From: Inhella crocodyli
GTDB taxonomy: Bacteria; Pseudomonadota; Gammaproteobacteria; Burkholderiales; Burkholderiaceae_C
NCBI RefSeq assembly: GCF_004004565.1
Contig: NZ_SACM01000006.1
Coordinates: 62,001-126,000 of the forward strand
Reading direction: 5' to 3'
DNA length: 64,000 nt
Made by a program: the position numbers and the translations under genes. The notes beneath the pieces are model-generated. The model searched no databases. It saw nothing but the letters and a program-made list of their open reading frames with translations, and had not been told where the DNA came from. Positions 1-64,000 of the stretch are shown piece after piece. Position 1 is the first letter of the stretch. Every line of letters begins with the position of its first letter.

Positions 1-1
1 G

Positions 2-556
2 GTGGAAACCGCCACCGCGGCCGATGCCTTCACCGACGACGACGTCCTCAACCTCGTGGTCAACGCCGCCAACACGGTGTTCGACGCCAAGGTGACTTTG
101 ATCGGCGTCGAGCAGTTCACGCCCTTCATGCGCATGGTGCTGCTGCAAAGCATCGACCAGCGCTGGCGCGAGCATTTGGCGGCCTTGGACTACCTGCGCC
201 AGGGCATCCACCTGCGCGGCTACGCCCAGAAGAACCCCAAGCAAGAGTACAAGCGCGAGGCCTTCGAGCTGTTCTCGCAGTTGCTCGACGCGGTGAAGCT
301 GGAGGTGACCCGGGTGCTGATGAATGTGCGCATCCAGACCCAAGACGAAGCGCAGCGCGCGGCCGAAGCCGCAGCGGCCCAGGCCGAGCAGGTGCGCAAC
401 GTGACCTACACCCACCCCAACGAAGACGGGTCGGTGTCGCAGGAGCCGGCCGGCGGTCCCTCCCTGGCGGACCAGTACCCCGGCGTTGGACGCAACGACC
501 CCTGCCCCTGCGGCAGTGGCAAGAAGTTCAAGTTCTGCCACGGCAAGCTGGCCTGA
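2..556 (+). CDS. secA: Protein translocase subunit SecA, C-terminal part
   Basis: This is the last 184 codons of SecA, the ATPase that drives preproteins through the SecYEG channel. The reading frame is open at the window edge, so the start lies upstream. The visible part covers the helical scaffold/wing end (an [20 protein letters not shown]-type stretch near residue 57), a variable acidic linker, and the C-terminal zinc-binding tail with [14 protein letters not shown]. The tail's three cysteines and histidine bind zinc and contact SecB and phospholipid. A terminator follows 35 bases after the stop. Only the 5' truncation by the window is unusual. Identification is secure because the zinc tail and the preceding helical stretch are diagnostic. 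Confidence 0.97.
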
Positions 557-591
557 CACCCGCCCGCCTGCCGTCCTTCGATTTCTAGAAT

Positions 592-617
592 GGGCCGAGT
601 TCTTCTCGGCCCTTTTT
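592..617 (+). terminator. Rho-independent terminator after secA
   Basis: An 8-bp perfect stem, GGGCCGAG (592-599) and CTCGGCCC (605-612), encloses a TTCTT loop and is followed by TTTTT. It would end the secA transcript. It finishes only 13 bases before the argJ start codon. A possible -10 hexamer, TAGAAT (586-591), directly abuts the left arm, so an argJ transcript from that promoter would begin inside the hairpin. Confidence 0.8.
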
Positions 618-630
618 CATTGCCGCCACC

Positions 631-1860
631 ATGCCCGTTCAACTGCACAGCCCCGACCCCGCCCAACTCCTGCCCGTGGCGGGGGTTCGCATCGGCACCA
701 CCCAAGCCGGCGTTCGCAAGGCCAACCGCCGCGACTTGTCGGTGTGGCTCCTGGCACCCGGCACCAGCGTCGCGGGCGTGTTCACCCAGAACCGCTTTTG
801 CGCCGCGCCGGTGCAGGTGTGCCGCGAGCACCTGCAGCACGGTCCGGAGGTGCGCGCCTTGTTGATCAACACCGGCAACGCGAACGCCGGTACCGGCGCG
901 GACGGACTGGCGCGCGCCCGGCGCACTTGTGCGGCGCTGGCCGACCAATTGGGCCTCGCCGAGCAGCAGGTGCTTCCGTTCTCGACGGGCGTCATCATGG
1001 AAACGCTGCCGGTTGAGCGCATCGAAGCGGGCTTGCGTGCCGCGATCGATGCGGCCCGACCCGATGCGTGGTTGGAGGCCGCGCAGGCCATCATGACGAC
1101 GGACACCTTGCCCAAGGCGGCTTCGCGCCAAGTCACCATCGGCGGCAAGGCCGTCACGCTCACCGGCATTGCCAAGGGCGCCGGCATGATCCGTCCCAAC
1201 ATGGCCACGATGCTGGGTTTCGTGGCCACCGACGCCTGCGTGGCTCCGAGCTTGTTGCCGGCCCTCGTGAAGGAGGCGGCCGACGCCTCGTTCAACCGCA
1301 TCACGGTCGATGGCGATACCAGCACGAACGACAGCTTCTTGCTCATGGCCACCCACCAAGCGGGTCACGCGCGCATCGACGCCTTGGATTCGGTCGAGGC
1401 GGCCCTGTTGCGCGACGCCTTGAAGAGCTTGGCGGTGGAACTTGCCCAGGCCATCGTCCGGGACGGCGAGGGCGCGACGAAGTTCATCACGGTGCAGGTG
1501 GACGGTGGGCGGGATGCGGCCGAAAGCCGTCAAGTGGCCTATGCCATCGCCCACTCCCCCTTGGTGAAGACCGCCTTCTTCGCCAGCGACCCCAACCTGG
1601 GCCGCATCTTGGCGGCGGTGGGCTATGCCGGCATCCCCGATCTCGACCAGTCCCTGATCGACATGGACTTGGGGGACGTGGCCGTGGTGCGCGAGGGCGG
1701 CCGGCTGGCGAACTACGTGGAAGCGGAAGCGGCCCAAGCGATGGCGGCCAGCGACGTGCGGGTCCGCGTGCATTTGAATCGCGGCGCGGCCAGCGAAACG
1801 GTGTGGACCTGCGACTTCAGCGAAGACTACGTCCGCATCAACGCCGACTACCGGTCCTGA
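631..1860 (+). CDS. argJ: Bifunctional glutamate N-acetyltransferase / ornithine acetyltransferase
   Basis: ArgJ recycles the acetyl group in arginine biosynthesis: it moves acetyl from N-acetylornithine to glutamate and, in bifunctional forms, also uses acetyl-CoA. The 409-residue length is normal for the family. The self-cleavage signature [16 protein letters not shown] is present; cleavage before Thr193 would give alpha and beta chains with Thr193 as nucleophile. The start [10 protein letters not shown] is the first ATG after the terminator. The gene is convergent with the SPOR-like gene and abuts it exactly (stop at 1860, the other stop at 1861). The protein is cytoplasmic. Whether it is mono- or bifunctional cannot be told from the sequence alone. 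Confidence 0.95.
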
Positions 1861-3231
1861 TCAGAAGCTGACCGAGCGGGTACGCCATCCGCGGGCGACC
1901 ATGGTGGCGTTGAGGATGGCCGCTTCTTCGCGCGTCGCAAAGGGGTAGACCGCGGCGCGCCAGCCCTCGGGGGTCTCGATGACCTCGCCGTGCAGGCCCG
2001 CCTGCTGGGCCATGGTGGCCTTCAGGTGCTCGGTCATGCGCGCCAACATCGCCTCGGCTTCCGCGCGGGTTTTCCAAGCCGGGCTCACCAAGGCGATCAG
2101 CGGCCCCTTGGCCGGCACACCCGGACGGATGGACTCGGGTGTCGCTGCGCCTCTGTAGGCCCCAGAACTTGTCTCTGCCCCGGACGGGCCGGTGGCGTTG
2201 CGCGCCGCGTCGGTGGGCGCGGGGCCTGGGGTTGGGGGCGCCGACCCGGCTTCTGCGCGTGCCGTGGCCTTGCTCGCCAACATCGGTGGCGGTGGCGGGC
2301 CGCGGCGGTTGGGCAGCGGTTTCACCAGTTGCGGGCGGATGTCGGGTGGCGGCTCGTCGTTGGTGCCCGAGGCAGAGACGGCGGCGGCCGACGCTGCGGC
2401 TGTTGCGGTGCTGGCTGCGGTGGCTGGCGCTTGCGGCAGGCCGGAAGCGGCCGTGGCCGTGGTGGGCGGGGCGCTGGCCTCGGTTGGGGGAAGTGCGGTT
2501 GGGCCGGAAGCCGGCTCGGGACCCGCCGCCGCACTCGCGGGTGCGCTGGCCACCGTCGCTGGGCCGGAGGGCGCGGAGGCTTCGGAGGTTTCCGGGGCGA
2601 CTGGGCGGCTCCACCACCAGCCTGCTGTCCCTGCCGCGGCCGCGACAAGCGTCAGCACCCACAGGCCTTGAAGCCGTCGGCGATGCCAATGACGCGGACC
2701 GTCCACCACGCTGCCGTCGGCCGCCACCAGCACGCGGCGCCGTTCTTTGCCCACGTCGATGGCCGCGCTGATCAACCACAACTCCACCGGCCAACCGCCC
2801 CCGGAGTGTTCCGCCAAGGGGCCGTCGACGTCGATGCGGCGCTGCGGCCATGCGCGCTGGCCCTCGTCCTCGCCCTCTTGCTGGGGGGCGACAGACAGCC
2901 CGTGGGCCGCCGCGAAGCGTGCGGCGCGTGAGGCGCTGATGCCGTCGATGAAGGCCTCGCTGAACACCGGCCACGGGGCGTTCGTGGCGCGCTGCGCGCG
3001 CACCAGTCGCTCCCAATGCCGCCGTTTGGGGGTGGGCGTTGCTGGGCTGGGGGCCGGTCCGGATGCCTCGCTGCCGTCCATCGTCGGCTCGACCCCTTGG
3101 GGCGGACGCAGGAAGGGCAGGGCGACCCAGCCGATGCTGTGCACCTGGCTTTCGTCGATGCGGGCCGCGAGCGGATGGCGGTTGTGCCAAGCGACGACGG
3201 CTTGCTGGATGGCGCGCGAGGTCGGGGTCAT
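1861..3231 (-). CDS. SPOR-domain-like membrane protein
   Basis: A 456-residue protein with a cytoplasmic N-terminal region, one membrane segment near residues 188-207 (LWVLTLVAAAAGTAGWWW), and a long Ala/Pro/Ser/Thr-rich linker. The C-terminal module of about 85 residues (AWKTRAEAEAMLARMTEHL ... EGWRAAVYPFATREEAAILN) resembles SPOR domains, which bind denuded glycan strands at the division septum. That assignment rests on fold-like pattern, not on a diagnostic motif. I chose ATG at 3231 (MTPTSRAIQQ); an in-frame ATG at 3261 would leave only 8 bases before the divergent methyltransferase gene. It is convergent with argJ. The exact role is unknown. Confidence 0.6.
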   Translation of the reverse strand: MTPTSRAIQQAVVAWHNRHPLAARIDESQVHSIGWVALPFLRPPQGVEPTMDGSEASGPAPSPATPTPKRRHWERLVRAQRATNAPWPVFSEAFIDGISASRAARFAAAHGLSVAPQQEGEDEGQRAWPQRRIDVDGPLAEHSGGGWPVELWLISAAIDVGKERRRVLVAADGSVVDGPRHWHRRRLQGLWVLTLVAAAAGTAGWWWSRPVAPETSEASAPSGPATVASAPASAAAGPEPASGPTALPPTEASAPPTTATAASGLPQAPATAASTATAAASAAAVSASGTNDEPPPDIRPQLVKPLPNRRGPPPPPMLASKATARAEAGSAPPTPGPAPTDAARNATGPSGAETSSGAYRGAATPESIRPGVPAKGPLIALVSPAWKTRAEAEAMLARMTEHLKATMAQQAGLHGEVIETPEGWRAAVYPFATREEAAILNATMVARGWRTRSVSF

Positions 3232-3269
3232 GGTCTTGGGTCGCGCATGGTAGGTCGACAATCCACGGC

Positions 3270-4469
3270 ATGAGCCCGATCCCGGATGACGATACCGCGC
3301 AATTCCTGGCGCTTCTCGCGGCCGCGTTCCAAAGCGGCCACGCTTGGCACCGCGCGCAACTGACGGCGCCCACGCCAGCCGCAGGGGACCTCGAGCGCCT
3401 CTTGCTGCGTCCAGTGCAGTTGAAGGGCCAGGCCTGCGTCCAAATGGTGTGGCGACACGCGACCAAGGACCTGACCCAAAACCTTCCTCCTGATGCTGCT
3501 GTGGCGGCTGTGGCCGAGCGCCTGGGCCGGGACTTTCGTGCGGCGGCGCTGTGGACGCCGGAGGCCCATTGGCAGCTGGACGTCAAAAAGAAGCGGGCTT
3601 TGCTGAGCCGGCATGCCGTCGCCCCGGCGGCCACTGCCGCCGTGCCGGCGGGGCACAACCGGGAGAAGCCCCGCTGGCTGGATGCGAACGATCCCGCTTG
3701 GCAGGCCTTGGGGTTGATGCAGCGGGCCCAGGGGGCGCCCGTGCCCGTGCCGGCGATGGCGCGCAAATGGCGGCAAATCAATCACTTTGTGGAGATCTTC
3801 GACGCGGCCCTGCGTCAGGCCGACTTGCCGATGGGGCAGCCCGTGCGGGTCGCCGACTTCGGCTGCGGTCGGGGGTACCTCACCTTCGCCGTGCACGCTC
3901 ACCTGAGGCGCTTGGGTCGGCCAGCCGACGTGGTGGGGGTGGAGTTGCGCGAGGCCCTGGTGGCCGAGACGGAAGCCTTGGCGCGCCAACTGGGTTTGGA
4001 CGGGCTGCACTTTGCCCAGGGCGATGTTGGGCATCAATCCGTGCGGCCGCTGGACGTCATGATTGCCCTGCACGCCTGCGACACCGCGACCGACCATGCT
4101 TTGCACCACGGACTGCGCGCTGGCGCGGCCGTCATCCTGACGGCGCCTTGCTGCCACAAGCAGTTGCGCGGGCAGCTTCAACCGCCGGGCGTGCTGCAAC
4201 CCCTGTTCAAGCACGGCGTGCATCTGGGGCAAGAGGCGGAAATGCTGACCGATGGTCTGCGAGCGCTGTGGTTGGAGGCGCAGGGCTACGACACGCAAGT
4301 GTTCGAGTTCGTGAGCCTGGAGCACACGCAAAAGAACAAGATGATCTTGGCCACCCGACGGCCTGTTCGGGTGCCCGCCCGCGAGCAGCAGGCGCGCGAG
4401 CAGGCGCAGGCCTTGAAGGCGTTTTGGGGGGTGCGGGAGCAGGCCTTGGAGGCGCTGTTGGGACCCTGA
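3270..4469 (+). CDS. SAM-dependent methyltransferase (Methyltransf_32-like)
   Basis: A 399-residue predicted class I methyltransferase. A glycine-rich SAM-binding motif I, VADFGCGRGYLTFA, lies near residue 195. An acidic residue at the end of strand 2 (VVGVELREALV) and a later APCCHKQLR segment fit the Methyltransf_32 type found in proteins acting on RNA or glutathione-like substrates; the substrate here is unknown. The N-terminal 170 residues (WHRAQLTAPTP ... LDVKKKRALLSRH) have no domain I recognise. The ATG at 3270 follows the divergent SPOR-like gene by 38 bases. A hairpin at 4472-4500 lies just after the stop. The protein is probably cytoplasmic and stands alone. Confidence 0.75.
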   Translation: MSPIPDDDTAQFLALLAAAFQSGHAWHRAQLTAPTPAAGDLERLLLRPVQLKGQACVQMVWRHATKDLTQNLPPDAAVAAVAERLGRDFRAAALWTPEAHWQLDVKKKRALLSRHAVAPAATAAVPAGHNREKPRWLDANDPAWQALGLMQRAQGAPVPVPAMARKWRQINHFVEIFDAALRQADLPMGQPVRVADFGCGRGYLTFAVHAHLRRLGRPADVVGVELREALVAETEALARQLGLDGLHFAQGDVGHQSVRPLDVMIALHACDTATDHALHHGLRAGAAVILTAPCCHKQLRGQLQPPGVLQPLFKHGVHLGQEAEMLTDGLRALWLEAQGYDTQVFEFVSLEHTQKNKMILATRRPVRVPAREQQAREQAQALKAFWGVREQALEALLGP

Positions 4470-4924
4470 ATCCGCCCGGGAACGTCGTGTTCCCAGGCGG
4501 AGAGGGCGGCAAGGGGATCGGTGGAGGGCAAGACGCGGCGGCGTGGGGCCCTCAACCCCGGAAAGCCGGCAAGCGGGCGCAAGCGCAGCGAGCCAGACGC
4601 GCGCAGCCCCACCCGACCCAGGGCCCAGCCCGAGGGGTCGCGAATCCATGGCTGGGTCTCGCGCTGTCATGGCGACCATCTTCTTCGGCGCGGCCCGTTG
4701 ACCAAGCTTGAAGTTGACGTGGATTGGGCTGCCTTCAATTTGCACTCGAAATGCCCACCGCTTTTGATGGGAGTCAAGGCACCTTCCCCGGTGAGGCCCA
4801 CCAAGTCATGGGGCTAGAATCGCGCCCGTTTTGAACCGGCAGATTGGGTGAAGGCCTGGGCTGCCGGTTTCGCGTTGCGTTTCGGCGCCTCGCACCTCCC
4901 TGCACACGGACTCCACGCGCAGAC
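4470..4924 (+). other. Non-coding gap upstream of coxB, with hairpin and candidate promoter
   Basis: I see no convincing gene in these 455 bases. A hairpin occupies 4472-4500: outer arms CCGCC/GGCGG and inner arms GGGAAC/GTTCCC with a GTCGT loop. It could end the methyltransferase transcript although no T run follows. TAGAAT at 4815-4820, in GGCTAGAATCGC, is a good -10 candidate for the cox genes, with no clear -35 at the right distance. The same CTAGAAT string occurs before argJ and, on the minus strand, before the lipoprotein gene at 36572. Confidence 0.4.
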
Positions 4925-6109
4925 ATGAACCACAACATCCAATCCCTGCATCGCCTGGGCGCTTGGGCCCGCAACGGCCTCGCCATGGGCGCCTTGCTGG
5001 CGGCTCAAGCCAGCTGGGCCGTGAACGACCTGCCCGGCGGCCCCGCCGTCAACCAGGTCAATCTGCCGCCTCCGGTGACTCAAATTGCCACGTGGCAGAT
5101 GGGCTTGCACAACATGATGTTGTGGATTTGCTCGGCCATCTTCGTGGCGGTGTTCGGCGTGATGTTCTATTCGATCTTCAAGCACCGCAAATCGCGGGGT
5201 GCGAAGTCGGCCAACTTCCACGAGTCCGTGGCCGTCGAAATCGCTTGGACGGTGGTGCCGTTCTTGATCGTGATCGCCATGGCCTTGCCCGCCACGAAGG
5301 TGGTGGTGGCCATGAAAGACACGACCAACGCCGACCTGACCATCAAGGCCACGGGTTACCAGTGGAAGTGGGGCTACGACTACCTGAAGGGCGAAGGGGA
5401 GGGCATCGCTTTCTTGTCGACCCTGGACCCGGCCCAGCGCGCGATGAGCGACAGCGGCAAGCCGGACCAAGTCGACGACTACCTGCTGAAGGTGGACAAC
5501 CCCTTGGTCGTGCCCGTCGACAAGAAGGTGCGCATCATCACCACCGCGAACGACGTGATCCACGCGTGGATGGTGCCGGCCTTTGGCGTGAAGCAAGACG
5601 CCATCCCGGGCTTCGTGCGCGACACCTGGTTCCGCGCCGAAAAGGTGGGCGACTATTACGGCCAATGCGCCGAGTTGTGCGGCAAAGAGCACGCCTACAT
5701 GCCGATCCATGTGAAGGTGCTGAGCCAGGCCGATTACGCCACCTGGGTGGCCGAACAGAAGAAGGCCATGGCCGCGAAGGCCGACGATCCCAACAAGGTG
5801 TGGGACCTGGCCGGCCTGATGGCCCGCGGCGAGAAGGTCTACAACGCCAACTGCGCCGCCTGCCACCGAGCCGACGGCAAGGGCGCGGGTCCCATCAAGC
5901 CCCTGGACGGCAGTGCGATTGTTCTGAACGAGCCCGAGAAACAGATCCAGATCCTGTTGCAGGGTGCCGGCAATGGCGCGATGCCTGCCTGGAAGCAACT
6001 CAATGACACCGAGTTGGCGGCCGTCATGACCTACACCAAGAATTCCTGGAGCAACCAAACCGGCAAGGTCATCCAGCCTGCTGAGTTTGCGGCGGCTCGC
6101 GCCAAGTAA
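4925..6109 (+). CDS. coxB: Cytochrome c oxidase subunit II with C-terminal cytochrome c domain
   Basis: Subunit II of the aa3/caa3-type terminal oxidase passes electrons from cytochrome c to the dinuclear CuA centre. The 394 residues show an N-terminal signal-like segment, two membrane helices (about 60-82 and 103-122), and a cupredoxin domain. CuA ligands are visible: His213 and the motif CAELCGKEHAYM (Cys248, Glu250, Cys252, His256, Met259). A fused cytochrome c domain follows, with heme motif CAACH (310-314) and likely axial Met353. I chose ATG at 4925 because the protein then opens directly into its signal segment. It is the first gene of the cox cluster, 18 bases before coxA. Confidence 0.96.
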   Translation: MNHNIQSLHRLGAWARNGLAMGALLAAQASWAVNDLPGGPAVNQVNLPPPVTQIATWQMGLHNMMLWICSAIFVAVFGVMFYSIFKHRKSRGAKSANFHESVAVEIAWTVVPFLIVIAMALPATKVVVAMKDTTNADLTIKATGYQWKWGYDYLKGEGEGIAFLSTLDPAQRAMSDSGKPDQVDDYLLKVDNPLVVPVDKKVRIITTANDVIHAWMVPAFGVKQDAIPGFVRDTWFRAEKVGDYYGQCAELCGKEHAYMPIHVKVLSQADYATWVAEQKKAMAAKADDPNKVWDLAGLMARGEKVYNANCAACHRADGKGAGPIKPLDGSAIVLNEPEKQIQILLQGAGNGAMPAWKQLNDTELAAVMTYTKNSWSNQTGKVIQPAEFAAARAK

Positions 6110-6127
6110 TTTGCCGAGGACAACAAC

Positions 6128-7762
6128 ATGAGCGCTGTACTCGATCCGCACGGCCACGCGGCCGGCCACGCCCACGACGATCACCACGACCACCACGCCC
6201 CCACGGGTTGGCGTCGTTGGGTGTTCGCCACCAACCACAAAGACATCGGCACGCTGTACCTGCTGTTTGCCTTCGCCATGTTGATGATCGGCGGCCTCTT
6301 GGCCCTGGGCATCCGCTTGGAATTGGCGAAGCCGGGCCTGCAGTACGTGAACCCGGAACTGTTCAACCAGTTCACCACCATGCACGGCCTGATCATGGTG
6401 TTCGGCGCCATCATGCCGGCCTTCGTGGGCTTCGCGAACTGGATGATTCCGCTGCAGATCGGTGCCAGTGACATGGCCTTCGCGCGGATGAACAACTTCA
6501 GCTTCTGGCTGATGATCCCGGCCGCCGTCATGCTCGTGGCCTCGTTCTTCATGCCGGGCGGTGCACCTGCCGCAGGCTGGACGTTGTACGCGCCCCTGAC
6601 CCTGCAGATGGGGCCCTCCATGGACGCTGGCATCTTCGCGATGCACATCCTGGGCGCCTCGTCGATCATGGGCTCGATCAACATCATCGTCACCATCTTG
6701 AACATGCGCGCGCCTGGCATGACCTTGATGAAAATGCCGATGTTCGCCTGGACCTGGCTGATCACCGCCTACCTGCTGATCGCCGTCATGCCCGTGCTGG
6801 CCGGTGCCATCACCATGACGCTGACCGACCGCCACTTCGGCACCACGTTCTTCAACCCGGCCGGTGGTGGCGACCCGGTGATGTACCAGCACATCTTCTG
6901 GTTCTTCGGCCACCCCGAGGTCTACATCATGATCTTGCCGGCCTTCGGCATCGTCAGCCAGATCGTGCCGGCCTTCGCCCGCAAGCGCCTGTTTGGCTAC
7001 GCCTCGATGGTGTACGCCACGGCCTCGATCGCCATCCTGTCGTTCATCGTGTGGGCCCACCACATGTTCACGACCGGCATGCCGGTGACGGGTCAGTTGT
7101 TCTTCATGTACGCCACGATGCTGATCGCCGTGCCCACGGGCGTGAAGATCTTCAACTGGATCGCCACGATGTGGCGCGGTTCGATGACCTTCGAAGTGCC
7201 CATGCTGTGGGCCGTGGGATTCATCTTCGTGTTCACGATGGGCGGTTTCACGGGCCTGATCCTGTCGATGGCGCCTGTGGACATCCAGATCCAGGACACC
7301 TATTACGTGGTGGCCCACTTCCACTACGTGCTGGTGGCCGGTTCGCTGTTTGCCCTGTTCGCTGGCGTCTACTACTGGGGCCCGAAGTGGAGCGGCGTGA
7401 TGTACAGCGAGTTCCGCGGCAAGCTGCACTTCTGGCTGTCGCTGCTGTTCTTCAACGTCACCTTCTTCCCGATGCACTTCTTGGGCTTGGCCGGCATGCC
7501 GCGACGCTACGCCGACTACCCCTTGCAGTTCGCCGACTTCAACCTGATCGCTTCGATCGGCGCCCTGGGCTTCGGCCTGATGCAGGTGTACTTCTTCCTG
7601 TTCATCGTGCTGCCCATGATGCGCGGCAAGGGTGAGAAGGCCCCGCAGCGGCCCTGGGAAGGTGCCGAAGGCTTGGAATGGGAAGTGCCGTCGCCGGCTC
7701 CCTTCCACACCTTCGAGACGCCCCCGAAGCTGGACGCCACGGCCACCAAGATCGTTGGTTGA
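6128..7762 (+). CDS. coxA: Cytochrome c oxidase subunit I
   Basis: The catalytic subunit of the heme-copper oxidase holds heme a and the heme a3-CuB site and pumps protons. It has 544 residues and twelve predicted membrane helices. [17 protein letters not shown] contains the His and Tyr that are cross-linked at CuB, and further heme/CuB histidines lie in the WAHHMF and [12 protein letters not shown] segments. A His-rich N-terminus ([18 protein letters not shown]) precedes the first helix; such tails are common in betaproteobacteria but could bind metal. It sits between coxB and a 36-residue assembly protein, one base after its stop. Confidence 0.98.
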
Positions 7763-7763
7763 C

Positions 7764-7874
7764 ATGGACGCCGAACAGCGCAAAGCCAACCGCCGCCTGG
7801 GCTTGATCTTGGCCAGCGTGGCGCTGGCCTTCGCGGTCGGGTTCATGGCCAAGATGGCGTTCTTGACGAGTTGA
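7764..7874 (+). CDS. Cytochrome oxidase small assembly protein (36 residues)
   Basis: A tiny gene of 36 codons, MDAEQRKANRRLGLILASV then a hydrophobic stretch ending AKMAFLTS. It is a charged N-terminal tail plus one membrane helix (about residues 12-32). It starts one base after the coxA stop and ends four bases before ctaG. Proteins of this size and position are annotated in related Burkholderiales as cytochrome oxidase small assembly proteins, so the call rests mainly on context and topology. It is too short for many gene finders. The function, perhaps stabilising CtaG or subunit I during copper insertion, is inferred. Confidence 0.75.
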   Translation: MDAEQRKANRRLGLILASVALAFAVGFMAKMAFLTS

Positions 7875-7878
7875 TTCC

Positions 7879-8454
7879 ATGAAGCGCTGGAGCCGAGCGT
7901 TGCATCGCGACAACTTGCACCTGGTGGGCAAGTTGGTCGTGGTGTGTGCGTTGATGTTCGGGTTTGGCTACGCCTTGGTGCCGCTGTACCGGGCCATTTG
8001 CGAAGCCCTGGGCATCAACGTGCTGAGCGAGGTGGAGCGCCGCGACCTGGCCAAGAACTCGCAGATCGACAGCAGCCGCTGGGTCACGGTGGAGTTCGAC
8101 GCCAATGCGCGGGGGCCTTGGGACTTCAAGCCGGCGAAGAACTTCGTGAAGGTCCATCCGGGCGAGTTGGTGACGGTGAACTACACCTTTCGCAACCGCC
8201 AAGATCGGACCATGGCCGCGCAGGCCATCCCGAGCTATGCGCCGAAGCAAAGCATGGCGCACTTCCACAAGTTCGAGTGCTTCTGCTTCAACGAGTACAC
8301 CTTGGCGCCGGGTGAAGAGAAAGAGTGGCCGGTGGTGTTCGTGGTGGACCCCAAGTTGCCCAAAGACGTGACCACCATCACCTTGTCCTACACCTTCTTT
8401 GAGGTGCCGGGCAAGAAGCTCGCGCAGGCCAAGCCGGCCAAGGCAGGCGCATGA
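7879..8454 (+). CDS. ctaG: Cytochrome c oxidase assembly protein CtaG/Cox11
   Basis: CtaG (Cox11) delivers copper to the CuB site of subunit I. The 191-residue protein has one N-terminal membrane anchor (about residues 16-38, LVGKLVVVCALMFGFGYALV) and a periplasmic Ig-like domain. The copper-binding CFCF motif is in FHKFECFCFNEYTLAPGEE, and a further conserved Cys (RAICEALGINV) follows the helix. Start ATG 7879 gives the family's usual length. The stop overlaps the next gene by four bases (ATGA), indicating translational coupling within the cox operon. Confidence 0.96.
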   Translation: MKRWSRALHRDNLHLVGKLVVVCALMFGFGYALVPLYRAICEALGINVLSEVERRDLAKNSQIDSSRWVTVEFDANARGPWDFKPAKNFVKVHPGELVTVNYTFRNRQDRTMAAQAIPSYAPKQSMAHFHKFECFCFNEYTLAPGEEKEWPVVFVVDPKLPKDVTTITLSYTFFEVPGKKLAQAKPAKAGA

Positions 8455-8690
8455 GCGAGGCCGGCCAAGACCTGCGGGAAGCGGTGCAGCGCCCCGCTTC
8501 GTTGGGTCAGACGATGCGGGCCGTCGCGTGGTCGTTTTTTGGCGTGCGCAAGGGCGCCGAGCACGAGCGAGACATCGCCAAGCTCAACCCGGTGCACGTG
8601 ATCATTGCCGGTGTCGCCGGCGCCGCCCTGTTCGTGACGGCGTTGGTGGTGCTGGTTCGGTGGGTGATTGCCAGCGGCGTCGCCGGCTGA
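8451..8690 (+). CDS. DUF2970 family membrane protein
   Basis: A 79-residue protein with a short polar N-terminus and one or two closely spaced hydrophobic segments (VHVIIAGVAGAALFVTALVV and following). The WSFFGVRKG segment and the position between ctaG and coxC match the DUF2970 family seen in betaproteobacterial oxidase clusters. No enzymatic motif is visible. It overlaps ctaG by four bases and lies 34 bases before coxC. A small auxiliary or assembly role for the oxidase is likely but inferred only from position. Confidence 0.8.
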   Translation: MSEAGQDLREAVQRPASLGQTMRAVAWSFFGVRKGAEHERDIAKLNPVHVIIAGVAGAALFVTALVVLVRWVIASGVAG

Positions 8691-8724
8691 GCGAAAAACT
8701 GTTTAGAGAACAAGGAGAAGCCTC

Positions 8725-9615
8725 ATGGCAGGTGCAACCCATAGCAGCGGCCAAGCGCCGTACTACTTCGTTCCAGGGCCCTCGCGCCACCCTGCGCTGG
8801 CGTCATTGGGGCTGTTCTTCGTCATCCTGGGCGCCGGCCAGTGGATCAACGGCCATGGTTGGGGCGCGTACTCCTTGGCGTTTGGCCTCTTGTTCTGGCT
8901 GTTCGTGCTGAAGCAGTGGTTCGGTGATGCCATCCGCGAGAGCGAGGGCGGCCTGTACAGCGACCGCATCGACATCAGCTTCCGCTGGAGCATGGGCTGG
9001 TTCATCTTCTCCGAGGTGATGTTCTTCGCGGCCTTCTTTGGCGCCTTGTATTGGGCCCGGGTCCACTCGGTGCCCATGCTGGGCAACCTCGAGCACACCT
9101 CCTTGCTGTGGCCCGACTTCAAGGCCCTGTGGCCCAGCAGCAACCCTGGCATGACGGCCTCGCCCGCCGGCACGATCGAGGCCTTCCAGACCATCGGTCC
9201 CTGGCCCCTGCCGACGCTGAACACGGCGCTGTTGCTGACCTCGGGTGTGACCCTGACCATCGCCCACCATGCCTTGGTGGCCGGCAACCGCGCGCGCACC
9301 ATCGCCTTCATGTGGATGACCGTGCTGCTCGGCGTCGTGTTCCTGTTCGTGCAGGGCTACGAGTACATGCACGCCTACCGCGACCTGAACCTGAAGCTGT
9401 CCAGTGGCATCTTCGGCAGCACCTTCTTCATGCTGACGGGCTTCCACGGATTCCACGTGTTCGTGGGCATGCTGATGTTGCTGTTCATCACCCTGCGCCT
9501 GCAAAAGGGCCACTTCACCAAGGATCGCCACTTCGGGTTCGAAGGCGCCGCTTGGTACTGGCACTTCGTGGACGTGGTGTGGTTGGGCCTGTACGTCGTC
9601 GTGTACTGGATGTGA
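8725..9615 (+). CDS. coxC: Cytochrome c oxidase subunit III
   Basis: Subunit III is the seven-helix, cofactor-free subunit that stabilises subunit I and its proton uptake path. The 296-residue product carries typical family segments: SMGWFIFSEVMFFAAFFGAL with the buried glutamate, FLFVQGYEYMHAY, and the end GAAWYWHFVDVVWLGLYVVV. A Shine-Dalgarno-like AAGGAGAAG lies about six bases upstream of the ATG. A strong terminator at 9632 closes the first cox transcription unit (coxB to coxC). Confidence 0.97.
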   Translation: MAGATHSSGQAPYYFVPGPSRHPALASLGLFFVILGAGQWINGHGWGAYSLAFGLLFWLFVLKQWFGDAIRESEGGLYSDRIDISFRWSMGWFIFSEVMFFAAFFGALYWARVHSVPMLGNLEHTSLLWPDFKALWPSSNPGMTASPAGTIEAFQTIGPWPLPTLNTALLLTSGVTLTIAHHALVAGNRARTIAFMWMTVLLGVVFLFVQGYEYMHAYRDLNLKLSSGIFGSTFFMLTGFHGFHVFVGMLMLLFITLRLQKGHFTKDRHFGFEGAAWYWHFVDVVWLGLYVVVYWM

Positions 9616-9631
9616 TCGACGTCGCCCCATG

Positions 9632-9659
9632 AAAAGCGCCGCCCGTGGGCGGCGCTTTT
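9632..9659 (+). terminator. Terminator after coxC, usable from both strands
   Basis: A perfect 12-bp stem, AAAAGCGCCGCC / GGCGGCGCTTTT, around a short loop (CGTG) follows coxC by 16 bases. The symmetric A-rich and T-rich arms let it act for coxC and for the convergent DUF2909 gene. Confidence 0.9.
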
Positions 9660-9677
9660 GCTTGTCGGTGCGGCGCT

Positions 9678-9890
9678 TCAGCGTTGAATCGGGACGCCGC
9701 GGGGTTCGATCCAACCCATCGACCACGCGAGCAAGATGATCAAGAACAAGGTCACCGACAGGCCCACACGGACGGCCAGTGCCCTGGCCATCGCGTCGCG
9801 CCGCTGACCGCCGCGTCGCAGCATGAAGTACCCCGCGCCGGCCAGCGCGCCCAAGATGCCCAAGAAGGCGAATAGAAACAACCAGTTCAT
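9678..9890 (-). CDS. DUF2909 twin-transmembrane protein
   Basis: A 70-residue protein with two membrane helices (about residues 2-23 and 40-60) joined by a basic loop (LRRGGQRRD). Size, twin-helix layout and a position between coxC and surf1, on the opposite strand, fit the DUF2909 family. It starts at ATG 9890 (MNWLFLFAFLG), 11 bases from the divergent surf1 start, so the two promoters must overlap neighbouring coding sequence or be very compact. No catalytic residues are visible. A link to the oxidase is suggested only by conserved neighbourhood. Confidence 0.8.
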   Translation of the reverse strand: MNWLFLFAFLGILGALAGAGYFMLRRGGQRRDAMARALAVRVGLSVTLFLIILLAWSMGWIEPRGVPIQR

Positions 9891-9901
9891 GGCGATCGAG
9901 T

Positions 9902-10645
9902 ATGCAGCAGCCCGCCGTTGACCGCGGTCGTTGGGGGCGATGGACCGGCCCCGCAGTGGCCTTGGCCGCGCTCGGGGTGGTGCTCGGGACCGCCCGGCTG
10001 GGCATCTGGCAGTTGGACCGAGCCCACCAGAAGCAGGCTTTGCAGGCCGAACGGGTGCGGGCGGCGCAATTGCCGCCCGTGTCGATCGCCGACGTGCTAG
10101 CCCAAGCCCACACCGATTGGTCGGCACGCCGGGTGGTTTGGCGCGGCCAGTGGTGGCCCTCGAAAAGCCTCTGGCTCGACAACCGTCCCTTGAAGCAGCG
10201 AAGCGGCTTCGTGCTGCTCACGCCCCTGAAGCTGGACCAAGGGGGGCTGGTCTGGGTGCAGCGCGGTTGGGTTCCCAAAGGCGCCGGCGTGCACACGGCG
10301 CCGCCGTGGCCTGCCACGCCCGAGGGCGAAGTCCAGGTGGAAGGTCGCTTGGCGCCTCACGCGTGGCGAGCCTATGACCTGGGCCCGGCGGCCGATGGCC
10401 CGCTCAAGCAAAATCTCGACCTTTCCGGCAGCGCTGCGGCTTTGGGCCAGGCCCCCGTTCCTTGGGTGCTGTGGCAGACCGCTTCGTGCGCCCCGCTGGA
10501 TTGCGACTGGCCCTCACCCGACGACGGCGTGGCCAAACACCATGGCTATGCGGCGCAGTGGTTTGCGTTGTCGGCCTTGACCCTGGGTTTGTATGTCTGG
10601 TTCCAAGTTTTCCTCCCCTGGCGACGCCGACGCGCACGCGCTTGA
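9902..10645 (+). CDS. SURF1-family oxidase assembly protein
   Basis: SURF1 proteins help insert heme a into cytochrome oxidase subunit I. The 247-residue product has helices near both ends (WTGPAVALAALGVVLGTARL and WFALSALTLGLYVWFQVFLPW) bracketing a periplasmic domain. LGIWQLDRAHQKQ after helix 1, plus the WLDNRPLKQRSGFVLLTPL and VQRGWVP segments, are typical. It begins the second oxidase-biogenesis unit, surf1 - SCO-like - ctaA - ctaB - sco. Its last 53 bases overlap the start of the next gene in another frame. Confidence 0.92.
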   Translation: MQQPAVDRGRWGRWTGPAVALAALGVVLGTARLGIWQLDRAHQKQALQAERVRAAQLPPVSIADVLAQAHTDWSARRVVWRGQWWPSKSLWLDNRPLKQRSGFVLLTPLKLDQGGLVWVQRGWVPKGAGVHTAPPWPATPEGEVQVEGRLAPHAWRAYDLGPAADGPLKQNLDLSGSAAALGQAPVPWVLWQTASCAPLDCDWPSPDDGVAKHHGYAAQWFALSALTLGLYVWFQVFLPWRRRRARA

Positions 10646-11306
10646 CCTCACGGTGCACGTGCCGCCCGAGGACGAAGCCCTGCGTGCCCTGAGCCGCTCG
10701 GACCAAACCCGCCGCGGCCGCATCATGATGGTGGTGGTGGTGCTGCTGTGCGCGCTGCCGGTGTTGGCGTCGTACTTCACCTTCTACGTGATCAAGCCGC
10801 AGGGGCAGGCCTACGGCGAGCTGATCGCCGCGCAGCCCGAGTTGCCGCCCACCTTGCCCTTGCGGGACCTGGACGGCAAGGCAGTGGCACCGGCCAGCCT
10901 GCACCAGCAATGGTTGCTGGTGGTGGTCGATGGCGGTTCCTGTGTGGGCGAGTGCGAGAACCACCTGTACATGCAACGGCAGCTGCGCGAGATGCTGGGC
11001 CGCGCCCGCGATCGCGTGGACAAGGTCTGGCTCGTCACCGACGACGCCCCCATCCAGCCCGCCCTGTTGAAGGCCTTGCAAGCGACCCCGTCGACCACCG
11101 TGCTGCGGGTGCCGGCCGATGCGCTGCGGCAGTGGTTGCAGCCTGCGACCGGCCAGGCCCTGGCCTCGCACCTGTACCTCGTCGATCCGATGGGCCGCTG
11201 GATGTGGCGCTCGCCCGCCCATCCCGATCCCATGAAGATCAAGAAGGACCTGGACCGCTTGCTCAAGGCCAGCGTGCACTGGGACCAAGCGGGGCGCCCG
11301 CAATGA
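10593..11306 (+). CDS. Membrane-anchored SCO-like protein with CX3C motif
   Basis: A 237-residue protein with a charged cytoplasmic N-terminus, one membrane helix (about 47-69) and a periplasmic thioredoxin-like domain. It is usually left as hypothetical, but it shows the layout of SCO copper chaperones: Cys117-X3-Cys121 (DGGSCVGECENHL) and a later His193 in ASHLYLVDPMGRWMW. These align with C77-X3-C81 and H166 of the true SCO protein encoded at 13319. Function in copper delivery to the oxidase is therefore plausible but inferred. It overlaps surf1 by 53 bases and ctaA by four. The alternative is a structural paralogue that has lost copper chemistry. Confidence 0.7.
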   Translation: MSGSKFSSPGDADAHALDLTVHVPPEDEALRALSRSDQTRRGRIMMVVVVLLCALPVLASYFTFYVIKPQGQAYGELIAAQPELPPTLPLRDLDGKAVAPASLHQQWLLVVVDGGSCVGECENHLYMQRQLREMLGRARDRVDKVWLVTDDAPIQPALLKALQATPSTTVLRVPADALRQWLQPATGQALASHLYLVDPMGRWMWRSPAHPDPMKIKKDLDRLLKASVHWDQAGRPQ

Positions 11307-12430
11307 CCCCGGGTTTCGTGGACTGGTCGCCCCTGCTTCAGTTGCTGCTGCTGGGCCTGGGCCTGGGGATCGTGCCCTTGGGCTGGTGGATGGTGCGAAG
11401 CGCGGGGCTGGATCGGCGCCGGCGCTTGCGCGCGCTGACCTTGATCACCTTGTTCCTGACCTTCGACTTGGTGGTGTTCGGGGCCTTCACGCGCCTGTCG
11501 GATTCGGGCTTGGGCTGTCCCGATTGGCCCGGTTGCTACGGCTCGGTCAGCCCCATTGGCGCCCGCGAAGAGATCGCGGCCGAGGTGGCCCTGCGCCCCA
11601 CGGGCCCCGTCACACACGGCAAGGCCTGGGTTGAAATGGTGCACCGCTACTGGGCCAGCGCCGTTGGTTTTCTGATCCTGGTCTTGGCGGCGCTGGCCTG
11701 GCGCTGGCGTCAGGCCGACCTGCCGCATCCGGGCTGGGCCAGCCTGGCCTTGGCCTGGGTGCTGCTGCAAGGCGCTTTCGGCGCTTGGACGGTCACGATG
11801 AAGCTGTTCCCGGCCGTCGTCACCGGCCACCTGATGCTCGGGCTGGGCTTGCTCAGCTTGCTGGCTTGGCAGGCCGAGCGATTGGCACCGCGACCGATCG
11901 CGGTGTCCAAGGCCGTGATCCGCACCTGGCAACTCCTGGCCGTGTTGGTGTTCGTGCAGTTGATGTTGGGCGGGTGGGTCAGCACCAATTACGCGGTGCT
12001 CGTGTGCCGCGATTTGCCGACCTGCCAGGGCCAGTGGTGGCCGGAGATGGACTTTTCCGCCGCCTTCCGCGTTTGGCGGGCCTTGGGCACCGACGGGCAG
12101 GGGGGGCTGCTGAGCTTCCCGGCCCTGACGGCCATCCACGTGACCCATCGCCTGGGTGCGCTGGCCGTCACCTTGGTGGCCTTGGCGCTGGCCTGGCAGT
12201 TGCGCGCACCGACCACGCGCCCCTGGGCGTTGGCGCTGGTGGCCCTGTTGGTGTGGCAGGTGGCGTCCGGCGTGTCGAATGTCGTCCTGGGCTGGCCCTT
12301 GTTGGCGGCCTTGTCCCACAGCGCGGGCGCCGCGGCCTGGGTCGTGGTGCTGACGGTGCTGGGCGCGCGATGGGTCGGGGAGGGCGCGCACGTGGCCCCG
12401 CAAAGCTTGAGGCGGGAGGTTCGCGCATGA
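11303..12430 (+). CDS. ctaA: Heme A synthase, COX15/CtaA type
   Basis: CtaA oxidises the C8 methyl group of heme O to give heme A for the oxidase. The 375-residue product has about eight membrane helices. Conserved family segments are visible: [21 protein letters not shown] with two cysteines, the His in EMVHRYWAS, a second cysteine pair ([10 protein letters not shown]), and later histidines (IHVTHRLG and ALSHSAG) for heme ligation. Start ATG 11303 overlaps the previous stop by four bases, and the gene overlaps ctaB by four bases, so expression is coupled. Confidence 0.95.
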
Positions 12431-13341
12431 CCGAGGTGCCTGTGCAAGGCGGTGGCGTGCCCAGCCGATGGGCCCAGTTCTACGCGCTGACCAAGCCTCG
12501 CGTGGTGCAACTGATCGTGTTCTGCGCGGTCATCGGCATGGCCCTGGCCGTGCCGGGCTGGCCGGATGCCGCGCAGTGGCAGCGCATGGGCGCTGGGGCG
12601 CTGGGCATTTGGCTCATTGCGGCGGCGGCGGCGGCGTTCAATTGCTTGGTCGAACGCCGCATCGATGCGCGCATGAAGCGCACGAGCTGGCGCCCGACCG
12701 CGCGGGGCGAGTTGAGCCCCACGCAAGCCTTGGGGTTCTCGGTCGCCTTGTGCGCGGCCGGGGCGTTGATCTTGCTGCTGTGGGTCAACGCGCTCACCCT
12801 GTGGCTGACCCTGGCCACCTTCGTCGGCTACGCCATCGTCTACACGGTGTGGTTGAAGCCGACCACACCGCAGAACATCGTGATCGGCGGGGCCTCGGGG
12901 GCCATGCCGCCGGTGCTGGGCTGGGCGGCGGTCCAGGGCAGTCTCGGGCCCGAGCCCTGGCTGCTGTGCTTGATCATTTTCTTGTGGACCCCGCCCCACT
13001 TCTGGGCCCTGGCCCTGTACCGCGCCGACGACTACGCCAAGGCCGGGCTGCCCATGCTGCCCGTGACGCACGGCAATGCCTTCACGCGCCTGCAGGTCTT
13101 CCTGTACACCTGGATTCTGTTGGCGGCCACCCTGTTGCCTTACCTGATGGGCATGAGCGGGCTGCTCTACCTGGTGGCGGCGCTGGCCCTGGGCCTGCGC
13201 TTTTGCTGGTTCGGGTGGCGCCTCTGGCGCCGCTACGACGAAGCCCTGGCCCGTCGCACCTTCTGGTTCTCCATCTGGTACCTGGCTTTGCTGTTTGCAG
13301 CGCTGTTGATCGACCACTATGTGCCCATCGGAATCCGTTGA
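12427..13341 (+). CDS. ctaB: Protoheme IX farnesyltransferase (heme O synthase)
   Basis: CtaB adds a farnesyl group to protoheme to make heme O, the substrate of CtaA next to it. The 304-residue membrane protein shows the prenyltransferase aspartate-rich motif in [15 protein letters not shown] (first N-X3-D-like site) and [16 protein letters not shown] (second site), with seven to nine helices. Start ATG 12427 overlaps the ctaA stop as ATGA. The 3' end overlaps the sco gene by 23 bases in a different frame. The family is also called CyoE. Confidence 0.95.
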
Positions 13342-13930
13342 CCGTCGCGTTTGGCTGCTGGCCGGTTTGGCCAGCCTGGGCGGCCTGGGTGCCTGCGAGC
13401 CCGCGGCCCAAACCAGCTTTGCCAGTGTCGACTTGACCGGGGCGGCCTACGGCCGCGACTTCAACCTGCCCGATGTGGACGGCCGGCGCCGCAGCTTGGC
13501 CGACTTCCGGGGGCGGGTTGTGGTGGTTTTCTTCGGCTTCACGCAGTGCCCTGACGTGTGCCCGACGACCCTGGGCGAATTGGCGCTGATCAAGCAGGAA
13601 CTCGGTGCCGACGGCGCCCGCGTGGTGCCGGTGTTCATCACCGTGGACCCCGAGCGCGACACGCCCGAACTCTTGAGGGCTTACATGGCCAACTTCGGCG
13701 CCGATGGGGTGGCCTTGCGCGGCAGCCTCGAGGAGACGCGCGCCGTGGCCAAAGAGTTCCGGGTGCTGTTCAACAAGGTGCCGGCCAAGACGGGCGAGGG
13801 CTACACGATGGACCACACCGCGGCCTCGTTCGTGTTCGACCCCCAGGGCCGCTTGCGCTTGTACGCGCGCTACGGACTCGGCCCGCAGGCCCTGCTCGGG
13901 GACGTGCGGACCTTGTTGCGAGGCGCCTGA
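13319..13930 (+). CDS. SCO1/SenC-family copper chaperone
   Basis: SCO proteins deliver copper to the CuA site of subunit II. The 203-residue product has an N-terminal hydrophobic segment ending LGACEPAA, which may be a lipoprotein signal. The thioredoxin-like domain carries the copper site: Cys77-X3-Cys81 ([11 protein letters not shown]) and His166 ([14 protein letters not shown]). [14 protein letters not shown] is also typical. It is the last gene of the heme/copper assembly unit; a hairpin overlapping its stop separates it from convergent rpoH. The start ATG lies within the end of ctaB. Confidence 0.94.
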
Positions 13931-13941
13931 ACGGGCGCCTC
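13920..13941 (+). terminator. Hairpin between convergent sco and rpoH
   Basis: A perfect 8-bp stem, GAGGCGCC / GGCGCCTC, has a six-base loop and includes the sco stop codon. No T run follows on either strand, so it is a possible weak or Rho-assisted bidirectional terminator only. Confidence 0.45.
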
Positions 13942-13954
13942 GGTCCTGCCAGGC

Positions 13955-14890
13955 TCAGGCAGTGGCCAGGGCCTGACGCATCTTCTTCATGGCCGCCGCC
14001 TCGATCTGGCGGATGCGCTCGGCACTGACGCCGTACTCGGCGGCCAGTTCGTGCAGGGTCTTGCCCCCGCTGCTGTCGTCGTTCACGTCCAGCCAACGGG
14101 CTTGCACGATGCGCCGGCTGCGCTCGTCCAGCACGTCCAGCGCGCGCTGCAGGCCGTCGCTGGCCATGGCGTCGCGGGCGCGGGCGGCCAGCACTTGCGT
14201 CGGCTCGTGCCCTTCGTCGGCCAGGTAGGCGATGGGGGCGGAGGACGGGCTGTCCTCGTCGTCGCCCTCTTGCGGCTCCAGCGCGAGGTCGGCCCCCGCC
14301 AGGCGCATTTCCATCTCCACCACCTCCTCGGGCTTGACGTCCAAGGTGCGGGCCACGTGGTCGATCTCGGCCTCGCTCAAGGCCTGCCGGTTCGGGTCGG
14401 AGGCTTCGTGCTTCAGGCTGTGCTTGAGGCTGCGCAGGTTGAAGAACAGCTTGCGCTGGGCCTTGGTGGTGGCCACCTTGACCATGCGCCAGTTCTTGAC
14501 GATGTACTCGTGGATCTCCGCCTTGATCCAGTGCATGGCGTAGGACACCAGGCGGACGCCCTGGTCGGGGTCGAAGCGGCGCACGGCCTTCATCAAGCCC
14601 ACGTTGCCTTCTTGGATCAGGTCGCCGTGCGGCAGCCCGTAGCCCAGGTACTGGCGCGAGATGGAAACCACCAAGCGCAGGTGCGAGAGCACCAACCGGC
14701 CGGCGGCTTCGAGGTCGCCTTGCTCCTTGAGGGCCCGGGCGTAGCGCTGTTCTTCATCGGCCGTGAGCATCGGCAGCCGGTTCACGGCGCTGATGTAGGC
14801 GTCCAGATGCCCCAGCGAGGGGATCAAAGACCAAGGGTCGCGCACCGTCAAGGTGGCGTGGCTGGAAGCGCTGAGCGTGGCGGCAGACAT
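13955..14890 (-). CDS. rpoH: Heat-shock sigma factor RpoH (sigma-32)
   Basis: RpoH directs RNA polymerase to heat-shock promoters. The 311-residue product has region 1.2 (SLGHLDAYISAVNRLPMLTA), region 2 (GDLIQEGNVGLMKAVRRFDP and VSYAMHWIKAEIHEYIVKNW), the RpoH-box-like stretch RKLFFNLRSLKHSL, and a region 4 helix-turn-helix (LHELAAEYGVSAERIRQIEA). I chose ATG 14890 (MSAATLSASS) over an upstream in-frame ATG at 14944, because the latter lies within the CIRCE operator. A perfect CIRCE at 14938-14964 and a TAATAT -10 directly downstream of it imply control by the HrcA repressor. cheW is upstream on the same strand. Confidence 0.96.
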   Translation of the reverse strand: MSAATLSASSHATLTVRDPWSLIPSLGHLDAYISAVNRLPMLTADEEQRYARALKEQGDLEAAGRLVLSHLRLVVSISRQYLGYGLPHGDLIQEGNVGLMKAVRRFDPDQGVRLVSYAMHWIKAEIHEYIVKNWRMVKVATTKAQRKLFFNLRSLKHSLKHEASDPNRQALSEAEIDHVARTLDVKPEEVVEMEMRLAGADLALEPQEGDDEDSPSSAPIAYLADEGHEPTQVLAARARDAMASDGLQRALDVLDERSRRIVQARWLDVNDDSSGGKTLHELAAEYGVSAERIRQIEAAAMKKMRQALATA

Positions 14891-14937
14891 GGGTCGAGGC
14901 CTTTCGACGGGGCGTACAGCACCCCGGCCTCGAAATA

Positions 14938-14964
14938 TTAGCACTCATCAGGCGAGAGTGCTAA
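14938..14964 (-). promoter_or_regulatory. CIRCE element (HrcA operator) upstream of rpoH
   Basis: A perfect 9-9-9 inverted repeat, TTAGCACTC - N9 - GAGTGCTAA, matches the CIRCE consensus exactly. It lies 48 bases upstream of the rpoH start. Reading towards rpoH, the right arm runs into TAATAT, a good -10, so bound HrcA would block the promoter. Confidence 0.92.
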
Positions 14965-14980
14965 CACCCTCGCCGAACCC

Positions 14981-15478
14981 TCAATCGGCGAGGCCGAACT
15001 CGGGGCTGGCCACCATGCCTTCGATGTCCAGCAGGATCAAGATGCGCTCGCCGACCTTGCCCAGGCCGGTCACGTGGCGGGAGTCGATCGCAGCCCCCAT
15101 CTCCGGGGCCGGCTTGATTTGGTCGACAGGCAGCTCCAGCACGTCGGACACCGAATCGACCACCATGCCCAGCACGCGGTTGCCCACGTTCAGCACGATG
15201 GTGACGGTGAAGGCGTTGTACTGGGCGTCGGTGCCCAGGCGCAGCCGCATGTCCATGATGGGGACGATGACGCCCCGCAGGTTGACCACGCCTTTGACGA
15301 AGTGCGGCGCATGGGCGATCCGCGTCGGCGCTTCATAGGAGCGGATCTCCTGCACCTTCAGGATGTCGATGCCGTACTCCTCGGCGCCGATGCGGAAGGT
15401 GAGGAACTGCTTGCTGGCCACCGTGCTGGACTGTCCCAGGCCCGCCGATTGCGAAGACACCACCAGGTCGTTGCTCAT
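14981..15478 (-). CDS. cheW: CheW-like chemotaxis coupling protein
   Basis: CheW couples chemoreceptors to the histidine kinase CheA. The 165-residue product is a single CheW domain after a short Ser/Gln-rich tail: FLTFRIGAEEYGIDILKVQE, then YEAPTRIAHAPHFVKGVVNL and RGVIVPIMDMRLRLG, ending with ILILLDIEGMV. These match the family closely over its usual length. No other chemotaxis gene is nearby, so it is either an orphan copy or the end of an operon that reaches no further in this window. rpoH follows on the same strand but has its own CIRCE-controlled promoter. Confidence 0.93.
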   Translation of the reverse strand: MSNDLVVSSQSAGLGQSSTVASKQFLTFRIGAEEYGIDILKVQEIRSYEAPTRIAHAPHFVKGVVNLRGVIVPIMDMRLRLGTDAQYNAFTVTIVLNVGNRVLGMVVDSVSDVLELPVDQIKPAPEMGAAIDSRHVTGLGKVGERILILLDIEGMVASPEFGLAD

Positions 15479-15626
15479 GGTTGCTGCGAGGTCTCAAGCT
15501 GCGTTGCGAACGATTGTGCCGTCCCCCGGCGCCCGCACGCCTAGCGGGGACCCGTACGCCCCCGGCCCGGCGTGACATCCGGCTGCTTTGCCGGGGGCCT
15601 TCGTCAGGGCTTTTCAAAAAACCAAG

Positions 15627-15636
15627 CAAGCGCTTG
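15627..15636. promoter_or_regulatory. Palindrome before tetR gene, possible operator
   Basis: The perfect palindrome CAAGCGCTTG lies 15 bases before the TetR-family start codon. Such regulators often bind palindromes in their own promoter, so this is a candidate operator for self-control of the efflux operon. The site is short and could be chance. Confidence 0.3.
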
Positions 15637-15650
15637 ACTGATTCGTTAGC

Positions 15651-16367
15651 ATGCGCGCCATGCCGCCCCGCAAACCCGCCCCACCCGACGCCCCCAGCCC
15701 CGACCTGCTCGCCCAGTGGGCGGCGCTCATGGGCGTGGACCTGAACGACCCCAAAGAGCGCCTGGTGTTCCACGCCGCCTGCCAGTTCGCCGAGCACGGC
15801 TTCGACGCGGTGACCACGCGCGAGATCTGCAACGCCGCCGGCACCAACCCGGGCGCCATCCATTACCACTTTGGCGACAAGGACGGCCTTTACCGCGAGG
15901 TGCTGCGCCGGCCCATCCAGCAGATGAACGAGGCCTTTGCCGGCTTCGACCACCCCGACTTGAGCCTGCCCGAAGCGCTCGACCGCTTTCTCGCCCCGTT
16001 CCTGACCATGAACCACGGGGAGGGTCCCAACCCCATGCGCCTGTACCTGCGCGAACTCATGGACCCCAGTGAGGTCTTCATGCAGGCGGTGTCCACGCAC
16101 ATCGGGCCCAACCACCATGCCTTGACGCGCTTGCTGGCCCGGCACATTGGTGTGGCGCAGCCCGACACCGCCGTGCACCAACTCGCCTTCGCGCTGTGCG
16201 CCATGGCGCACGACTACTGCCTGAGCCGCCCGTTCATGGACGCCCTGACGCCGGGCCTCCTGGACGACGACCCCGAACTGCTGGCCGTGCGCCGCCGCAT
16301 CGTCGGCTGGGGCGTGGCCCTGGTGGCCGCCGAGCGCGCGGCCCGGGCTTCCACGACTTCTTCTTGA
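15651..16367 (+). CDS. TetR-family regulator of the adjacent RND efflux operon
   Basis: A 238-residue one-component repressor. The N-terminal helix-turn-helix is clear (ACQFAEHGFDAVTTREICNA then GTNPGAIHYHFGDKDGLYRE). The C-terminal half (MRLYLRELMDPSEVFMQAV and following) looks like the CerR/YbiH-type ligand-binding domain. It starts at ATG 15651, with a second possible start at 15660. It ends two bases before the outer-membrane efflux gene, so regulator and pump are probably one transcript. It likely represses the unit and responds to a pump substrate, which cannot be named from sequence. Confidence 0.9.
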   Translation: MRAMPPRKPAPPDAPSPDLLAQWAALMGVDLNDPKERLVFHAACQFAEHGFDAVTTREICNAAGTNPGAIHYHFGDKDGLYREVLRRPIQQMNEAFAGFDHPDLSLPEALDRFLAPFLTMNHGEGPNPMRLYLRELMDPSEVFMQAVSTHIGPNHHALTRLLARHIGVAQPDTAVHQLAFALCAMAHDYCLSRPFMDALTPGLLDDDPELLAVRRRIVGWGVALVAAERAARASTTSS

Positions 16368-16369
16368 GC

Positions 16370-17851
16370 ATGACCATGACCCCACGACGCCTTCTTGCGC
16401 CGAGCGCCATCGCGCTGGCCGTGTTGCTGAGCGCCTGCGCCAGCGCACCACCGGCCGGCCCGCCCCAAGCCGTGGCCGCCACCCCGCAACTGCCTGCCGC
16501 CTGGCTGGCGCCCTTGCCGCACCAGGGCTCGCCCGCCGAGTTGGCCCGCTGGTGGCAGCGCTTCGACGACCCGGTGCTGGTGGCCCTCATCGACCAGGCC
16601 CAAGCCGCCAGCCCCACGCTGCAGGCGGCCACCGCGCGCCTGGCCCAGGCGCGGGCCGAAGCACGCCAAGCCTCGGCCGGCTTGCTGCCCCAGGTGCAGG
16701 CCGGCGCCCAAGCCACCCGCGCGCAACAAGCGCCCGACTTCAAGCCCGCCACCACCAGCGGCGCGCAGTTCAGCGCCAGCTGGGAGCTGGACCTTTTCGG
16801 CCGTGCCCGGGCCAACGGCGCCGCTGCCCAAGCGCAGGCCGATGCCGCCCAGGCCCAATGGCACGAGGCCCGCGTGAGCCTGGCGGCCGACGTCGCCTCG
16901 GCCTACCTGGCGCTGCGCCACGCGCAGGCGCAAGAAGAGATCGCCGAACTCGACGTGCAGGCCGCGGAAGGTTTGGCGCAGTGGGGGCAGTTGCGCCGCC
17001 AGCGCGGGCTGGACAGCGCCAGCGACGTGGCCCTGCTCAACACCCAGCGCGCGGCGGCGGTGGCCGTGCGCGCCGACCAGCGCGCACAAACCGCCATCGC
17101 CCTGCAGACCCTGGCCTTGCTGACCGCGAAGCCGGCGGCCGAACTGGCCCCGCAGCTGGCGCCCACCGCGGTCCAGGCGCCGCGACTGCAGCGTCGCATC
17201 CCTGCCGCACCGCCCTTTGCCTGGTCGGCCCTGCCGCCCCAAACCCTGGCCCAGCGTCCGGATCTGGCCGCGGCGCACCAACAGTGGCTGGCCGCCGCCT
17301 ACAGCGAGCAAGGCGTGCGCGCCGAAGCCTGGCCGCAGCTCAGCCTCACCGGCCTGATCGGCAATGCGCGCCTCGGTTGGGGCAGCGGCAGCACCGGCGG
17401 CGCCGTGTGGTCCATCGGCCCCTCCTTGAGCCTGCCCTTGTTCGACGGCGGCCTGCGCCAAGGCCAGCGCGACGCCGCCCAGGCCCGCACCGCGCAAGCC
17501 GCCGCGGCCTTCGAGGCGCGCTGGCGCGGCGCCGTGGCCGAGGTGGAGGAGGCCCTGCAATTGGTGGCCAGCGCGGGCGAACGCCAGCGCGAGGCCGACA
17601 CCTCGCAGCGCGAGTGGGAGCGCATCGCCGCCGACGCCACGCGCCTGGCCCAAGCCGGCGTGCAAAGCGGCCCGCAGCGCGCCAGCACCTTCCGCAATGC
17701 GCTCAGCGCCTACAGCGCGGCCGTTGCCATCCGTCACGAACACGCCCAAGCCTGGGTGCGCCTGTACCGCGTGCTGGGGGGCGGCTTCGACGCCAACAGC
17801 GCCGCCAGCGCCACCACCGCGTCGGCGCAAACCGCGCCCACCTCGAACTGA
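16370..17851 (+). CDS. RND efflux outer-membrane lipoprotein, NodT/OprM type
   Basis: The outer-membrane channel of a tripartite pump. Of its 493 residues, the first 20 form a lipoprotein signal with lipobox LLSAC. Two repeated efflux domains follow, with helical hairpins rich in Ala/Gln (LARWWQRFDDPVLVALIDQA; GAQFSASWELDLFGRARANG; later SLPLFDGGLRQGQRDAAQAR), the pattern of OEP proteins. Start ATG 16370; another ATG six bases later is equally possible. It is unusual but not unique for the channel gene to come first in the operon, directly behind its regulator. Confidence 0.92.
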   Translation: MTMTPRRLLAPSAIALAVLLSACASAPPAGPPQAVAATPQLPAAWLAPLPHQGSPAELARWWQRFDDPVLVALIDQAQAASPTLQAATARLAQARAEARQASAGLLPQVQAGAQATRAQQAPDFKPATTSGAQFSASWELDLFGRARANGAAAQAQADAAQAQWHEARVSLAADVASAYLALRHAQAQEEIAELDVQAAEGLAQWGQLRRQRGLDSASDVALLNTQRAAAVAVRADQRAQTAIALQTLALLTAKPAAELAPQLAPTAVQAPRLQRRIPAAPPFAWSALPPQTLAQRPDLAAAHQQWLAAAYSEQGVRAEAWPQLSLTGLIGNARLGWGSGSTGGAVWSIGPSLSLPLFDGGLRQGQRDAAQARTAQAAAAFEARWRGAVAEVEEALQLVASAGERQREADTSQREWERIAADATRLAQAGVQSGPQRASTFRNALSAYSAAVAIRHEHAQAWVRLYRVLGGGFDANSAASATTASAQTAPTSN

Positions 17852-17876
17852 ACACCCCGCGTTCCGGAGTCCCGCC

Positions 17877-18959
17877 ATGAAACCCGCCCTCGTTCTCAGC
17901 GCCCTGGCCCTGGCCTTGTCGGTGCACGCCCAAGACAAGCCCGCGGCACCTGCCGCCAAGCCCTCGCTCACCATCCAAACCACCCAGGCCCAAGCGGCCC
18001 AATGGGCCACGCGCTTGCCGGTCAATGGCAACGTCGCGGCCTGGCAAGAGGCCGTCATCGGCGCCGAGGTGGGCGGCATGCGCATCGCCGAGGTGCTGGT
18101 CAACGTGGGCGACCGCGTCAAGAAGGGCCAGCTGCTGGTGCGCCTGAGCCCCGGCACCCTGCAGGCCGACCTGGCCGCCACCCGCGCCTCGCTGCAAGAG
18201 GCCGAAGTCAACGCCCGGGACGCCCGCGCCCAGGCCGAGCGCGTCAAGCCGCTCACCGGCACCGAAGCGCTGAGCGCCCAACAAATCGAAGCCACCCTGG
18301 CCGCTGCCGACATGGCCGAGGCCCGCGTCGCCAGCCTCAAGGCCCGCCTGATGGCCGACGAGCTGCGCCTGGGCTACACCCGCATCACCGCGCCCGACGA
18401 CGGCGTCATCACCGCCCGCGAGGCCGTGGAAGGCGCGCTGGCCCAACCCGGTCAAGAGCTGCTGCGCCTGCAGCGCCAAGGCCGCCTCGAGTGGCGCGCC
18501 GAGGTGCCCGGCCCGCTGCTGGACCAGGTCAAGGTCGGCCAGAAGGCCCGCGTGCAAATCGGCAGCGCCAGCGTGGACGGCCGCGTGCGCCAGGTGGCGC
18601 CCAAGATCGACGCGCAAACCCGCAACGGCCTCGTCTACGTGGACCTGCCCCCCACCGCGGGCGCCCGTGCGGGCCTCTTTGCCCGCGGCGAGTTGCTGCA
18701 AGGCGAGGGCAGCGTGCTGACCCTGCCGCAGTCGGCCGTGCTGCTGCGCGACGGCTTCAGCTACGTCTTCAAGCTCGACGGCAACAAGGTGCGCCAGACC
18801 AAGGTCGAAACCGGCCAGCGCCAGGGCGACCGCGTTGAAATCAAGCAGGGCCTGGACGCCAAGGCCGCCGTGGCGCTGAGCGGTGTGGGCTTCTTGGCCG
18901 ACGGCGACACCGTGCGCGTGGCGCCCGCCGCCGGCGCGCCGGCCCCGGCCCAGCAGTAA
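17877..18959 (+). CDS. RND efflux periplasmic adaptor (HlyD/AcrA family)
   Basis: The membrane-fusion protein that bridges pump and channel. It has 360 residues: a Sec signal (MKPALVLSALALALSVHAQ), a lipoyl/barrel-sandwich domain (NGNVAAWQEAVIGAEVGGMR; LVNVGDRVKKGQLLVRLSPG), an alpha hairpin (about residues 100-160), and beta-barrel and C-terminal domains (YTRITAPDDGVITAREAVEG). A Shine-Dalgarno-like CCGGAG precedes ATG 17877. No lipobox is visible, so unlike AcrA it may be soluble in the periplasm. It lies 26 bases after the channel gene and 12 before the pump. Confidence 0.93.
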   Translation: MKPALVLSALALALSVHAQDKPAAPAAKPSLTIQTTQAQAAQWATRLPVNGNVAAWQEAVIGAEVGGMRIAEVLVNVGDRVKKGQLLVRLSPGTLQADLAATRASLQEAEVNARDARAQAERVKPLTGTEALSAQQIEATLAAADMAEARVASLKARLMADELRLGYTRITAPDDGVITAREAVEGALAQPGQELLRLQRQGRLEWRAEVPGPLLDQVKVGQKARVQIGSASVDGRVRQVAPKIDAQTRNGLVYVDLPPTAGARAGLFARGELLQGEGSVLTLPQSAVLLRDGFSYVFKLDGNKVRQTKVETGQRQGDRVEIKQGLDAKAAVALSGVGFLADGDTVRVAPAAGAPAPAQQ

Positions 18960-18971
18960 GGGGTCGCTGCC

Positions 18972-21900
18972 ATGTTCAATGTGTCCCGTTGGTCCATCGC
19001 CAACCCGGTCCCGGCCATCTTGCTGTTCATCATGCTCACGGTGGCCGGCGTGCTCGGCTTCCGGGCGATGAAGATCCAGAACTTCCCCGACATCGAGCTG
19101 CCCACCATCATCGTCACCGCCAGCCTGCCCGGCACCGCGCCGGCGCAGATGGAAACCGAGGTGGCGCGCAAGATCGAAAACGCACTGGCCACCATCCAGG
19201 GCCTGAAGCACGTCTACGCCAAGGTGCAGGACGGCACCGCCACGCTGACCGCCGAGTTCCGCCTGGAAAAGCCCCTGCAAGAGGCCCTGGACGAGGTGCG
19301 CGACGCCGTGGGCCGCGTGCGGGCCGACCTGCCCGCCGACCTGCGCGACCCGGTCATCACCAAGATGAACCTGTCGGGCTCGCCGATCCTGACCTACACC
19401 GTGTCGTCCAGCACCATGGACGACGAGGCCTTGAGTTGGTTCGTCGACAACCAGGTCACCAAGCGCATGCTGGCCGTGCGCGGCGTGGGCAGCGTGTCGC
19501 GCGTCGGCGGCGTCAGCCGCGAGGTGCGCGTCGAGCTCGATCCCAACCGCCTGCTGGCCCTGGGCGTCAGCGCGGCCGAGGTGTCGCGCCAGCTCAAGGC
19601 CGTGCAGCAAGAAGCCCCGGGCGGCCGCGCCACCCTGGGCGGTGCCGAGCAAAGCCTGCGCACCATCGCCACGGTGCAAACCGCGGCCGACCTCGGCGCG
19701 ATGGAAATCGCCCTGCAAGACGGCCGCCGCCTGCGCCTGGACCAGGTGGCCACGGTCACCGACGGCGTGGCCGAGCAGCGCAGCGGCGCCTTCTTGAACG
19801 GCAAGCCCGTGGTGGGCTTCGAAATCGTCCGCGCCAAGGGCGCCGGCGAGGTGGACGTGGCCCAAGGCGCGCGTGCTGCCATCGAAGAACTGAAGGCCGC
19901 GCACCCCGACATCGCCGTCACCGAGGCCTTCAACTTCGTCGACCCCGTGGTCGAGAACTTCGACGGCAGCATGTGGCTGCTCATCGAAGGCGCCATCCTG
20001 GCCGTGGTCGTCGTGTGGTTCTTCTTGCGCGACTGGCGCGCCACCTTCGTCAGCGCCGTGGCGCTGCCGCTGTCGGCCATCCCCACCTTCATGGTGATGA
20101 ACTGGATGGGCTTCAGCCTGAACGTGGTCACGCTGCTGTCGCTGTCGCTCGTCATCGGCATCTTGGTGGACGACGCCATCGTCGAGATCGAGAACATCAT
20201 GCGCCACCTCGCCATGGGCAAGAGCCCGCTGGAGGCGGCGCGCGAAGCGGCCGACGAAATCGGGCTGGCGGTCATCGCCACCACCTTCACCCTCATCGCC
20301 GTGTTCCTGCCCACCGCCTTCATGAGCGGCGTGCCCGGCAAGTTCTTCGTGCAGTTCGGCTGGACGGCGGCCATCGCCGTCTTCTTCAGCCTCGTCGTGG
20401 CCCGCCTGCTCACGCCCATGATGGCGGCCTACATCCTGAAGAAGCCCAAGAAGGAGCACCCCGAACCCGCGTGGATGCCGGCCTACCTGCGTGCCGCGCG
20501 CTGGTCGTTCACGCACAAGGGCAAAACGCTGCTGCTGACCCTGGCCTTCGGCGTGGTGAGCTGCGGCCCGCTGTTCGCCGGCAAGATCGCCGGGGCCTTC
20601 ATCCCGCCCGACGACCTGAGCCAGACCCAGGTCACCCTGCAGTTGGAGCCTGGGGCCACCTACGCGCAGACGCAGGCCGTGGCCGCGCAGGCCGAGAAGA
20701 TCGTGGCCCAGCACCCCCACGTGAAGCTGGTCTACACCGCGGTGGGCGGCGGTGCGGCCGGCGCCGACCCCTTCACCATGGGCGGTGTGCCCGAGTCCCG
20801 CAAGGCCACGCTCACGCTCAACCTCACGCCCCGCAAAGAACGCCGCGGCACCACCAAGCAAGACATCGAGCGCGAGCTGCGCCAGCGCCTGGAGGTCATC
20901 CCGGGGGCCCGCATCAACGTCGCCTTCGGCGGCTCGGCCGAGAAGTACGTGCTCGTGCTGGCCGGCGAAGACGGCGAGGCCCTGACCCAGCACGCCGCCA
21001 AGGTGGAGCGCGAGCTGCGCACGCTCAAGGGCATCGGCCAGGTCACCAGCAGCTCCAGCCTGCAGCGGCCCGAGCTCATCGTGCGCCCCGACGCCGCCCG
21101 CGCGGCCGACCTGGGCGTGAGCACCGCGGCCATCGCCGACACCCTGCGCATCGCCACCAGCGGCGACTACGACCAGCTGCTGCCCAAGCTCAACCTCAGC
21201 CAGCGCCAGGTGCCCATCGTCGTGCGCCTGCCCGATGCCGCGCGCCAAGACCTGGCGCTGATCGAGCAGCTCACCGTGCCGGGCAGCCGCGGCCCCGTGC
21301 CCCTGCAGCAGGTGGCCGAGGTCACGCTGGCCAGCGGCCCGGCGCAGATCGACCGCTACGACCGCCTGCGCAACGTCAACTTCGAGATCGAGCTCAACGG
21401 CCAGGCCCTGGGCGACGTGCAAGCCGCCGCCGCCGCGCTGCCCAGCCTGAAGCAGCTGCCGCCGGGCGTGATCAAGACCGAGATCGGCGACGCCGAGGCC
21501 TTTGCCGAGCTCAGCGCCAGCTTCTTGCTGGCCATGGGCACCGGCGTGGCGTGCATCTACATCGTGCTGGTGCTGCTGTTCCACGCCTGGGTGCAGCCGG
21601 TCACCATCTTGGGCGCGCTGGTGCTGTCCATCCCGGGGGCCATCTTGGCGCTGTACGTGACGGGCACCGACCTCTCCATGCCCGCCATGATCGGCATGAT
21701 CATGCTCATGGGCATCGCCACCAAGAACTCCATCCTGCTGGTGGAGTACGCCATCGTGGCGCAACGCGAGCACGGCCTCAGCCGCCTGGATGCCTTGCTC
21801 GATGCCTGCCACAAGCGCGCGCGTCCCATCGTCATGACGACCCTGGCCATGGGCGCCGGCATGATGCCCATCGCCTTGGGCTTCGGCACCGACCCCAGCT

Positions 21901-22061
21901 TCCGCGCGCCCATGGCCATCGTGGTGATCGGCGGCCTCATCACCTCCACCTTCCTCAGCCTGCTCGTCATCCCCGTGCTGTACGAGGTGGTGGACGACCT
22001 GATCCAGAAGTGCACGCCGCGTCGCTTCCGCCAAGCACCCCAGGAGGAGGCCCAAGCATGA
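18972..22061 (+). CDS. RND family efflux transporter, HAE1-like
   Basis: The inner-membrane proton/drug antiporter. At 1029 residues it has the normal RND size, with twelve helices and two large periplasmic loops. Family marks include FPDIELPTIIVTASLPGTAP near the N-terminus, helix 4 with SLSLVIGILVDDAIVEIENI containing the proton-relay Asp pair, and GIATKNSILLVEYAIV in the second half. The single-subunit form and NFP(D/E)IELP motif place it in the broad HAE family; the substrate is unknown. Its stop overlaps the following hydrolase gene by four bases (ATGA). Confidence 0.95.
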   Translation: MFNVSRWSIANPVPAILLFIMLTVAGVLGFRAMKIQNFPDIELPTIIVTASLPGTAPAQMETEVARKIENALATIQGLKHVYAKVQDGTATLTAEFRLEKPLQEALDEVRDAVGRVRADLPADLRDPVITKMNLSGSPILTYTVSSSTMDDEALSWFVDNQVTKRMLAVRGVGSVSRVGGVSREVRVELDPNRLLALGVSAAEVSRQLKAVQQEAPGGRATLGGAEQSLRTIATVQTAADLGAMEIALQDGRRLRLDQVATVTDGVAEQRSGAFLNGKPVVGFEIVRAKGAGEVDVAQGARAAIEELKAAHPDIAVTEAFNFVDPVVENFDGSMWLLIEGAILAVVVVWFFLRDWRATFVSAVALPLSAIPTFMVMNWMGFSLNVVTLLSLSLVIGILVDDAIVEIENIMRHLAMGKSPLEAAREAADEIGLAVIATTFTLIAVFLPTAFMSGVPGKFFVQFGWTAAIAVFFSLVVARLLTPMMAAYILKKPKKEHPEPAWMPAYLRAARWSFTHKGKTLLLTLAFGVVSCGPLFAGKIAGAFIPPDDLSQTQVTLQLEPGATYAQTQAVAAQAEKIVAQHPHVKLVYTAVGGGAAGADPFTMGGVPESRKATLTLNLTPRKERRGTTKQDIERELRQRLEVIPGARINVAFGGSAEKYVLVLAGEDGEALTQHAAKVERELRTLKGIGQVTSSSSLQRPELIVRPDAARAADLGVSTAAIADTLRIATSGDYDQLLPKLNLSQRQVPIVVRLPDAARQDLALIEQLTVPGSRGPVPLQQVAEVTLASGPAQIDRYDRLRNVNFEIELNGQALGDVQAAAAALPSLKQLPPGVIKTEIGDAEAFAELSASFLLAMGTGVACIYIVLVLLFHAWVQPVTILGALVLSIPGAILALYVTGTDLSMPAMIGMIMLMGIATKNSILLVEYAIVAQREHGLSRLDALLDACHKRARPIVMTTLAMGAGMMPIALGFGTDPSFRAPMAIVVIGGLITSTFLSLLVIPVLYEVVDDLIQKCTPRRFRQAPQEEAQA

Positions 22062-23032
22062 AGCGCCGCGACTGGCTGCTGGGCGCCGCCGCCCTGAGCG
22101 CGGGCGCCGCCTGGGCCCGCGACGAGCTGGGCGCGGCGGAGGCCGCGTCGGCCCCGGCCGCGGCCCCGGCTTGGCGCCTGGAAGACCTGGACTGGGCCGA
22201 CGTCAGCCGCCAGCGCCCCGTGCCCGTGCGCCTGTACCTGCCCACCGCGCGCCCCGCCCAGGGCCTGCCCCTGGTGGTGTTCTCGCATGGCATCGGCGGC
22301 TCGCGGCGCGGCTACAGCTACCTCGGCCAGCACCTGGCCGCGCAAGGCATGGCGGCCCTGCACGTGCAGCACGTGGGCAGCGACCGCGCGCTGTGGAGCG
22401 GCAGCGTCTTCAGCCTCGTCGGCCGCTTGCAGGCCGCGGCGCAAACCGCCGAGGCCCGCGCCCGCGCGCTGGACGTGCGCTTCGCGCTCGACCAGCTGCA
22501 GCGCGAGCGCCCCGAGCTGGTCGACCCCCACCGCATCGCCATGGCGGGGCACAGCTACGGCGCCAACACCAGCCTGCTGCTGGCGGGCGCCGCCATCCCG
22601 GGCGAAGCGCCCCTGGCCGACCCGCGCATCCGCGCGGCGGTGTTCATCTCGGCCCCGCCCCTGCACGGCGTGCCCGAGCCCGAGCGCGCGCTGGCCGCCA
22701 TCCGCTTGCCCAGCCTGCACATCACCGCCACCGATGACGTCATCCGCGTGCCCGGCTACACCAGCGTGGCCGCCGAACGCGTGGCCCTGTTCGAGGCCAC
22801 CGGCAGCGCCGTCAAAGGCCTGGCCGTGTTCGAAGGCGGCTCGCACTCCGTCTTCACCGACCGCGGCGGCACCGGCGGCCCCGTGGCCAACCCGCGCATC
22901 AAGCGCGCCACCAAAGAGCTGGTGGCCGACTTCGTGCAAGGCCAGTTCGGCGGCGACGCCGCCCTGCGCCTGGGCCAGTGGCACCAGCGCCACCAGGGCC
23001 TGCTGGCCCGCTGGGTGCCGCCCACGGCCTGA
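22058..23032 (+). CDS. Exported alpha/beta hydrolase co-transcribed with the RND pump
   Basis: A 324-residue hydrolase with an N-terminal twin-arginine-like or Sec signal (MKRRDWLLGAAALSAGAAWA). The fold markers are VVFSHGIGGSRRGYSYLGQH (oxyanion region), the nucleophile elbow AGHSYGANTS (GxSxG), an acidic residue in HITATDDVIRV, and a His in EGGSHSVFTD. The class looks like dienelactone-hydrolase/PAF-acetylhydrolase-type proteins. It overlaps the RND gene by four bases, so it is translated with the pump and could modify its substrate; that is inference from context. The true substrate is unknown. Confidence 0.83.
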   Translation: MKRRDWLLGAAALSAGAAWARDELGAAEAASAPAAAPAWRLEDLDWADVSRQRPVPVRLYLPTARPAQGLPLVVFSHGIGGSRRGYSYLGQHLAAQGMAALHVQHVGSDRALWSGSVFSLVGRLQAAAQTAEARARALDVRFALDQLQRERPELVDPHRIAMAGHSYGANTSLLLAGAAIPGEAPLADPRIRAAVFISAPPLHGVPEPERALAAIRLPSLHITATDDVIRVPGYTSVAAERVALFEATGSAVKGLAVFEGGSHSVFTDRGGTGGPVANPRIKRATKELVADFVQGQFGGDAALRLGQWHQRHQGLLARWVPPTA

Positions 23033-23092
23033 GAGGGCGAGAGGAAATCAGCCATGCCCGCCTCGCAGCCCCAAGCCCCCTCGCTCGTCGTT

Positions 23093-23132
23093 GCAAATGC
23101 GCGCCGTAGCACGAGCTACGGCTGTGCTTTGC
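23093..23132. repeat. Imperfect inverted repeat, possible intergenic repeat or terminator
   Basis: Arms of 17 bases (23093-23109 and 23116-23132) pair at 12 positions: GCAAA/TTTGC outside and a perfect GCCGTAG/CTACGGC inside around CACGAG. It follows the efflux operon by about 60 bases. It may end that transcript, although no T run follows, or be one copy of a dispersed repeat. No second copy was seen in the window. Confidence 0.5.
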
Positions 23133-23262
23133 GCCTAGATCGCGGCCGCTTAGGCCGGCGCTTCGGGCACGTCCGATTCCCTCCCACCCTCTGAGTGCCC
23201 ACCCGGGCACGCGCCCGGTTATCGTGGGTCACTGCCTGGCGCCGCTGGGCCCAGGAGCCCCC

Positions 23263-24447
23263 GTGCCCAAACCCGTGCCCAGCACGCCCCCCCGCGCCAC
23301 CTTGACGGGCGCCGCCCGGCTGGCCACCCACGGCACCTTGGGCCTGGTGCGCTTGGTCGAGGCCATGCACGCCCGCATCCAACGGCCGCCCGGTATTCCC
23401 GGCCCCAAGGATGGGCGCACCCGGGGCCTCACCGGCCTCGTGTACCGCAGCGTGCACGGCGTCACCCGCTTGGTGGGCGGCAGTGCCGAAGCGTTGCTGG
23501 GCTTGCTGCCCGAGGCCGTGGCGCAAGGCCCCCGCAGCCCCCGGCACGACGCCGTCGTCGCCGCTTTGAATGGCGTGCTGGGCGATCACCTCGCCGCCAC
23601 CCACAACCCCTTGGCCCAGTCCATGCAGCTGTGCAGCGAGGGCGAGCCCCTCGTGCTCAGCCGCGCGGCGCTGGCCCAGCGATTCCCCACGCCCAGCGCC
23701 GGCGTGCTCGTGCTCCTGCACGGCCTGTGCATGAACGACCGCCAATGGCGCCGCAAGGGCCACGACCACGGCGCCCAGCTGGCCGCCGCGCTGGGCCTCA
23801 CGCCCGTCTACCTTCGCTACAACACCGGCCTGCCCGTGGCCGACAACGGCCGCCAGTTCGCCGAGCTGATGGCCAAGCTGCTGCGCGTGTGGCCGCACCC
23901 GGCGCCGCGCGTGGTGCTGCTGGCCCACAGCATGGGCGGCCTCGTGGCGCGCAGCGCCTTCCACCAAGCCGGGCGCGCCCCCTGGACGCGCCGCGTCAGC
24001 GACCTCGTCTTCCTGGGCACCCCGCACTTCGGCGCCCCGCTGGAGAAAACCGGCCACGGCGTGGACCTGCTGCTGGACGCCGCCCCCTACGCCGCACCCC
24101 TGGCCCGCCTGGGCCGCGTGCGCAGCGCCGGCATCACCGACCTGCGCCACGGCCTCGGCCCCGAGGTGGGCCTGCCCCCCGAGGTTCGCTGCTGGGCCAT
24201 CGCCGGCACCTTGGGCGCCGACCCGGACGCGCTGCCACCCAAGCTGCTGGGCGACGGCCTGGTGCGCCTGCCCAGCGCCCTGGGCCAGCACCGCGACCCG
24301 TCCCGGCGCTTGCCCTTCCCGCCCGAGCGGCAGTGGGTGGCCGCCGGCGTGGGGCACCTGGACTTGCTCTGCAGCAAGGCGGTGGGGAACCGTGTGGCGG
24401 CTTGGTTGCAGGCTGCGGCAGGCGAGGGGGCCGCGCCCGCGGCTTGA
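23263..24447 (+). CDS. Lipase-like alpha/beta hydrolase
   Basis: A 394-residue serine hydrolase of unknown substrate. LVLLHGLCMNDRQWRRKGH gives the oxyanion region, LLAHSMGGLVARS the GxSxG nucleophile elbow, and LVFLGTPHFGAPLEK a typical triacylglycerol-lipase/PGAP1-like segment; GVGHLDLL likely contributes the catalytic His. The N-terminal 115 residues are extra and helical, with no signal peptide I can defend. I chose GTG 23263 because AGGAG lies five bases before it; an in-frame GTG at 23224 has no such site. It is the last ordinary high-GC gene before the cassette island. Confidence 0.8.
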   Translation: MPKPVPSTPPRATLTGAARLATHGTLGLVRLVEAMHARIQRPPGIPGPKDGRTRGLTGLVYRSVHGVTRLVGGSAEALLGLLPEAVAQGPRSPRHDAVVAALNGVLGDHLAATHNPLAQSMQLCSEGEPLVLSRAALAQRFPTPSAGVLVLLHGLCMNDRQWRRKGHDHGAQLAAALGLTPVYLRYNTGLPVADNGRQFAELMAKLLRVWPHPAPRVVLLAHSMGGLVARSAFHQAGRAPWTRRVSDLVFLGTPHFGAPLEKTGHGVDLLLDAAPYAAPLARLGRVRSAGITDLRHGLGPEVGLPPEVRCWAIAGTLGADPDALPPKLLGDGLVRLPSALGQHRDPSRRLPFPPERQWVAAGVGHLDLLCSKAVGNRVAAWLQAAAGEGAAPAA

Positions 24448-24639
24448 ACAGCCCGCGCCCAGGCCCCGGGCGGTCGTGATGCCGCTGGCATCATGAGGGA
24501 CGCTGCATCGCGTTGCTGGGTTTCACCACGTTTGTCACAACGCGCCGCATTTGTCGGCTTTTTAGTACGGGATGAAAGTCCACATCTGGCCGGATTTGTC
24601 GATATGAATCAAGCACTTGCCCTCGATCATGCCCGCCGA

Positions 24640-24698
24640 GTTAGGGCGCACGATGCGGTGTTAGGCGGCAGCGCCTGTCGCCCTACAACACGTTAGGT
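24640..24698 (+). other. Integron attI-like recombination site
   Basis: The segment is laid out like attI1 of class 1 integrons as I remember it. GTTAGGG (24640) and GTTAGGC (24660) stand where the DR1 and DR2 integrase sites would be. GTCGCCCTACAAC (24677) corresponds to the L site, and GTTAGGT (24692-24698) to the crossover R site of type GTTRRRY. The stem-loop expected of attC is absent. Cassette genes follow immediately. No intI gene precedes it: only 192 bases separate it from the lipase stop. The call depends on remembered attI1 sequence and needs an alignment. Confidence 0.6.
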
Positions 24699-24706
24699 GG
24701 CAAACA

Positions 24707-25135
24707 GTGATCGACTTTGAGATCAAGCTGAAGAGCCTGTGGCGTTCTAAGGATGGCGTAGATATTGAGCGACCGTTCCTGTATTTCATTTCTGTGAAGT
24801 CGTCGGATGGCGCGGTGTACACGTACGTTGGTAAGGCGCGTGACGAAGCTCGACTGCACGAGTACCGCCGGAATATGCTCAAGATTCATGCGCGGCGCGA
24901 ACGTGGAAAGTCGCAAAACTATCGCGCTGTTCACTTCGCTTTGTACTCCGCGCTAAGAAATGACTGGGAAATTGACTTCTTCCCCTTGGAGAACTGCGAA
25001 AAGGGGCAACTAAACGAGCTTGAACGACAGCGCATTCGTGAGCGTTGCTGCAATCTCAATGGAGCGCGTACGTGGCGCGTTGCTCAACTCGATCAGGTGT
25101 CACTTCATGGATTGGTGCGCACGTCAGCCACCTAA
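24707..25135 (+). CDS. Cassette gene 1: small protein with GIY-YIG-like motif
   Basis: A 142-residue protein with noticeably lower GC than its neighbours. FLYFISVKSSDGAVYTYVGK followed by ARDEARLHEYRRNMLK resembles the start of GIY-YIG nuclease domains (two-strand motif, then conserved Arg), but the catalytic Glu/Asn is not certain, so no activity is claimed. GTG 24707 is preceded by AGGTGG, which is part of the attI R site, so the recombination site supplies the ribosome-binding site. The stop codon TAA falls inside the next attC (ACCTAAC), as is usual for integron cassettes. It would be read from a promoter in or before the attI region. Confidence 0.7.
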   Translation: MIDFEIKLKSLWRSKDGVDIERPFLYFISVKSSDGAVYTYVGKARDEARLHEYRRNMLKIHARRERGKSQNYRAVHFALYSALRNDWEIDFFPLENCEKGQLNELERQRIRERCCNLNGARTWRVAQLDQVSLHGLVRTSAT

Positions 25136-25198
25136 CCTGTCATTGCAGCCGACCCTTGCCAGCTGCGCCGTCCGGTCGGCTGAACTCCAACGTTAGGC
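25130..25198 (+). other. attC recombination site 1
   Basis: A 69-base attC: R'' core ACCTAAC (25130-25136), then an inverted repeat CAGCCGAC ... GTCGGCTG as L''/L' arms, and R' core GTTAGGC (25192-25198), which fits GTTRRRY. The typical unpaired bases (GAACTCC in the right arm) interrupt the stem. The folded bottom strand would be the integrase substrate. Boundaries are good to a base or two. Confidence 0.85.
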
Positions 25199-25211
25199 CG
25201 AAAATTCATCT

Positions 25212-25448
25212 ATGAAAAAGACTGTCGTTGCGCTCTTTTGGCTCGCCCTTGTGAATGCTGCGTTTGCCTGGCTGTATGCCGAATATTCGGTTAGGTTCAA
25301 TCCAAAGATTACTCATGATGAGGCTTATCGCTTTGGCGAGACCTATGGCATGGCGTTCTTTGTCATCTCCATAGTGGTTGTGACTTTCCTTGCCGCGAAG
25401 AACAAGCTACCAGGCGCGCGAGAGCGAACGCCAAACCACACCGCCTAA
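25212..25448 (+). CDS. Cassette gene 2: small two-helix membrane protein
   Basis: A 78-residue protein. A hydrophobic N-terminal segment (KKTVVALFWLALVNAAFAWL) could be a signal or helix, and a second helix lies near residues 46-63 (GMAFFVISIVVVTFLAAK). Between them is a polar stretch of about 25 residues. No family is recognised. The start is 13 bases after attC site 1 and the stop TAA is inside the GCCTAAC core of attC site 2, so the gene fills one cassette exactly. Its GC is lower than the flanking chromosome. Function unknown. Confidence 0.75.
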   Translation: MKKTVVALFWLALVNAAFAWLYAEYSVRFNPKITHDEAYRFGETYGMAFFVISIVVVTFLAAKNKLPGARERTPNHTA

Positions 25449-25512
25449 CAACGCCCTTGAGCCAACTCGCGTCGGCAGCGCCGCCGTTCGCGGCTCAGCT
25501 TCAACGTTGGAC
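25443..25512 (+). other. attC recombination site 2
   Basis: A 70-base attC: R'' core GCCTAAC (25443-25449), arms TTGAGCC ... GGCTCA with an unpaired AG/CTTCAA region, a GC-rich variable loop, and R' core GTTGGAC (25506-25512), which fits GTTRRRY. It ends cassette 2 and contains its stop codon. Confidence 0.8.
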
Positions 25513-25581
25513 GTCAGAAATGCACCAATCTGTCTCGCACCGATTCCTGGGGGCTCTGAAACTGTCTCACATGTATTTCCA

Positions 25582-25815
25582 ATGAAGAAAGTTTTAGTTC
25601 TTGTATTATTGGCGTACGGCGGCTGGGTTGCGTTGAAAACTGCGGCCATATACCAGAATGGAGACCACCGCGCTGCATGTCGGTCGGAGCTTCAGTCAAA
25701 ATCACCGGTTGATACCAAGACAGCAACGCAGAGCGAAATGTTGGAATGGGCGATTGAACTTGAGTCGTGCATAGGCAAGCGGCGCGGTTTCCTGGAGAAA
25801 CTTTATGGATACTGA
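25582..25815 (+). CDS. Cassette gene 3: small membrane-anchored protein
   Basis: A 77-residue protein with one N-terminal hydrophobic segment (KKVLVLVLLAYGGWVALKTA) and a soluble remainder holding two cysteines (AACRSEL and ELESCIGKRRGF). These could form a disulphide if exported. No family is recognised. ATG 25582 lies 70 bases after attC site 2, more than for the other cassettes. An R'' core (GCCTAAC at 25892) is found 76 bases after the stop, so this cassette's attC has been damaged. Lower GC than neighbours. Function unknown. Confidence 0.6.
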   Translation: MKKVLVLVLLAYGGWVALKTAAIYQNGDHRAACRSELQSKSPVDTKTATQSEMLEWAIELESCIGKRRGFLEKLYGY

Positions 25816-25891
25816 TTCTTCCAAGAGCCTGCACGCTTCGTTTTTGTTTGGCGGTGCCATTGATCCAACTGGCCAGATCTCACGAACTGAC

Positions 25892-25918
25892 GCCTAACCC
25901 TCCACAGGGACTCCCCAT
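25892..25918 (+). other. attC site 3, broken after its first core
   Basis: GCCTAAC (25892-25898) matches an attC R'' core and is at the right place to close cassette 3. No matching L' or R' follows; after 20 more bases the sequence turns into an IS3-family end. The site has probably been interrupted by that insertion and is now inactive. Confidence 0.5.
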
Positions 25919-26118
25919 TGACCCTGCCCATGTTTTGTGGACACTCCAACCCTACTGCAGGAGTGTTCGATGGGAATGCCCGGTCTGGAGCTATCTCGAA
26001 AATCTGGTCCAGGTGGAAATAGAGAATTCCCAGCAACGGAGTCCCTACATGAAGAAGTCCCGATTCACCGACAGCCAGATCGTGGCCGTGCTCAAGGAGG
26101 TCGATCTTGGTGCCAAGG
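25919..26118 (+). mobile_element. IS3-family insertion sequence remnant
   Basis: The segment opens with TGACCCTGCCC and TTTTGTGGACACTCC, which resemble the left ends of IS3-family elements. At 26049 it encodes MKKSRFTDSQIVAVLKEVDL, the characteristic start of an IS3-type OrfA transposase. The match stops after about 23 codons (LGAK); the helix-turn-helix remainder, OrfB and the right end are absent. It is therefore a dead 5' fragment about 200 bases long. It lies inside the cassette island and breaks attC site 3. Confidence 0.7.
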
Positions 26119-26249
26119 GCGGCTCAGGCTACCTAGCGGTCATTTTTCAGCGACAGATTGAAGAAAATCGGCAACGAATCAAAGACGTCAAGGGATCGAA
26201 GCTTAGACCTCGGAATTTAGGCAAACCAGTGATTTCGGCTGCGTTGCTG
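26119..26249. other. Cassette-derived remnant without an intact gene
   Basis: This low-GC stretch lies between the IS fragment and a partial attC. One frame gives a charged peptide ending at TAG 26217-26219 (RSFFSDRLKKIG and onward), possibly the tail of a cassette gene whose start was lost. No start codon with a ribosome-binding site is visible. Confidence 0.35.
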
Positions 26250-26286
26250 CCCAACCACTTATTGCGACCGACCCAGGCCGGTTAAA
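26250..26286 (+). other. Partial attC site 4
   Basis: GCCCAAC (R''-type core) is followed by TATTGCGACCGACCC, very close to CATTGCAGCCGACCC at the same place in attC site 1. The loop and right arm are missing; GTTAAAT (26280-26286) fits GTTRRRY but is too near. It reads as the left half of an attC and marks the end of the island. Confidence 0.5.
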
Positions 26287-26298
26287 TAAAACGCTGGA

Positions 26299-26781
26299 AT
26301 GCCCAGTAAATCCGTTTCCGCCGGGCTCGAAGCGGCCGTCTTTGTCAGCATGGGCCTGGTATGCGCCTTTTACGTGCTGTGGCTTGCGGTGGACGTTTGG
26401 AAGGTGCGGCAGTCGCTCGATGGGACGAGGGTGGAGGGCCGGGTTGTCGCCGTTCAAGTGCGAGACGGTGGGCGCAAGGTGGGCCACTGCCTGGACCTTG
26501 CTTACACCTACGACTTCGAAGGCGGTCATTTCTCGGGCCGGAACCGCAGCTTTGGAACCGCGCCGTGCGGGCCACAGGCGCGGGTTGAGGAACTGGCCCG
26601 CGCTTACGTGCCGGGGGCGCCCATCGACGTCTACGTCAACCCGAAGGACATCTTCGAATCGGTGTTGCACCCCGGGGTGATGGAGGGCGGGACGTGGACG
26701 TCAATCGGCGTGTTTGGCCTGCTCGCCGTGGCTTGCGGGTGGCTCGCCGTGGTGACGTTGCGCGACGAACAGCGCGCCTGA
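26299..26781 (+). CDS. DUF3592-like membrane protein
   Basis: A 160-residue protein with helices near both ends (EAAVFVSMGLVCAFYVLWLA and SIGVFGLLAVACGWLAVVTL) and a beta-rich middle. YTYDFEGGHFSGRNRSF and PIDVYVNPKDIFESVL fit the DUF3592 pattern, in which a small extracytoplasmic domain is held by two helices. Function is unknown. It begins 13 bases after the broken attC 4, so it may be the last cassette gene, but its GC is high like the chromosome and no attC follows. The stop at 26781 is 58 bases from the convergent AraC gene. Confidence 0.6.
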   Translation: MPSKSVSAGLEAAVFVSMGLVCAFYVLWLAVDVWKVRQSLDGTRVEGRVVAVQVRDGGRKVGHCLDLAYTYDFEGGHFSGRNRSFGTAPCGPQARVEELARAYVPGAPIDVYVNPKDIFESVLHPGVMEGGTWTSIGVFGLLAVACGWLAVVTLRDEQRA

Positions 26782-26839
26782 GGGCCTTGGAGGCCGCGGC
26801 CGCCGGGAGGCGCGTGTCGCCGCGGCCCGGGTCAGCCGT

Positions 26840-27688
26840 TCAGCGCCCCTGCCGGTACGCGCGGGGCGTGGTGCCGGTGCGCCGCCGGAACTCGGCGTTG
26901 AAGTGCGACAGGGTGGCAAAGCCGCAGCGCTGGGCCACCTCGGCCACGGGGCGGTCGGACTGGCGCAGTTGCAAGCAGGCTTCGCCCACGCGCAGGTCGT
27001 TCACGTAGGCGCTGAAGGGCTTGCCCACCAGGCGCTGGAAGCTGCGCGCGAAGGCGCCGGGGGTGACGTGCAGGTGGGCCGCGGCCTCCTGCGCGCTCAA
27101 GGGCGCGCCGAGGTTGGCCTGCACCCAGGCCAGCAGGCCGTCCAGCCGGCGCTGCACGGTGGCCTTGGGGCGCGCCACGCGGGGGGCGCTGCGGTCGATG
27201 GGGGCCAGCGCGTCGTCCGGGGCATCGGCCAGCGTGCCCAGCAGCGCCAGCGCGCCGCCCAGCAAGGCCAGGCCTGGGGCGTGGGGCAGGGCGGCCAGCG
27301 CGGCGCTGGTGCGCGCGTGCAGGGCCCCGCGCACGCGCAGGCCCTGGCCGGCGCGCTGCAGCAGGGGCAGGGCCTGCTGGCGCCACTCGGGCAGCAGGGC
27401 GGCGGCGGCCGTCAGGTCCAGCTGCAGCACGGTGGCGCGCACGCCCTCGGGGGGCTCGCCGCGGGTGTGCCAGGTGTGCGGCAGGCCCGGGGCCAGCAGC
27501 ACCAGGTCGCCGTCGTCAAAGGGCGCCACGTCGCCGCCCACGAAGCGCAGGCCCGCGCCGCGTTCGATCCAGGTCAGCTCCAGCGCGTCGTGCGCGTGCA
27601 GCGGCGCGGCAAAGGCGGCGAGGTGCAGGCGCAGCAAGCGCACGCTGTGCTGCGGGCCGGCGACGGATGACTCCCAGCTGACCTTCAT
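26840..27688 (-). CDS. AraC-family regulator of the glycan cluster
   Basis: A 282-residue activator-type regulator. The N-terminal cupin-like sensor (APLHAHDALELTWIERGAGL ... LLAPGLPHTWHTRG) would bind a small ligand, probably a sugar. The C-terminal AraC domain has two helix-turn-helix units (SAQEAAAHLHVTPGAFARSF and VAEVAQRCGFATLSHFNAEF) followed by RTGTTPRAYR. It is transcribed away from the GH13 gene, with 95 bases between the two starts, the normal arrangement for local control. The inducer is inferred to be a mannose- or glucose-containing oligosaccharide. Confidence 0.92.
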   Translation of the reverse strand: MKVSWESSVAGPQHSVRLLRLHLAAFAAPLHAHDALELTWIERGAGLRFVGGDVAPFDDGDLVLLAPGLPHTWHTRGEPPEGVRATVLQLDLTAAAALLPEWRQQALPLLQRAGQGLRVRGALHARTSAALAALPHAPGLALLGGALALLGTLADAPDDALAPIDRSAPRVARPKATVQRRLDGLLAWVQANLGAPLSAQEAAAHLHVTPGAFARSFQRLVGKPFSAYVNDLRVGEACLQLRQSDRPVAEVAQRCGFATLSHFNAEFRRRTGTTPRAYRQGR

Positions 27689-27783
27689 GGCGGGCTTGAT
27701 CCGGCTTGAGTGTTGAATGAGTGTCAGTATCGGTGGCCTTGCAGGCAGTTGGCGCGGGGGCGTTTGCGCACACTGACGCCGCC

Positions 27784-29553
<1,770 letters not shown>

Positions 29554-29569
29554 GCTCCTCCACCCCACC

Positions 29570-30376
29570 ATGATCGACCTCGATACCCCCTACGCCCTGA
29601 GCGCCGCCCACATCGCGCAGTTCCGCCGCGACGGTTTCATCAAGCTCAAGGACGTGCTTTCGCCCGAGACCTTGGCGCACTACGGTGCCGAGATCACGCG
29701 CCTGACCATCGCGCTCAACACCGAGCAGCGTCCGCTCGAAGAACGCAGCACTTACGACAAAGCCTTCTTGCAGGTGATGAACCTGTGGGAGCAAAGCCCG
29801 CTGGTGGGCCGCTTCGTGATGGGCCAACGCCTGGGGCGCATCGCCGCCGAGCTGCTGCAGGTGGGCGGCGTGCGCCTGTACCACGACCAGTCGCTCTACA
29901 AAGAGCCGGGCGGTGGCATCACCCCCGCGCACGCCGACCAGTACTACTGGCCCTTGGCCAGCGACCGCACCGTCACCGCCTGGATCCCGCTGCAGGCGGT
30001 GCCCGAGGCCATGGGGCCGCTGGGGTTTTACGCGCGCAGCCAGTCGGTCGAGTTTGGGCGCGACCTTGGCATCAGCGACGAAAGCGAGGACAAGATCAGC
30101 GCCAACATGGCCCGCCACGGCTTCGAGTTCGTCAGCGGCGCCTTCGAGCTCGGCGAGGTCAGCTTCCACCTGGGCTGGACTTTCCACAAGGCCGGCGCCA
30201 ACGTCAGCGATCGCCCTCGCTCGGTCATGACGGTCATCTACATGGACGCCGCGATGCGCCTGGTGCCGGCGCTCAACCCCGTGCAGGCCAACGACCGCGA
30301 CCAGTGGTGCCCCGGGGCGCGCGAGGGCGAAGTCATCGCCACGCGCAAGAACCCCGTGGTGTGGCAACGGGCTTGA
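29570..30376 (+). CDS. Phytanoyl-CoA dioxygenase family protein
   Basis: A 268-residue Fe(II)/2-oxoglutarate-dependent oxygenase-like protein. The facial triad is visible: HADQYYW (His-X-Asp) and a distal His in SFHLGWTFHKAGAN; Arg in DRPRSVMT likely holds 2-oxoglutarate. The PhyH family hydroxylates lipids, small metabolites and sugar-linked compounds. An in-frame ATG at 29546 would overlap the GH13 gene by eight bases; I prefer 29570 (MIDLDTPYALS). It sits between glycosidase and sugar-isomerase-like genes, so it may oxidise a sugar or glycoconjugate. That substrate is inference. Confidence 0.85.
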   Translation: MIDLDTPYALSAAHIAQFRRDGFIKLKDVLSPETLAHYGAEITRLTIALNTEQRPLEERSTYDKAFLQVMNLWEQSPLVGRFVMGQRLGRIAAELLQVGGVRLYHDQSLYKEPGGGITPAHADQYYWPLASDRTVTAWIPLQAVPEAMGPLGFYARSQSVEFGRDLGISDESEDKISANMARHGFEFVSGAFELGEVSFHLGWTFHKAGANVSDRPRSVMTVIYMDAAMRLVPALNPVQANDRDQWCPGAREGEVIATRKNPVVWQRA

Positions 30377-30383
30377 GGCCGCC

Positions 30384-31271
30384 ATGCGCCTGCGCAAAGA
30401 CATCCACCTGGGCACCCTGCTGGCGCTGCCGCCGGCCTCGCGCGGTTGGCGCGCCAGCCTGGACGAGCAGCTGCAGTTGCTGAAGGCCGAGGGCTACGAA
30501 GGCGCCCAGGCTTGGGATGGGTGGGGTGCCATCCAGCGCGCTGGCCTGGACGCCAGCGGCATCGCCCGCGTGACCCGGCCCGAGCAGCTCGACCCCCTGG
30601 CCCGCCAGCACCGCGCCGAGGGCCTGCTCTACACGAACCTGCACCTGGGCACGGGCTTCGACAGCGACGCCGAGATGGACGCACTGGCCGCCGCGCTGCT
30701 GGAAGCGCAGGCCCGCCACGGGCACCGGTTGCTCGTGGAGACGCACCGCGCCACGGCCACGCAAGACATCTGGCGCACGCTGCGCTGGGTGGAGCGCTTC
30801 CCCGACCTGCGCTTCACCGCCGACCTGAGCCACTGGTACACCGGCCAAGAGCTGACCTACGGCGGCGAGTTCGCCGAGCGCATGGCCCGCCTGCAGCCGG
30901 TGTTCGAGCGGGTGCGCGCCTTTCACGGCCGCATTGGCAACAGCGGCTGCCTGCAAACGCCGCTGGACCGCCCGGGCCTGTACCTGGACCACTACCGCGC
31001 GATGTGGACGGCCTGCTGCGCCGGTTTCTTGCGCCACGCCGAGCCCGGCAGCGCCTTGAGCTTCAACGCCGAGCTGCTGCCCATGGCGGTGGGCGAAGGC
31101 GCCCACGCGATGTGGCTGCACTACCAACAGGCCACCCAGGCCGCGCCCACCGACCCCTGGCAGGGCGAGCCCTGCGACCGATTCGCCGACGCCGAAGCCC
31201 TGTGGGCCATCATCTGCGCCTGCTTCCACCAGGCCTGCCACGACACCGCCACGGAGACCCCCACCCCATGA
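30384..31271 (+). CDS. TIM-barrel sugar phosphate isomerase/epimerase-like protein
   Basis: A 295-residue protein with the xylose-isomerase-like TIM-barrel (AP endonuclease 2) pattern. Candidate metal ligands: Glu in LLVETHRATA, Asp in FTADLSHWYTG, His in AFHGRIGNSG and Glu in FNAELLP. Such proteins isomerise or epimerise keto-sugars or act as dehydratases; the reaction here cannot be set. It starts seven bases after the PhyH stop and overlaps the next gene by four, so it belongs to the same operon. Confidence 0.8.
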   Translation: MRLRKDIHLGTLLALPPASRGWRASLDEQLQLLKAEGYEGAQAWDGWGAIQRAGLDASGIARVTRPEQLDPLARQHRAEGLLYTNLHLGTGFDSDAEMDALAAALLEAQARHGHRLLVETHRATATQDIWRTLRWVERFPDLRFTADLSHWYTGQELTYGGEFAERMARLQPVFERVRAFHGRIGNSGCLQTPLDRPGLYLDHYRAMWTACCAGFLRHAEPGSALSFNAELLPMAVGEGAHAMWLHYQQATQAAPTDPWQGEPCDRFADAEALWAIICACFHQACHDTATETPTP

Positions 31272-32194
31272 CCCGACGCACCTTTTTGGCCATGGCGCCC
31301 GCGCTGATCGCCGCCCCGCTGTGGACGCCCACCGCCGCCCCGGCCCAGGCCTTGCAAACCCCCCGCGCGGGGCGCGTCGAGCGCCTGGCGAACTTCCCGT
31401 CGAAGTTCGTCGACCCCCGCCACGTCGAGGTTTGGCTCCCGCCGGGCTACGACCCGCAGGCCAAGCGCTACGCCGTGCTTTACATGCACGACGGCCAAAT
31501 GCTGTTCGACCCCAGCACCACCTGGAACCGAAAGGCCTGGCACGTGGACGAGGCGGCCGCGCGCCTGATGGCCGCGGGCCAGGTGCAGGACTTCATCGTG
31601 GTCGGCCCCTGGAACAACGGCAAGTTCCGCCACGCCGAGTACTTCCCCGCCAAGTTCTTGCCGCACCTGCCCGAGCCGCTGCGCCAGGGGCTTGTCAATC
31701 AGGGCCTGCAAGGCCGCTCGCAAAGCGACGCCTACCTGCGGTTTCTGGTGGAAGAGCTCAAGCCCGCGATCGACACCAGGTACGCCACCCGGCCCGAGCG
31801 CGAGGCCACGTTCTTGATGGGCTCCAGCATGGGCGGGCTGATCAGCGCCTACGCGCTGTGCGAGCACCCCAAGGTGTTCGGCGGCGCGGCCTGCCTGAGC
31901 ACGCACTGGATCGGCACCTTCCAGCGCAACGACGAGGTGCCCAGCGCCGCCATCGCCTACCTGCGCGGCGCGCTGCCCGACCCGGCGTCCGTCAAGTGGT
32001 GGATGGACCGCGGCACCACCGAGCTGGACGCCCAGTACGACCAGGCGCAGCCGCGCATCGACGCGCTGATGGCCGAGAAAGGCTTCGTGCCCGGCGCGCG
32101 CTACCAAACCCGGGTGTACGAGGGCACCGGCCACAACGAGGTCGACTGGGCCCGCCGCCTGCACGAGCCCTTGACCTTCTTGCTGGGTCGCTGA
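31268..32194 (+). CDS. Exported esterase D-like alpha/beta hydrolase
   Basis: A 308-residue hydrolase with an N-terminal export signal (MTRRTFLAMAPALIAAPLWT, twin-arginine-like) and the putative-esterase (esterase D/enterochelin esterase-like) fold. YAVLYMHDGQMLFDP gives the oxyanion region, FLMGSSMGGLISAYAL the GxSxG nucleophile elbow, and GTGHNEVDWARR the catalytic His. In glycan clusters such proteins often remove acetyl or feruloyl groups; the substrate here is unknown. It overlaps the neighbouring genes by four bases and one base. Confidence 0.85.
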   Translation: MTRRTFLAMAPALIAAPLWTPTAAPAQALQTPRAGRVERLANFPSKFVDPRHVEVWLPPGYDPQAKRYAVLYMHDGQMLFDPSTTWNRKAWHVDEAAARLMAAGQVQDFIVVGPWNNGKFRHAEYFPAKFLPHLPEPLRQGLVNQGLQGRSQSDAYLRFLVEELKPAIDTRYATRPEREATFLMGSSMGGLISAYALCEHPKVFGGAACLSTHWIGTFQRNDEVPSAAIAYLRGALPDPASVKWWMDRGTTELDAQYDQAQPRIDALMAEKGFVPGARYQTRVYEGTGHNEVDWARRLHEPLTFLLGR

Positions 32195-34341
32195 TGCGCA
32201 CAACCCTGGCCGCCCTGCTGCTGGCCGCCCTGGGAGGGGCGCACGCGCAAGGCCTCACCCGCCACGTCGACCCCTTCATCGGCACCGACGGCACGGGGCA
32301 CGTGACGCCCGGCGCCACGGTGCCCTTCGGCATGGTCTTCCCCAGCCCCGACAACGCCGACCGGGGCTGGAGCTTCAGCGGCGGCTACCAGTACCGCGCG
32401 CCGCGCATCCTGGGCTTTTCCAACACGCACATGAGCGGCGTGGGCATCGGCGACCTGGGCGACGTGCTGCTGCAGCCGGCGCAAGGCCAGCGCTGGACGG
32501 CCCAAACCACCGACTTCAGCAGCGCCTACGACAAGGCGAGCGAGCGCGCCCGCCCGGGCCATTACGCCGTCACGCTCAAAGACCTGGGCGTGCGCGTGGA
32601 CCTCACCGCCACCGAGCGCGTGGCCTTCCAGCGCTACACCTTTGCCCGGCCCGGCCGCGTGCAGGTGCTGGTGGACATGCAGCACGGCCTGCTGTTCGGC
32701 GACGGCCCGCGCGTCACCCACAGCCAGCACGCGGTGGACGCCGCGCGCGGCGAGGTCACGGGCACGGTGCACGCCAAGAACTGGGTCGAGCGGCAGACCA
32801 GCTTCATCGTGCGCTTCAACCGGCCCATCGCCGCGCAGGCCGTGGTGGCGCCGCGCGAGGGCGACAAGGCGCCGCGTTTGCTGCTGGCGTTCGATCTCGG
32901 CCAGGCCCAACAGCTGGAAGCCCGCGTGGCCGTGTCCACCGTGGACGAGGCCGGCGCGCGCGCCAATCTCGACGCCATCGGCCCGCTGGGCTTCGACATC
33001 GCCCGCCAGCAGGCCGACGCCACCTGGAACCGCCTGCTGTCGCGCATCCAGATCGATGCCGACGCCGGCACGAAGCGGCTCTTCTACTCGGCGCTCTACC
33101 GCACCCTGCTGCACCCCAGCAACGTCGCCGACGTGGACGGCCGCGTGCGTGGCCCCCAGGGCGGGGTGATCCAGGCCCCCGGTGGCGTGTACTACTCGAC
33201 GCTGAGCCTGTGGGACACCTTCCGCGCCAGCCATCCGCTGTACACGCTGATCGTGCCCGAGCGCGTGCCCGGCTTCGTCAGCACCCTCGTCGCCCACCAG
33301 CAGCAAATGGGCTACCTGCCGCTGTGGACCGTGATGGGCCGCGAGACGCACACCATGATCGGCAACCCCGCCCTGCCCGTCATCGCCGACGCCATCGCCA
33401 AGGGTTTTGCGGTGGACCGCGAGGCCGCGCTGCAGGCCATGCTGGCCACCAGCACGCAGGACCGCCCCGGCGCACCCGCCTGGGCGCAACGCAGCTGGCA
33501 GTGGCTGGACCAGTACGGCTACCTGCCGTTTGACAAAGCGCCGGGCGAGGCGGTCAGCAAGACGGCCGAGTACGGCTACGGCGACGCCGCGCTGGCCCAG
33601 GTGGCGCGCCTGATGGGTCGCAGCGAACTGGCCGAGCGCTTCGCGCGGCGCGCCGGCAGCTGGCGCAACCTGTTTGACGAAGGCACCCAAACCCTGCGCG
33701 GCAAAGACAGCCAAGGCCGCTGGCGCGAGCCCTTCGACCCCGTGGTGGCCACCAGCCCGATGAACAACCCGGGCGACTACACCGAGGCCAACGCCTACCA
33801 GTACACCGCCACCCCGGCCCTGCACGACCCCGAGGGCTTTCGCGAGCGCCTGGGCGGACCCGAGGGCCTGGGCCGTTGGCTGGACCGCTTCTTCACCTTG
33901 CCCGTGCCCAACCCCGACAAGCACCTGGGCCAGGAGGCGCTGATCGGCCAGTACGCGCACGGCAACGAGCCCAGCCACCACATCGCCTGGCTCTACGCCT
34001 TCAGCGACCGCCCCGAGCAAGGCCACGCCCGCGTGGCCGAGGTGGTACGCCGCTTCTACAGCACGCGCCCTGACGGCATCGTCGGCAACGACGACGCGGG
34101 GCAGATGAGCGCCTGGCTGGTCTTCGCGATGCTGGGCTTCTACCCCGCGCAGCCGGCCTCGGGTCACTACGTGCTGGGCCAGCCCCTGGTGCGCGGCGCC
34201 ACCCTGCAACTGGCCGACGGGCGGCAACTGCGCCTGAGTGGCCGCGGCCCGGTGGTGCGTCTCAACGGCCAGGCCGTGGCGCCCACCGCGCTGTCACACG
34301 CGGCGCTCAGCCACGGTGGCAAGTTGGTGTGGGGCCACTGA
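32194..34341 (+). CDS. GH92 family alpha-mannosidase, exported
   Basis: A 715-residue glycoside hydrolase with a Sec signal (MRTTLAALLLAALGGAHAQ). The family start VDPFIGTDGTGHVTPGATVP and GMVFPSPDNADRGW is clear, followed by the (alpha/alpha)6 domain: YYSTLSLWDTFRASHPLY, TVMGRETHTMIGN, GNEPSHHIAWLYAF and GNDDAGQMSAWLVF. GH92 enzymes are Ca-dependent alpha-mannosidases that act by inversion; the Glu/Asp-rich motifs above hold the acid/base and calcium. It is the last gene of the operon and indicates that the target glycan contains mannose. The next gene is convergent, 29 bases on. Confidence 0.93.
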   Translation: MRTTLAALLLAALGGAHAQGLTRHVDPFIGTDGTGHVTPGATVPFGMVFPSPDNADRGWSFSGGYQYRAPRILGFSNTHMSGVGIGDLGDVLLQPAQGQRWTAQTTDFSSAYDKASERARPGHYAVTLKDLGVRVDLTATERVAFQRYTFARPGRVQVLVDMQHGLLFGDGPRVTHSQHAVDAARGEVTGTVHAKNWVERQTSFIVRFNRPIAAQAVVAPREGDKAPRLLLAFDLGQAQQLEARVAVSTVDEAGARANLDAIGPLGFDIARQQADATWNRLLSRIQIDADAGTKRLFYSALYRTLLHPSNVADVDGRVRGPQGGVIQAPGGVYYSTLSLWDTFRASHPLYTLIVPERVPGFVSTLVAHQQQMGYLPLWTVMGRETHTMIGNPALPVIADAIAKGFAVDREAALQAMLATSTQDRPGAPAWAQRSWQWLDQYGYLPFDKAPGEAVSKTAEYGYGDAALAQVARLMGRSELAERFARRAGSWRNLFDEGTQTLRGKDSQGRWREPFDPVVATSPMNNPGDYTEANAYQYTATPALHDPEGFRERLGGPEGLGRWLDRFFTLPVPNPDKHLGQEALIGQYAHGNEPSHHIAWLYAFSDRPEQGHARVAEVVRRFYSTRPDGIVGNDDAGQMSAWLVFAMLGFYPAQPASGHYVLGQPLVRGATLQLADGRQLRLSGRGPVVRLNGQAVAPTALSHAALSHGGKLVWGH

Positions 34342-34370
34342 CGAAGGGCGCTGCGTCGGCTCGAGATCCC

Positions 34371-36572
34371 TCAAGGGAAGCTGACTTGGCTGAACACCAG
34401 TTGGCCTTGGACCCAACTCATCAGCCACAGACTGTCACCCACACGCGCCAGCGCCTGCGGCTGGCCGTTGCACGACTGCTGTGCGCTGAGGGCCAGGCTG
34501 CTGTTGTGCCGGGTCAGGCGACAGCCACCCTCAGTACCAACCGACACCAAGGACTCATCACTCAGCCATTGCAGGTCGGTCAGGGGGCCGCCCAACTGGG
34601 CCACCACCCGCAGGTCCACGGTGCTGTACACGTCCCCGGTGCCCAAGGCGATGCGGGCGCCCCCCTGTGAGACACGGATGGGGCCCGTGAACCAGACCTC
34701 GCCGTGGTAGGGCGTTTCGCCGCTTTCGACGATCTTGCCTGCGGCGCTGATCCGCTCGTAATGCAAGTCGTTGGGCGACGTGCCGTCGCGGAAGAAGTAC
34801 ACGCGAGATTGCGTCGGGGCCCACTCGAAGTGCTCCGACACGTAGTTCCATTCCTTGCTATCCGTCAGCTTGCCCGAGGCGTCGAACACGTAGTGCGTGG
34901 CCCAGGCCCCGCTGGCGTCCACTGCCATCACGTGCTCGCCCACGGCTGCCACCCCCAAGACCGGCAGGGCCACCTGCGCCCACGCGCGCTCGGTGGCTCC
35001 ATCCACGGTGTCCATCGCCGTGATCTGGCCGTTCTCATAGCCCAGGTAGATGCGGCGGTGCGTGCTCGAGTAGGCCGCCTTCTTGGGCAGCAGGCGACGA
35101 CCTGCGCCGTCGACCTGGCCGACCGCCAGGGGCGACAACCAGGTGCGGGTCTGGGGCGACCAGCGGTACAGCCGGTCGCGGTCGGCTGCGAACAGCAGCA
35201 CCTGACCCTGCGCGTCGGTCATCGCCTGCAGCGCACCGGGCGCGGGGGCGTACAGCAGGGGGTTGCACTTGCGCCCATCGCCTTGCTCCAAGGCGTAGCA
35301 GGCAGCGTCTTGCGGGTAGTGGTCGAGTTTCAGTCCCGTGGGGCTGTCGGCCTGGGTGAACCCCGGCAGGAAGGCGTCGGGGTAGCCGTCGTTGTCGGTG
35401 TCCACGGCGGCCGTGCGGTCCAGCGGGAACTTGTCGATGGCGTTGGCGTAGCCATCCTTGTCGCTGTCGTCCGATGGTTCGTAGTCCACGAAGTCCAAGC
35501 GATCGCTGCGCTTGACGACGAGCACGGTCTTGCCGCTGTCCTTGACCATCGCCAGCAGTTGGCCGTTGCCCAGGGTCAGTTCCTCGACCTTGGTGCGACG
35601 GACGTCGTACCGGGTCAGCCGGTCGTTGGCGACGACGGCCAACTCGCCGTTCGACAGCCAGTCCGCGTCTTGGAATTCAACCGGCACGCGGCCGGACCAA
35701 GTCAGGGCCGGGGCGGCGTACACGTCGCCGCTGCCCAAAAGCACTTTGCTGCCATCGCTGCTGACGCGGATCGGGCCCTGGATGTTGTAGCTGCCGTGGT
35801 AGGGCGATTCGCCCCGCTCGACGATCCGACCGGTGGTCGGATCGATGCGCTCGTACATGAGGTCGTTGGGGCTCATGCCGTCGCGGAAGTAGTACAGCCG
35901 GTTGCTGTTGGCGTCCCAGGCCCATTGGGTGAGCGGGTGGTTCCATTCCTCGCTCATGACCCGTTTGCCCGTGCCATCAAAAACGTGGTGGCTGGCCCAT
36001 GCACCGCTGTCGTCCTGGGCCACCAGGTAGGTGCCCGCGGCAGCCAAGCCACGCACCGCCATCGGGGTCGTGGCAAAGGTGCCAGCCACCGGGCGCAAGT
36101 CGGGGCCATAGGCGCGGATTTGCCCTTGACCATCGCCGACGAACACCCGCGTCAGGCCGGGCGCGTACACCATGGCCGTGGGGGTGGTGCCTTGGATCGT
36201 GCCTTCGCCGATGAAATGGCGCGTCTTCAGGTCGTAGCCGTAGAGCTTGAGCGCGTCGCCCTCGCCGTAGAAGTAGACCTTGCCGTCGCCATGTCCGATG
36301 ACGCGCAAACGCATCCCCGCGAGCACCCTTCGCAGGCACTGACCATTGGACGTGTCGCTGGCGGCCGCGCACAAGGCATCTTGGGGTGCTGCATCGCTGG
36401 CGTCTGGCGTGCCGTCGCCGTCGGCGTCGGGCGGGGGTGGGGCAGGGGCCGGTGCGGGCGCAGGGGCGGGCGCCGGCGACGGGCTTGGACTGTCGCCGCC
36501 CCCACCACCACAAGCCACCAACAGCGCACAAACGCCCAGCGTCAGCCAAGGCTTCCCCATCGATGCAAGCAT
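34371..36572 (-). CDS. Two-lobed lipoprotein with calcium-binding repeats
   Basis: A 733-residue exported protein. The lipobox is LLVAC (Cys21), followed by a poly-Gly stretch and a Pro/Ala linker. Acidic thrombospondin type-3-like repeats (DADGDGTPDASD near 49; DSDKDGYANAIDKFPLDRT and DTDNDGYPDAF near 369-401) would bind calcium. The two large lobes (about 64-365 and 420-733) are copies of one another: for example RLYYFRDGMSPNDLMYERI and RVYFFRDGTSPNDLHYERI, each followed by PYHG and GPIRVS. The repeated short beta-motifs suggest two beta-propellers. GGGAGGA six bases before ATG 36572 supports this start. The ligand is unknown. Confidence 0.75.
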   Translation of the reverse strand: MLASMGKPWLTLGVCALLVACGGGGGDSPSPSPAPAPAPAPAPAPPPPDADGDGTPDASDAAPQDALCAAASDTSNGQCLRRVLAGMRLRVIGHGDGKVYFYGEGDALKLYGYDLKTRHFIGEGTIQGTTPTAMVYAPGLTRVFVGDGQGQIRAYGPDLRPVAGTFATTPMAVRGLAAAGTYLVAQDDSGAWASHHVFDGTGKRVMSEEWNHPLTQWAWDANSNRLYYFRDGMSPNDLMYERIDPTTGRIVERGESPYHGSYNIQGPIRVSSDGSKVLLGSGDVYAAPALTWSGRVPVEFQDADWLSNGELAVVANDRLTRYDVRRTKVEELTLGNGQLLAMVKDSGKTVLVVKRSDRLDFVDYEPSDDSDKDGYANAIDKFPLDRTAAVDTDNDGYPDAFLPGFTQADSPTGLKLDHYPQDAACYALEQGDGRKCNPLLYAPAPGALQAMTDAQGQVLLFAADRDRLYRWSPQTRTWLSPLAVGQVDGAGRRLLPKKAAYSSTHRRIYLGYENGQITAMDTVDGATERAWAQVALPVLGVAAVGEHVMAVDASGAWATHYVFDASGKLTDSKEWNYVSEHFEWAPTQSRVYFFRDGTSPNDLHYERISAAGKIVESGETPYHGEVWFTGPIRVSQGGARIALGTGDVYSTVDLRVVAQLGGPLTDLQWLSDESLVSVGTEGGCRLTRHNSSLALSAQQSCNGQPQALARVGDSLWLMSWVQGQLVFSQVSFP

Positions 36573-36625
36573 CGTTCCTCCCTAGGATCTTGTTTTGGAT
36601 GCCACCGAAGGGTGGCCAACCGGCG

Positions 36626-36631
36626 ATTCTA
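36626..36631 (-). promoter_or_regulatory. Candidate -10 for the two-lobed lipoprotein gene
   Basis: Reading the minus strand, CTAGAATCGCC contains the hexamer TAGAAT 54 bases before the start codon. The same CTAGAAT string precedes argJ and coxB. No good -35 hexamer is evident. Confidence 0.3.
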
Positions 36632-36693
36632 GAAAGCGCCTGGGGCACGCTCGGCCCCCAGGCGAGGGGTCAGGCCATGGCCCCTTCCGGCGT

Positions 36694-38115
36694 TCAGCCC
36701 GCCTTCACCACCGCGTACCGCGCCAAGGTCTTGGCCCGGGCCTCGGCGTGGTCCACCACGGGGCGCGGGTAGTCCACGCCCAAACGCAGACCGCCCAGCT
36801 CGATCGGCTTGGCCGCCCAAGGCGCGTGGATCGCGCCGTCGGTCAGGCGGGCCAGCTCGGGCAGGTAGCGGCGCACGAACACGCCCTTGGCGTCGAACTT
36901 CTCGCTTTGGGACGTGGGGTTGAAGATGCGGAAGTAGGGCTGGGCGTCGCAGCCGCAGCTGGCGGCCCATTGCCAGCCGCCGCTGTTGGCGGCAAGGTCG
37001 AAGTCGAGCAGCTTTTCGGCGAAGTAGGCCTCGCCGCGCTGCCAGTTCAGGCCCAGGTGCTTGCACAGGAAGCTGGCCACCACCATGCGCAGGCGGTTGT
37101 GCATGTAGCCGGTTTGGTTGAGCTGGCGCATGGCGGCGTCCACCAGCGGGTAGCCGGTGCGGGCCTCGCACCAGGCGGCGAACAGCTCATCCGCCTCGGG
37201 GCCTTCGTCCCACACCACGCGGGCGTAGTCGGTCTTCAGCGGGCCGTGCACCACGCCAGGGTGGTGGTGCAGCACCTGGTGGTAGAAGTCCCGCCAGATC
37301 AGTTCGTTAAGCCAGCCACCGGCGCCCTCTTGCTCGCGCAGCGGCCAGGCGGCGCGGGCCAGTTCGCGCGGGGCCACCAGGCCGAAGCGCAGCGCGGGGC
37401 TGAGGTAGCTGGGGCCTTTGACGGCGGGGAAGTTGCGCGTGTCGGCGTAGTCGGCCATGCGCTCGCTGACGAACTCGGCCAGCTGCGCGCGGGCTTGCGT
37501 CGCGCCGCCGCGGTAGCGCTCGTGCAGGTCGGTGGCCTCGAAACCCAGGTCGGCCAGGCTGGGCAGGCCGGTGGCCAGGGGGGAGGGCGCCAGGGCGGCC
37601 AGGTTCGGCACGCGCTCGGCCAGGCAGGCGGCGCCTTCCGCGGCCATGGCCTTGTGCCAGGCGTTCTTGTAGGGCGTGAACACGGTGTAGGGCTTGCCGG
37701 CGCCGGTCAGCAGCTCGCGGCGCTCGAACACGGTCACGTCTTGCACGCTGTCCACACGCACGCCGGCCAGGGCGGCGCGCACGGCCTCGTCGCGGGCCAG
37801 GGCGAAGGGGTCGTCGTCGTGGGCGAACACGAGGCGCTGGGCCTTGAGTTCATGCACCAGGGCGGGGATGACTTCTCGTGCGCGGCCGTGGCGCACGATC
37901 AGGCCCACGCCGCGTTCGCGCAGCTGGCGCTCGATGTCGGCCAGGGCGTGCCAGATCAGCTCGACGCGCCGGTCGGTGCGGGGCAGGGCGTCCAGGATGT
38001 CGCGCTCGAAAACGAAGGCCACGAACACGGGGCCGCCGGTGCTGCAGGCCGCGTGCAAGGCGGCGTGGTCGTGCAGGCGCAGGTCGCGCCGCAGCCAAAC
38101 AAGGGTGGGGGTCAT
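36694..38115 (-). CDS. phrB: Deoxyribodipyrimidine photolyase
   Basis: PhrB uses blue light to split cyclobutane pyrimidine dimers. The 473-residue product has the N-terminal antenna domain (TLVWLRRDLRLHDHAALHAA) and the FAD domain: LAPRELARAAWPL, RTGYPLVDAAMRQLNQTGYM, HNRLRMVVASFLCKHLGLNW, and DFDLAANSGGWQWAASCGCD, with the Trp residues used for electron transfer. Length fits class I CPD photolyases. It runs opposite to the HAD gene, 47 bases away. There are no neighbouring light-response genes. Confidence 0.95.
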   Translation of the reverse strand: MTPTLVWLRRDLRLHDHAALHAACSTGGPVFVAFVFERDILDALPRTDRRVELIWHALADIERQLRERGVGLIVRHGRAREVIPALVHELKAQRLVFAHDDDPFALARDEAVRAALAGVRVDSVQDVTVFERRELLTGAGKPYTVFTPYKNAWHKAMAAEGAACLAERVPNLAALAPSPLATGLPSLADLGFEATDLHERYRGGATQARAQLAEFVSERMADYADTRNFPAVKGPSYLSPALRFGLVAPRELARAAWPLREQEGAGGWLNELIWRDFYHQVLHHHPGVVHGPLKTDYARVVWDEGPEADELFAAWCEARTGYPLVDAAMRQLNQTGYMHNRLRMVVASFLCKHLGLNWQRGEAYFAEKLLDFDLAANSGGWQWAASCGCDAQPYFRIFNPTSQSEKFDAKGVFVRRYLPELARLTDGAIHAPWAAKPIELGGLRLGVDYPRPVVDHAEARAKTLARYAVVKAG

Positions 38116-38162
38116 CGGGGCATTGTGGGTCGCAGGACAATCCCCTGTCTTGCCCTCAACCA

Positions 38163-38840
38163 GTGCGGTCCCCCCTCTTGAATCACGCCCTGAACCACGA
38201 GCTGATTGCCTTCGACTGGGACGGCACCCTGTTCGACTCCACCGCCTGCATCGTGCGCAGCATCCAGGCCGCCGCCCGCGAGATGGGCCTGCCCGAGCCC
38301 AGCCAGGAGAAGGCGCAGCACGTCATCGGCCTGGGCCTGGAGCAGGCCCTGCTGATCGCCGCGCCCGGCCTGCCGCGCGAGCGCTACCGCGACATGGGCC
38401 ACGCCTACCGCAAGCACTACTTCGCCACGGTGCACGAGGTCACCCTGTTCGACGGCATCGTGCCCCTGCTGCACGCGCTGAAGGATCGCGGCCACCGCCT
38501 GGCCGTGGCCACGGGCAAGAGCCGCCGGGGCCTGGACGAGGCCTTGGACCAGGTGGGCCTGCGCACGCTGTTCGACGCCACCCGCACCGCCGAAGAAACC
38601 GCCGGCAAGCCCCACCCGCAGATGCTGAACGAGCTGATGGACGAGCTGAGTGTGGCGCCCGAGCGCACCCTCATGGTCGGCGACACCACGCACGACCTGC
38701 AGCTGGCGATCAATGCCGGCACCCCGGCGCTGGCGGTGAGCTTTGGCGCCCACCCGGTGGCCGAGCTGGAGGCCCTGAGGCCCTTGGCCGTGCTGCACGA
38801 CGTGCCCAGCCTGCACGCTTGGTTGATGACCCATGGTTGA
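38163..38840 (+). CDS. HAD-family phosphatase, phosphoglycolate phosphatase-like
   Basis: A 225-residue HAD-IA hydrolase. Motif I is IAFDWDGTLFDST with the nucleophile and acid aspartates, motif II is VATGKSRRG, motif III includes the Lys of TAGKPHPQM, and motif IV is MVGDTTHDLQLAINAG. A helical cap of the Gph type lies between motifs I and II. I chose GTG 38163; TTG 38178 is possible and neither has a clear ribosome-binding site. It overlaps the Rieske gene by eight bases and starts the unit HAD - Rieske - S49 peptidase. The substrate is not determined. Confidence 0.85.
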   Translation: MRSPLLNHALNHELIAFDWDGTLFDSTACIVRSIQAAAREMGLPEPSQEKAQHVIGLGLEQALLIAAPGLPRERYRDMGHAYRKHYFATVHEVTLFDGIVPLLHALKDRGHRLAVATGKSRRGLDEALDQVGLRTLFDATRTAEETAGKPHPQMLNELMDELSVAPERTLMVGDTTHDLQLAINAGTPALAVSFGAHPVAELEALRPLAVLHDVPSLHAWLMTHG

Positions 38841-39252
38841 ACCCGCGCTGGACGAGGGCCTGTGGGTGTGCGACAGCGCCGCGCTGGTAGAGCGCGGCAA
38901 GGGCGTGCAGTGGGAGCTGCTGTACTGCGGCCGCGAAGAGCGCGCCTTCGCGCTGCGCTTCGACGGCCAGGTGGTGGCCTACCTGAACCGCTGCGCCCAT
39001 GTGCCCACCGAGCTGGACTGGCAGCCCGACGAGTTTTTGGACAGTGACAAGCGTTACATCCTGTGCGCCGTGCACGGGGCCGTCTATTCCCCCAGCACCG
39101 GCGCCTGCGTGATGGGCCGCTGCGGCCGCGCCGGGCTCATTCCCGTCACCGTGACCGAAGCCAACGGCCAAGTGCGTTGGTACCCTAGCCAGCATCAGCG
39201 GCCCCTGCCGCCCCCCGACCCTTCCGAGCCGCCCCCGGCCCCCCTGCCATGA
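38833..39252 (+). CDS. Rieske [2Fe-2S] protein
   Basis: A 139-residue single-domain Rieske protein. The cluster motifs are CAHVPTELDW (Cys-X-His) and CAVHGAVYSPSTGAC (Cys-X2-His). It has no signal peptide, so it is a cytoplasmic ferredoxin-like electron carrier rather than a bc1 subunit. It overlaps the HAD gene by eight bases and the S49 peptidase gene by four. This trio recurs in Burkholderiales as I remember, but the electron partner is unknown. The proline-rich C-terminal tail (LPPPDPSEPPPAP) is of low complexity. Confidence 0.88.
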   Translation: MVEPALDEGLWVCDSAALVERGKGVQWELLYCGREERAFALRFDGQVVAYLNRCAHVPTELDWQPDEFLDSDKRYILCAVHGAVYSPSTGACVMGRCGRAGLIPVTVTEANGQVRWYPSQHQRPLPPPDPSEPPPAPLP

Positions 39253-40286
39253 ACCCGTCCGATCCCACCCCGCCGCTGCCCGACGCGACCCCCAACCCGG
39301 ACGACATGCTGAAGGCGCCCCCCGCTGCGCCGGCCGCGGCCCCGGCGGCCGAATCCCCGGCCCTGGCCCGCCACGAGCAGCTGGCGCTGGAGCTGGCGCG
39401 CGACTTCCTGGCCGAAAAGCGCCGCGAGCGCCGCAACCGCAACTTCTTCCGCTTCCTCTGGCTGGCGCTGGGCGCCTTCTTGGTGTGGAGCCTGTGGGCG
39501 CCCAACCACCCGGCCGCCACCACGGGCACGCCGCACACGGCCTTGGTGGAGGTGCGCGGCGAGATCGCGGCCGGTTCCGAGGCCAGCGCGGAGCTCATCG
39601 TGTCGTCGCTGAAGAACGCCTTCGAAGACCGCGGCGCGCGGGCCGTGGTGATCCGCATCAACTCGCCCGGCGGCAGCCCGGTGCAAGCCGGCATCGTGTA
39701 CGACGAGATCAAGCGCCTGCGCGCGCTGCACGACAAACCGGTGTTCGCCGTGGTGGAGGACGTGTGCGCCTCGGCCGCGTACTACATCGCCTCGGCCACC
39801 GACGCCATCTACGTCGACAAGGCCTCGATGGTCGGCAGCATCGGCGTGTTGATCGACGACTTCGGCTACACCGGTCTGATGGAAAAGCTCGGCGTCGAGC
39901 GCCGGCTCATCACCGCCGGCGAGCACAAGGCCATGCTCGACCCCTTCTCGCCGCTGAAGCCGGCCGACCGCGCGCTGGCGCAAGGCTGGATCGACGGCGT
40001 GCACCAGCAGTTCATCGCCGCCGTGCGCGCCGGCCGGGGCGACCGCCTGAAGGAAGACAAGGACACCTTCTCGGGCTTGGTCTGGAACGGCGACCGCGCC
40101 GTGGAACTCGGCCTGGCCGACGGCCTGGCCAACCTCGACCACGTGGCCCGCGAGGTGGTCGGGGCCGAAGAGGTCATCGACTACACCCCGCACGACAACG
40201 TGGCCGAGCGCCTGGCCAAGCGCTTCGGCGCCGCGCTGGGCGAGGGCGCCGTGAAGACGCTGCGCAGCGCCCCCCACGTTCGCTGA
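39249..40286 (+). CDS. sppA: S49-family signal peptide peptidase (SppA-like)
   Basis: A 345-residue membrane-anchored peptidase that degrades cleaved signal peptides or membrane proteins. After a proline-rich cytoplasmic tail of about 75 residues comes one membrane helix (FFRFLWLALGAFLVWSLW). The S49 domain shows VVIRINSPGGSPVQAG, the nucleophile Ser in EDVCASAAYYIAS, and the catalytic Lys in ITAGEHKAMLDPF. The length is that of the short single-domain form. It overlaps the Rieske gene by four bases. The gamma-glutamyltransferase gene follows 28 bases later. Confidence 0.93.
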   Translation: MNPSDPTPPLPDATPNPDDMLKAPPAAPAAAPAAESPALARHEQLALELARDFLAEKRRERRNRNFFRFLWLALGAFLVWSLWAPNHPAATTGTPHTALVEVRGEIAAGSEASAELIVSSLKNAFEDRGARAVVIRINSPGGSPVQAGIVYDEIKRLRALHDKPVFAVVEDVCASAAYYIASATDAIYVDKASMVGSIGVLIDDFGYTGLMEKLGVERRLITAGEHKAMLDPFSPLKPADRALAQGWIDGVHQQFIAAVRAGRGDRLKEDKDTFSGLVWNGDRAVELGLADGLANLDHVAREVVGAEEVIDYTPHDNVAERLAKRFGAALGEGAVKTLRSAPHVR

Positions 40287-40314
40287 ACGCCCCTTCGCCA
40301 CCAGGAGCCCTGGC

Positions 40315-41925
40315 ATGGACTTCGACTGGACCTCCGGCTACCCCAGCCGACGCAGCCCCGTCTTCGGCCGCAACGTGGTGGCCACCAGCCACCCGCTGGC
40401 GGCGCAAGCGGGCCTGCAGCTGCTGCAACGCGGGGGCAACGCCGTGGACGCGGCCGTGGCCACCGCCGCCTGCATGACCCTGGTGGAACCCTGCTCCAAC
40501 GGCCTGGGCAGCGACGCCTTTGCCCTGGTGTGGGACGGCACGCAGTTGCACGGCCTGAACGCCAGCGGCCCGGCGCCGATGGGCTGGACGCGGGAGCGGT
40601 TCGGCGACCGCCCCATGCCCACGCGCGGCTGGGACACGGTGACCGTGCCAGGCGCCGTCGCCGGCTGGGTGGCGCTGCACCAGCGCTTCGGCGCGCTGCC
40701 CTTCGCCGACGTCATCGCCCCGGCCATCGAGATCGCCGAGCGCGGCTACGCCGTGCCCGTGGGCGTGGCCGACAAATGGGCCCGCGCCGCGCAGGTGCCC
40801 GAGCTGGCCAACGGCGCGGGCTTCGCCCCGGCCTTTTTGCCCCGTGGCCGCGCACCCAAGGTGGGCGAGCGCTTCGCCTTCCCCGACGCCGCACGCACCC
40901 TGCGCCTGATCGCCGAGACGAAAGGCGAGGCCTTCTACCGCGGCGAGGTGGCCGCGGCGCTGGCGGCCTTCGCCGCGCAAGGCGGGGGCGCGCTCACCGC
41001 GGCCGATTTGGCGGCCTACCAGCCCGAGTGGGTGGCGCCGATCGCCACCGACTTCGAAGGGCACACGGTGCACGAGATCCCGCCCAACGGGCAGGGCATT
41101 GCGGCCTTGATGGCCTTGGGCATGGCGCGCCACCTGCACCTGGGCCAGTACGGCGTGGACGACTGGCGCACCCAGCACCTGCTGATCGAGGCCATGAAGC
41201 TGGCCTTCGCCGACGTCTACCGCCACGTGGGCGACCCCCGCGCCATGGCGCTGACGCCGGCGCAACTGCTGGACCCCGACTACCTGCGCCGGCGTGCGGC
41301 GCTGATCGACCCGGCGCAGGCGCAGGAGTACGGCGCCGGCAACCCGATCAAGGGCGGCACGATCTACCTGACCACGGCCGACGCGCGCGGCATGCAGGTC
41401 AGCTTCATCCAAAGCAACTACATGGGCTTCGGCTCGGGCCTGGTGCTGCCGGGCTACGGCGTGAGCCTGCAAAACCGCGGCGCCTGCTTCACCACGCAGC
41501 GCGGCCACGTGAACGAGGTGGGCCCGGGCAAGAAGCCCTTCCACACCATCATTCCGGCCTTCCTCACCAAGGACGGCCGCGCCCAGATGGGCTTTGGCGT
41601 CATGGGCGGCAACATGCAGCCGCAAGGCCACCTGCAAACCCTGGTGCGCATGCTGGTCTACGGACAGCACCCGCAGGCCGCCTGCGACGCACCGCGCTGG
41701 CGCTTCAACGAGGGCTTGTCCCTCAACGCCGAGCCGCACTGGCCCGCCGCCACCTTGCAGGGCTTGGTGCAAGCCGGCCACCACCTGGGCGACATCCACG
41801 ACAGCTACCAGGACTTCGGCGCCGGTCAGTTCATCTGGCGGATCGATCCGCAGGGCGACCCGGCCGTGGACGGCTACGTGGCCGCCAGCGACCCGCGCCG
41901 CGACGGGGCCGCCGTGGCCTGCTGA
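40315..41925 (+). CDS. ggt: Gamma-glutamyltransferase family protein
   Basis: A 536-residue Ntn hydrolase that would cleave and transfer gamma-glutamyl groups, for example from glutathione. The likely nucleophile is Thr349 in KGGTIYLTTADARG, where self-cleavage into two chains would occur; GFGSGLVLPGYGVSLQNRGA and GVMGGNMQPQGHLQTLVRML are typical of the family. There is no signal peptide, unlike the E. coli enzyme, so it is likely cytoplasmic and closer to the YwrD-type branch. An AGGAG lies seven bases before ATG 40315. It is convergent with amt. Confidence 0.9.
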   Translation: MDFDWTSGYPSRRSPVFGRNVVATSHPLAAQAGLQLLQRGGNAVDAAVATAACMTLVEPCSNGLGSDAFALVWDGTQLHGLNASGPAPMGWTRERFGDRPMPTRGWDTVTVPGAVAGWVALHQRFGALPFADVIAPAIEIAERGYAVPVGVADKWARAAQVPELANGAGFAPAFLPRGRAPKVGERFAFPDAARTLRLIAETKGEAFYRGEVAAALAAFAAQGGGALTAADLAAYQPEWVAPIATDFEGHTVHEIPPNGQGIAALMALGMARHLHLGQYGVDDWRTQHLLIEAMKLAFADVYRHVGDPRAMALTPAQLLDPDYLRRRAALIDPAQAQEYGAGNPIKGGTIYLTTADARGMQVSFIQSNYMGFGSGLVLPGYGVSLQNRGACFTTQRGHVNEVGPGKKPFHTIIPAFLTKDGRAQMGFGVMGGNMQPQGHLQTLVRMLVYGQHPQAACDAPRWRFNEGLSLNAEPHWPAATLQGLVQAGHHLGDIHDSYQDFGAGQFIWRIDPQGDPAVDGYVAASDPRRDGAAVAC

Positions 41926-41930
41926 GCCGC

Positions 41931-41950
41931 AGCCCGGCTCAGGCCGGGCT
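41931..41950. terminator. Hairpin between convergent ggt and amt
   Basis: A perfect 8-bp stem AGCCCGGC / GCCGGGCT with a TCAG loop lies just after the ggt stop and overlaps the amt stop codon. It has no T run, but its place between two converging genes suggests a shared terminator. Confidence 0.5.
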
Positions 41951-43135
41951 GTCGGGCGTGGCCGAGATCTTGTGGATGCTCAGGTCGGCGCCGTTGAACT
42001 CTTCTTCGGCGTCCAGGCGCAGGCCCACGGTGCGCTTGAGCACGCCGTATACCAAGGCGCCGCCGCCGAAGGCGATGGCCACCCCGACCGCGGTGCCCAC
42101 GAGTTGGCTGGCGAACGCAACGCCGCCCAGCCCGCCCAAGGCCGGCAAGCCGAAGACGCCGGCCGCCACGCCGCCCCACGCACCGCACAGGCCGTGCAGC
42201 GGCCACACGCCGAGCACGTCGTCGATCTTCCAGCGGTTCTGCGTGACGGTGAACATGCCCACGAACAGCGCCCCGGCCACGCCGCCGGTGACCAAGGCGC
42301 CCAGCGGGTGCATCAGGTCGGAGCCGGCGCACACGGCCACCAGGCCGGCCAGGGGCCCGTTGTGCACGAAGCCGGGGTCGTTGCGGCCGAGCAGCAGGGC
42401 CACCAGGGTGCCGCCGGTCATCGCCATCAGCGAGTTCATGGCCACCAGGCCCGACACCTTGTCCAGGGTCTGCGCGCTCATCACGTTGAAGCCAAACCAG
42501 CCCACGATCAGGATCCAGGCGCCCAGGGCCAAGAAGGGGATGGAGCTGGGCGGGTGGGCGGCGATGCCGCCGTCTTTGCGGTAGCGGCCCTGCCGGGGCC
42601 CCAGCAGCAGCACAGCGGCCAGCCCAATCCAGCCGCCCACGGCGTGCACCACCACGGAGCCGGCGAAGTCGTGAAACTCCGCGCCGAACTGGGCGGCCAG
42701 CCAGGCTTGGAAGCCGAAGCGCTGGTTCCAGGCCATGCCTTCGAACAACGGGTACACCAAGGCCACCAGTGCGAAGGTGGCGGCCAGTTGCGGGTTGAAC
42801 TTGGCCCGCTCGGCGATGCCGCCCGACACGATGGCCGGGATGGCCGCGGCGAAGGTCAGCAGGAAGAAGAACTTGGTCAGCGCGTAGCCGTTTTGGGCCG
42901 TCAGCGCTTGGGCGCTGCCCCAGAAGCTCACGCCGTAGGCCACCGTGTAGCCGATGCAGAAGTAGGCCAGGGTGGAGACCGCGAAGTCGCTCAGGATCTT
43001 GACCAGCGCGTTGACCTGGTTCTTGTGGCGCACCGTGCCCAGTTCCAAAAAGGCAAACCCGGCGTGCATCGCCAAGATCATGATGGCGCCCAGCAGGATG
43101 AAGAGGACGTCGGCAGAGGTGGTGGGGGGCGCCAA
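41939..43135 (-). CDS. amt: Ammonium transporter
   Basis: An Amt/Rh-type channel for ammonium uptake. The visible product is 398 residues with eleven helices. AMHAGFAFLELGTVRHKNQV, GGIAERAKF, DFAGSVVVHAVGGWIGLAAV (with the pore His) and GVWPLHGLCGAWGG (second pore His) match the family. The start is uncertain: TTG 43135 has GGAG eight bases upstream and gives a mature-like N-terminus without a signal peptide; farther starts exist at up to 43219 but run into the sigma-54 promoter. The promoter at 43177-43191 and repeated half-sites upstream imply nitrogen control. No glnK is adjacent. Confidence 0.92.
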   Translation of the reverse strand: MAPPTTSADVLFILLGAIMILAMHAGFAFLELGTVRHKNQVNALVKILSDFAVSTLAYFCIGYTVAYGVSFWGSAQALTAQNGYALTKFFFLLTFAAAIPAIVSGGIAERAKFNPQLAATFALVALVYPLFEGMAWNQRFGFQAWLAAQFGAEFHDFAGSVVVHAVGGWIGLAAVLLLGPRQGRYRKDGGIAAHPPSSIPFLALGAWILIVGWFGFNVMSAQTLDKVSGLVAMNSLMAMTGGTLVALLLGRNDPGFVHNGPLAGLVAVCAGSDLMHPLGALVTGGVAGALFVGMFTVTQNRWKIDDVLGVWPLHGLCGAWGGVAAGVFGLPALGGLGGVAFASQLVGTAVGVAIAFGGGALVYGVLKRTVGLRLDAEEEFNGADLSIHKISATPDSPA

Positions 43136-43176
43136 GGCGATGCTCCGGGAAGGGTGGCACAGAAAGCGTGCATGGC

Positions 43177-43191
43177 AGCAAATTGCGTACC
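43177..43191 (-). promoter_or_regulatory. Sigma-54 promoter of amt
   Basis: On the minus strand the sequence is GGTAC - N5 - TTGCT, with exactly ten bases between GG (-24) and GC (-12). It differs by one base from the GGCAC-N5-TTGCW consensus. Transcription would begin about 30 bases before the TTG start, leaving room for the GGAG ribosome site. Confidence 0.7.
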
Positions 43192-43196
43192 CGCCT

Positions 43197-43290
43197 TGGT
43201 GCGTGCTGCGCACCACCACAAGCCCCGCGATGGTGCGAATGAGGCGCTAATGTGGTGCGTACGGCGCGAAAGGTGCCCGCTCGTGGTGCG
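43197..43290 (-). promoter_or_regulatory. Cluster of TGGTGC half-sites upstream of amt
   Basis: TGGTGCG occurs four times in 94 bases (at 43197, 43231, 43253 and 43284), and GTGGTGCGTAC occurs twice, 31 bases apart. A dyad TTGGTGC-N7-GCACC lies at 43196-43214. Half-sites of this sequence are those of NtrC, although the classical NtrC order is GCACC then GGTGC. It is the probable enhancer for the sigma-54 promoter beside it. Confidence 0.5.
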
Positions 43291-43469
43291 TACTTGGCAG
43301 GTCGGGCCGACCCCTGACGAAAGTCATCCAAGCCCAGCCGGCCTAAGCTGCGGCGCATGACCAAACTCCTCGACGCCACGTAAGCGCGCTGCCGCCGCCG
43401 CGCGGCGCGGCCTGGGCCCCCGCCCAGCGCGCCGACCCCCACGTGTGCCGTTCCCCGGAGTAGTTGTCC

Positions 43470-44798
43470 GTGTCCTCCCTGTCCCATTGGCTCCAAGCGC
43501 TGCGAGAGCGCTTCCGCCTCAAGCCCGACGACCTGCTGCGCGACCGCGCCTACCGGCGCTTGTGGTCGTCCATCCTGATGTCGTCCACCGGCGCGCAGAT
43601 CACCATGCTGGCGCTGCCGCTCACGGCCGCGTTGCTGCTGCACGCCACGCCCCAGCAAATGGGCCTGCTCACGGCGCTGGAGCTGGCGCCCTTCGTGCTG
43701 CTGTCGCTGCCCAGCGGGGTGTGGCTGGACCGCGTGCGCAAGCTGCCGGTCTACGTGGTGGGCGAGCTCACCCTGGCCGCGGCCCTGGTCACCATCCCGG
43801 TGGCGCAAGCCTTGGGCTGGCTCACCATGGAGTGGATGTACGTCGTGGCCTTCGTGCTGGGCAGCGTGCACACGGTGGCCGGCAGCGCGGCGCAGGTGGT
43901 GCTGACCCAGGTGGTGCCCCGCGAGCGCCTGGTGGAGGCCCACGCCAAGAACGCCCTGGCCTCCAGCGGCCCCGAGGTGGCCGGCCCGGCCTTTGGCGGC
44001 TTGCTCATCAAGGCCGTGGGCGCCCCGTTGGCCCTGGTGGTGGACGCGCTGCTGCTGGCGGCCTCGGCCCTGGTGCTGCGCGGCCTGCGCATCCGCGAGG
44101 TCGTCCAAAGCGCCAGCGGCCGCGGCTTCAAAGAGGAGCTGTTGACCGGCCTGCACTTCGTGCGCGGCAACGCGCTGCTGCCCACGCTGGCCTGGGTCAT
44201 CGGCACCTGGCAGTTTTGCCACTACTGCGCCATGGTGGTGCAGATCCTGGTGGCCTCGCGCGAACTGGGCCTGAGCCCCGGCGCCATCGGCCTGGCCTAC
44301 GTGGCCCTGGGCGTGGGCACGGTGCTGGGCAGCCTCAAGGGCCACGCCGTGAGCGAGCGCTTGGGGCCGGGCCCCTGCCTGGTGCTGGGCATTGCCGTCA
44401 CGGGCGCTGGCTGGGTGCTGCTGGCGGTGGCGCCGGCCGGTCCCTTGGGCGTGTTGGCCTTCGGCCTGATGCTCGGCTGCTTCGGCCTGGGCGCCGTGCT
44501 GATGTTCATCAACTTCCTGAGCTTGCGCCAGGCCGTGACGCCCAGCCCCTTGCTCGGCCGCATGACCAGCACCATGCGCTGGCTCACGGTCTTGCCCGGG
44601 GCGCCGGGCGCCTTGCTGGGGGGCTGGCTGGGCCAGCACCTGGGCCTGCGCTGGGCGCTGGGCTTCGCCGGCGCCAGCGCGCTGCTGCTGGCCCTGGCCG
44701 CGTGGCGCTCGCCGGTGCTGCGCGCGGTGACCACGCTGCCCCAACTGGCCGACGAGGCGGGAGAGCCGCCCGAGCCGGCGGAGGCGATGCTGCCTTGA
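43470..44798 (+). CDS. MFS transporter, EntS/MFS_3-like
   Basis: A 442-residue transporter with about twelve helices. YRRLWSSILMSSTGAQITML, GVWLDRVRKLPVY (the loop 2-3 signature) and VVLTQVVPRERLVEAHAKNA match the MFS_3 branch that includes enterobactin exporters. GTG 43470 has GGAG nine bases upstream; a TTG six bases earlier is also possible. The substrate cannot be deduced and no siderophore genes are near. It is transcribed away from amt across a 334-base gap that holds the amt promoter region. Confidence 0.88.
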   Translation: MSSLSHWLQALRERFRLKPDDLLRDRAYRRLWSSILMSSTGAQITMLALPLTAALLLHATPQQMGLLTALELAPFVLLSLPSGVWLDRVRKLPVYVVGELTLAAALVTIPVAQALGWLTMEWMYVVAFVLGSVHTVAGSAAQVVLTQVVPRERLVEAHAKNALASSGPEVAGPAFGGLLIKAVGAPLALVVDALLLAASALVLRGLRIREVVQSASGRGFKEELLTGLHFVRGNALLPTLAWVIGTWQFCHYCAMVVQILVASRELGLSPGAIGLAYVALGVGTVLGSLKGHAVSERLGPGPCLVLGIAVTGAGWVLLAVAPAGPLGVLAFGLMLGCFGLGAVLMFINFLSLRQAVTPSPLLGRMTSTMRWLTVLPGAPGALLGGWLGQHLGLRWALGFAGASALLLALAAWRSPVLRAVTTLPQLADEAGEPPEPAEAMLP

Positions 44799-44949
44799 GT
44801 TGGGGTGGTTTCGATCGTGGCTATGGACCGGGCGGCCAAGCCATGCTGTTGATTTGCTGGGGCCTGCAACTGGGGGGCAGCAGGCGGGTAGCCATCGCTA
44901 GACCTAACATCGTCGGCCCACCATCTCAAGGCCGAATGAGGTCATCAGC

Positions 44950-45429
44950 ATGTCAATCGCGAAGTGCACGTCGGCGGTGTCCGCCGCGTTGGTCATTGTG
45001 ACCATGCCAGTCAATGCAGCGACGAATCTGGTGGATGGACTTGCTGCGGTTTACAAGTCCGGGCCGGCTCGAGTAGTGGCGTACTGCAAAGAGGCATCAC
45101 CTGAGTCGCACGCCGAACTTGAGACCGAGTTCGTCTCCATGAATCGAAGAATGGCAGAGGCCGTCGAGCCAATCCTTGCCGCAAATGCCAGCGAGCTCGA
45201 CTCCGTTTCGGAGAAGGAGGCGGCAGCATTGGAGGCGTTCGCCGAAGAGCTCGGCAACAGGATGCTGCAAGCCGCCAAGTCTTACGACCCTCACAAATAT
45301 TGCAAATGGTTGAGCACTTCCCTACGTGGCACCACGGTTGAGAAATTGCGGGCCACGATTCAACAGTCCATGGATCGCTACGCGGAAAAGGCGAAGCGTT
45401 CGGTTACCCAATCGGGCGCACGCGAATGA
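44950..45429 (+). CDS. Hypothetical periplasmic protein, lower GC
   Basis: A 159-residue protein. A Sec signal is likely (SIAKCTSAVSAALVIVTMPV then NAAT). The mature part is helical, rich in Glu/Ala, and contains two Cys (VVAYCKEAS and HKYCKWLS) that could form a disulphide. No family is recognised. Base composition is visibly lower in GC than the MFS gene before it and the FAD gene after it, suggesting later acquisition. An ACCTAAC at 44904 looks like an attC core but lacks the rest, so a cassette origin is not supported. Confidence 0.65.
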   Translation: MSIAKCTSAVSAALVIVTMPVNAATNLVDGLAAVYKSGPARVVAYCKEASPESHAELETEFVSMNRRMAEAVEPILAANASELDSVSEKEAAALEAFAEELGNRMLQAAKSYDPHKYCKWLSTSLRGTTVEKLRATIQQSMDRYAEKAKRSVTQSGARE

Positions 45430-45445
45430 TCCCGCAGGCCATCAC

Positions 45446-46819
45446 TCAGAGTGAGCTAGCAACAGCATTGACGATATTGCGCACGTGCTGGCGCAGCTCC
45501 GGCACGGCGGTGGCTTCCCAGCGCGCGGCGCGCAGCCACGGGCCCACGTAGAACAGGTCGCGCTGGGCCCGGCCTTGCGCGTCCAGCAGGGCCAAGTCGG
45601 GCCCCAATGCCAGACCGAGTCGCAAGGGGTCGGGGGCGATTTGCCCGGTGGCCAGGAGCTGCTTCAGCAGCGGGTCGTCGGCGGCCGCCAGGTCGGTGCT
45701 GGGCCCGGTGGCGTTGACCACCGCGGCCACCCGAAGCGCGCGCACCGCGCCGTCGGCACGGGCGCGCCAGCCCACCCGCCAGCCGCCTGCGTCGGGCGCC
45801 GCCTCCAGGACCCGCCCGGCGAGCACCTGGGCCTGGCCGCTGTCGCGCAGGGCGGCCAGGCGGTGCGCGGCCACCGGGGCCAAGCGGTGGCGGTGCACGT
45901 CCCAGTACGGGGCCAAGCGGGCCGCGAAGCGCGCCCGCTCGCGCAGCGGCAGGGCCTGCCACAGCGCCGGTGTGTGCGGGCGCAGCGCGTTCACGGCGTC
46001 GCGCCAGTCGCCACCGGCCTGCACGCGCTGCTGGGCCGCTTCGCGCAGCCCGCGTAGCAAGGCGCGCGCGTCGGCGCCGTGCCACGGCGGCGTGGCGTCG
46101 GTCGTGGGGCGCTGGGGGCTGTTGCGGTGCGCTTGGGGCAGCAGGCCGCGGCGGGACAGGAGCAGCACCTGCCGCGGGGCATGGCTGCTCAGTTGGAACA
46201 GCAGGTCGACGGCGGTGAGGCCCGTGCCCAGCACCAACACCGGGGCCTGCGCGGGCAAGGCCTGCAGCGCGGCCGCGTCGTCGGCCCGCAGCAAGCCGGG
46301 CTGGCCGGGGGGAAGGGCGTCCCAAGGGGCCGGCCACCGGGGCGGCAGGTGGCCCAGGGCCAGCACCACGCGGCGGGCGTGCACGGCGGGGCCGTCGTGC
46401 GTGGCCACGCGGAAGCCGCCCCCAGGCAGGGGCACGACGGCGGTCGCCGACAAGGGCAGGGCCTGCAACTCGGCCGCCGACGCCTTTCGGGCCTGCTGCA
46501 ACTGCGCTTCCAAGTAATCGCCGTACAGGCGGCGCGAGACGAAAGAGCCTTCGTGCAGGCTGGGGTCGATGCGCTGCAGGTGCTGCACGAAGTGCAGGGG
46601 CTGCCCGTCCCAGGCGCTCATGTTGCCGGCGGGCACGTTGAGCAGCAGGTTGTCGTCCCAGGTGCCGTAGGCCAGGCCGCGGCCCGGGCGCGTGGGCCCG
46701 TGCAGCAGCGCGATGCGCCGGCCGGCCAGCGCCGAGTGCAGCAGCAGGTGAGCGGTGGTGAGGCTGCCGCTGTAGCCGCCGCCGACGACGGCGACGTCGA
46801 ACTCGTGCGCCAAGGGCAT
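45446..46819 (-). CDS. FAD/NAD(P)-binding protein of unknown function
   Basis: A 457-residue flavoprotein-like product. The dinucleotide-binding motif VAVVGGGYSGSLTTAHLLLH is at the N-terminus, with YGTWDDNLLLNVPAGNMSAW after it; a second motif, LVLGTGLTAVDLLFQLS, lies near residue 195. This is the NAD_binding_9 pattern of proteins often labelled HdeC-like or hydroxyacylglutathione-like oxidoreductases without known substrate. Start ATG 46819. No gene with a linked activity is adjacent. Confidence 0.8.
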   Translation of the reverse strand: MPLAHEFDVAVVGGGYSGSLTTAHLLLHSALAGRRIALLHGPTRPGRGLAYGTWDDNLLLNVPAGNMSAWDGQPLHFVQHLQRIDPSLHEGSFVSRRLYGDYLEAQLQQARKASAAELQALPLSATAVVPLPGGGFRVATHDGPAVHARRVVLALGHLPPRWPAPWDALPPGQPGLLRADDAAALQALPAQAPVLVLGTGLTAVDLLFQLSSHAPRQVLLLSRRGLLPQAHRNSPQRPTTDATPPWHGADARALLRGLREAAQQRVQAGGDWRDAVNALRPHTPALWQALPLRERARFAARLAPYWDVHRHRLAPVAAHRLAALRDSGQAQVLAGRVLEAAPDAGGWRVGWRARADGAVRALRVAAVVNATGPSTDLAAADDPLLKQLLATGQIAPDPLRLGLALGPDLALLDAQGRAQRDLFYVGPWLRAARWEATAVPELRQHVRNIVNAVASSL

Positions 46820-46873
46820 GGTCGGTGGCGAGACGGAAGGAGAGGGCCGGCAGTCTAGGCGGCGGGCACGAAA

Positions 46874-46893
46874 AAGCCGCCCGAAGGCGGCTT
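46874..46893 (-). terminator. Rho-independent terminator of ompW
   Basis: On the minus strand AAGCCGCC-TTCG-GGCGGCTT is followed directly by TTT and CGTG. A perfect 8-bp stem with a stable UUCG loop ends the OmpW transcript 26 bases after the stop and separates it from the FAD gene on the same strand. Confidence 0.88.
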
Positions 46894-46919
46894 GGGGGTT
46901 GGTGGCGTTGGTGTGGGCG

Positions 46920-47546
46920 TCAGAAGCGCTTGCCGAAACCGATGCTGAACAGCGTCGGGTCGACCTTGAACTCGCCGACCTTGGTGCCGTTGCTCTTGAT
47001 GTCGGTGGCGATCTTGACCTTCTTCACGTCGACGTTGAACAGCCAGCCGCCGCCCACGGGGACGTCGAAGCCCAGGCCGTAGGCCAGGCCGAAGCTGCTG
47101 CCGCCGATGGACGGGTTCAGCGCGGTTTGCACGGCGGGCACGAACTTGTTCGACGAGAACAGCGTGGCGTTGACGCCCACGCCGACGTAGGGGCGCCAGC
47201 CGCTGGCATCCAGGTGGTACTGCAGGCTCAGGGTGGGCGGCAGGTGCTTCAGCGAGCCGATGTTGGTGCCGTTGGAGCGGATGTCGTGCTTTTGCGGGTA
47301 AGTCAGCACCAGCTCGGCGGCCCAGTTCTTGTCGAAGAAGTAGGTGATGTCGAGCTCGGGGAAGGTCTTGTCGTTGACCGACAGGCCCAGGCCCGTGCTG
47401 TCCTTGTTCGCCGAATCCAGGCGCAGCGCACGGCCGCGGACGATCCAGTCGCCGCTGTCTTGCGCGTGGGCGGCGGGCACAGCCACCAGCAAGGTGGTGG
47501 CGGCCAACGTGCCCAGAACGAGGGTGGTCAGTTGCTTGCGGCTCAT
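46920..47546 (-). CDS. ompW: OmpW-family outer-membrane protein
   Basis: A 208-residue eight-stranded outer-membrane barrel. A Sec signal (MSRKQLTTLVLGTLAATTLL to AHA) is followed by DWIVRGRALRLDSANKD, FPELDITYFFDKNWAAELVL and PTLSLQYHLDASGWRPYVGV, the OmpW pattern, and ends GFGKRF with the terminal Phe needed for insertion. OmpW proteins pass small hydrophobic compounds. Start ATG 47546 gives an intact signal peptide; an ATG at 47585 would add 13 residues of no known type. Terminator at 46874. Confidence 0.93.
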   Translation of the reverse strand: MSRKQLTTLVLGTLAATTLLVAVPAAHAQDSGDWIVRGRALRLDSANKDSTGLGLSVNDKTFPELDITYFFDKNWAAELVLTYPQKHDIRSNGTNIGSLKHLPPTLSLQYHLDASGWRPYVGVGVNATLFSSNKFVPAVQTALNPSIGGSSFGLAYGLGFDVPVGGGWLFNVDVKKVKIATDIKSNGTKVGEFKVDPTLFSIGFGKRF

Positions 47547-47707
47547 CGATGGACTCCATTCAAAGTGGGTTTGGAATGGCGCCATTGCACCCCTCGGGAA
47601 AGCCCTTGGATTTGCGCTGCGTCAAGTCGATCGGCGGCCGAACGCCGGGGCGTTGGCCGGCTTGATTTGGATCAGTTCCGCGCGCCGCTCCGTTGCTCGG
47701 CGGCCAC

Positions 47708-48457
47708 TCAGGGCTTGAATTCGGTCACCGCATCGGTGATCAAGCCGTCCACGCCGGCGGCCTGCAAGCGCGCGGCCTCGGCGCGCTCGTTGACCGTGTA
47801 GGCCAGGGCCCGCAGCCCGGCGTCGTGCAAGGCTTGGATGGCCTCCGCGTCCAAGGACGCGTGCTGGCAGACCACCGCGCAGGCCCCCAGGTCCAGCGCC
47901 TGCCGGGGCACCTCGGCCGACCAGCGCTCCCGCAGCAGGGCCAGGGGCCAGCCGGCATCGGCCTCGCGCGCCGCGCGCAGCGCCTCGGGCTCGAAGCTGC
48001 TGAGCAAGGGGGGCGTGGCGCCCCGCCAATGCGCCCGCAGCCAAGCCGCCACGCCCGCGCCCACCCGCGCGGCCTGCCCGGGGCTGGGCTTGAGCTCCAG
48101 GTTCAGGGCCCAGCCTTGCTGCTGCGCGGCGCGCGCCAGGGCGGCCAGGCTGCACGGCGGCTCGCCGGCGTGGGCGGCGCTGTGCCAGGACCCGGCATCC
48201 AACAAGGACAAGGCCTGCCAGGTCTGCTCGCAGGCCAGGCCCTGGCCGGTGGTGGTGCGGGCCAGCGCGTCGTCGTGCAGCAGGAAGGGCACGCCATCGC
48301 GAGAGAGCTGCACGTCGCACTCGAAGGCCCGGTAGCCGTGCGCCGCGCCCAGGCGGAAGGCGGCCAGGGTGTTTTCCGGGGCGCTGCGGCCCGCGCCGCG
48401 GTGGGCGATCCAAAACGGGTAAAGCCAGGGGGTGGACAGGGCGATGGGGCGGGACAT
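47708..48457 (-). CDS. ugpQ: Glycerophosphodiester phosphodiesterase
   Basis: A 249-residue enzyme that would release sn-glycerol 3-phosphate from glycerophosphodiesters. Family motifs are HRGAGRSAPENTLAAF (with catalytic His and Arg), FECDVQLSRDGVPFLLHDD (Glu, Asp and second His) and LNLELKPSPG, with a second Glu. No signal peptide is present, so it is cytoplasmic like UgpQ. I chose ATG 48457 (MSRPIALS); upstream codons lead back into the promoter region of the next gene. No glycerophosphodiester transporter is in the window. Confidence 0.92.
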   Translation of the reverse strand: MSRPIALSTPWLYPFWIAHRGAGRSAPENTLAAFRLGAAHGYRAFECDVQLSRDGVPFLLHDDALARTTTGQGLACEQTWQALSLLDAGSWHSAAHAGEPPCSLAALARAAQQQGWALNLELKPSPGQAARVGAGVAAWLRAHWRGATPPLLSSFEPEALRAAREADAGWPLALLRERWSAEVPRQALDLGACAVVCQHASLDAEAIQALHDAGLRALAYTVNERAEAARLQAAGVDGLITDAVTEFKP

Positions 48458-48603
48458 GGCGGCTTTCGTGGATGGCGGAGTCTTGGGCCTGCTCCCCCAG
48501 AGGTTATGCCTTTGGCGCGAAGGCGCTCGGTTACCCTTGAGCCTGGGCTCCCGAAGGGGGCCCGTTCCCCTGAAAAGCCGCTGCCGCCGGCCCATTTCCT
48601 GCC

Positions 48604-51600
48604 ATGAACGCCCCATTGCCGACGACCGCCCTGCTGGGGGTTGCCGACCCCGATCTCGCCAACGCCGACGCCCCGCGCCTGCGCGAGATTCCGTACAACT
48701 ACACCTCGTTCTCCGACCGCGAGATCGTGCTGCGCCTGCTGGGTCCGCGCGCCTGGGAGCTGGCTTCCAGCCTGCGCCAGCAGCGCAACACCGGCCGCAG
48801 CGCGCGCATGCTGTACGAGGTGCTGGGCGACATCTGGGTGGTGCAGCGCAACCCCTACCTGGAAGACGACCTGCTGGCCAACCCCAAGCGCCGCCAGGCC
48901 TTGGTGGACGCGCTGATGCACCGCCTGCGCGAGGTGGACAAGCGCCGCAACCCGGCGGCCGACCCTGACCGCGACGCCGCCGTGGGCGAGCTGCTGCAGT
49001 TGGCCGGCGAGGCGGTGAACCGCTTCGCGGCGCGCTTCCGCGAGGTCTACGACCTGCGCAAGGCCGCGGCCAAGGCCCTGGGCAAGCACACCGCCAAAGA
49101 CAACATCAAGTTCGACGGCCTGAGCCGCGTCAGCCACGTGACCGACGCGACCGACTGGCGCGTCGAGTACCCCTTCGTGGTGCTGACGCCCGACACCGAG
49201 GCCGAGATGGCCGGCCTGGTGGCCAGCTGCATCGAGCTGGGGCTGACCATCATCCCGCGCGGCGGTGGCACCGGCTACACCGGCGGCGCCGTGCCCCTGG
49301 TGTGGAAGAGCGCGGTCATCAACACCGAGAAGCTCGAGGCCCTGCGCGGCGTCGAGATGCTGCAGCTGCCGGGCCTGGACCGCGAGGTGCCCACGATCTT
49401 CAGCGAGGCCGGCGTGGTCACGCAGCGCGTGGCCGACTTGGCCGAGCGGCACGGCTTCGTGTTCGCCGTCGACCCCACCAGCGCCGAAGCGAGCTGCATC
49501 GGCGGCAACGTGGCCATGAACGCCGGCGGCAAGAAGGCGGTGCTCTGGGGCACGGCGCTGGACAACCTTGCCAGCTGGAAGATGGTCACCCCCGACGCCC
49601 AGTGGCTGGAGGTGCACCGGCTGAACCACAACCTGGGCAAGATCCACGACGTGGACGTGGCCAGCTTTGAGCTGCGCACCTTCGACGCCAGCGGCAAAAA
49701 GCTGCTCAAGACCGAGCGCCTGGACATCCCCGGCCGCGTGTTCCGCAAAGAGGGCCTGGGCAAGGACGTCACCGACAAGTTCTTGGCCGGCCTGCCGGGC
49801 ATCCAAAAGGAAGGCTGCGACGGCTTGATCACCAGCGCGCGCTGGATCGTGCACCGCATGCCCAAGGCCGTGCGCACCGTGTGCCTGGAGTTCTTCGGCA
49901 ACCCGAAGGACGCGGTGCCCAGCATCGTGGAGATCAAGGACTACCTGTTCGCCGAGGCCAAGAACGGCGTGCTGCTGGCCGGCCTGGAGCACCTGGACGA
50001 CCGCTACCTCAAGGCCGTGGGCTACGCCACCAAGAGCAAGCGCGGCGGCTTCCCGAAGATGGTGCTGGTGGGCGACATCGTGGGCGACGACGACGACGCG
50101 GTGGCCCGCGCCACCAGCGAGGTCGTCCGCATCGCCAACGCGCGCAGCGGCGAGGGCTTCGTGGCCGTGAGCGCCGAGGCGCGCAAGAAGTTCTGGCTCG
50201 ACCGCAAGCGCACGGCGGCCATCGCCAAGCACACCAACGCCTTCAAGATCAACGAGGATGTGGTGATCCCGCTCGAGCGCATGGGCGAGTACACGCTGGG
50301 CATCGAGCGCATCAACATCGAGCTGAGCCTGCGCAACAAGCTCGAGCTCGTGGGCGCGCTGCAGGCCTTCTTCGCCGGCCGCCTGCCCCTGGGCAAGACC
50401 GACGACGCGAGCGACATCGCCAACAGCGAGCTGTTGGAAGACCGCGTGGCCCAGGCCCAGACCCTGCTGGCCGAGGTGCGCGCCCAGTGGCAAGGCTGGC
50501 TGGATGGGATCGACGCGCACTTCGAGAAGCTGCAAACGCAAGAGCTGCGCGCCAGCTGGAAGCGGCAGATCCAAAAGCCGCTGCAGTCGATTTTCAGCGG
50601 CGCGGCCTTCGAGCCCGTGCTGGCCGAGATCAAGCGCATCCACGGCGAGGTGCTGCGCGGCCGCGTGTGGGTCGCCCTGCACATGCACGCCGGCGACGGC
50701 AACGTGCACACCAACATCCCCGTCAACAGCGACAACTACGCCATGCTGCAAGCCGCCCACGAGGCGGTGGCCCGCATCATGGTGCTGGCCCGCTCGCTCG
50801 GCGGCGTGATCAGCGGCGAGCACGGCATCGGCATCACCAAGCTCGAGTTCCTCAGCGACGAGGAGCTGGCCGCCTTTGCCGACTACAAGAAGCGCATCGA
50901 CCCCACGGGCCGCTTCAACAAGGGCAAGCTGCTTCGCGCAGGCTCCGAACCCGAGAGCCCCTTCGCCGACCTGACCAACGCCTACACGCCGTCCTTCGGC
51001 CTGATGGGCCACGAGTCGCTGATCATGCAGCGCTCGGACATCGGCGCGATCAGCGACAGCATCAAAGACTGCCTGCGCTGCGGCAAGTGCAAGCCGGTGT
51101 GCGCCACCCACGTGCCGCGTGCCAACCTGCTCTACAGCCCGCGCAACAAGATCCTGGCCACCTCGCTCTTGATCGAGGCCTTCCTGTACGAAGAGCAGAC
51201 CCGGCGCGGCATCAGCGTGCAGCACTGGGAAGAGTTCGAGGACGTGGCCGACCACTGCACGGTCTGCCACAAGTGCGCCTCGCCTTGCCCGGTGAAGATC
51301 GACTTCGGCGACGTGTCGATGAACATGCGCAACCTGCTGCGCAAGATGGGTCAGAAGAGCTTCCGCCCCGGCAATGCCGCGGCCATGCTGATGCTCAACG
51401 CCACCAACCCCGAGACCATCAAGCTGGCGCGCACCGCCATGGTGGGCGTGGGCTTCAAGGCACAGCGCCTGGCGCACGAGGTGTTGGGCAAGTTCGCGAA
51501 GAAGCAAACCGCCAAGCCGCCGGCCAGCGTGGGCCCGGCGCCGGTGCGCGAGCAGGTGATTCACTTCATCAACAAGAAGCTGCCCGGCGGCCTGCCCAAG

Positions 51601-52479
51601 AAGACGGCGCGCGCGCTTTTGGACATCGAGGACAAGGACTACGTCCCGATCATCCGCAACCCGGCCAAGACGACGGCCGACACCGAGGCCGTCTTCTACT
51701 TCCCGGGCTGCGGCTCGGAGCGACTTTTCAGCCAGGTGGGCCTGGCCACGCAGGCCATGCTCTGGCACGCCGGCGTGCAAACCGTGCTGCCCCCGGGCTA
51801 CCTGTGCTGCGGTTACCCGCAGCGCGGCAGCGGCCAGTTCGACAAGGCCGAGCAGATGATCACCGACAACCGGGTGCTCTTCCACCGCGTGGCCAACACG
51901 CTGAACTACCTGGACATCAAAACGGTGGTGGTCAGCTGCGGCACCTGCTTCGACCAACTGCAGGGCTACCGCTTCGAAGACATCTTCCCCGGCTGCCGCA
52001 TCGTCGACATCCACGAGTACCTGCTCGAAAAGGGCATCACCCTGGGCGAGGGCGGGGCCTACCTGTACCACGACCCCTGCCACAGCCCCATGAAGCAGCA
52101 AGACCCCATGAAGACCGTGAAGGCCTTGGTGGGCGATCAGGTGCTCAAGAGCGAGCGCTGCTGCGGCGAGAGCGGCACCCTGGGCGTGACCCGGCCCGAC
52201 ATCAGCACGCAAATCCGCTTCCGCAAGGAAGAGGAACTGCAGAAGAACGCCGACGCGCTCAAACAATTGGCGCCGGCCGCGGGCCAGGACGTGAAGATCC
52301 TGACCAGCTGCCCCAGCTGCTTGCAAGGCCTGAGCCGCTACGGCAACGACCTGCAAAACGGGCTGCTGGAGGCCGACTACATCGTCGTGGAAATGGCCCG
52401 CAAGATCCTGGGCGACAACTGGATGCCCGAGTACGTGGCCCAGGCCAACGCCGGGGGCATCGAGCGGGTGCTGGTCTGA
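48604..52479 (+). CDS. DUF3683 FAD/FMN-linked oxidoreductase with Fe-S and CCG domains
   Basis: A 1291-residue multidomain D-2-hydroxyacid (D-lactate/glycolate-type) dehydrogenase. In order: a DUF3683 N-terminal region ([16 protein letters not shown]), a PCMH-type FAD domain ([20 protein letters not shown]), an FAD-oxidase C domain ([16 protein letters not shown]), two [4Fe-4S] motifs near residues 823 and 885 ([22 protein letters not shown]), and two cysteine-rich CCG modules ([10 protein letters not shown] near 1070; CCGESGTLG near 1186). It should pass electrons from a D-hydroxy acid to the quinone pool. Substrate is inferred; D-lactate would fit the LdhA gene 7 kb away. Confidence 0.92.
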
Positions 52480-52489
52480 CGCAGGCGCC

Positions 52490-52825
52490 ATGGCCCACGC
52501 AGCCGACTTCGACTGCCAACGCTGCGGCGCCTGCTGCGCCAGCTACCGGGTCTCGTTCTACTGGGCCGAGGCCGACGACGCGCCCGGTGGCACGGTGCCG
52601 GTGGCGCTCACGCGGCCGCTGACCCCGCACACCCGCTGCATGCAAGGCACCGAGGCCTTGCCGGTGCGCTGCGTGGCGCTGCAGGGCGAGATTGGTCAGG
52701 CCGTGGGCTGCGGCATCTACGCGCAGCGATCCAGCACGTGCAAGGCCTTGCAGCCCGGCGACGATCAGTGCCTTCGCGCCCGCCGCCAGCATGGGCTGGA
52801 CGGGGCCGAGCGGCACGCGGCATGA
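52490..52825 (+). CDS. YkgJ-family cysteine cluster protein
   Basis: A 111-residue protein with the CxxCxxCC zinc/iron-chelating pattern: [15 protein letters not shown] at the start, then [30 protein letters not shown] and DQCLRARR. The spacing fits the YkgJ family, which binds a metal and is of unknown reaction. It follows the FAD oxidoreductase by 10 bases and overlaps the 2OG oxygenase gene by four bases, so the two small genes are translated together. No membrane segment. The link with the oxygenase suggests that they handle the same substrate or metal. Confidence 0.88.
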
Positions 52826-53217
52826 GCTGGCGGACCTTCCTCGCGACGGCCTGGCGCTGGCAGCGCGGCCGCCAAGGCACGGGCTACGACAAGATGCTGC
52901 TGCTCACGGGTCGGTGGCCCTTGCCCTTTGACAGCTACCTGATTCGCTACCCCGCAGGCAGCGCCATCCCGCCCCACACCGACCCGGTGCAGGCCGGACG
53001 GCACTACCGACTGAACCTGGTGCTCAAGGCCTCGCCGCGCGGCGGCGAGTTCGTGTGCGCGACGCCGATCTTCGAGACCGCCCGCATCAAGCTCTTTCGG
53101 CCCGACGCCTGCGAGCACAGCGTCACGCGGGTCGAAGGCGGGAGCCGCTACGTGCTGTCGATCGGTTGGGTGCGGCGCGACCCGGTGCCACCACCTCAGG
53201 GCCTGGACGGCGGCTGA
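52822..53217 (+). CDS. Small 2-oxoglutarate/Fe(II) oxygenase-like protein
   Basis: A 131-residue double-stranded beta-helix protein. Metal ligands are His52 and Asp54 ([10 protein letters not shown]) and His99 (DACEHSVTR), and Arg109 ([10 protein letters not shown]) would hold 2-oxoglutarate. The small size, with HXD close to the centre, resembles minimal prolyl/aspartyl hydroxylase-like enzymes. ATG 52822 overlaps the YkgJ gene by four bases. Its end overlaps the convergent solute-binding protein gene by 22 bases. The substrate is unknown. Confidence 0.8.
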
Positions 53218-54002
53218 GCCGTGGCCCCCAGCCCGTGGCGCTGGCGCAAGCGCTCGTAGCTGCCATCGGCCTGCATCTCTCGCAGCACGGCGTCGTAGCG
53301 TTGCACGAAGCTGGCGTCCGTCGTGGCCCTGCTGAAGGCCATCGTGGCCGGCTCGTCCGACACCACGAGCGCCGTGGGCACGATGTCGGCGCTCAAACGA
53401 GCGGCCGCGAGTTCGTGCACCGCGCTGAGTTCATCGGCCATGACGACATCGACCCGTCCCAGGGCCAGCATCTGCCACAGGCTGCTGCGGCGGGGCACCG
53501 ATTGCAGCTTGGCGCGAAAGCGCGCGTCCTGCTGCAAGGCGGCGTAGGCCGGCCCGTAGACCACCCCCACCTGGGCGCCGAACTGCCAACCCGATTCGAA
53601 CAACTCGGCCAGCGATTGCGCGTGGAAGCGCGGCAGGTCGCTGCGCCGGATGAAGACCAGGTTGCGCGAGCGCAGCACGGGCGCGGAAAAGTGGGCGTAG
53701 GCCTGCCGCTCGGGCAAGGGGAAGGCGCCGTCCAGCATGTCCAAATGCCCGGATCGCAGCTCTGCCAGCGCGCGCGCGAAGGGCATTTCCTCCAGCACCA
53801 CTTGGCAACCCATGCGCTGCAGCACGGCCTGCGCCAGCTCCACGCTCCATCCACCGATGCGGCCATCGGGCAGGCGCATGCTGTAGGGCGGGTCGTCGTT
53901 CCAGCGCAGGCGCTTGGTGCAGGCTTGGGCCGCGGCGGCGCCCAGGGCCAACAACGCAAGGCCGAGCAACAAGCGACGCAAGACAAGGGACGGCACGGGC
54001 AT
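53196..54002 (-). CDS. Family 3 solute-binding protein, copy 1
   Basis: A 268-residue periplasmic binding protein of the amino-acid type. A signal peptide (PSLVLRRLLLGLALLALGAA) precedes the mature start ACTKRLRWNDDPPYSMRL. GWSVELAQAVLQRMGCQVVL, EMPFARALAELRSGHLDMLD and SSLWQMLALGRVDVVMADEL match SBP_bac_3. No permease or ATPase is nearby, so it could feed a distant transporter or a sensor. It is a paralogue of the protein encoded at 54506-55366. Start ATG 54002; longer starts would lengthen the signal unnaturally. Confidence 0.85.
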   Translation of the reverse strand: MPVPSLVLRRLLLGLALLALGAAAAQACTKRLRWNDDPPYSMRLPDGRIGGWSVELAQAVLQRMGCQVVLEEMPFARALAELRSGHLDMLDGAFPLPERQAYAHFSAPVLRSRNLVFIRRSDLPRFHAQSLAELFESGWQFGAQVGVVYGPAYAALQQDARFRAKLQSVPRRSSLWQMLALGRVDVVMADELSAVHELAAARLSADIVPTALVVSDEPATMAFSRATTDASFVQRYDAVLREMQADGSYERLRQRHGLGATAQPPSRP

Positions 54003-54097
54003 GGCGCGCAGGGTAGCCGAGGGCTCGCGCTGGGGCCAAGGGCCATGGGCACGAGTGCCCATGGCAGGATCGCGGCCCCGCCCCCTTTTCAGCGCCC

Positions 54098-54535
54098 ATG
54101 TCCACCGCCCCTTGTCCCCTGTGCCACGACGACGCCGGCCTGCTCGTGCACCGGCGGCCCCTGTACCGCGTGGTGCGGGTCACCGACACGCTGGCTCACC
54201 CGGCCTTCTACCGGGTGATCGTCAACGCCCACGTGGCCGAGTTCAGCGCCTTGTCGGCGGCCGAGCGCGTCGCGGTGATGGAGGCCGTGGTGCTCGTCGA
54301 GCAGGCCCTGCTTCGCGAGCTGTCCCCGACCAAGGTGAACCTGGCCAGCTTGGGCAACGTGGTGCCTCACCTGCATTGGCACGTCATCGCCCGCTTTGCG
54401 GACGACGCCCAGTTTCCCGCCCCGATCTGGGCCCCCGCCGTGCGCGAGCGCGAGCCCGCACGCCTGGCGGCCCTGCAGGCCCAGCTGCCGGCGCTGGACG
54501 CCGCGCTAGCGCGGGCGTTCGATCATCTGCCCTGA
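54098..54535 (+). CDS. HIT-family nucleotide-binding protein
   Basis: A 145-residue histidine-triad protein that would hydrolyse or transfer nucleotide phosphates. The HIT motif is VPHLHWHVIAR (His-X-His-X-His), with CPLCHDDAGLLVH near the N-terminus giving a possible zinc pair. It lies between two paralogous solute-binding protein genes, divergent from one and convergent (30-base overlap) with the other. No substrate can be proposed beyond the family. Confidence 0.9.
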   Translation: MSTAPCPLCHDDAGLLVHRRPLYRVVRVTDTLAHPAFYRVIVNAHVAEFSALSAAERVAVMEAVVLVEQALLRELSPTKVNLASLGNVVPHLHWHVIARFADDAQFPAPIWAPAVREREPARLAALQAQLPALDAALARAFDHLP

Positions 54536-55366
54536 GGGCGACAGGCCGTAGGGCGCGAGCAGCTCGGCGTAGCGCTTGCTGCGACGCAGTGCGGCCAGCG
54601 CCTCGTTGAAGCGCTCGACGAAGGCCTCGTCCGTGGTGCGCCGGCTCCAGGCGGTGCCGCCGCTCTCCACCGGCAAGGCGATGCGCGAGGGCACCAAGCG
54701 TTGGTCCAAGCCCATTTGCCGCAGTTCCTGCTGCGCGGTCAGTTGGTTGGCCAGCACCCCGTCCACGCGCCGGTTGTCGAGCATCTTCCACAGGCTGGGC
54801 CGGTAGGGCACGCGCTCGAGCCGTGCGGCCCGCCGCGGGTCGTTCAGCAGGGCGGCGTACTCGCTACCATACACCACACCGACTTGCCCACCCAGGCGCC
54901 AGCCGAGGTCCACGAGCTCGGCCAAGCGCCGGCCTTGGGTTTGCGGCAGGTCCGCAGCGCGCACGTACAGGACGTTGTGCAAGAAAAGCAGGGGCTTCGA
55001 GAACAAGGCGTAGGCCTGGCGCTCAGGCCGGGCCAAGGTGGCCGGGATCATGTCGATGTGCCCCGCTTCCAACTCGCCCAGGGCGCGGGCGAAGGGGATC
55101 TCCACCAGGCGCAACTCGCAGCCCATCATCTTGAACAGCTCGCGGTGCAGGTCGATCTCGACGCCGCCCACGGCGTTGCTCGACAAGCGCATGGTGTTCG
55201 GCGGGTCGTCGCTCCAAGCCAGGGTTTTGACGCAGGGCGCCGGCGCCGAGGCCGCGAGCGGCGCGCCGACGCCCGCGCTGCCGGCCCACAGCCAGCCTGC
55301 GCACGCCAGCCCCCAGAAGGCCCTGCGCGTCCTGGCGACGGCGGGGGAGGGGGCGTGGGTGGGCAT
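54506..55366 (-). CDS. Family 3 solute-binding protein, copy 2
   Basis: A 286-residue periplasmic binding protein. After a signal segment (RTRRAFWGLACAGWLWAGSA) the mature part follows copy 1 closely: CVKTLAWSDDPPNTMRL, EIPFARALGELEAGHIDMIP, ARPERQAYALFSKPLL and PSLWKMLDNRRVDGVLANQL. One duplication event with divergence is implied. There is no adjacent transporter. Its upstream region is shared with the sigma-54 promoter of the Anbu operon, which runs the other way, 195 bases between starts. Confidence 0.85.
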   Translation of the reverse strand: MPTHAPSPAVARTRRAFWGLACAGWLWAGSAGVGAPLAASAPAPCVKTLAWSDDPPNTMRLSSNAVGGVEIDLHRELFKMMGCELRLVEIPFARALGELEAGHIDMIPATLARPERQAYALFSKPLLFLHNVLYVRAADLPQTQGRRLAELVDLGWRLGGQVGVVYGSEYAALLNDPRRAARLERVPYRPSLWKMLDNRRVDGVLANQLTAQQELRQMGLDQRLVPSRIALPVESGGTAWSRRTTDEAFVERFNEALAALRRSKRYAELLAPYGLSPSGQMIERPR

Positions 55367-55431
55367 GGCCCGATCTTGCCTTGGCCGGTGCGAGAACGGC
55401 CATTGAGGAAAGAACTTATTCGCGCCGAATT

Positions 55432-55448
55432 GGTGCAGAGTTCGCACC
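55432..55448. promoter_or_regulatory. Dyad upstream of the Anbu operon, candidate enhancer
   Basis: GGTGC - N7 - GCACC, extended on the left to TTGGTGC, lies about 72 bases upstream of the sigma-54 promoter. The same TTGGTGC-N7-GCACC stands upstream of amt at 43196-43214. It is a candidate binding site for NtrC or another sigma-54 activator. Confidence 0.45.
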
Positions 55449-55518
55449 GCCCTGGGGCAGGGGCCGATCCCTAGCCCCAAGCTGGCGCGGCTCGGGCACG
55501 CTTGGGCCGGATTCGGGC

Positions 55519-55534
55519 AGGCACAAGGCTTGCA
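55519..55534 (+). promoter_or_regulatory. Sigma-54 promoter of the Anbu operon
   Basis: AGGCAC - N5 - TTGCA has GG at -24 and GC at -12 separated by exactly ten bases, matching the sigma-54 consensus at all key positions. Transcription would start near 55545, 17 bases before the ATG, with AGGAG at 55553-55557 as ribosome site. Confidence 0.8.
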
Positions 55535-55561
55535 CCAAGCCTGTGCGCCACCAGGAGACGT

Positions 55562-57010
55562 ATGCACGCCCTTCAACTTCCGCCGCCGCACCACTTCGAC
55601 GAAATGCTGCTGGCCAGCGGCGCCATCCGGCCGCAGTACCAAGGCTTTGCCGACTGGCTGCAAGCGCAAACGCCCCAGGCCCTGGCCGCCAAGCGGGCCG
55701 AGGCCGACCTGCTGTTCCACAAGGTGGGCATCACCTTTGCCGTCTATGGCGACGAGGCCGGCGCCGAACGCCTGATCCCCTTTGACACTGTGCCGCGCAT
55801 CGTGCCGGCCGACGAATGGGCCACGCTGCAGCAGGGCCTGCGCCAGCGGGTGAACGCGCTCAACCGCTTCTTGCACGACATCTACCACGAGCACGCCATC
55901 GTCAAGGCCGGCTTGATCCCGGCCGAGCAGGTGTTTGCCAACGCGCAGTACCAGCCCGCCATGCAGGGCCTGGACCTGCCGCACCAGGTCTACGCGCACA
56001 TCACCGGGGTGGACCTGATCCGTCACGCCGACGGCCACTACTACGTGCTGGAAGACAACCTGCGCGTGCCCAGCGGCGTGAGCTACATGCTCGAGAACCG
56101 CAAGATGATGATGCGGCTCTTCCCCGAGCTGTTCGACAAGTACGCCGTGGCGCCCGTGGCGCATTACCCCACGCTGCTGCTGAACGCGCTGCGCCAGTCG
56201 GCCACCGCCGACGATCCCACCGTGGTGGTGCTCACCCCGGGCCCGGCCAACAGCGCCTACTTCGAGCATGCCTTCCTGGCCCAGCAGATGGGCGTGGAAT
56301 TGGTGGAAGGGCAAGACCTCTTCGTGAAGGGCGGCTTTCTCTACATGCGCACCACGGTCGGCCCCAAGCGCGTGGACGTCATCTACCGCCGCATCGACGA
56401 CGCCTTCCTCGACCCGCTGGCCTTCCGCGCCGATTCGATGCTGGGCGTGCCCGGTCTGCTCAGCGTCTACAAGCTCGGGCACGTGGTGCTGGCCAACGCC
56501 ATCGGCACCGGCGTGGCCGACGACAAGTCCATCTACCCCTACGTGCCCGACATGGTGCGCTTCTACCTGGGCGAGGAGCCCATCCTGCGCAACGTGCCCA
56601 CCTGGCAGTGCCGCAAGGCCGACGACTGCGCCCACGTGCTCGCGAACCTGAAGGACTTGGTGGTGAAAGAGGTGCACGGCGCCGGCGGCTACGGCATGTT
56701 GGTGGGCCCCGCGGCCACGCAGCAAGAGATCGCCGACTTCGCCGAGCGCGTCAAGGCCGACCCGAGCAACTACATCGCCCAGCCCACGCTGGCCCTGAGC
56801 AGCTGCCCCACCTTCGTGGAAAGCGGCATCGCGCCTCGGCACATCGACCTGCGGCCCTTCGTGCTCACGGGGCGCGAGGTCAACATGGTGGCCGGCGGCC
56901 TGACGCGCGTGGCGCTGAAGGCCGGCAGCTTGGTGGTGAACAGCAGCCAGGGCGGGGGGACCAAGGACACCTGGATCCTGGAAACGCCCGTGGCCAAGGA
57001 GGCGAACTGA
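55562..57010 (+). CDS. Circularly permuted ATP-grasp protein (type 2)
   Basis: A 482-residue predicted ATP-dependent amide ligase. GVDLIRHADGHYYVLEDNLR, VPSGVSYMLENRKMMMRLFP and VVKEVHGAGGYGMLVGP are the nucleotide and metal-binding segments of the COG2308 family; VVLTPGPANSAYFEHAFLAQ is also typical. Known genomic studies place such proteins with alpha-E, transglutaminase and Anbu genes in a predicted peptide-tag or small-peptide synthesis system. First gene of the operon with a sigma-54 promoter. It overlaps the alpha-E gene by one base. Confidence 0.92.
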   Translation: MHALQLPPPHHFDEMLLASGAIRPQYQGFADWLQAQTPQALAAKRAEADLLFHKVGITFAVYGDEAGAERLIPFDTVPRIVPADEWATLQQGLRQRVNALNRFLHDIYHEHAIVKAGLIPAEQVFANAQYQPAMQGLDLPHQVYAHITGVDLIRHADGHYYVLEDNLRVPSGVSYMLENRKMMMRLFPELFDKYAVAPVAHYPTLLLNALRQSATADDPTVVVLTPGPANSAYFEHAFLAQQMGVELVEGQDLFVKGGFLYMRTTVGPKRVDVIYRRIDDAFLDPLAFRADSMLGVPGLLSVYKLGHVVLANAIGTGVADDKSIYPYVPDMVRFYLGEEPILRNVPTWQCRKADDCAHVLANLKDLVVKEVHGAGGYGMLVGPAATQQEIADFAERVKADPSNYIAQPTLALSSCPTFVESGIAPRHIDLRPFVLTGREVNMVAGGLTRVALKAGSLVVNSSQGGGTKDTWILETPVAKEAN

Positions 57011-57978
57011 TGCTGTCCCGCACCGCCTCCCAGCTCTACTGGATGAGCCGCTACATGGAGCGCGCCGAGAACCTCGTGCGCATGCTCGACGTCACCCAGT
57101 CCCTGAGCCTCATGCCGCAAAGCCGCGGCGCTGCCACCGAGCTGGCCGCGCCCTTGGCCGTCACGGGGTCCCTGCAGGCCTACCAGGCCAAGCACGCCAA
57201 GTTCGACGCCAAACGCCTGTTCGAGTTCATGGCGCTGGACCTCGACAACCCCGCCTCGGTGCTGTCCTGCTTGCGTTCCAGCCGCGAAAACGCCCACGCC
57301 GTGCGCGGCCAAATCACCGCCGAGATGTGGGAAGCGGTGAACGCCACCTGGCTGGAGGCCAAGGGCCTGCCCAAGAAGCTCAGCGGCAGCCCCTCCGCCT
57401 TCTTCGATTGGGTGAAGGAGCGCAGCCACCTGATGCGCGGCGCCACGGTGGGCACGCTGCAGCGCAACGACGCCTACTGCTTCATCCGCCTGGGCACCTT
57501 CATCGAGCGGGCCGACAACACCGCGCGCCTGCTGGACGTGAAGAGCCAGCTCATTGAGCCGGCCGAGGACAGCCTGCAGCCCGTGGCCGCGCGCCAGGAC
57601 AGCAGCGCTGAGTTCTACGCCTGGAGCGCGCTGCTGCGTTCGCTCTCGGCCTTCGAGGCCTACCACGCGGTGTACCGCGACAGCCTGGACGCCCGCCGGG
57701 TGGCCGAGCTGCTGATCCTGCGCGACGACGTGCCACGCAGCTTGCGCAGCTGCGCCGCGCAGGTGGCGGCCGTGCTGCCCGAGATCCAGTGCCAGGCCGG
57801 CAGCCTGGACGCCGGCCGGGCGCCCAAGCTCTTGGCCGGGCAGATGGCGCTGAAGCTGCAGCACGCCGACATCGACGCGATCCTCGAGACGGGCTTGCAT
57901 GGTTGGATCACGCACTTCTTGGAGGAGAGTGCTGAGCTGTCCAGCGCCATCAGCCGCGCTTACTTTGAAGCCCATTGA
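57010..57978 (+). CDS. Alpha-E domain protein
   Basis: A 322-residue helical protein. MLSRTASQLYWMSRYMERAE at the start and GTLQRNDAYCFIRLGTFIER with ADNTARLLDVK in the middle are hallmarks of the alpha-E (COG2307) family. It is thought to work with the ATP-grasp ligase encoded immediately before it, perhaps as partner or scaffold; no catalytic residue is known to me. The overlap TGATG with the ligase gene shows translational coupling. Length is normal. Confidence 0.92.
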   Translation: MLSRTASQLYWMSRYMERAENLVRMLDVTQSLSLMPQSRGAATELAAPLAVTGSLQAYQAKHAKFDAKRLFEFMALDLDNPASVLSCLRSSRENAHAVRGQITAEMWEAVNATWLEAKGLPKKLSGSPSAFFDWVKERSHLMRGATVGTLQRNDAYCFIRLGTFIERADNTARLLDVKSQLIEPAEDSLQPVAARQDSSAEFYAWSALLRSLSAFEAYHAVYRDSLDARRVAELLILRDDVPRSLRSCAAQVAAVLPEIQCQAGSLDAGRAPKLLAGQMALKLQHADIDAILETGLHGWITHFLEESAELSSAISRAYFEAH

Positions 57979-57993
57979 TCGGGACCGCGCGCC

Positions 57994-58791
57994 ATGCTCC
58001 TGCACATCGCCCACGACACCACCTACCGCTACGACGCCCCGCTGCGTTTCAGCACCCAGTACCTGCGCTTGAGCCCGCGACCCACGCCGGGCCTGGTGGT
58101 GCGCCGGTGGCAGTTGGACCTGCCGGGCGCCGCCGTGCAAGCCCTGGACGCCTGGGGCAACGCCTTGCACGTGCTCACCCTGGAAGGCGATCGCCGCGAG
58201 ATCCACCTGCGGGCCTACGGTGAGGTCGAGACCCCCGACGGCCCCCAGGTGCCCGAGCCGGATGGCGCGCTGCCCCCGCAGGTGTTTTTGCGCCCTACGC
58301 CCTTGACCACGCCCGACGCGGCCATCCAGGCTTTCGCCGCGGCGCACGCCAGCGCCGTGAGCGCTTCTCCCGCGACCGGGCTGATGGGCTTGATTCATGC
58401 GCTGCTCGTTCACATGCCCTACATCCAGGGCGGCACAGACGCCGCCACCTCGGCGTCGCAGGCCTTCGCCACCGGGCACGGCGTGTGCCAAGACCACGCG
58501 CAGGTGTTCATCGCCTGCGCGCGCGAACTGGGCTTGCCGGCGCGCTACGTCAGCGGCTACCTGGCCACCGATGCCGAGCACGTGGCCAGCCACGCCTGGG
58601 CCGAAGTCCGCCTGCCCGAAGGCTGGGTGGCCTTCGACGTGTCCAACCGCTGCCGGGCGGACGGACGTCACGTTCGGCTCGCCTTTGGGGCCGATTACGC
58701 CGACGCTTGCCCGGTGCGCGGCATGCGCAGCGGCGGCGGGCTGGAACAATTGGCGACTTTCGTTCGCGTGTCGGCCCAGGCCGACCAGTGA
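57994..58791 (+). CDS. Transglutaminase-like peptidase
   Basis: A 265-residue papain-fold protein. The bacterial transglutaminase N-terminal beta domain (LLHIAHDTTYRYDAPLRFST) is followed by the core with the triad Cys in GHGVCQDHAQVF, His in HVASHAWAEVRL and Asp in GWVAFDVSNRC. It would cleave or ligate an amide made by the ATP-grasp partner. It lies 15 bases after the alpha-E gene and eight before the Anbu gene. No signal peptide is present, so the system is cytoplasmic. Confidence 0.92.
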   Translation: MLLHIAHDTTYRYDAPLRFSTQYLRLSPRPTPGLVVRRWQLDLPGAAVQALDAWGNALHVLTLEGDRREIHLRAYGEVETPDGPQVPEPDGALPPQVFLRPTPLTTPDAAIQAFAAAHASAVSASPATGLMGLIHALLVHMPYIQGGTDAATSASQAFATGHGVCQDHAQVFIACARELGLPARYVSGYLATDAEHVASHAWAEVRLPEGWVAFDVSNRCRADGRHVRLAFGADYADACPVRGMRSGGGLEQLATFVRVSAQADQ

Positions 58792-58798
58792 TTGCGCC

Positions 58799-59542
58799 AT
58801 GACCTACTGCGTTGCCATGCGCCTGCGCGCGGGGCTGCTGTTCGCGTCCGACACCCGCACCAACGCGGGCGTGGACCACATCGCCCAGTTCCGCAAGATG
58901 CACCTGTTCCACATCCCGCACCAGCGGGAGATCGTGCTGCTGAACGCCGGCAACCTGGCCACGACGCAGTCGGTGGTGTCGCTGCTCAAGCAGCGGCTCA
59001 CCGAAGAGGGGCCGAACATGCTCAACGTCGGCAGCCTTTACGACGCCGCCGTCCTGGTGGGCAAGACGCTGAAAGAGGTGGTGGCGCGCGACGCCGACGC
59101 CGAGCACGGCCCCAGCCAGGGCGTGGACTTCGGTGCCAACTTCTTGCTTGGCGGGCAGATCAAGGGGGAGGGGCCCCGGCTCTTTCACATCTACCCGCAG
59201 GGAAACTTCATCGAGGCCACCGAGGACACGCCCTACTTCCAGATCGGCGAGAGCAAGTACGGCAAGCCCATCATCGACCGGGTGGTGCATTACGAGACCA
59301 CGCAGCTGCCCGAGGCCGCCAAGTGCACGCTCATCAGCTTCGACTCCACCATCCGCAGCAACCTCAGCGTGGGCCTGCCCATCGACATGGTGCTGCTGCG
59401 CGCCAACCGATTCGAAGAGCCCATGAAGGCCCACCGCGTGGGCGCCGACTCGGCCTACTTCCAGCAGCTGCGCAAGGGCTGGGGCGAGGGCCTGCGCAAG
59501 GTCTTCGAGGGCCTGCCCGACGAGCCCTGGTTCGAAACCTGA
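58799..59542 (+). CDS. Anbu-type proteasome-like protease
   Basis: A 247-residue Ntn hydrolase related to the proteasome beta subunit and HslV. It starts MTYCVAMRLRAGLLFASDTR; removal of Met would expose Thr2 as nucleophile, and Asp and Lys partners are in SDTRTNAG and FRKMHLF. FDSTIRSNLSVGLPIDMVLL is typical of Anbu (COG3484). Anbu forms helical assemblies and no unfoldase gene is adjacent, in line with the family. Last gene of the sigma-54-driven operon. No activity on a specific substrate is established. Confidence 0.93.
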   Translation: MTYCVAMRLRAGLLFASDTRTNAGVDHIAQFRKMHLFHIPHQREIVLLNAGNLATTQSVVSLLKQRLTEEGPNMLNVGSLYDAAVLVGKTLKEVVARDADAEHGPSQGVDFGANFLLGGQIKGEGPRLFHIYPQGNFIEATEDTPYFQIGESKYGKPIIDRVVHYETTQLPEAAKCTLISFDSTIRSNLSVGLPIDMVLLRANRFEEPMKAHRVGADSAYFQQLRKGWGEGLRKVFEGLPDEPWFET

Positions 59543-59614
59543 ACCCGGCCGGTTACACCGGGTGACCTGACGCAGCGCAAACGCACTGGCGCTGCCGCAG
59601 GTAGGCTCAGGCCC

Positions 59615-60604
59615 ATGAAGATCGCCCTGTTCAGCGCCAAGCGCTTTGATCGCCTCAGTTTCGACGCCGCGCTGCCTGCGTACCCCGGTCTCAGCCTCAC
59701 CTGCCTGGAGCCCCGGCTGGACGCCGCCAGCGCCGTGCTGGCCGCCGGCTTCGACGCGGTGTGCGCTTTCGTCAACGACGACCTCGGCGCCCCCGTGCTC
59801 GCGCAGCTCCAGGCCCAGGGGGTGCGCCTGGTGCTGCTTCGCTGCGCCGGCTTCAACCAGGTCGACCTGAAGGCTGCGCAGGCGCTGGGGCTGACCGTGG
59901 CCCGCGTGCCCGAGTACTCGCCCCACGCCGTGGCCGAGCACACCCTGGCCCTGCTGCTGACGCTCATCCGCCGCACGCACCGCGCCCACAACCGGGTGCG
60001 CGAGGGCAATTTCGAGCTCGACGGCCTGCTGGGCTTCGACCTGCACGGCAAAACCGTGGGCGTGATCGGCACCGGGCGCATCGGCCGTTGCGTGGTGAAC
60101 ATCTTCCAAGGATTGGGTTGCGAGGTGCTGGTGCACGACCCCGTCCCGCACCCCGAGGTCACGGCGCGTTACGTGCCGCTGGACGAACTCCTGGCCGCCA
60201 GCAAGGTGGTGATGCTGCAGTGCCCGCTGAATGCCGCCACGCACCACCTGATCAACGCCGAGCGGCTGGCGCGGATGCCGCGCGGCAGCGTGCTCGTGAA
60301 CACCAGCCGCGGTGCCGTGGTCGACACCAAGGCGGTGATCGACGCGCTGAAGTCGGGCCACCTGGGCGGCTTGGCCATCGACGTGTACGAGGAAGAGGCC
60401 GCGCTCTTTTTCGAGGACCACAGCGACGAGGTGCTGACCGACGACGTCTTCGCCCGGCTGCTGACCTTCCCCAACGTGCTGATCACCGCGCACCAGGCCT
60501 TCTTCACCGAAGAGGCCCTGGCGGCCATCGCCGACGTGACCTTGGGCAATGCCGCGGCGTTTGCCGCCCAGGGCGCGCCCCTGCACCCGGTGCGCGGGTC
60601 GTGA
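59615..60604 (+). CDS. ldhA: D-lactate dehydrogenase, NAD-dependent
   Basis: A 329-residue D-2-hydroxyacid dehydrogenase that reduces pyruvate to D-lactate. The NAD-binding motif is [20 protein letters not shown]. Catalytic residues are Arg in [10 protein letters not shown], Glu in [12 protein letters not shown] and His in [13 protein letters not shown]. The [13 protein letters not shown] stretch and overall likeness fit the LdhA group. Start ATG 59615 after a 72-base gap from Anbu. It overlaps the DUF2007 gene by four bases. Confidence 0.92.
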
Positions 60605-60858
60605 GCGCCGACGACTGGGTGCTGCTGGCGCGGGGGCTGTCGGCCACCGACGCCCAACTGCTGAGCAACTGCCTGCACATGGCCGGCTTGCAGGCCGACG
60701 CCGGCGACGTCGGCATCGTGCAGGCGCACGGACTGCTGTCCATCGCGGTGGGCGGCGCCTGTGTGCGGGTGCCCGCCGAGCAATTGGGCGAAGCCCGGGA
60801 GGTGCTGGCCGCCTTTCATCGCGGTGACTTCTCGTTGGACGACGATTTCGCGGGCTGA
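60601..60858 (+). CDS. DUF2007-like small protein
   Basis: An 85-residue protein starting at GTG 60601, which overlaps the ldhA stop (GTGA). [20 protein letters not shown], then [18 protein letters not shown] and [21 protein letters not shown], fits the DUF2007 fold: an alpha/beta domain for signal transduction with PII-like shape. No catalytic residues are seen. The function is unknown; coupling to ldhA is by position only. Confidence 0.75.
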
Positions 60859-60882
60859 TCGACCTGGCCGGGCAGGGGCGCC

Positions 60883-60919
60883 ATAGCCTTTGCCAAAGAC
60901 GCCCATTTGATAAACCAAA
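60883..60919 (+). promoter_or_regulatory. Possible OxyR site upstream of ahpC
   Basis: Four tetramers, ATAG, CAAA, ATTT and CAAA, are separated by exactly seven bases each, which is the spacing of an OxyR site (ATAG-N7-CTAT-N7-ATAG-N7-CTAT). Only the first matches fully and the others match at half their bases. The position, 65 bases before the ahpC start, is right. Weak evidence. Confidence 0.3.
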
Positions 60920-60983
60920 ACTAATGCCGTCACTGGGTCGATACAGTCTCGACTTGTCGTTTCACCCCTCTATGGAGAGCTCC

Positions 60984-61547
60984 ATGTCCCTGATCAACAC
61001 CACCGTCGCCCCGTTCAAGACCGAGGCCTTCCACAACGGCAAGTTCATCACCGTCAGCGACGAGTCGCTGAAGGGCAAGTGGTCCGTGCTGATCTTCATG
61101 CCGGCCGCCTTCACCTTCAACTGCCCGACCGAAGTCGAAGACGCCGCCGACAACTACGCCGAGTTCCAGAAGTTGGGCGCCGAGGTGTACATCGTCACCA
61201 CCGACACGCACTTCTCGCACAAGGTGTGGCACGAGACCAGCCCGGCCGTGGGCAAGGCCAAGTTCCCGCTGGTGGGCGACCCGACCCACACGCTGACCAA
61301 CGCCTTCGGCGTGCACATCCCCGAAGAAGGCCTGGCCCTGCGCGGCACCTTCGTGATCAACCCCGAGGGCGTGATCAAGACGGCCGAAGTGCACTCGAAC
61401 GAAATCGCCCGCGACGTGTCGGAAACCCTGCGCAAGCTCAAGGCCGCCCAGTACACCGCCAAGAACCCGGGCCAGGTTTGCCCGGCCAAGTGGAAGGAAG
61501 GCGCGGCCACCATCGCCCCGTCGCTCGACCTCGTCGGCAAGATCTGA
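60984..61547 (+). CDS. ahpC: Alkyl hydroperoxide reductase, peroxiredoxin AhpC
   Basis: AhpC reduces peroxides and is recycled by AhpF, encoded next. The 187-residue product has peroxidatic Cys47 in AAFTFNCPTE and resolving Cys166 in GQVCPAKW, the typical 2-Cys arrangement, with VTTDTHFSHKVWHETS between. ATG 60984 has GGAG upstream and gives the standard AhpC length; an ATG at 60924 would add 20 residues of no known type. Probably peroxide-inducible. Confidence 0.97.
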   Translation: MSLINTTVAPFKTEAFHNGKFITVSDESLKGKWSVLIFMPAAFTFNCPTEVEDAADNYAEFQKLGAEVYIVTTDTHFSHKVWHETSPAVGKAKFPLVGDPTHTLTNAFGVHIPEEGLALRGTFVINPEGVIKTAEVHSNEIARDVSETLRKLKAAQYTAKNPGQVCPAKWKEGAATIAPSLDLVGKI

Positions 61548-61662
61548 GCCTTGAATGGCCTCCGCGCAGGCGCCCGCCCGGGCCCTGCGCTCCCTGTCTC
61601 TCCCTGCTAGCCGCGCCCCGAGCCTGGGGCGTCGGCCGGCTGCTGCCGCCCGAAAGCCCGCC

Positions 61663-63267
61663 ATGCTCGAAGCCGCCCTCAAGACCCAACTCGCGACCTA
61701 CCTGCAACGCGTCACCCACCCCGTGGAACTCGTGGCCACGCTGGACGCTTCGCAAGCCTCGCAGGACCTGCGCGCCCTGCTCGACGAGGTGGTCGAGGCC
61801 GGCGACGGTCGCGTCACCCTGCGGGTGGTCGATGACGCCGAGCGCAGCCCCTCGTTCACCATCGGGCATGCGGGCCAGCCTGCCCGCCAGCGCTTCGCCG
61901 GCCTGCCCCTGGGCCACGAGTTCACCACCCTGGTGCTGAGCCTGCTGCAAGTCGGCGGCGTGGCGCCCAAGATCACCGACGAGCAGGCCGCGCGCATCCG
62001 CGCCCTGAAGGGTCCGCTCGCCTTTGATACCTACATCGGCCTGAGTTGCCACAACTGCCCGGACGTGGTGCAAGCGCTCAACGTGATGAGCCTGCTGAAC
62101 CCGGCCGTCACCTCCACCGCCATCGACGGGGCGCTGTTCCAAGACGAGGTCAAGGCGCTCGAGATCATGGCCGTGCCGGCCGTTTACGTGAACGGCCAGT
62201 CGTTCGCGAGTGGGCGGATGGACCTGGACGAGTTGTTGGCCAAGATCGAAGCGCAGTTCGACACCGCCGGCGCCGCCGAACGCGCTGCCGCGCAGGCCGC
62301 CGAGCTGAGCGCCAAGGCGCCCTACGACATGCTGATCGTCGGTGCTGGCCCGGCCGGCGCCGCCGCCGCCGTGTACGCCGCCCGCAAGGGCCTGCGCGTG
62401 GGTCTGGTGGCCGACCGCTTTGGCGGCCAAACCCTGGACACCCTGGGCATCGAGAACTTCATCTCGGTCAACCACACCGAGGGCCCGCAGTTCGCCCGCG
62501 CGCTGGAGAACCACGTGCGCGAGTACCCCGTGGACGTGATGGCCGGCTTGCGCGCCGCCCAGCTGGACGGTGCAGGTGAGCCCGGGGCCCTGGCCACCGT
62601 GACCCTGGACAACGGCGGCCAGCTCAAGGCCCGCAGCCTGGTGCTGGCCACCGGCGCGCGCTGGCGCGAGTTGGGCGTGCCCGGCGAGGCCGAGTACCGC
62701 AACAAGGGCGTGGCCTACTGCCCGCACTGCGATGGCCCGCTGTTCAAAGGCCAGCGCGTGGCCGTGGTGGGCGGTGGCAACTCCGGCGTCGAGGCCGCCA
62801 TCGACCTGGCGGGCATCGTCAAGGAAGTGACGCTGCTCGAGTTTGCCCCCAACCTCAAGGCCGACGACGTGCTGGTCAAGAAGCTGCAAAGCCTGCCCAA
62901 CGTCACCATCCTGACCCACGTGCAAACGCAGGAGGTGGTGGGGCAGAACGGCAAGGTCAGCGGCCTGCGTTACCTGCACCGCGAAACGGGCGAGTCGGTC
63001 ACCTTGGCGCTGGAAGGCATCTTTGTGCAGATCGGCCTGGTGCCCAACACCGAGTGGCTCAAGGGCACGCTGGAGTTGAGCCGCTATGGGGAGATCGTGG
63101 TCGACGCCAAGGGCGCAACCTCGCTGCCCGGCGTGTTCGCCGCGGGCGACTGCACGACGGTGCCCTTCAAGCAAATCATCATCGCCACCGGCGATGGGGC
63201 CAAGGCCGCGCTGGGGGCGTTCGACGCGCTGATGCGCATGCCGAACCCGATCGCGGCCACGGCCTGA
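61663..63267 (+). CDS. ahpF: Alkyl hydroperoxide reductase, flavoprotein AhpF
   Basis: AhpF passes electrons from NADH to AhpC. The 534-residue product has two tandem thioredoxin-like folds in the N-terminal domain with the redox pair Cys129-X2-Cys132 (SCHNC). The thioredoxin-reductase-like part has FAD motif [23 protein letters not shown] motif [19 protein letters not shown], and the active disulphide Cys353-X2-Cys356 (YCPHCDG). I chose ATG 61663 ([10 protein letters not shown]) as the usual start, not the upstream ATG at 61555. It follows ahpC by 115 bases and ends at a terminator. Confidence 0.96.
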
Positions 63268-63289
63268 GCTTGGTCTCGACCGGAAAGGC

Positions 63290-63313
63290 AAAGGGCGCCC
63301 GAGGGCGCCCTTT
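63290..63313 (+). terminator. Terminator between ahpF and the DUF533 gene
   Basis: AAAGGGCGCCC - GA - GGGCGCCCTTT, a perfect 11-bp inverted repeat with a CTTTTCT tail, follows ahpF by 22 bases. The A- and T-rich arms let it serve both convergent genes. Confidence 0.9.
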
Positions 63314-63337
63314 CTTTTCTGGGGTGGTCTCGCGCAA

Positions 63338-64000
63338 TCAGGCGCTGCGCGCCTGCGCTTCCAGGTCCTGCTTCAGCGCGGCCGGCAGTTGCAACTGCCG
63401 GGCCAACTCGTCCAGGTAGGCCCGCTCCATGAAGCTGGTCTCGTCGGCCACCAGCAGGCTGGCCAGGTAGACCTCGGCCGCCACGGCCGGCGGCTGGCCC
63501 AGGGCCGCCTTGGCGACCTCGGCGGGGTCGAGTGGCTTGCGCAATTCGGCCTCCAGCCAGCGGCGTTGCGCGTCGTCGGCCTCTTGACGTTGCAACTCGG
63601 CCTCGATGAGTCCGCGCTCGCGCTCGTCCACGTGCCCATCGGCTTTCGCCGCGGCGATCATGGCCTGCAGCATCACCTGGCTGTGCCACGCCTGCTGCGG
63701 CGCGGGCAGGGCGGGCTGCCCGGGCGCCGGCCAGGCGACGGCTTGAGAGGGCGCTGGGCTGGGCACCGGCTGGGCCTGCTTGGCTTGGTACTGCTCGTAG
63801 ATCTTGTAGGCCGCGTAACCCAGGGCCGCCACGCTGCCGTACTTCAAGGCCTTGTGGCCGAAGCCCTTGTTCTTGCGGCCGCCCAGCAGCAGGCCCAGGG
63901 CCCCGCCGGCGGCCGCGCCGGCGCCGAACTGGCCCCAGCGGATGTCGTGTTGCTTCGTGGCCTGGCCGGCCGAGTCGAGCAGGCCGTTGAGCAATTTCGA
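63338..64000 (-). CDS. DUF533/TerB-like membrane protein, start beyond the window
   Basis: The visible product (at least 218 residues) matches the YebE/DUF533 type: a small N-terminal amphipathic start (LLNGLLDSAGQATKQHD), a Gly-rich hydrophobic segment (GAGAAAGGALGLLLGGRKNK and YGSVAALGYAAYKIYEQYQ), a Pro/Gln linker, and a C-terminal TerB-like helical domain (LQAMIAAAKADGHVDERERG). The frame is open to the window edge and begins SKLLNGLLD there, so the true start lies just beyond 64000. It is convergent with ahpF. The role is unknown in the family. Confidence 0.82.
   Translation of the reverse strand, partial: SKLLNGLLDSAGQATKQHDIRWGQFGAGAAAGGALGLLLGGRKNKGFGHKALKYGSVAALGYAAYKIYEQYQAKQAQPVPSPAPSQAVAWPAPGQPALPAPQQAWHSQVMLQAMIAAAKADGHVDERERGLIEAELQRQEADDAQRRWLEAELRKPLDPAEVAKAALGQPPAVAAEVYLASLLVADETSFMERAYLDELARQLQLPAALKQDLEAQARSA

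Follow-up and report, generated by a model that had tools for sequence, protein, structure and literature searches.

The low-GC island that separates a lipase-like gene from an AraC-family gene in Inhella crocodyli comprises an integron platform without an integrase but with its landing site, and is rather likely to be one of this lineage's satellite arrays, served by one integrase encoded elsewhere in the chromosome. As read from the sequences, the record includes (i) the anatomy of the platform, (ii) the absence of intI, (iii) a repeated attI-headed layout, and (iv) the occurrence, in a relative, of the same cassettes with site-exact ends in an integron and in an array without intI; in addition, we infer that a resident integrase acts at orphan attI sites.

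Anatomy of the island

The window, i.e., the whole stretch of 64,000 nucleotides under analysis, lies on contig C14 of a 3.76 Mb genome assembled in 17 contigs (G000 below). As the initial annotation had it, the GC content drops between the lipase and AraC genes, to 0.51-0.57 in the island against 0.66-0.80 in the flanks (500-base windows, 24500-26499). From left to right, the island may be read as a possible intI start codon, a leader whose LexA box has decayed, the attI site and two complete cassettes, and then a third cassette with a half-site attC, part of an insertion element and, last, a ruined attC, as follows:

23224-24447, plus strand: left flank, alpha/beta hydrolase (lipase-like) gene; Pfam PGAP1-like, E 2.6e-9
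24489-24494, minus strand: what may be left of the intI start codon (plus-strand CATCAT), tentative, from the intI start region in a MAFFT spacer alignment
24531-24633, plus strand: leader, on the former promoter side of intI, from the lost gene to attI; matched by the spacer model from 24541 on and as long as in nine integrons
24568-24583, no strand assigned: decayed LexA-like box, CGGGATGAAAGTCCAC; neither CTG-N10-CAG nor the strict CTGK-N8-MCAG occurs in the window leader
24634-24698, plus strand: attI, core GTTAGGT at 24692-24698; score 58 against intI-linked attI sites
24707-25135, plus strand: cassette 1 gene, 142 aa, open reading frame without a Pfam family
25130-25198, plus strand: attC 1, complete; covariance model 84.3 bits, E 7.1e-22
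25212-25448, plus strand: cassette 2 gene, 78 aa, open reading frame without a Pfam family, membrane-like by eye
25443-25512, plus strand: attC 2, complete; covariance model 48.5 bits, E 1.5e-11
25582-25815, plus strand: cassette 3 gene, 77 aa, open reading frame without a Pfam family
25805-25897, plus strand: short open reading frame, 30 aa, running into the attC half-site at its end
25892-25898, plus strand: damaged attC, 5' half only (GCCTAAC), by direct reading of the sequence
25995-26123, plus strand: insertion element fragment, 77% identical over 129-130 bp to elements of two other genomes
26249-26299, plus strand: degraded, shortened attC; 19.0 bits, E 0.0047 in the window and 0.28 genome-wide
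26299-26781, plus strand: DUF3592 gene, cassette or host gene; Pfam E 3.5e-11
26840-27688, minus strand: right flank, AraC-family regulator; Pfam HTH_18 E 4.4e-23

The attC sites were scored with a covariance model built from 33 sites in arrays of other genomes, none from the window's genome. The model recovers both complete sites of the initial annotation, at 25130 and 25443, with E values (7e-22 and 1.5e-11) that rule out a chance origin, and the two damaged sites that it had described are also there, one as the half-site and the other as the shrunken site. A fourth match in the window is the opposite strand of attC 1, and the three attC sites found share one orientation behind attI. The fragment of an insertion element begins about 100 bp past the half-site and probably belongs to the IS3 family, to judge from the reading frames; the matching element has several copies in one of the two genomes that carry it.

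The three small genes that had been placed between the sites were likewise found, together with the 30-codon frame, and the products of the three genes have no Pfam match at E up to 10. A frame 36% identical to the cassette 1 gene occurs on two Vibrio plasmids; no match was found in 298 other genomes and none was confirmed in viral contigs. The product of the cassette 1 gene may resemble a GIY-YIG nuclease. Within the window, Rfam gave no match at the gathering threshold, and no tRNA was found.

The head of the array was analysed with a sequence model of the spacer between intI and attI, built from nine spacers of five Inhella genomes; the window was excluded, whereas its genome's C9 integron was included. 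At E up to 10 the model has a single match in the window, 24541-24696 (64.1 bits, E 4.6e-19), so that the attI-like site first annotated from 24640 is genuine and its conserved part begins further left. The spacer measures 167 bp, compared to 156-167 bp in the nine integrons, and its alignment extends nearly to the intI start codon. The attI score of 58 is reached by none of 10000 random windows ending in GTT, taken from loci free of true attI, which together with the spacer match rules out chance. The site may resemble attI1 of class 1 integrons. The complete 167-bp intI-attI spacer with its attI means that an integron platform here lost its integrase, bearing out the proposal that such a platform formerly occupied the locus; an insertion of cassettes at some random site would leave no such remains.

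To the left of 24531, where TIGR02249 has no match, no remnant of the intI frame was recognised other than a possible start codon. The lipase stop codon is separated from the leader by 83 bp without an intI match. All eight TIGR02249 matches in the whole genome at E up to 0.001 lie on contig C9, in agreement with the reported absence of intI from the window. The sole intI-family match over the cut-off in this genome, on C9, comprises three pieces in three frames, a pattern also seen by tblastn with the integrase of I. gelatinilytica; lying in three frames in the assembly, this intI appears to be broken twice. Measured against a complete integron, the locus thus has attI and cassettes with attC sites in one orientation, and has neither intI beside attI nor, in its leader, the LexA-like box of a LexA-controlled integrase promoter.

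Orphan attI sites in Inhella and related genera

All six Inhella genomes analysed have a TIGR02249 match over the cut-off, and four of them have two such loci. Damaged states of intI include (i) an apparently frameshifted gene on C9 of the window's genome, (ii) a gene with an insertion of about 270 bp on C5 of G003, and (iii) genes of which only the first part is left on C104 and C76 of G001 (Inhella sp. LE19-195.1D). Searched with the spacer model at E up to 1, the six genomes yield 27 attI matches, of which 10 adjoin intI (broken in two cases), 2 adjoin a truncated intI and 15, so-called orphans, have no intI match. At least nine of the orphans have an attC within 0.9 kb on the cassette side and four are cut by a contig end; two have no attC match among the best 150 candidates per genome, which were those scored in the genome-wide attC searches, a missing match there not being equal to absence.

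Among the matches listed in the six genomes, 13 arrays or lone attC sites without intI have a visible head, which is an attI in 11 of them; two of these 11 (at G002 3022 kb and on G003 C14) escaped the model and were identified when the head itself was read. The remaining two of the 13, at 82 kb and 2350 kb of G002, share a 105-bp "type P" sequence without significant likeness to known attI, its score being reached by 672 of 10000 random windows. Left out as heads not visible were the lone weak attC sites at G000 C10:238525 and G003 C4:125323, and arrays whose head lies at a contig end or close to it (G005 C23 start, G005 C2, G003 C9, G003 C11 and G001 C11, G005 being I. gelatinilytica 4Y10). 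Fifteen of 17 heads or orphan sites score at least 26, two of them exactly 26, the best score among 10000 random GTT-ending windows. With attI at the head of so many intI-less arrays in the genus, and with the layout recurring in other genera, the view of the initial annotation that an attI-headed array without integrase is rarer than a free cluster of attC sites did not hold.

The same layout is found within single genomes. Among the matches listed, all four multi-attC arrays found in the window's genome begin with attI, that of C9 with the broken intI and those of C10 (attI head at 180460-180610), C11 (322187-322275) and the window without intI. In the single-contig genome G002, each of the eight attC loci found has a head: two have intI and attI, four an orphan attI and two the type P sequence. 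Duplicated attI units have one end fixed at the attI core and the other end variable.

Beyond the genus, the Inhella-trained spacer model matches 28 of 150 family genomes at E up to 0.001 under strict filters, 16 of them with more than one match and three of them Inhella. Of the 38 attI matches outside Inhella, G012, G034, G018 and G015, 36 were retrieved, the other two lying at contig ends. According to tblastn with ten integrases at E 1e-6, which a very divergent intI may escape, 10 of these 36 sites stand by a full-length intI, 9 by a partial or split one (one cut by a contig end) and 17 by none. Sixteen of the latter have at least 2 kb of room on the intI side, and 13 of these 16 have an attC on the cassette side, in one case 2.5 kb away. 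The single-contig genome G012, of another genus, has at least 28 attC matches and no integrase match at E 1e-60. Seven of its 11 heads examined have a common attI, one of the seven (4267 kb) over only about 45 bases, and a leader-attI unit of 282-286 bp is 93-96% identical in three heads. A 607-bp stretch with a whole cassette is 99.7% identical in two attI-headed arrays of this genome, directly behind attI in one and deeper in the other.

The conservation of attI (its last 58 bases plus the core) and that of the leader were scored separately in 13 orphans and in 11 sites with linked or truncated intI; the comparison excludes G005_C19 and G001_C38, whose core is out of view, and G001_C16, whose attI is interrupted by a contig end. 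Five of the 13 orphans keep attI above the leader by at least 0.19. Compared to an integron of their own genome, attI and leader score 0.97 and 0.64 in G003_C26, 0.98 and 0.62 in G005_C17s, 0.90 and 0.71 in G005_C5, and 0.87 and 0.57 in G002_225k; G000_C11 scores 0.84 and 0.57 against an integron of G002. The gap is at most 0.18 in the other eight, including the window and G005_C18b, where the leader is kept slightly better than attI. On the other hand, the four pairs of intI-linked or truncated sites with attI of at least 0.89 have leaders of 0.82-0.94, three of these pairs being drawn from the same three sites, two of them with truncated intI. The mean gap is 0.16 in orphans and 0.07 in intI-linked or truncated sites. 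The window scores 0.75 for attI and 0.64 for the leader against G003_C5i, of another species, and 0.62 for attI against the resident C9.

The strict LexA-like box (CTGK-N8-MCAG) occurs in 10 of 11 spacers with linked or truncated intI compared to 1 of 13 orphans, a contrast for which the Fisher p of 9e-5 is a rough guide only, since the sequences are related. The looser CTG-N10-CAG motif is present in four orphans, near the usual place in G005_C23. The box is presumably a LexA site. A LexA-controlled integrase promoter is a feature of many integrons, and integrase promoters lacking a good LexA box are often found with non-functional integrases, according to a review (PMC8946536).

Cassettes are shared between arrays in G002, where three of them (552, 438 and 367 bp) are 99-100% identical in the integron with intI at 786 kb and in the intI-less array at 2350 kb. 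The two arrays lie about 1.57 Mb apart and differ in cassette order, and the 2350-kb array has a type P head, with one shared cassette first behind it. Identity stops at the recombination cores or a few bases away, as expected from integrase action and not from ordinary recombination. The window array has no cassette in common with other arrays of its genome. A sequence found behind several attI sites in G001 and G005 was discarded as a common cassette indicating activity in trans, given that it is also present at C79 of G001, a place without attI, and is therefore likelier to be the end of a mobile element.

Proposed satellite arrays and rival explanations

In the explanation that we favour, an SOS-controlled integrase made elsewhere in the chromosome would recombine cassettes at several attI sites. 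With the integrase supplied from elsewhere, intI and its LexA-controlled promoter would be free to decay at the satellites, whereas attI would stay under constraint. The many integrase-less platforms in relatives suggest that one integrase may serve several platforms per chromosome. The proposal that another integrase serves the locus is accordingly plausible for the lineage, the support coming from its relatives. In the window, attI is nearer to that of another species than to the resident one and no cassette is shared with the other arrays of the genome, so that the argument for service in trans comes from elsewhere. Given that the only intI of its genome appears frameshifted, the array of the window is probably frozen now, and activity today is unlikely.

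The sites could alternatively be the graveyard of several complete integrons, gained or duplicated, each of which lost its own integrase independently; orphan attI sites would then be inert, and their cassettes would date from the time of their own intI. Intermediate states that speak for this account are seen, as frameshifted, insertion-bearing and shortened intI in the genus and as partial or split intI at 9 of the 36 sites of other genera, and the attI of the window fits that of another species better than that of its own genome. Nevertheless, independent loss would leave unaccounted for the near-identical cassettes with site-exact ends in an integron and an intI-less array, the retention of attI over a decayed leader in 5 of 13 orphans, and the 99.7% identical 607-bp stretch in two arrays of G012, a genome with no integrase match at E 1e-60. 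We regard this account as unlikely, the satellite explanation being favoured over it because the platforms are common and well matched to the resident attI in several genomes. Short-tract gene conversion could also cause the attI copies to stay alike.

Two further readings concern how the platform reached its place. By recombination or with a mobile element, it could have been moved here with or without an array and have lost intI in the process, a course of events that appears somewhat unlikely; it bears on the origin of satellites and is compatible with the satellite explanation. In Inhella sp. LE19-195.1D the same lipase-AraC interval is filled by other genes (RRM protein and arfB-like, by eye), identity to the window is 97% in the right flank and 84% in the left, and the orphan attI most like that of the window is at a different locus; against this reading, no mobile element was found on the attI side by reading the sequence. 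The interval of that relative therefore contains no island, which disposes of the alternative that the stretch is ordinary sequence conserved in all relatives, and, holding other genes, offers no clean empty site. It is highly improbable, on the other hand, that a trans-acting integrase inserted the cassettes at a random secondary site in the lipase-AraC interval, with the attI-like sequence arising by chance. Insertion at such attG sites is described (extracts of PMC12444791 and PMC12901181), but the head of the island is a full-length homologous intI-attI spacer, and the spacer match and the random-window test refute this reading for the window; for the two type P heads of G002 it may still apply.

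Returning to the satellite explanation, we propose tentatively, with doubt slightly prevailing, that in many Burkholderiales one SOS-switched integrase acts both at its own attI and at several satellites across the chromosome that have an attI head and no integrase, placing cassettes under different local promoters. Were this so, many integrase-less attC clusters now catalogued as degraded integrons would be working outstations. If an attI under constraint is frequently retained in such clusters, many of them may still gain cassettes through an integrase encoded elsewhere, an uptake that current software would miss, having no attI model outside class 1 (PMC9024848, in part).

Comparison with known systems

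According to extracts of PMC9024848, one survey counted 2961 integrase-less attC clusters, roughly as many as complete integrons (2760), and an origin as degraded integrons has been proposed for such clusters; their mobilisation in trans is already stated in part of PMC12444791. In the open-licence literature, no paper was found on Inhella and integrons, and no description of attI heads as a rule on integrase-less arrays. One likely reason for the latter is that IntegronFinder 2.0, as described in the same extracts of PMC9024848, limits attI detection to class 1, so that the head of the island would be invisible to it.

Several known systems resemble the island. Pipelines that search for integrases would assign the island to the CALIN elements of IntegronFinder, with which it has in common at least two attC sites (25130-25198 and 25443-25512) and no integron integrase nearby, and from which it differs in being headed by a recognisable attI and leader. 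With sedentary chromosomal integrons it shares attI, the leader and cassettes with attC sites of the family found in complete Inhella integrons; unlike them, it has no intI at the locus, and several such platforms occur per genome. The integrons of Xanthomonas offer a parallel in that the platform outlasts a damaged or deleted intI; there, intI sits downstream of ilvD wherever it is retained, and further arrays without intI are found at other places, for which the available portion of the source (PMC12444791) reports no attI. Insertions at attG likewise comprise cassettes outside a complete integron and a trans-acting integrase, but attG is neither attI nor attC, whereas the head of the island is attI. 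The Delta-attI cassettes of class 1 and class 2 integrons also carry attI sequence away from intI; in these, following extracts of PMC12901181, a partial attI replaces attC inside the array, whereas the attI of the window stands at the head of its array.

Flanks of the window locus

The two sides of the cassette array are not equally close to Inhella sp. LE19-195.1D: identity to that genome is 84% on the lipase side (window 23292-24408) and 97% on the AraC side, from 26846 onwards. This disparity suggests a recombination exchange at the locus, with a breakpoint near 26846.

Array heads and sequences adjoining attI

In the single-contig Inhella genome G002, two integrase-less arrays are preceded by a 105-bp head (type P), which contains a 13-bp inverted repeat and displays no significant similarity to attI:

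G002:C1, ~86.2-86.3 kb: 105-bp head, copy 1 (locus L225), preceding an integrase-less array
G002:C1, ~2354.86-2355.0 kb: 105-bp head, copy 2 (locus L229), preceding an integrase-less array

The two copies are 95% alike across their final ~60 bases, and, despite the lack of attI similarity, the cassette immediately behind one of them is 99% identical to a cassette of the intI integron in G002. In I. gelatinilytica 4Y10, a repeat of 132 bp, which contains an inverted repeat and terminates in GTTAG, is located upstream of the first cassette in two arrays, one on contig C2 (L220) and the other at the start of contig C23 (L053).

In two Inhella species, a common sequence starting with TTGAACTAAACCGC comes after the core of attI at several sites; it occurs at these places:

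Inhella sp. LE19-195.1D, contigs C104, C76, C142 and C79; I. gelatinilytica 4Y10, contigs C5, C17 and C18 (contig ends): sequence starting with TTGAACTAAACCGC

At one of these places, contig C79 of Inhella sp. LE19-195.1D, the sequence is present without attI. It resembles a terminal portion of a mobile element with attI as its target.

Integron platforms and attC-rich arrays in other genomes

The Inhella genome G003 comprises two integron platforms, on contigs C5 (L095) and C6 (L088), with intI and attI 95-97% identical and different surroundings; one of the two intI copies is split by a repeat of ~270 bp, also found near the other platform copy. Beyond this genus, 28 attC matches occur in G012:C1 and 27 in G034, neither showing an integrase match at E 1e-60, and the arrays examined there preserve intI as pieces only. 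An attI-like site is embedded within an attC array of genome G028, outside the Inhella set (contig C23, L286, positions 2030-2167), with attC matches on either side.

Relatives of the first cassette gene

For the window cassette gene at 24707-25135, a search of 298 other genomes from the family yielded no relative; relatives with 36% identity are carried by two Vibrio plasmids.
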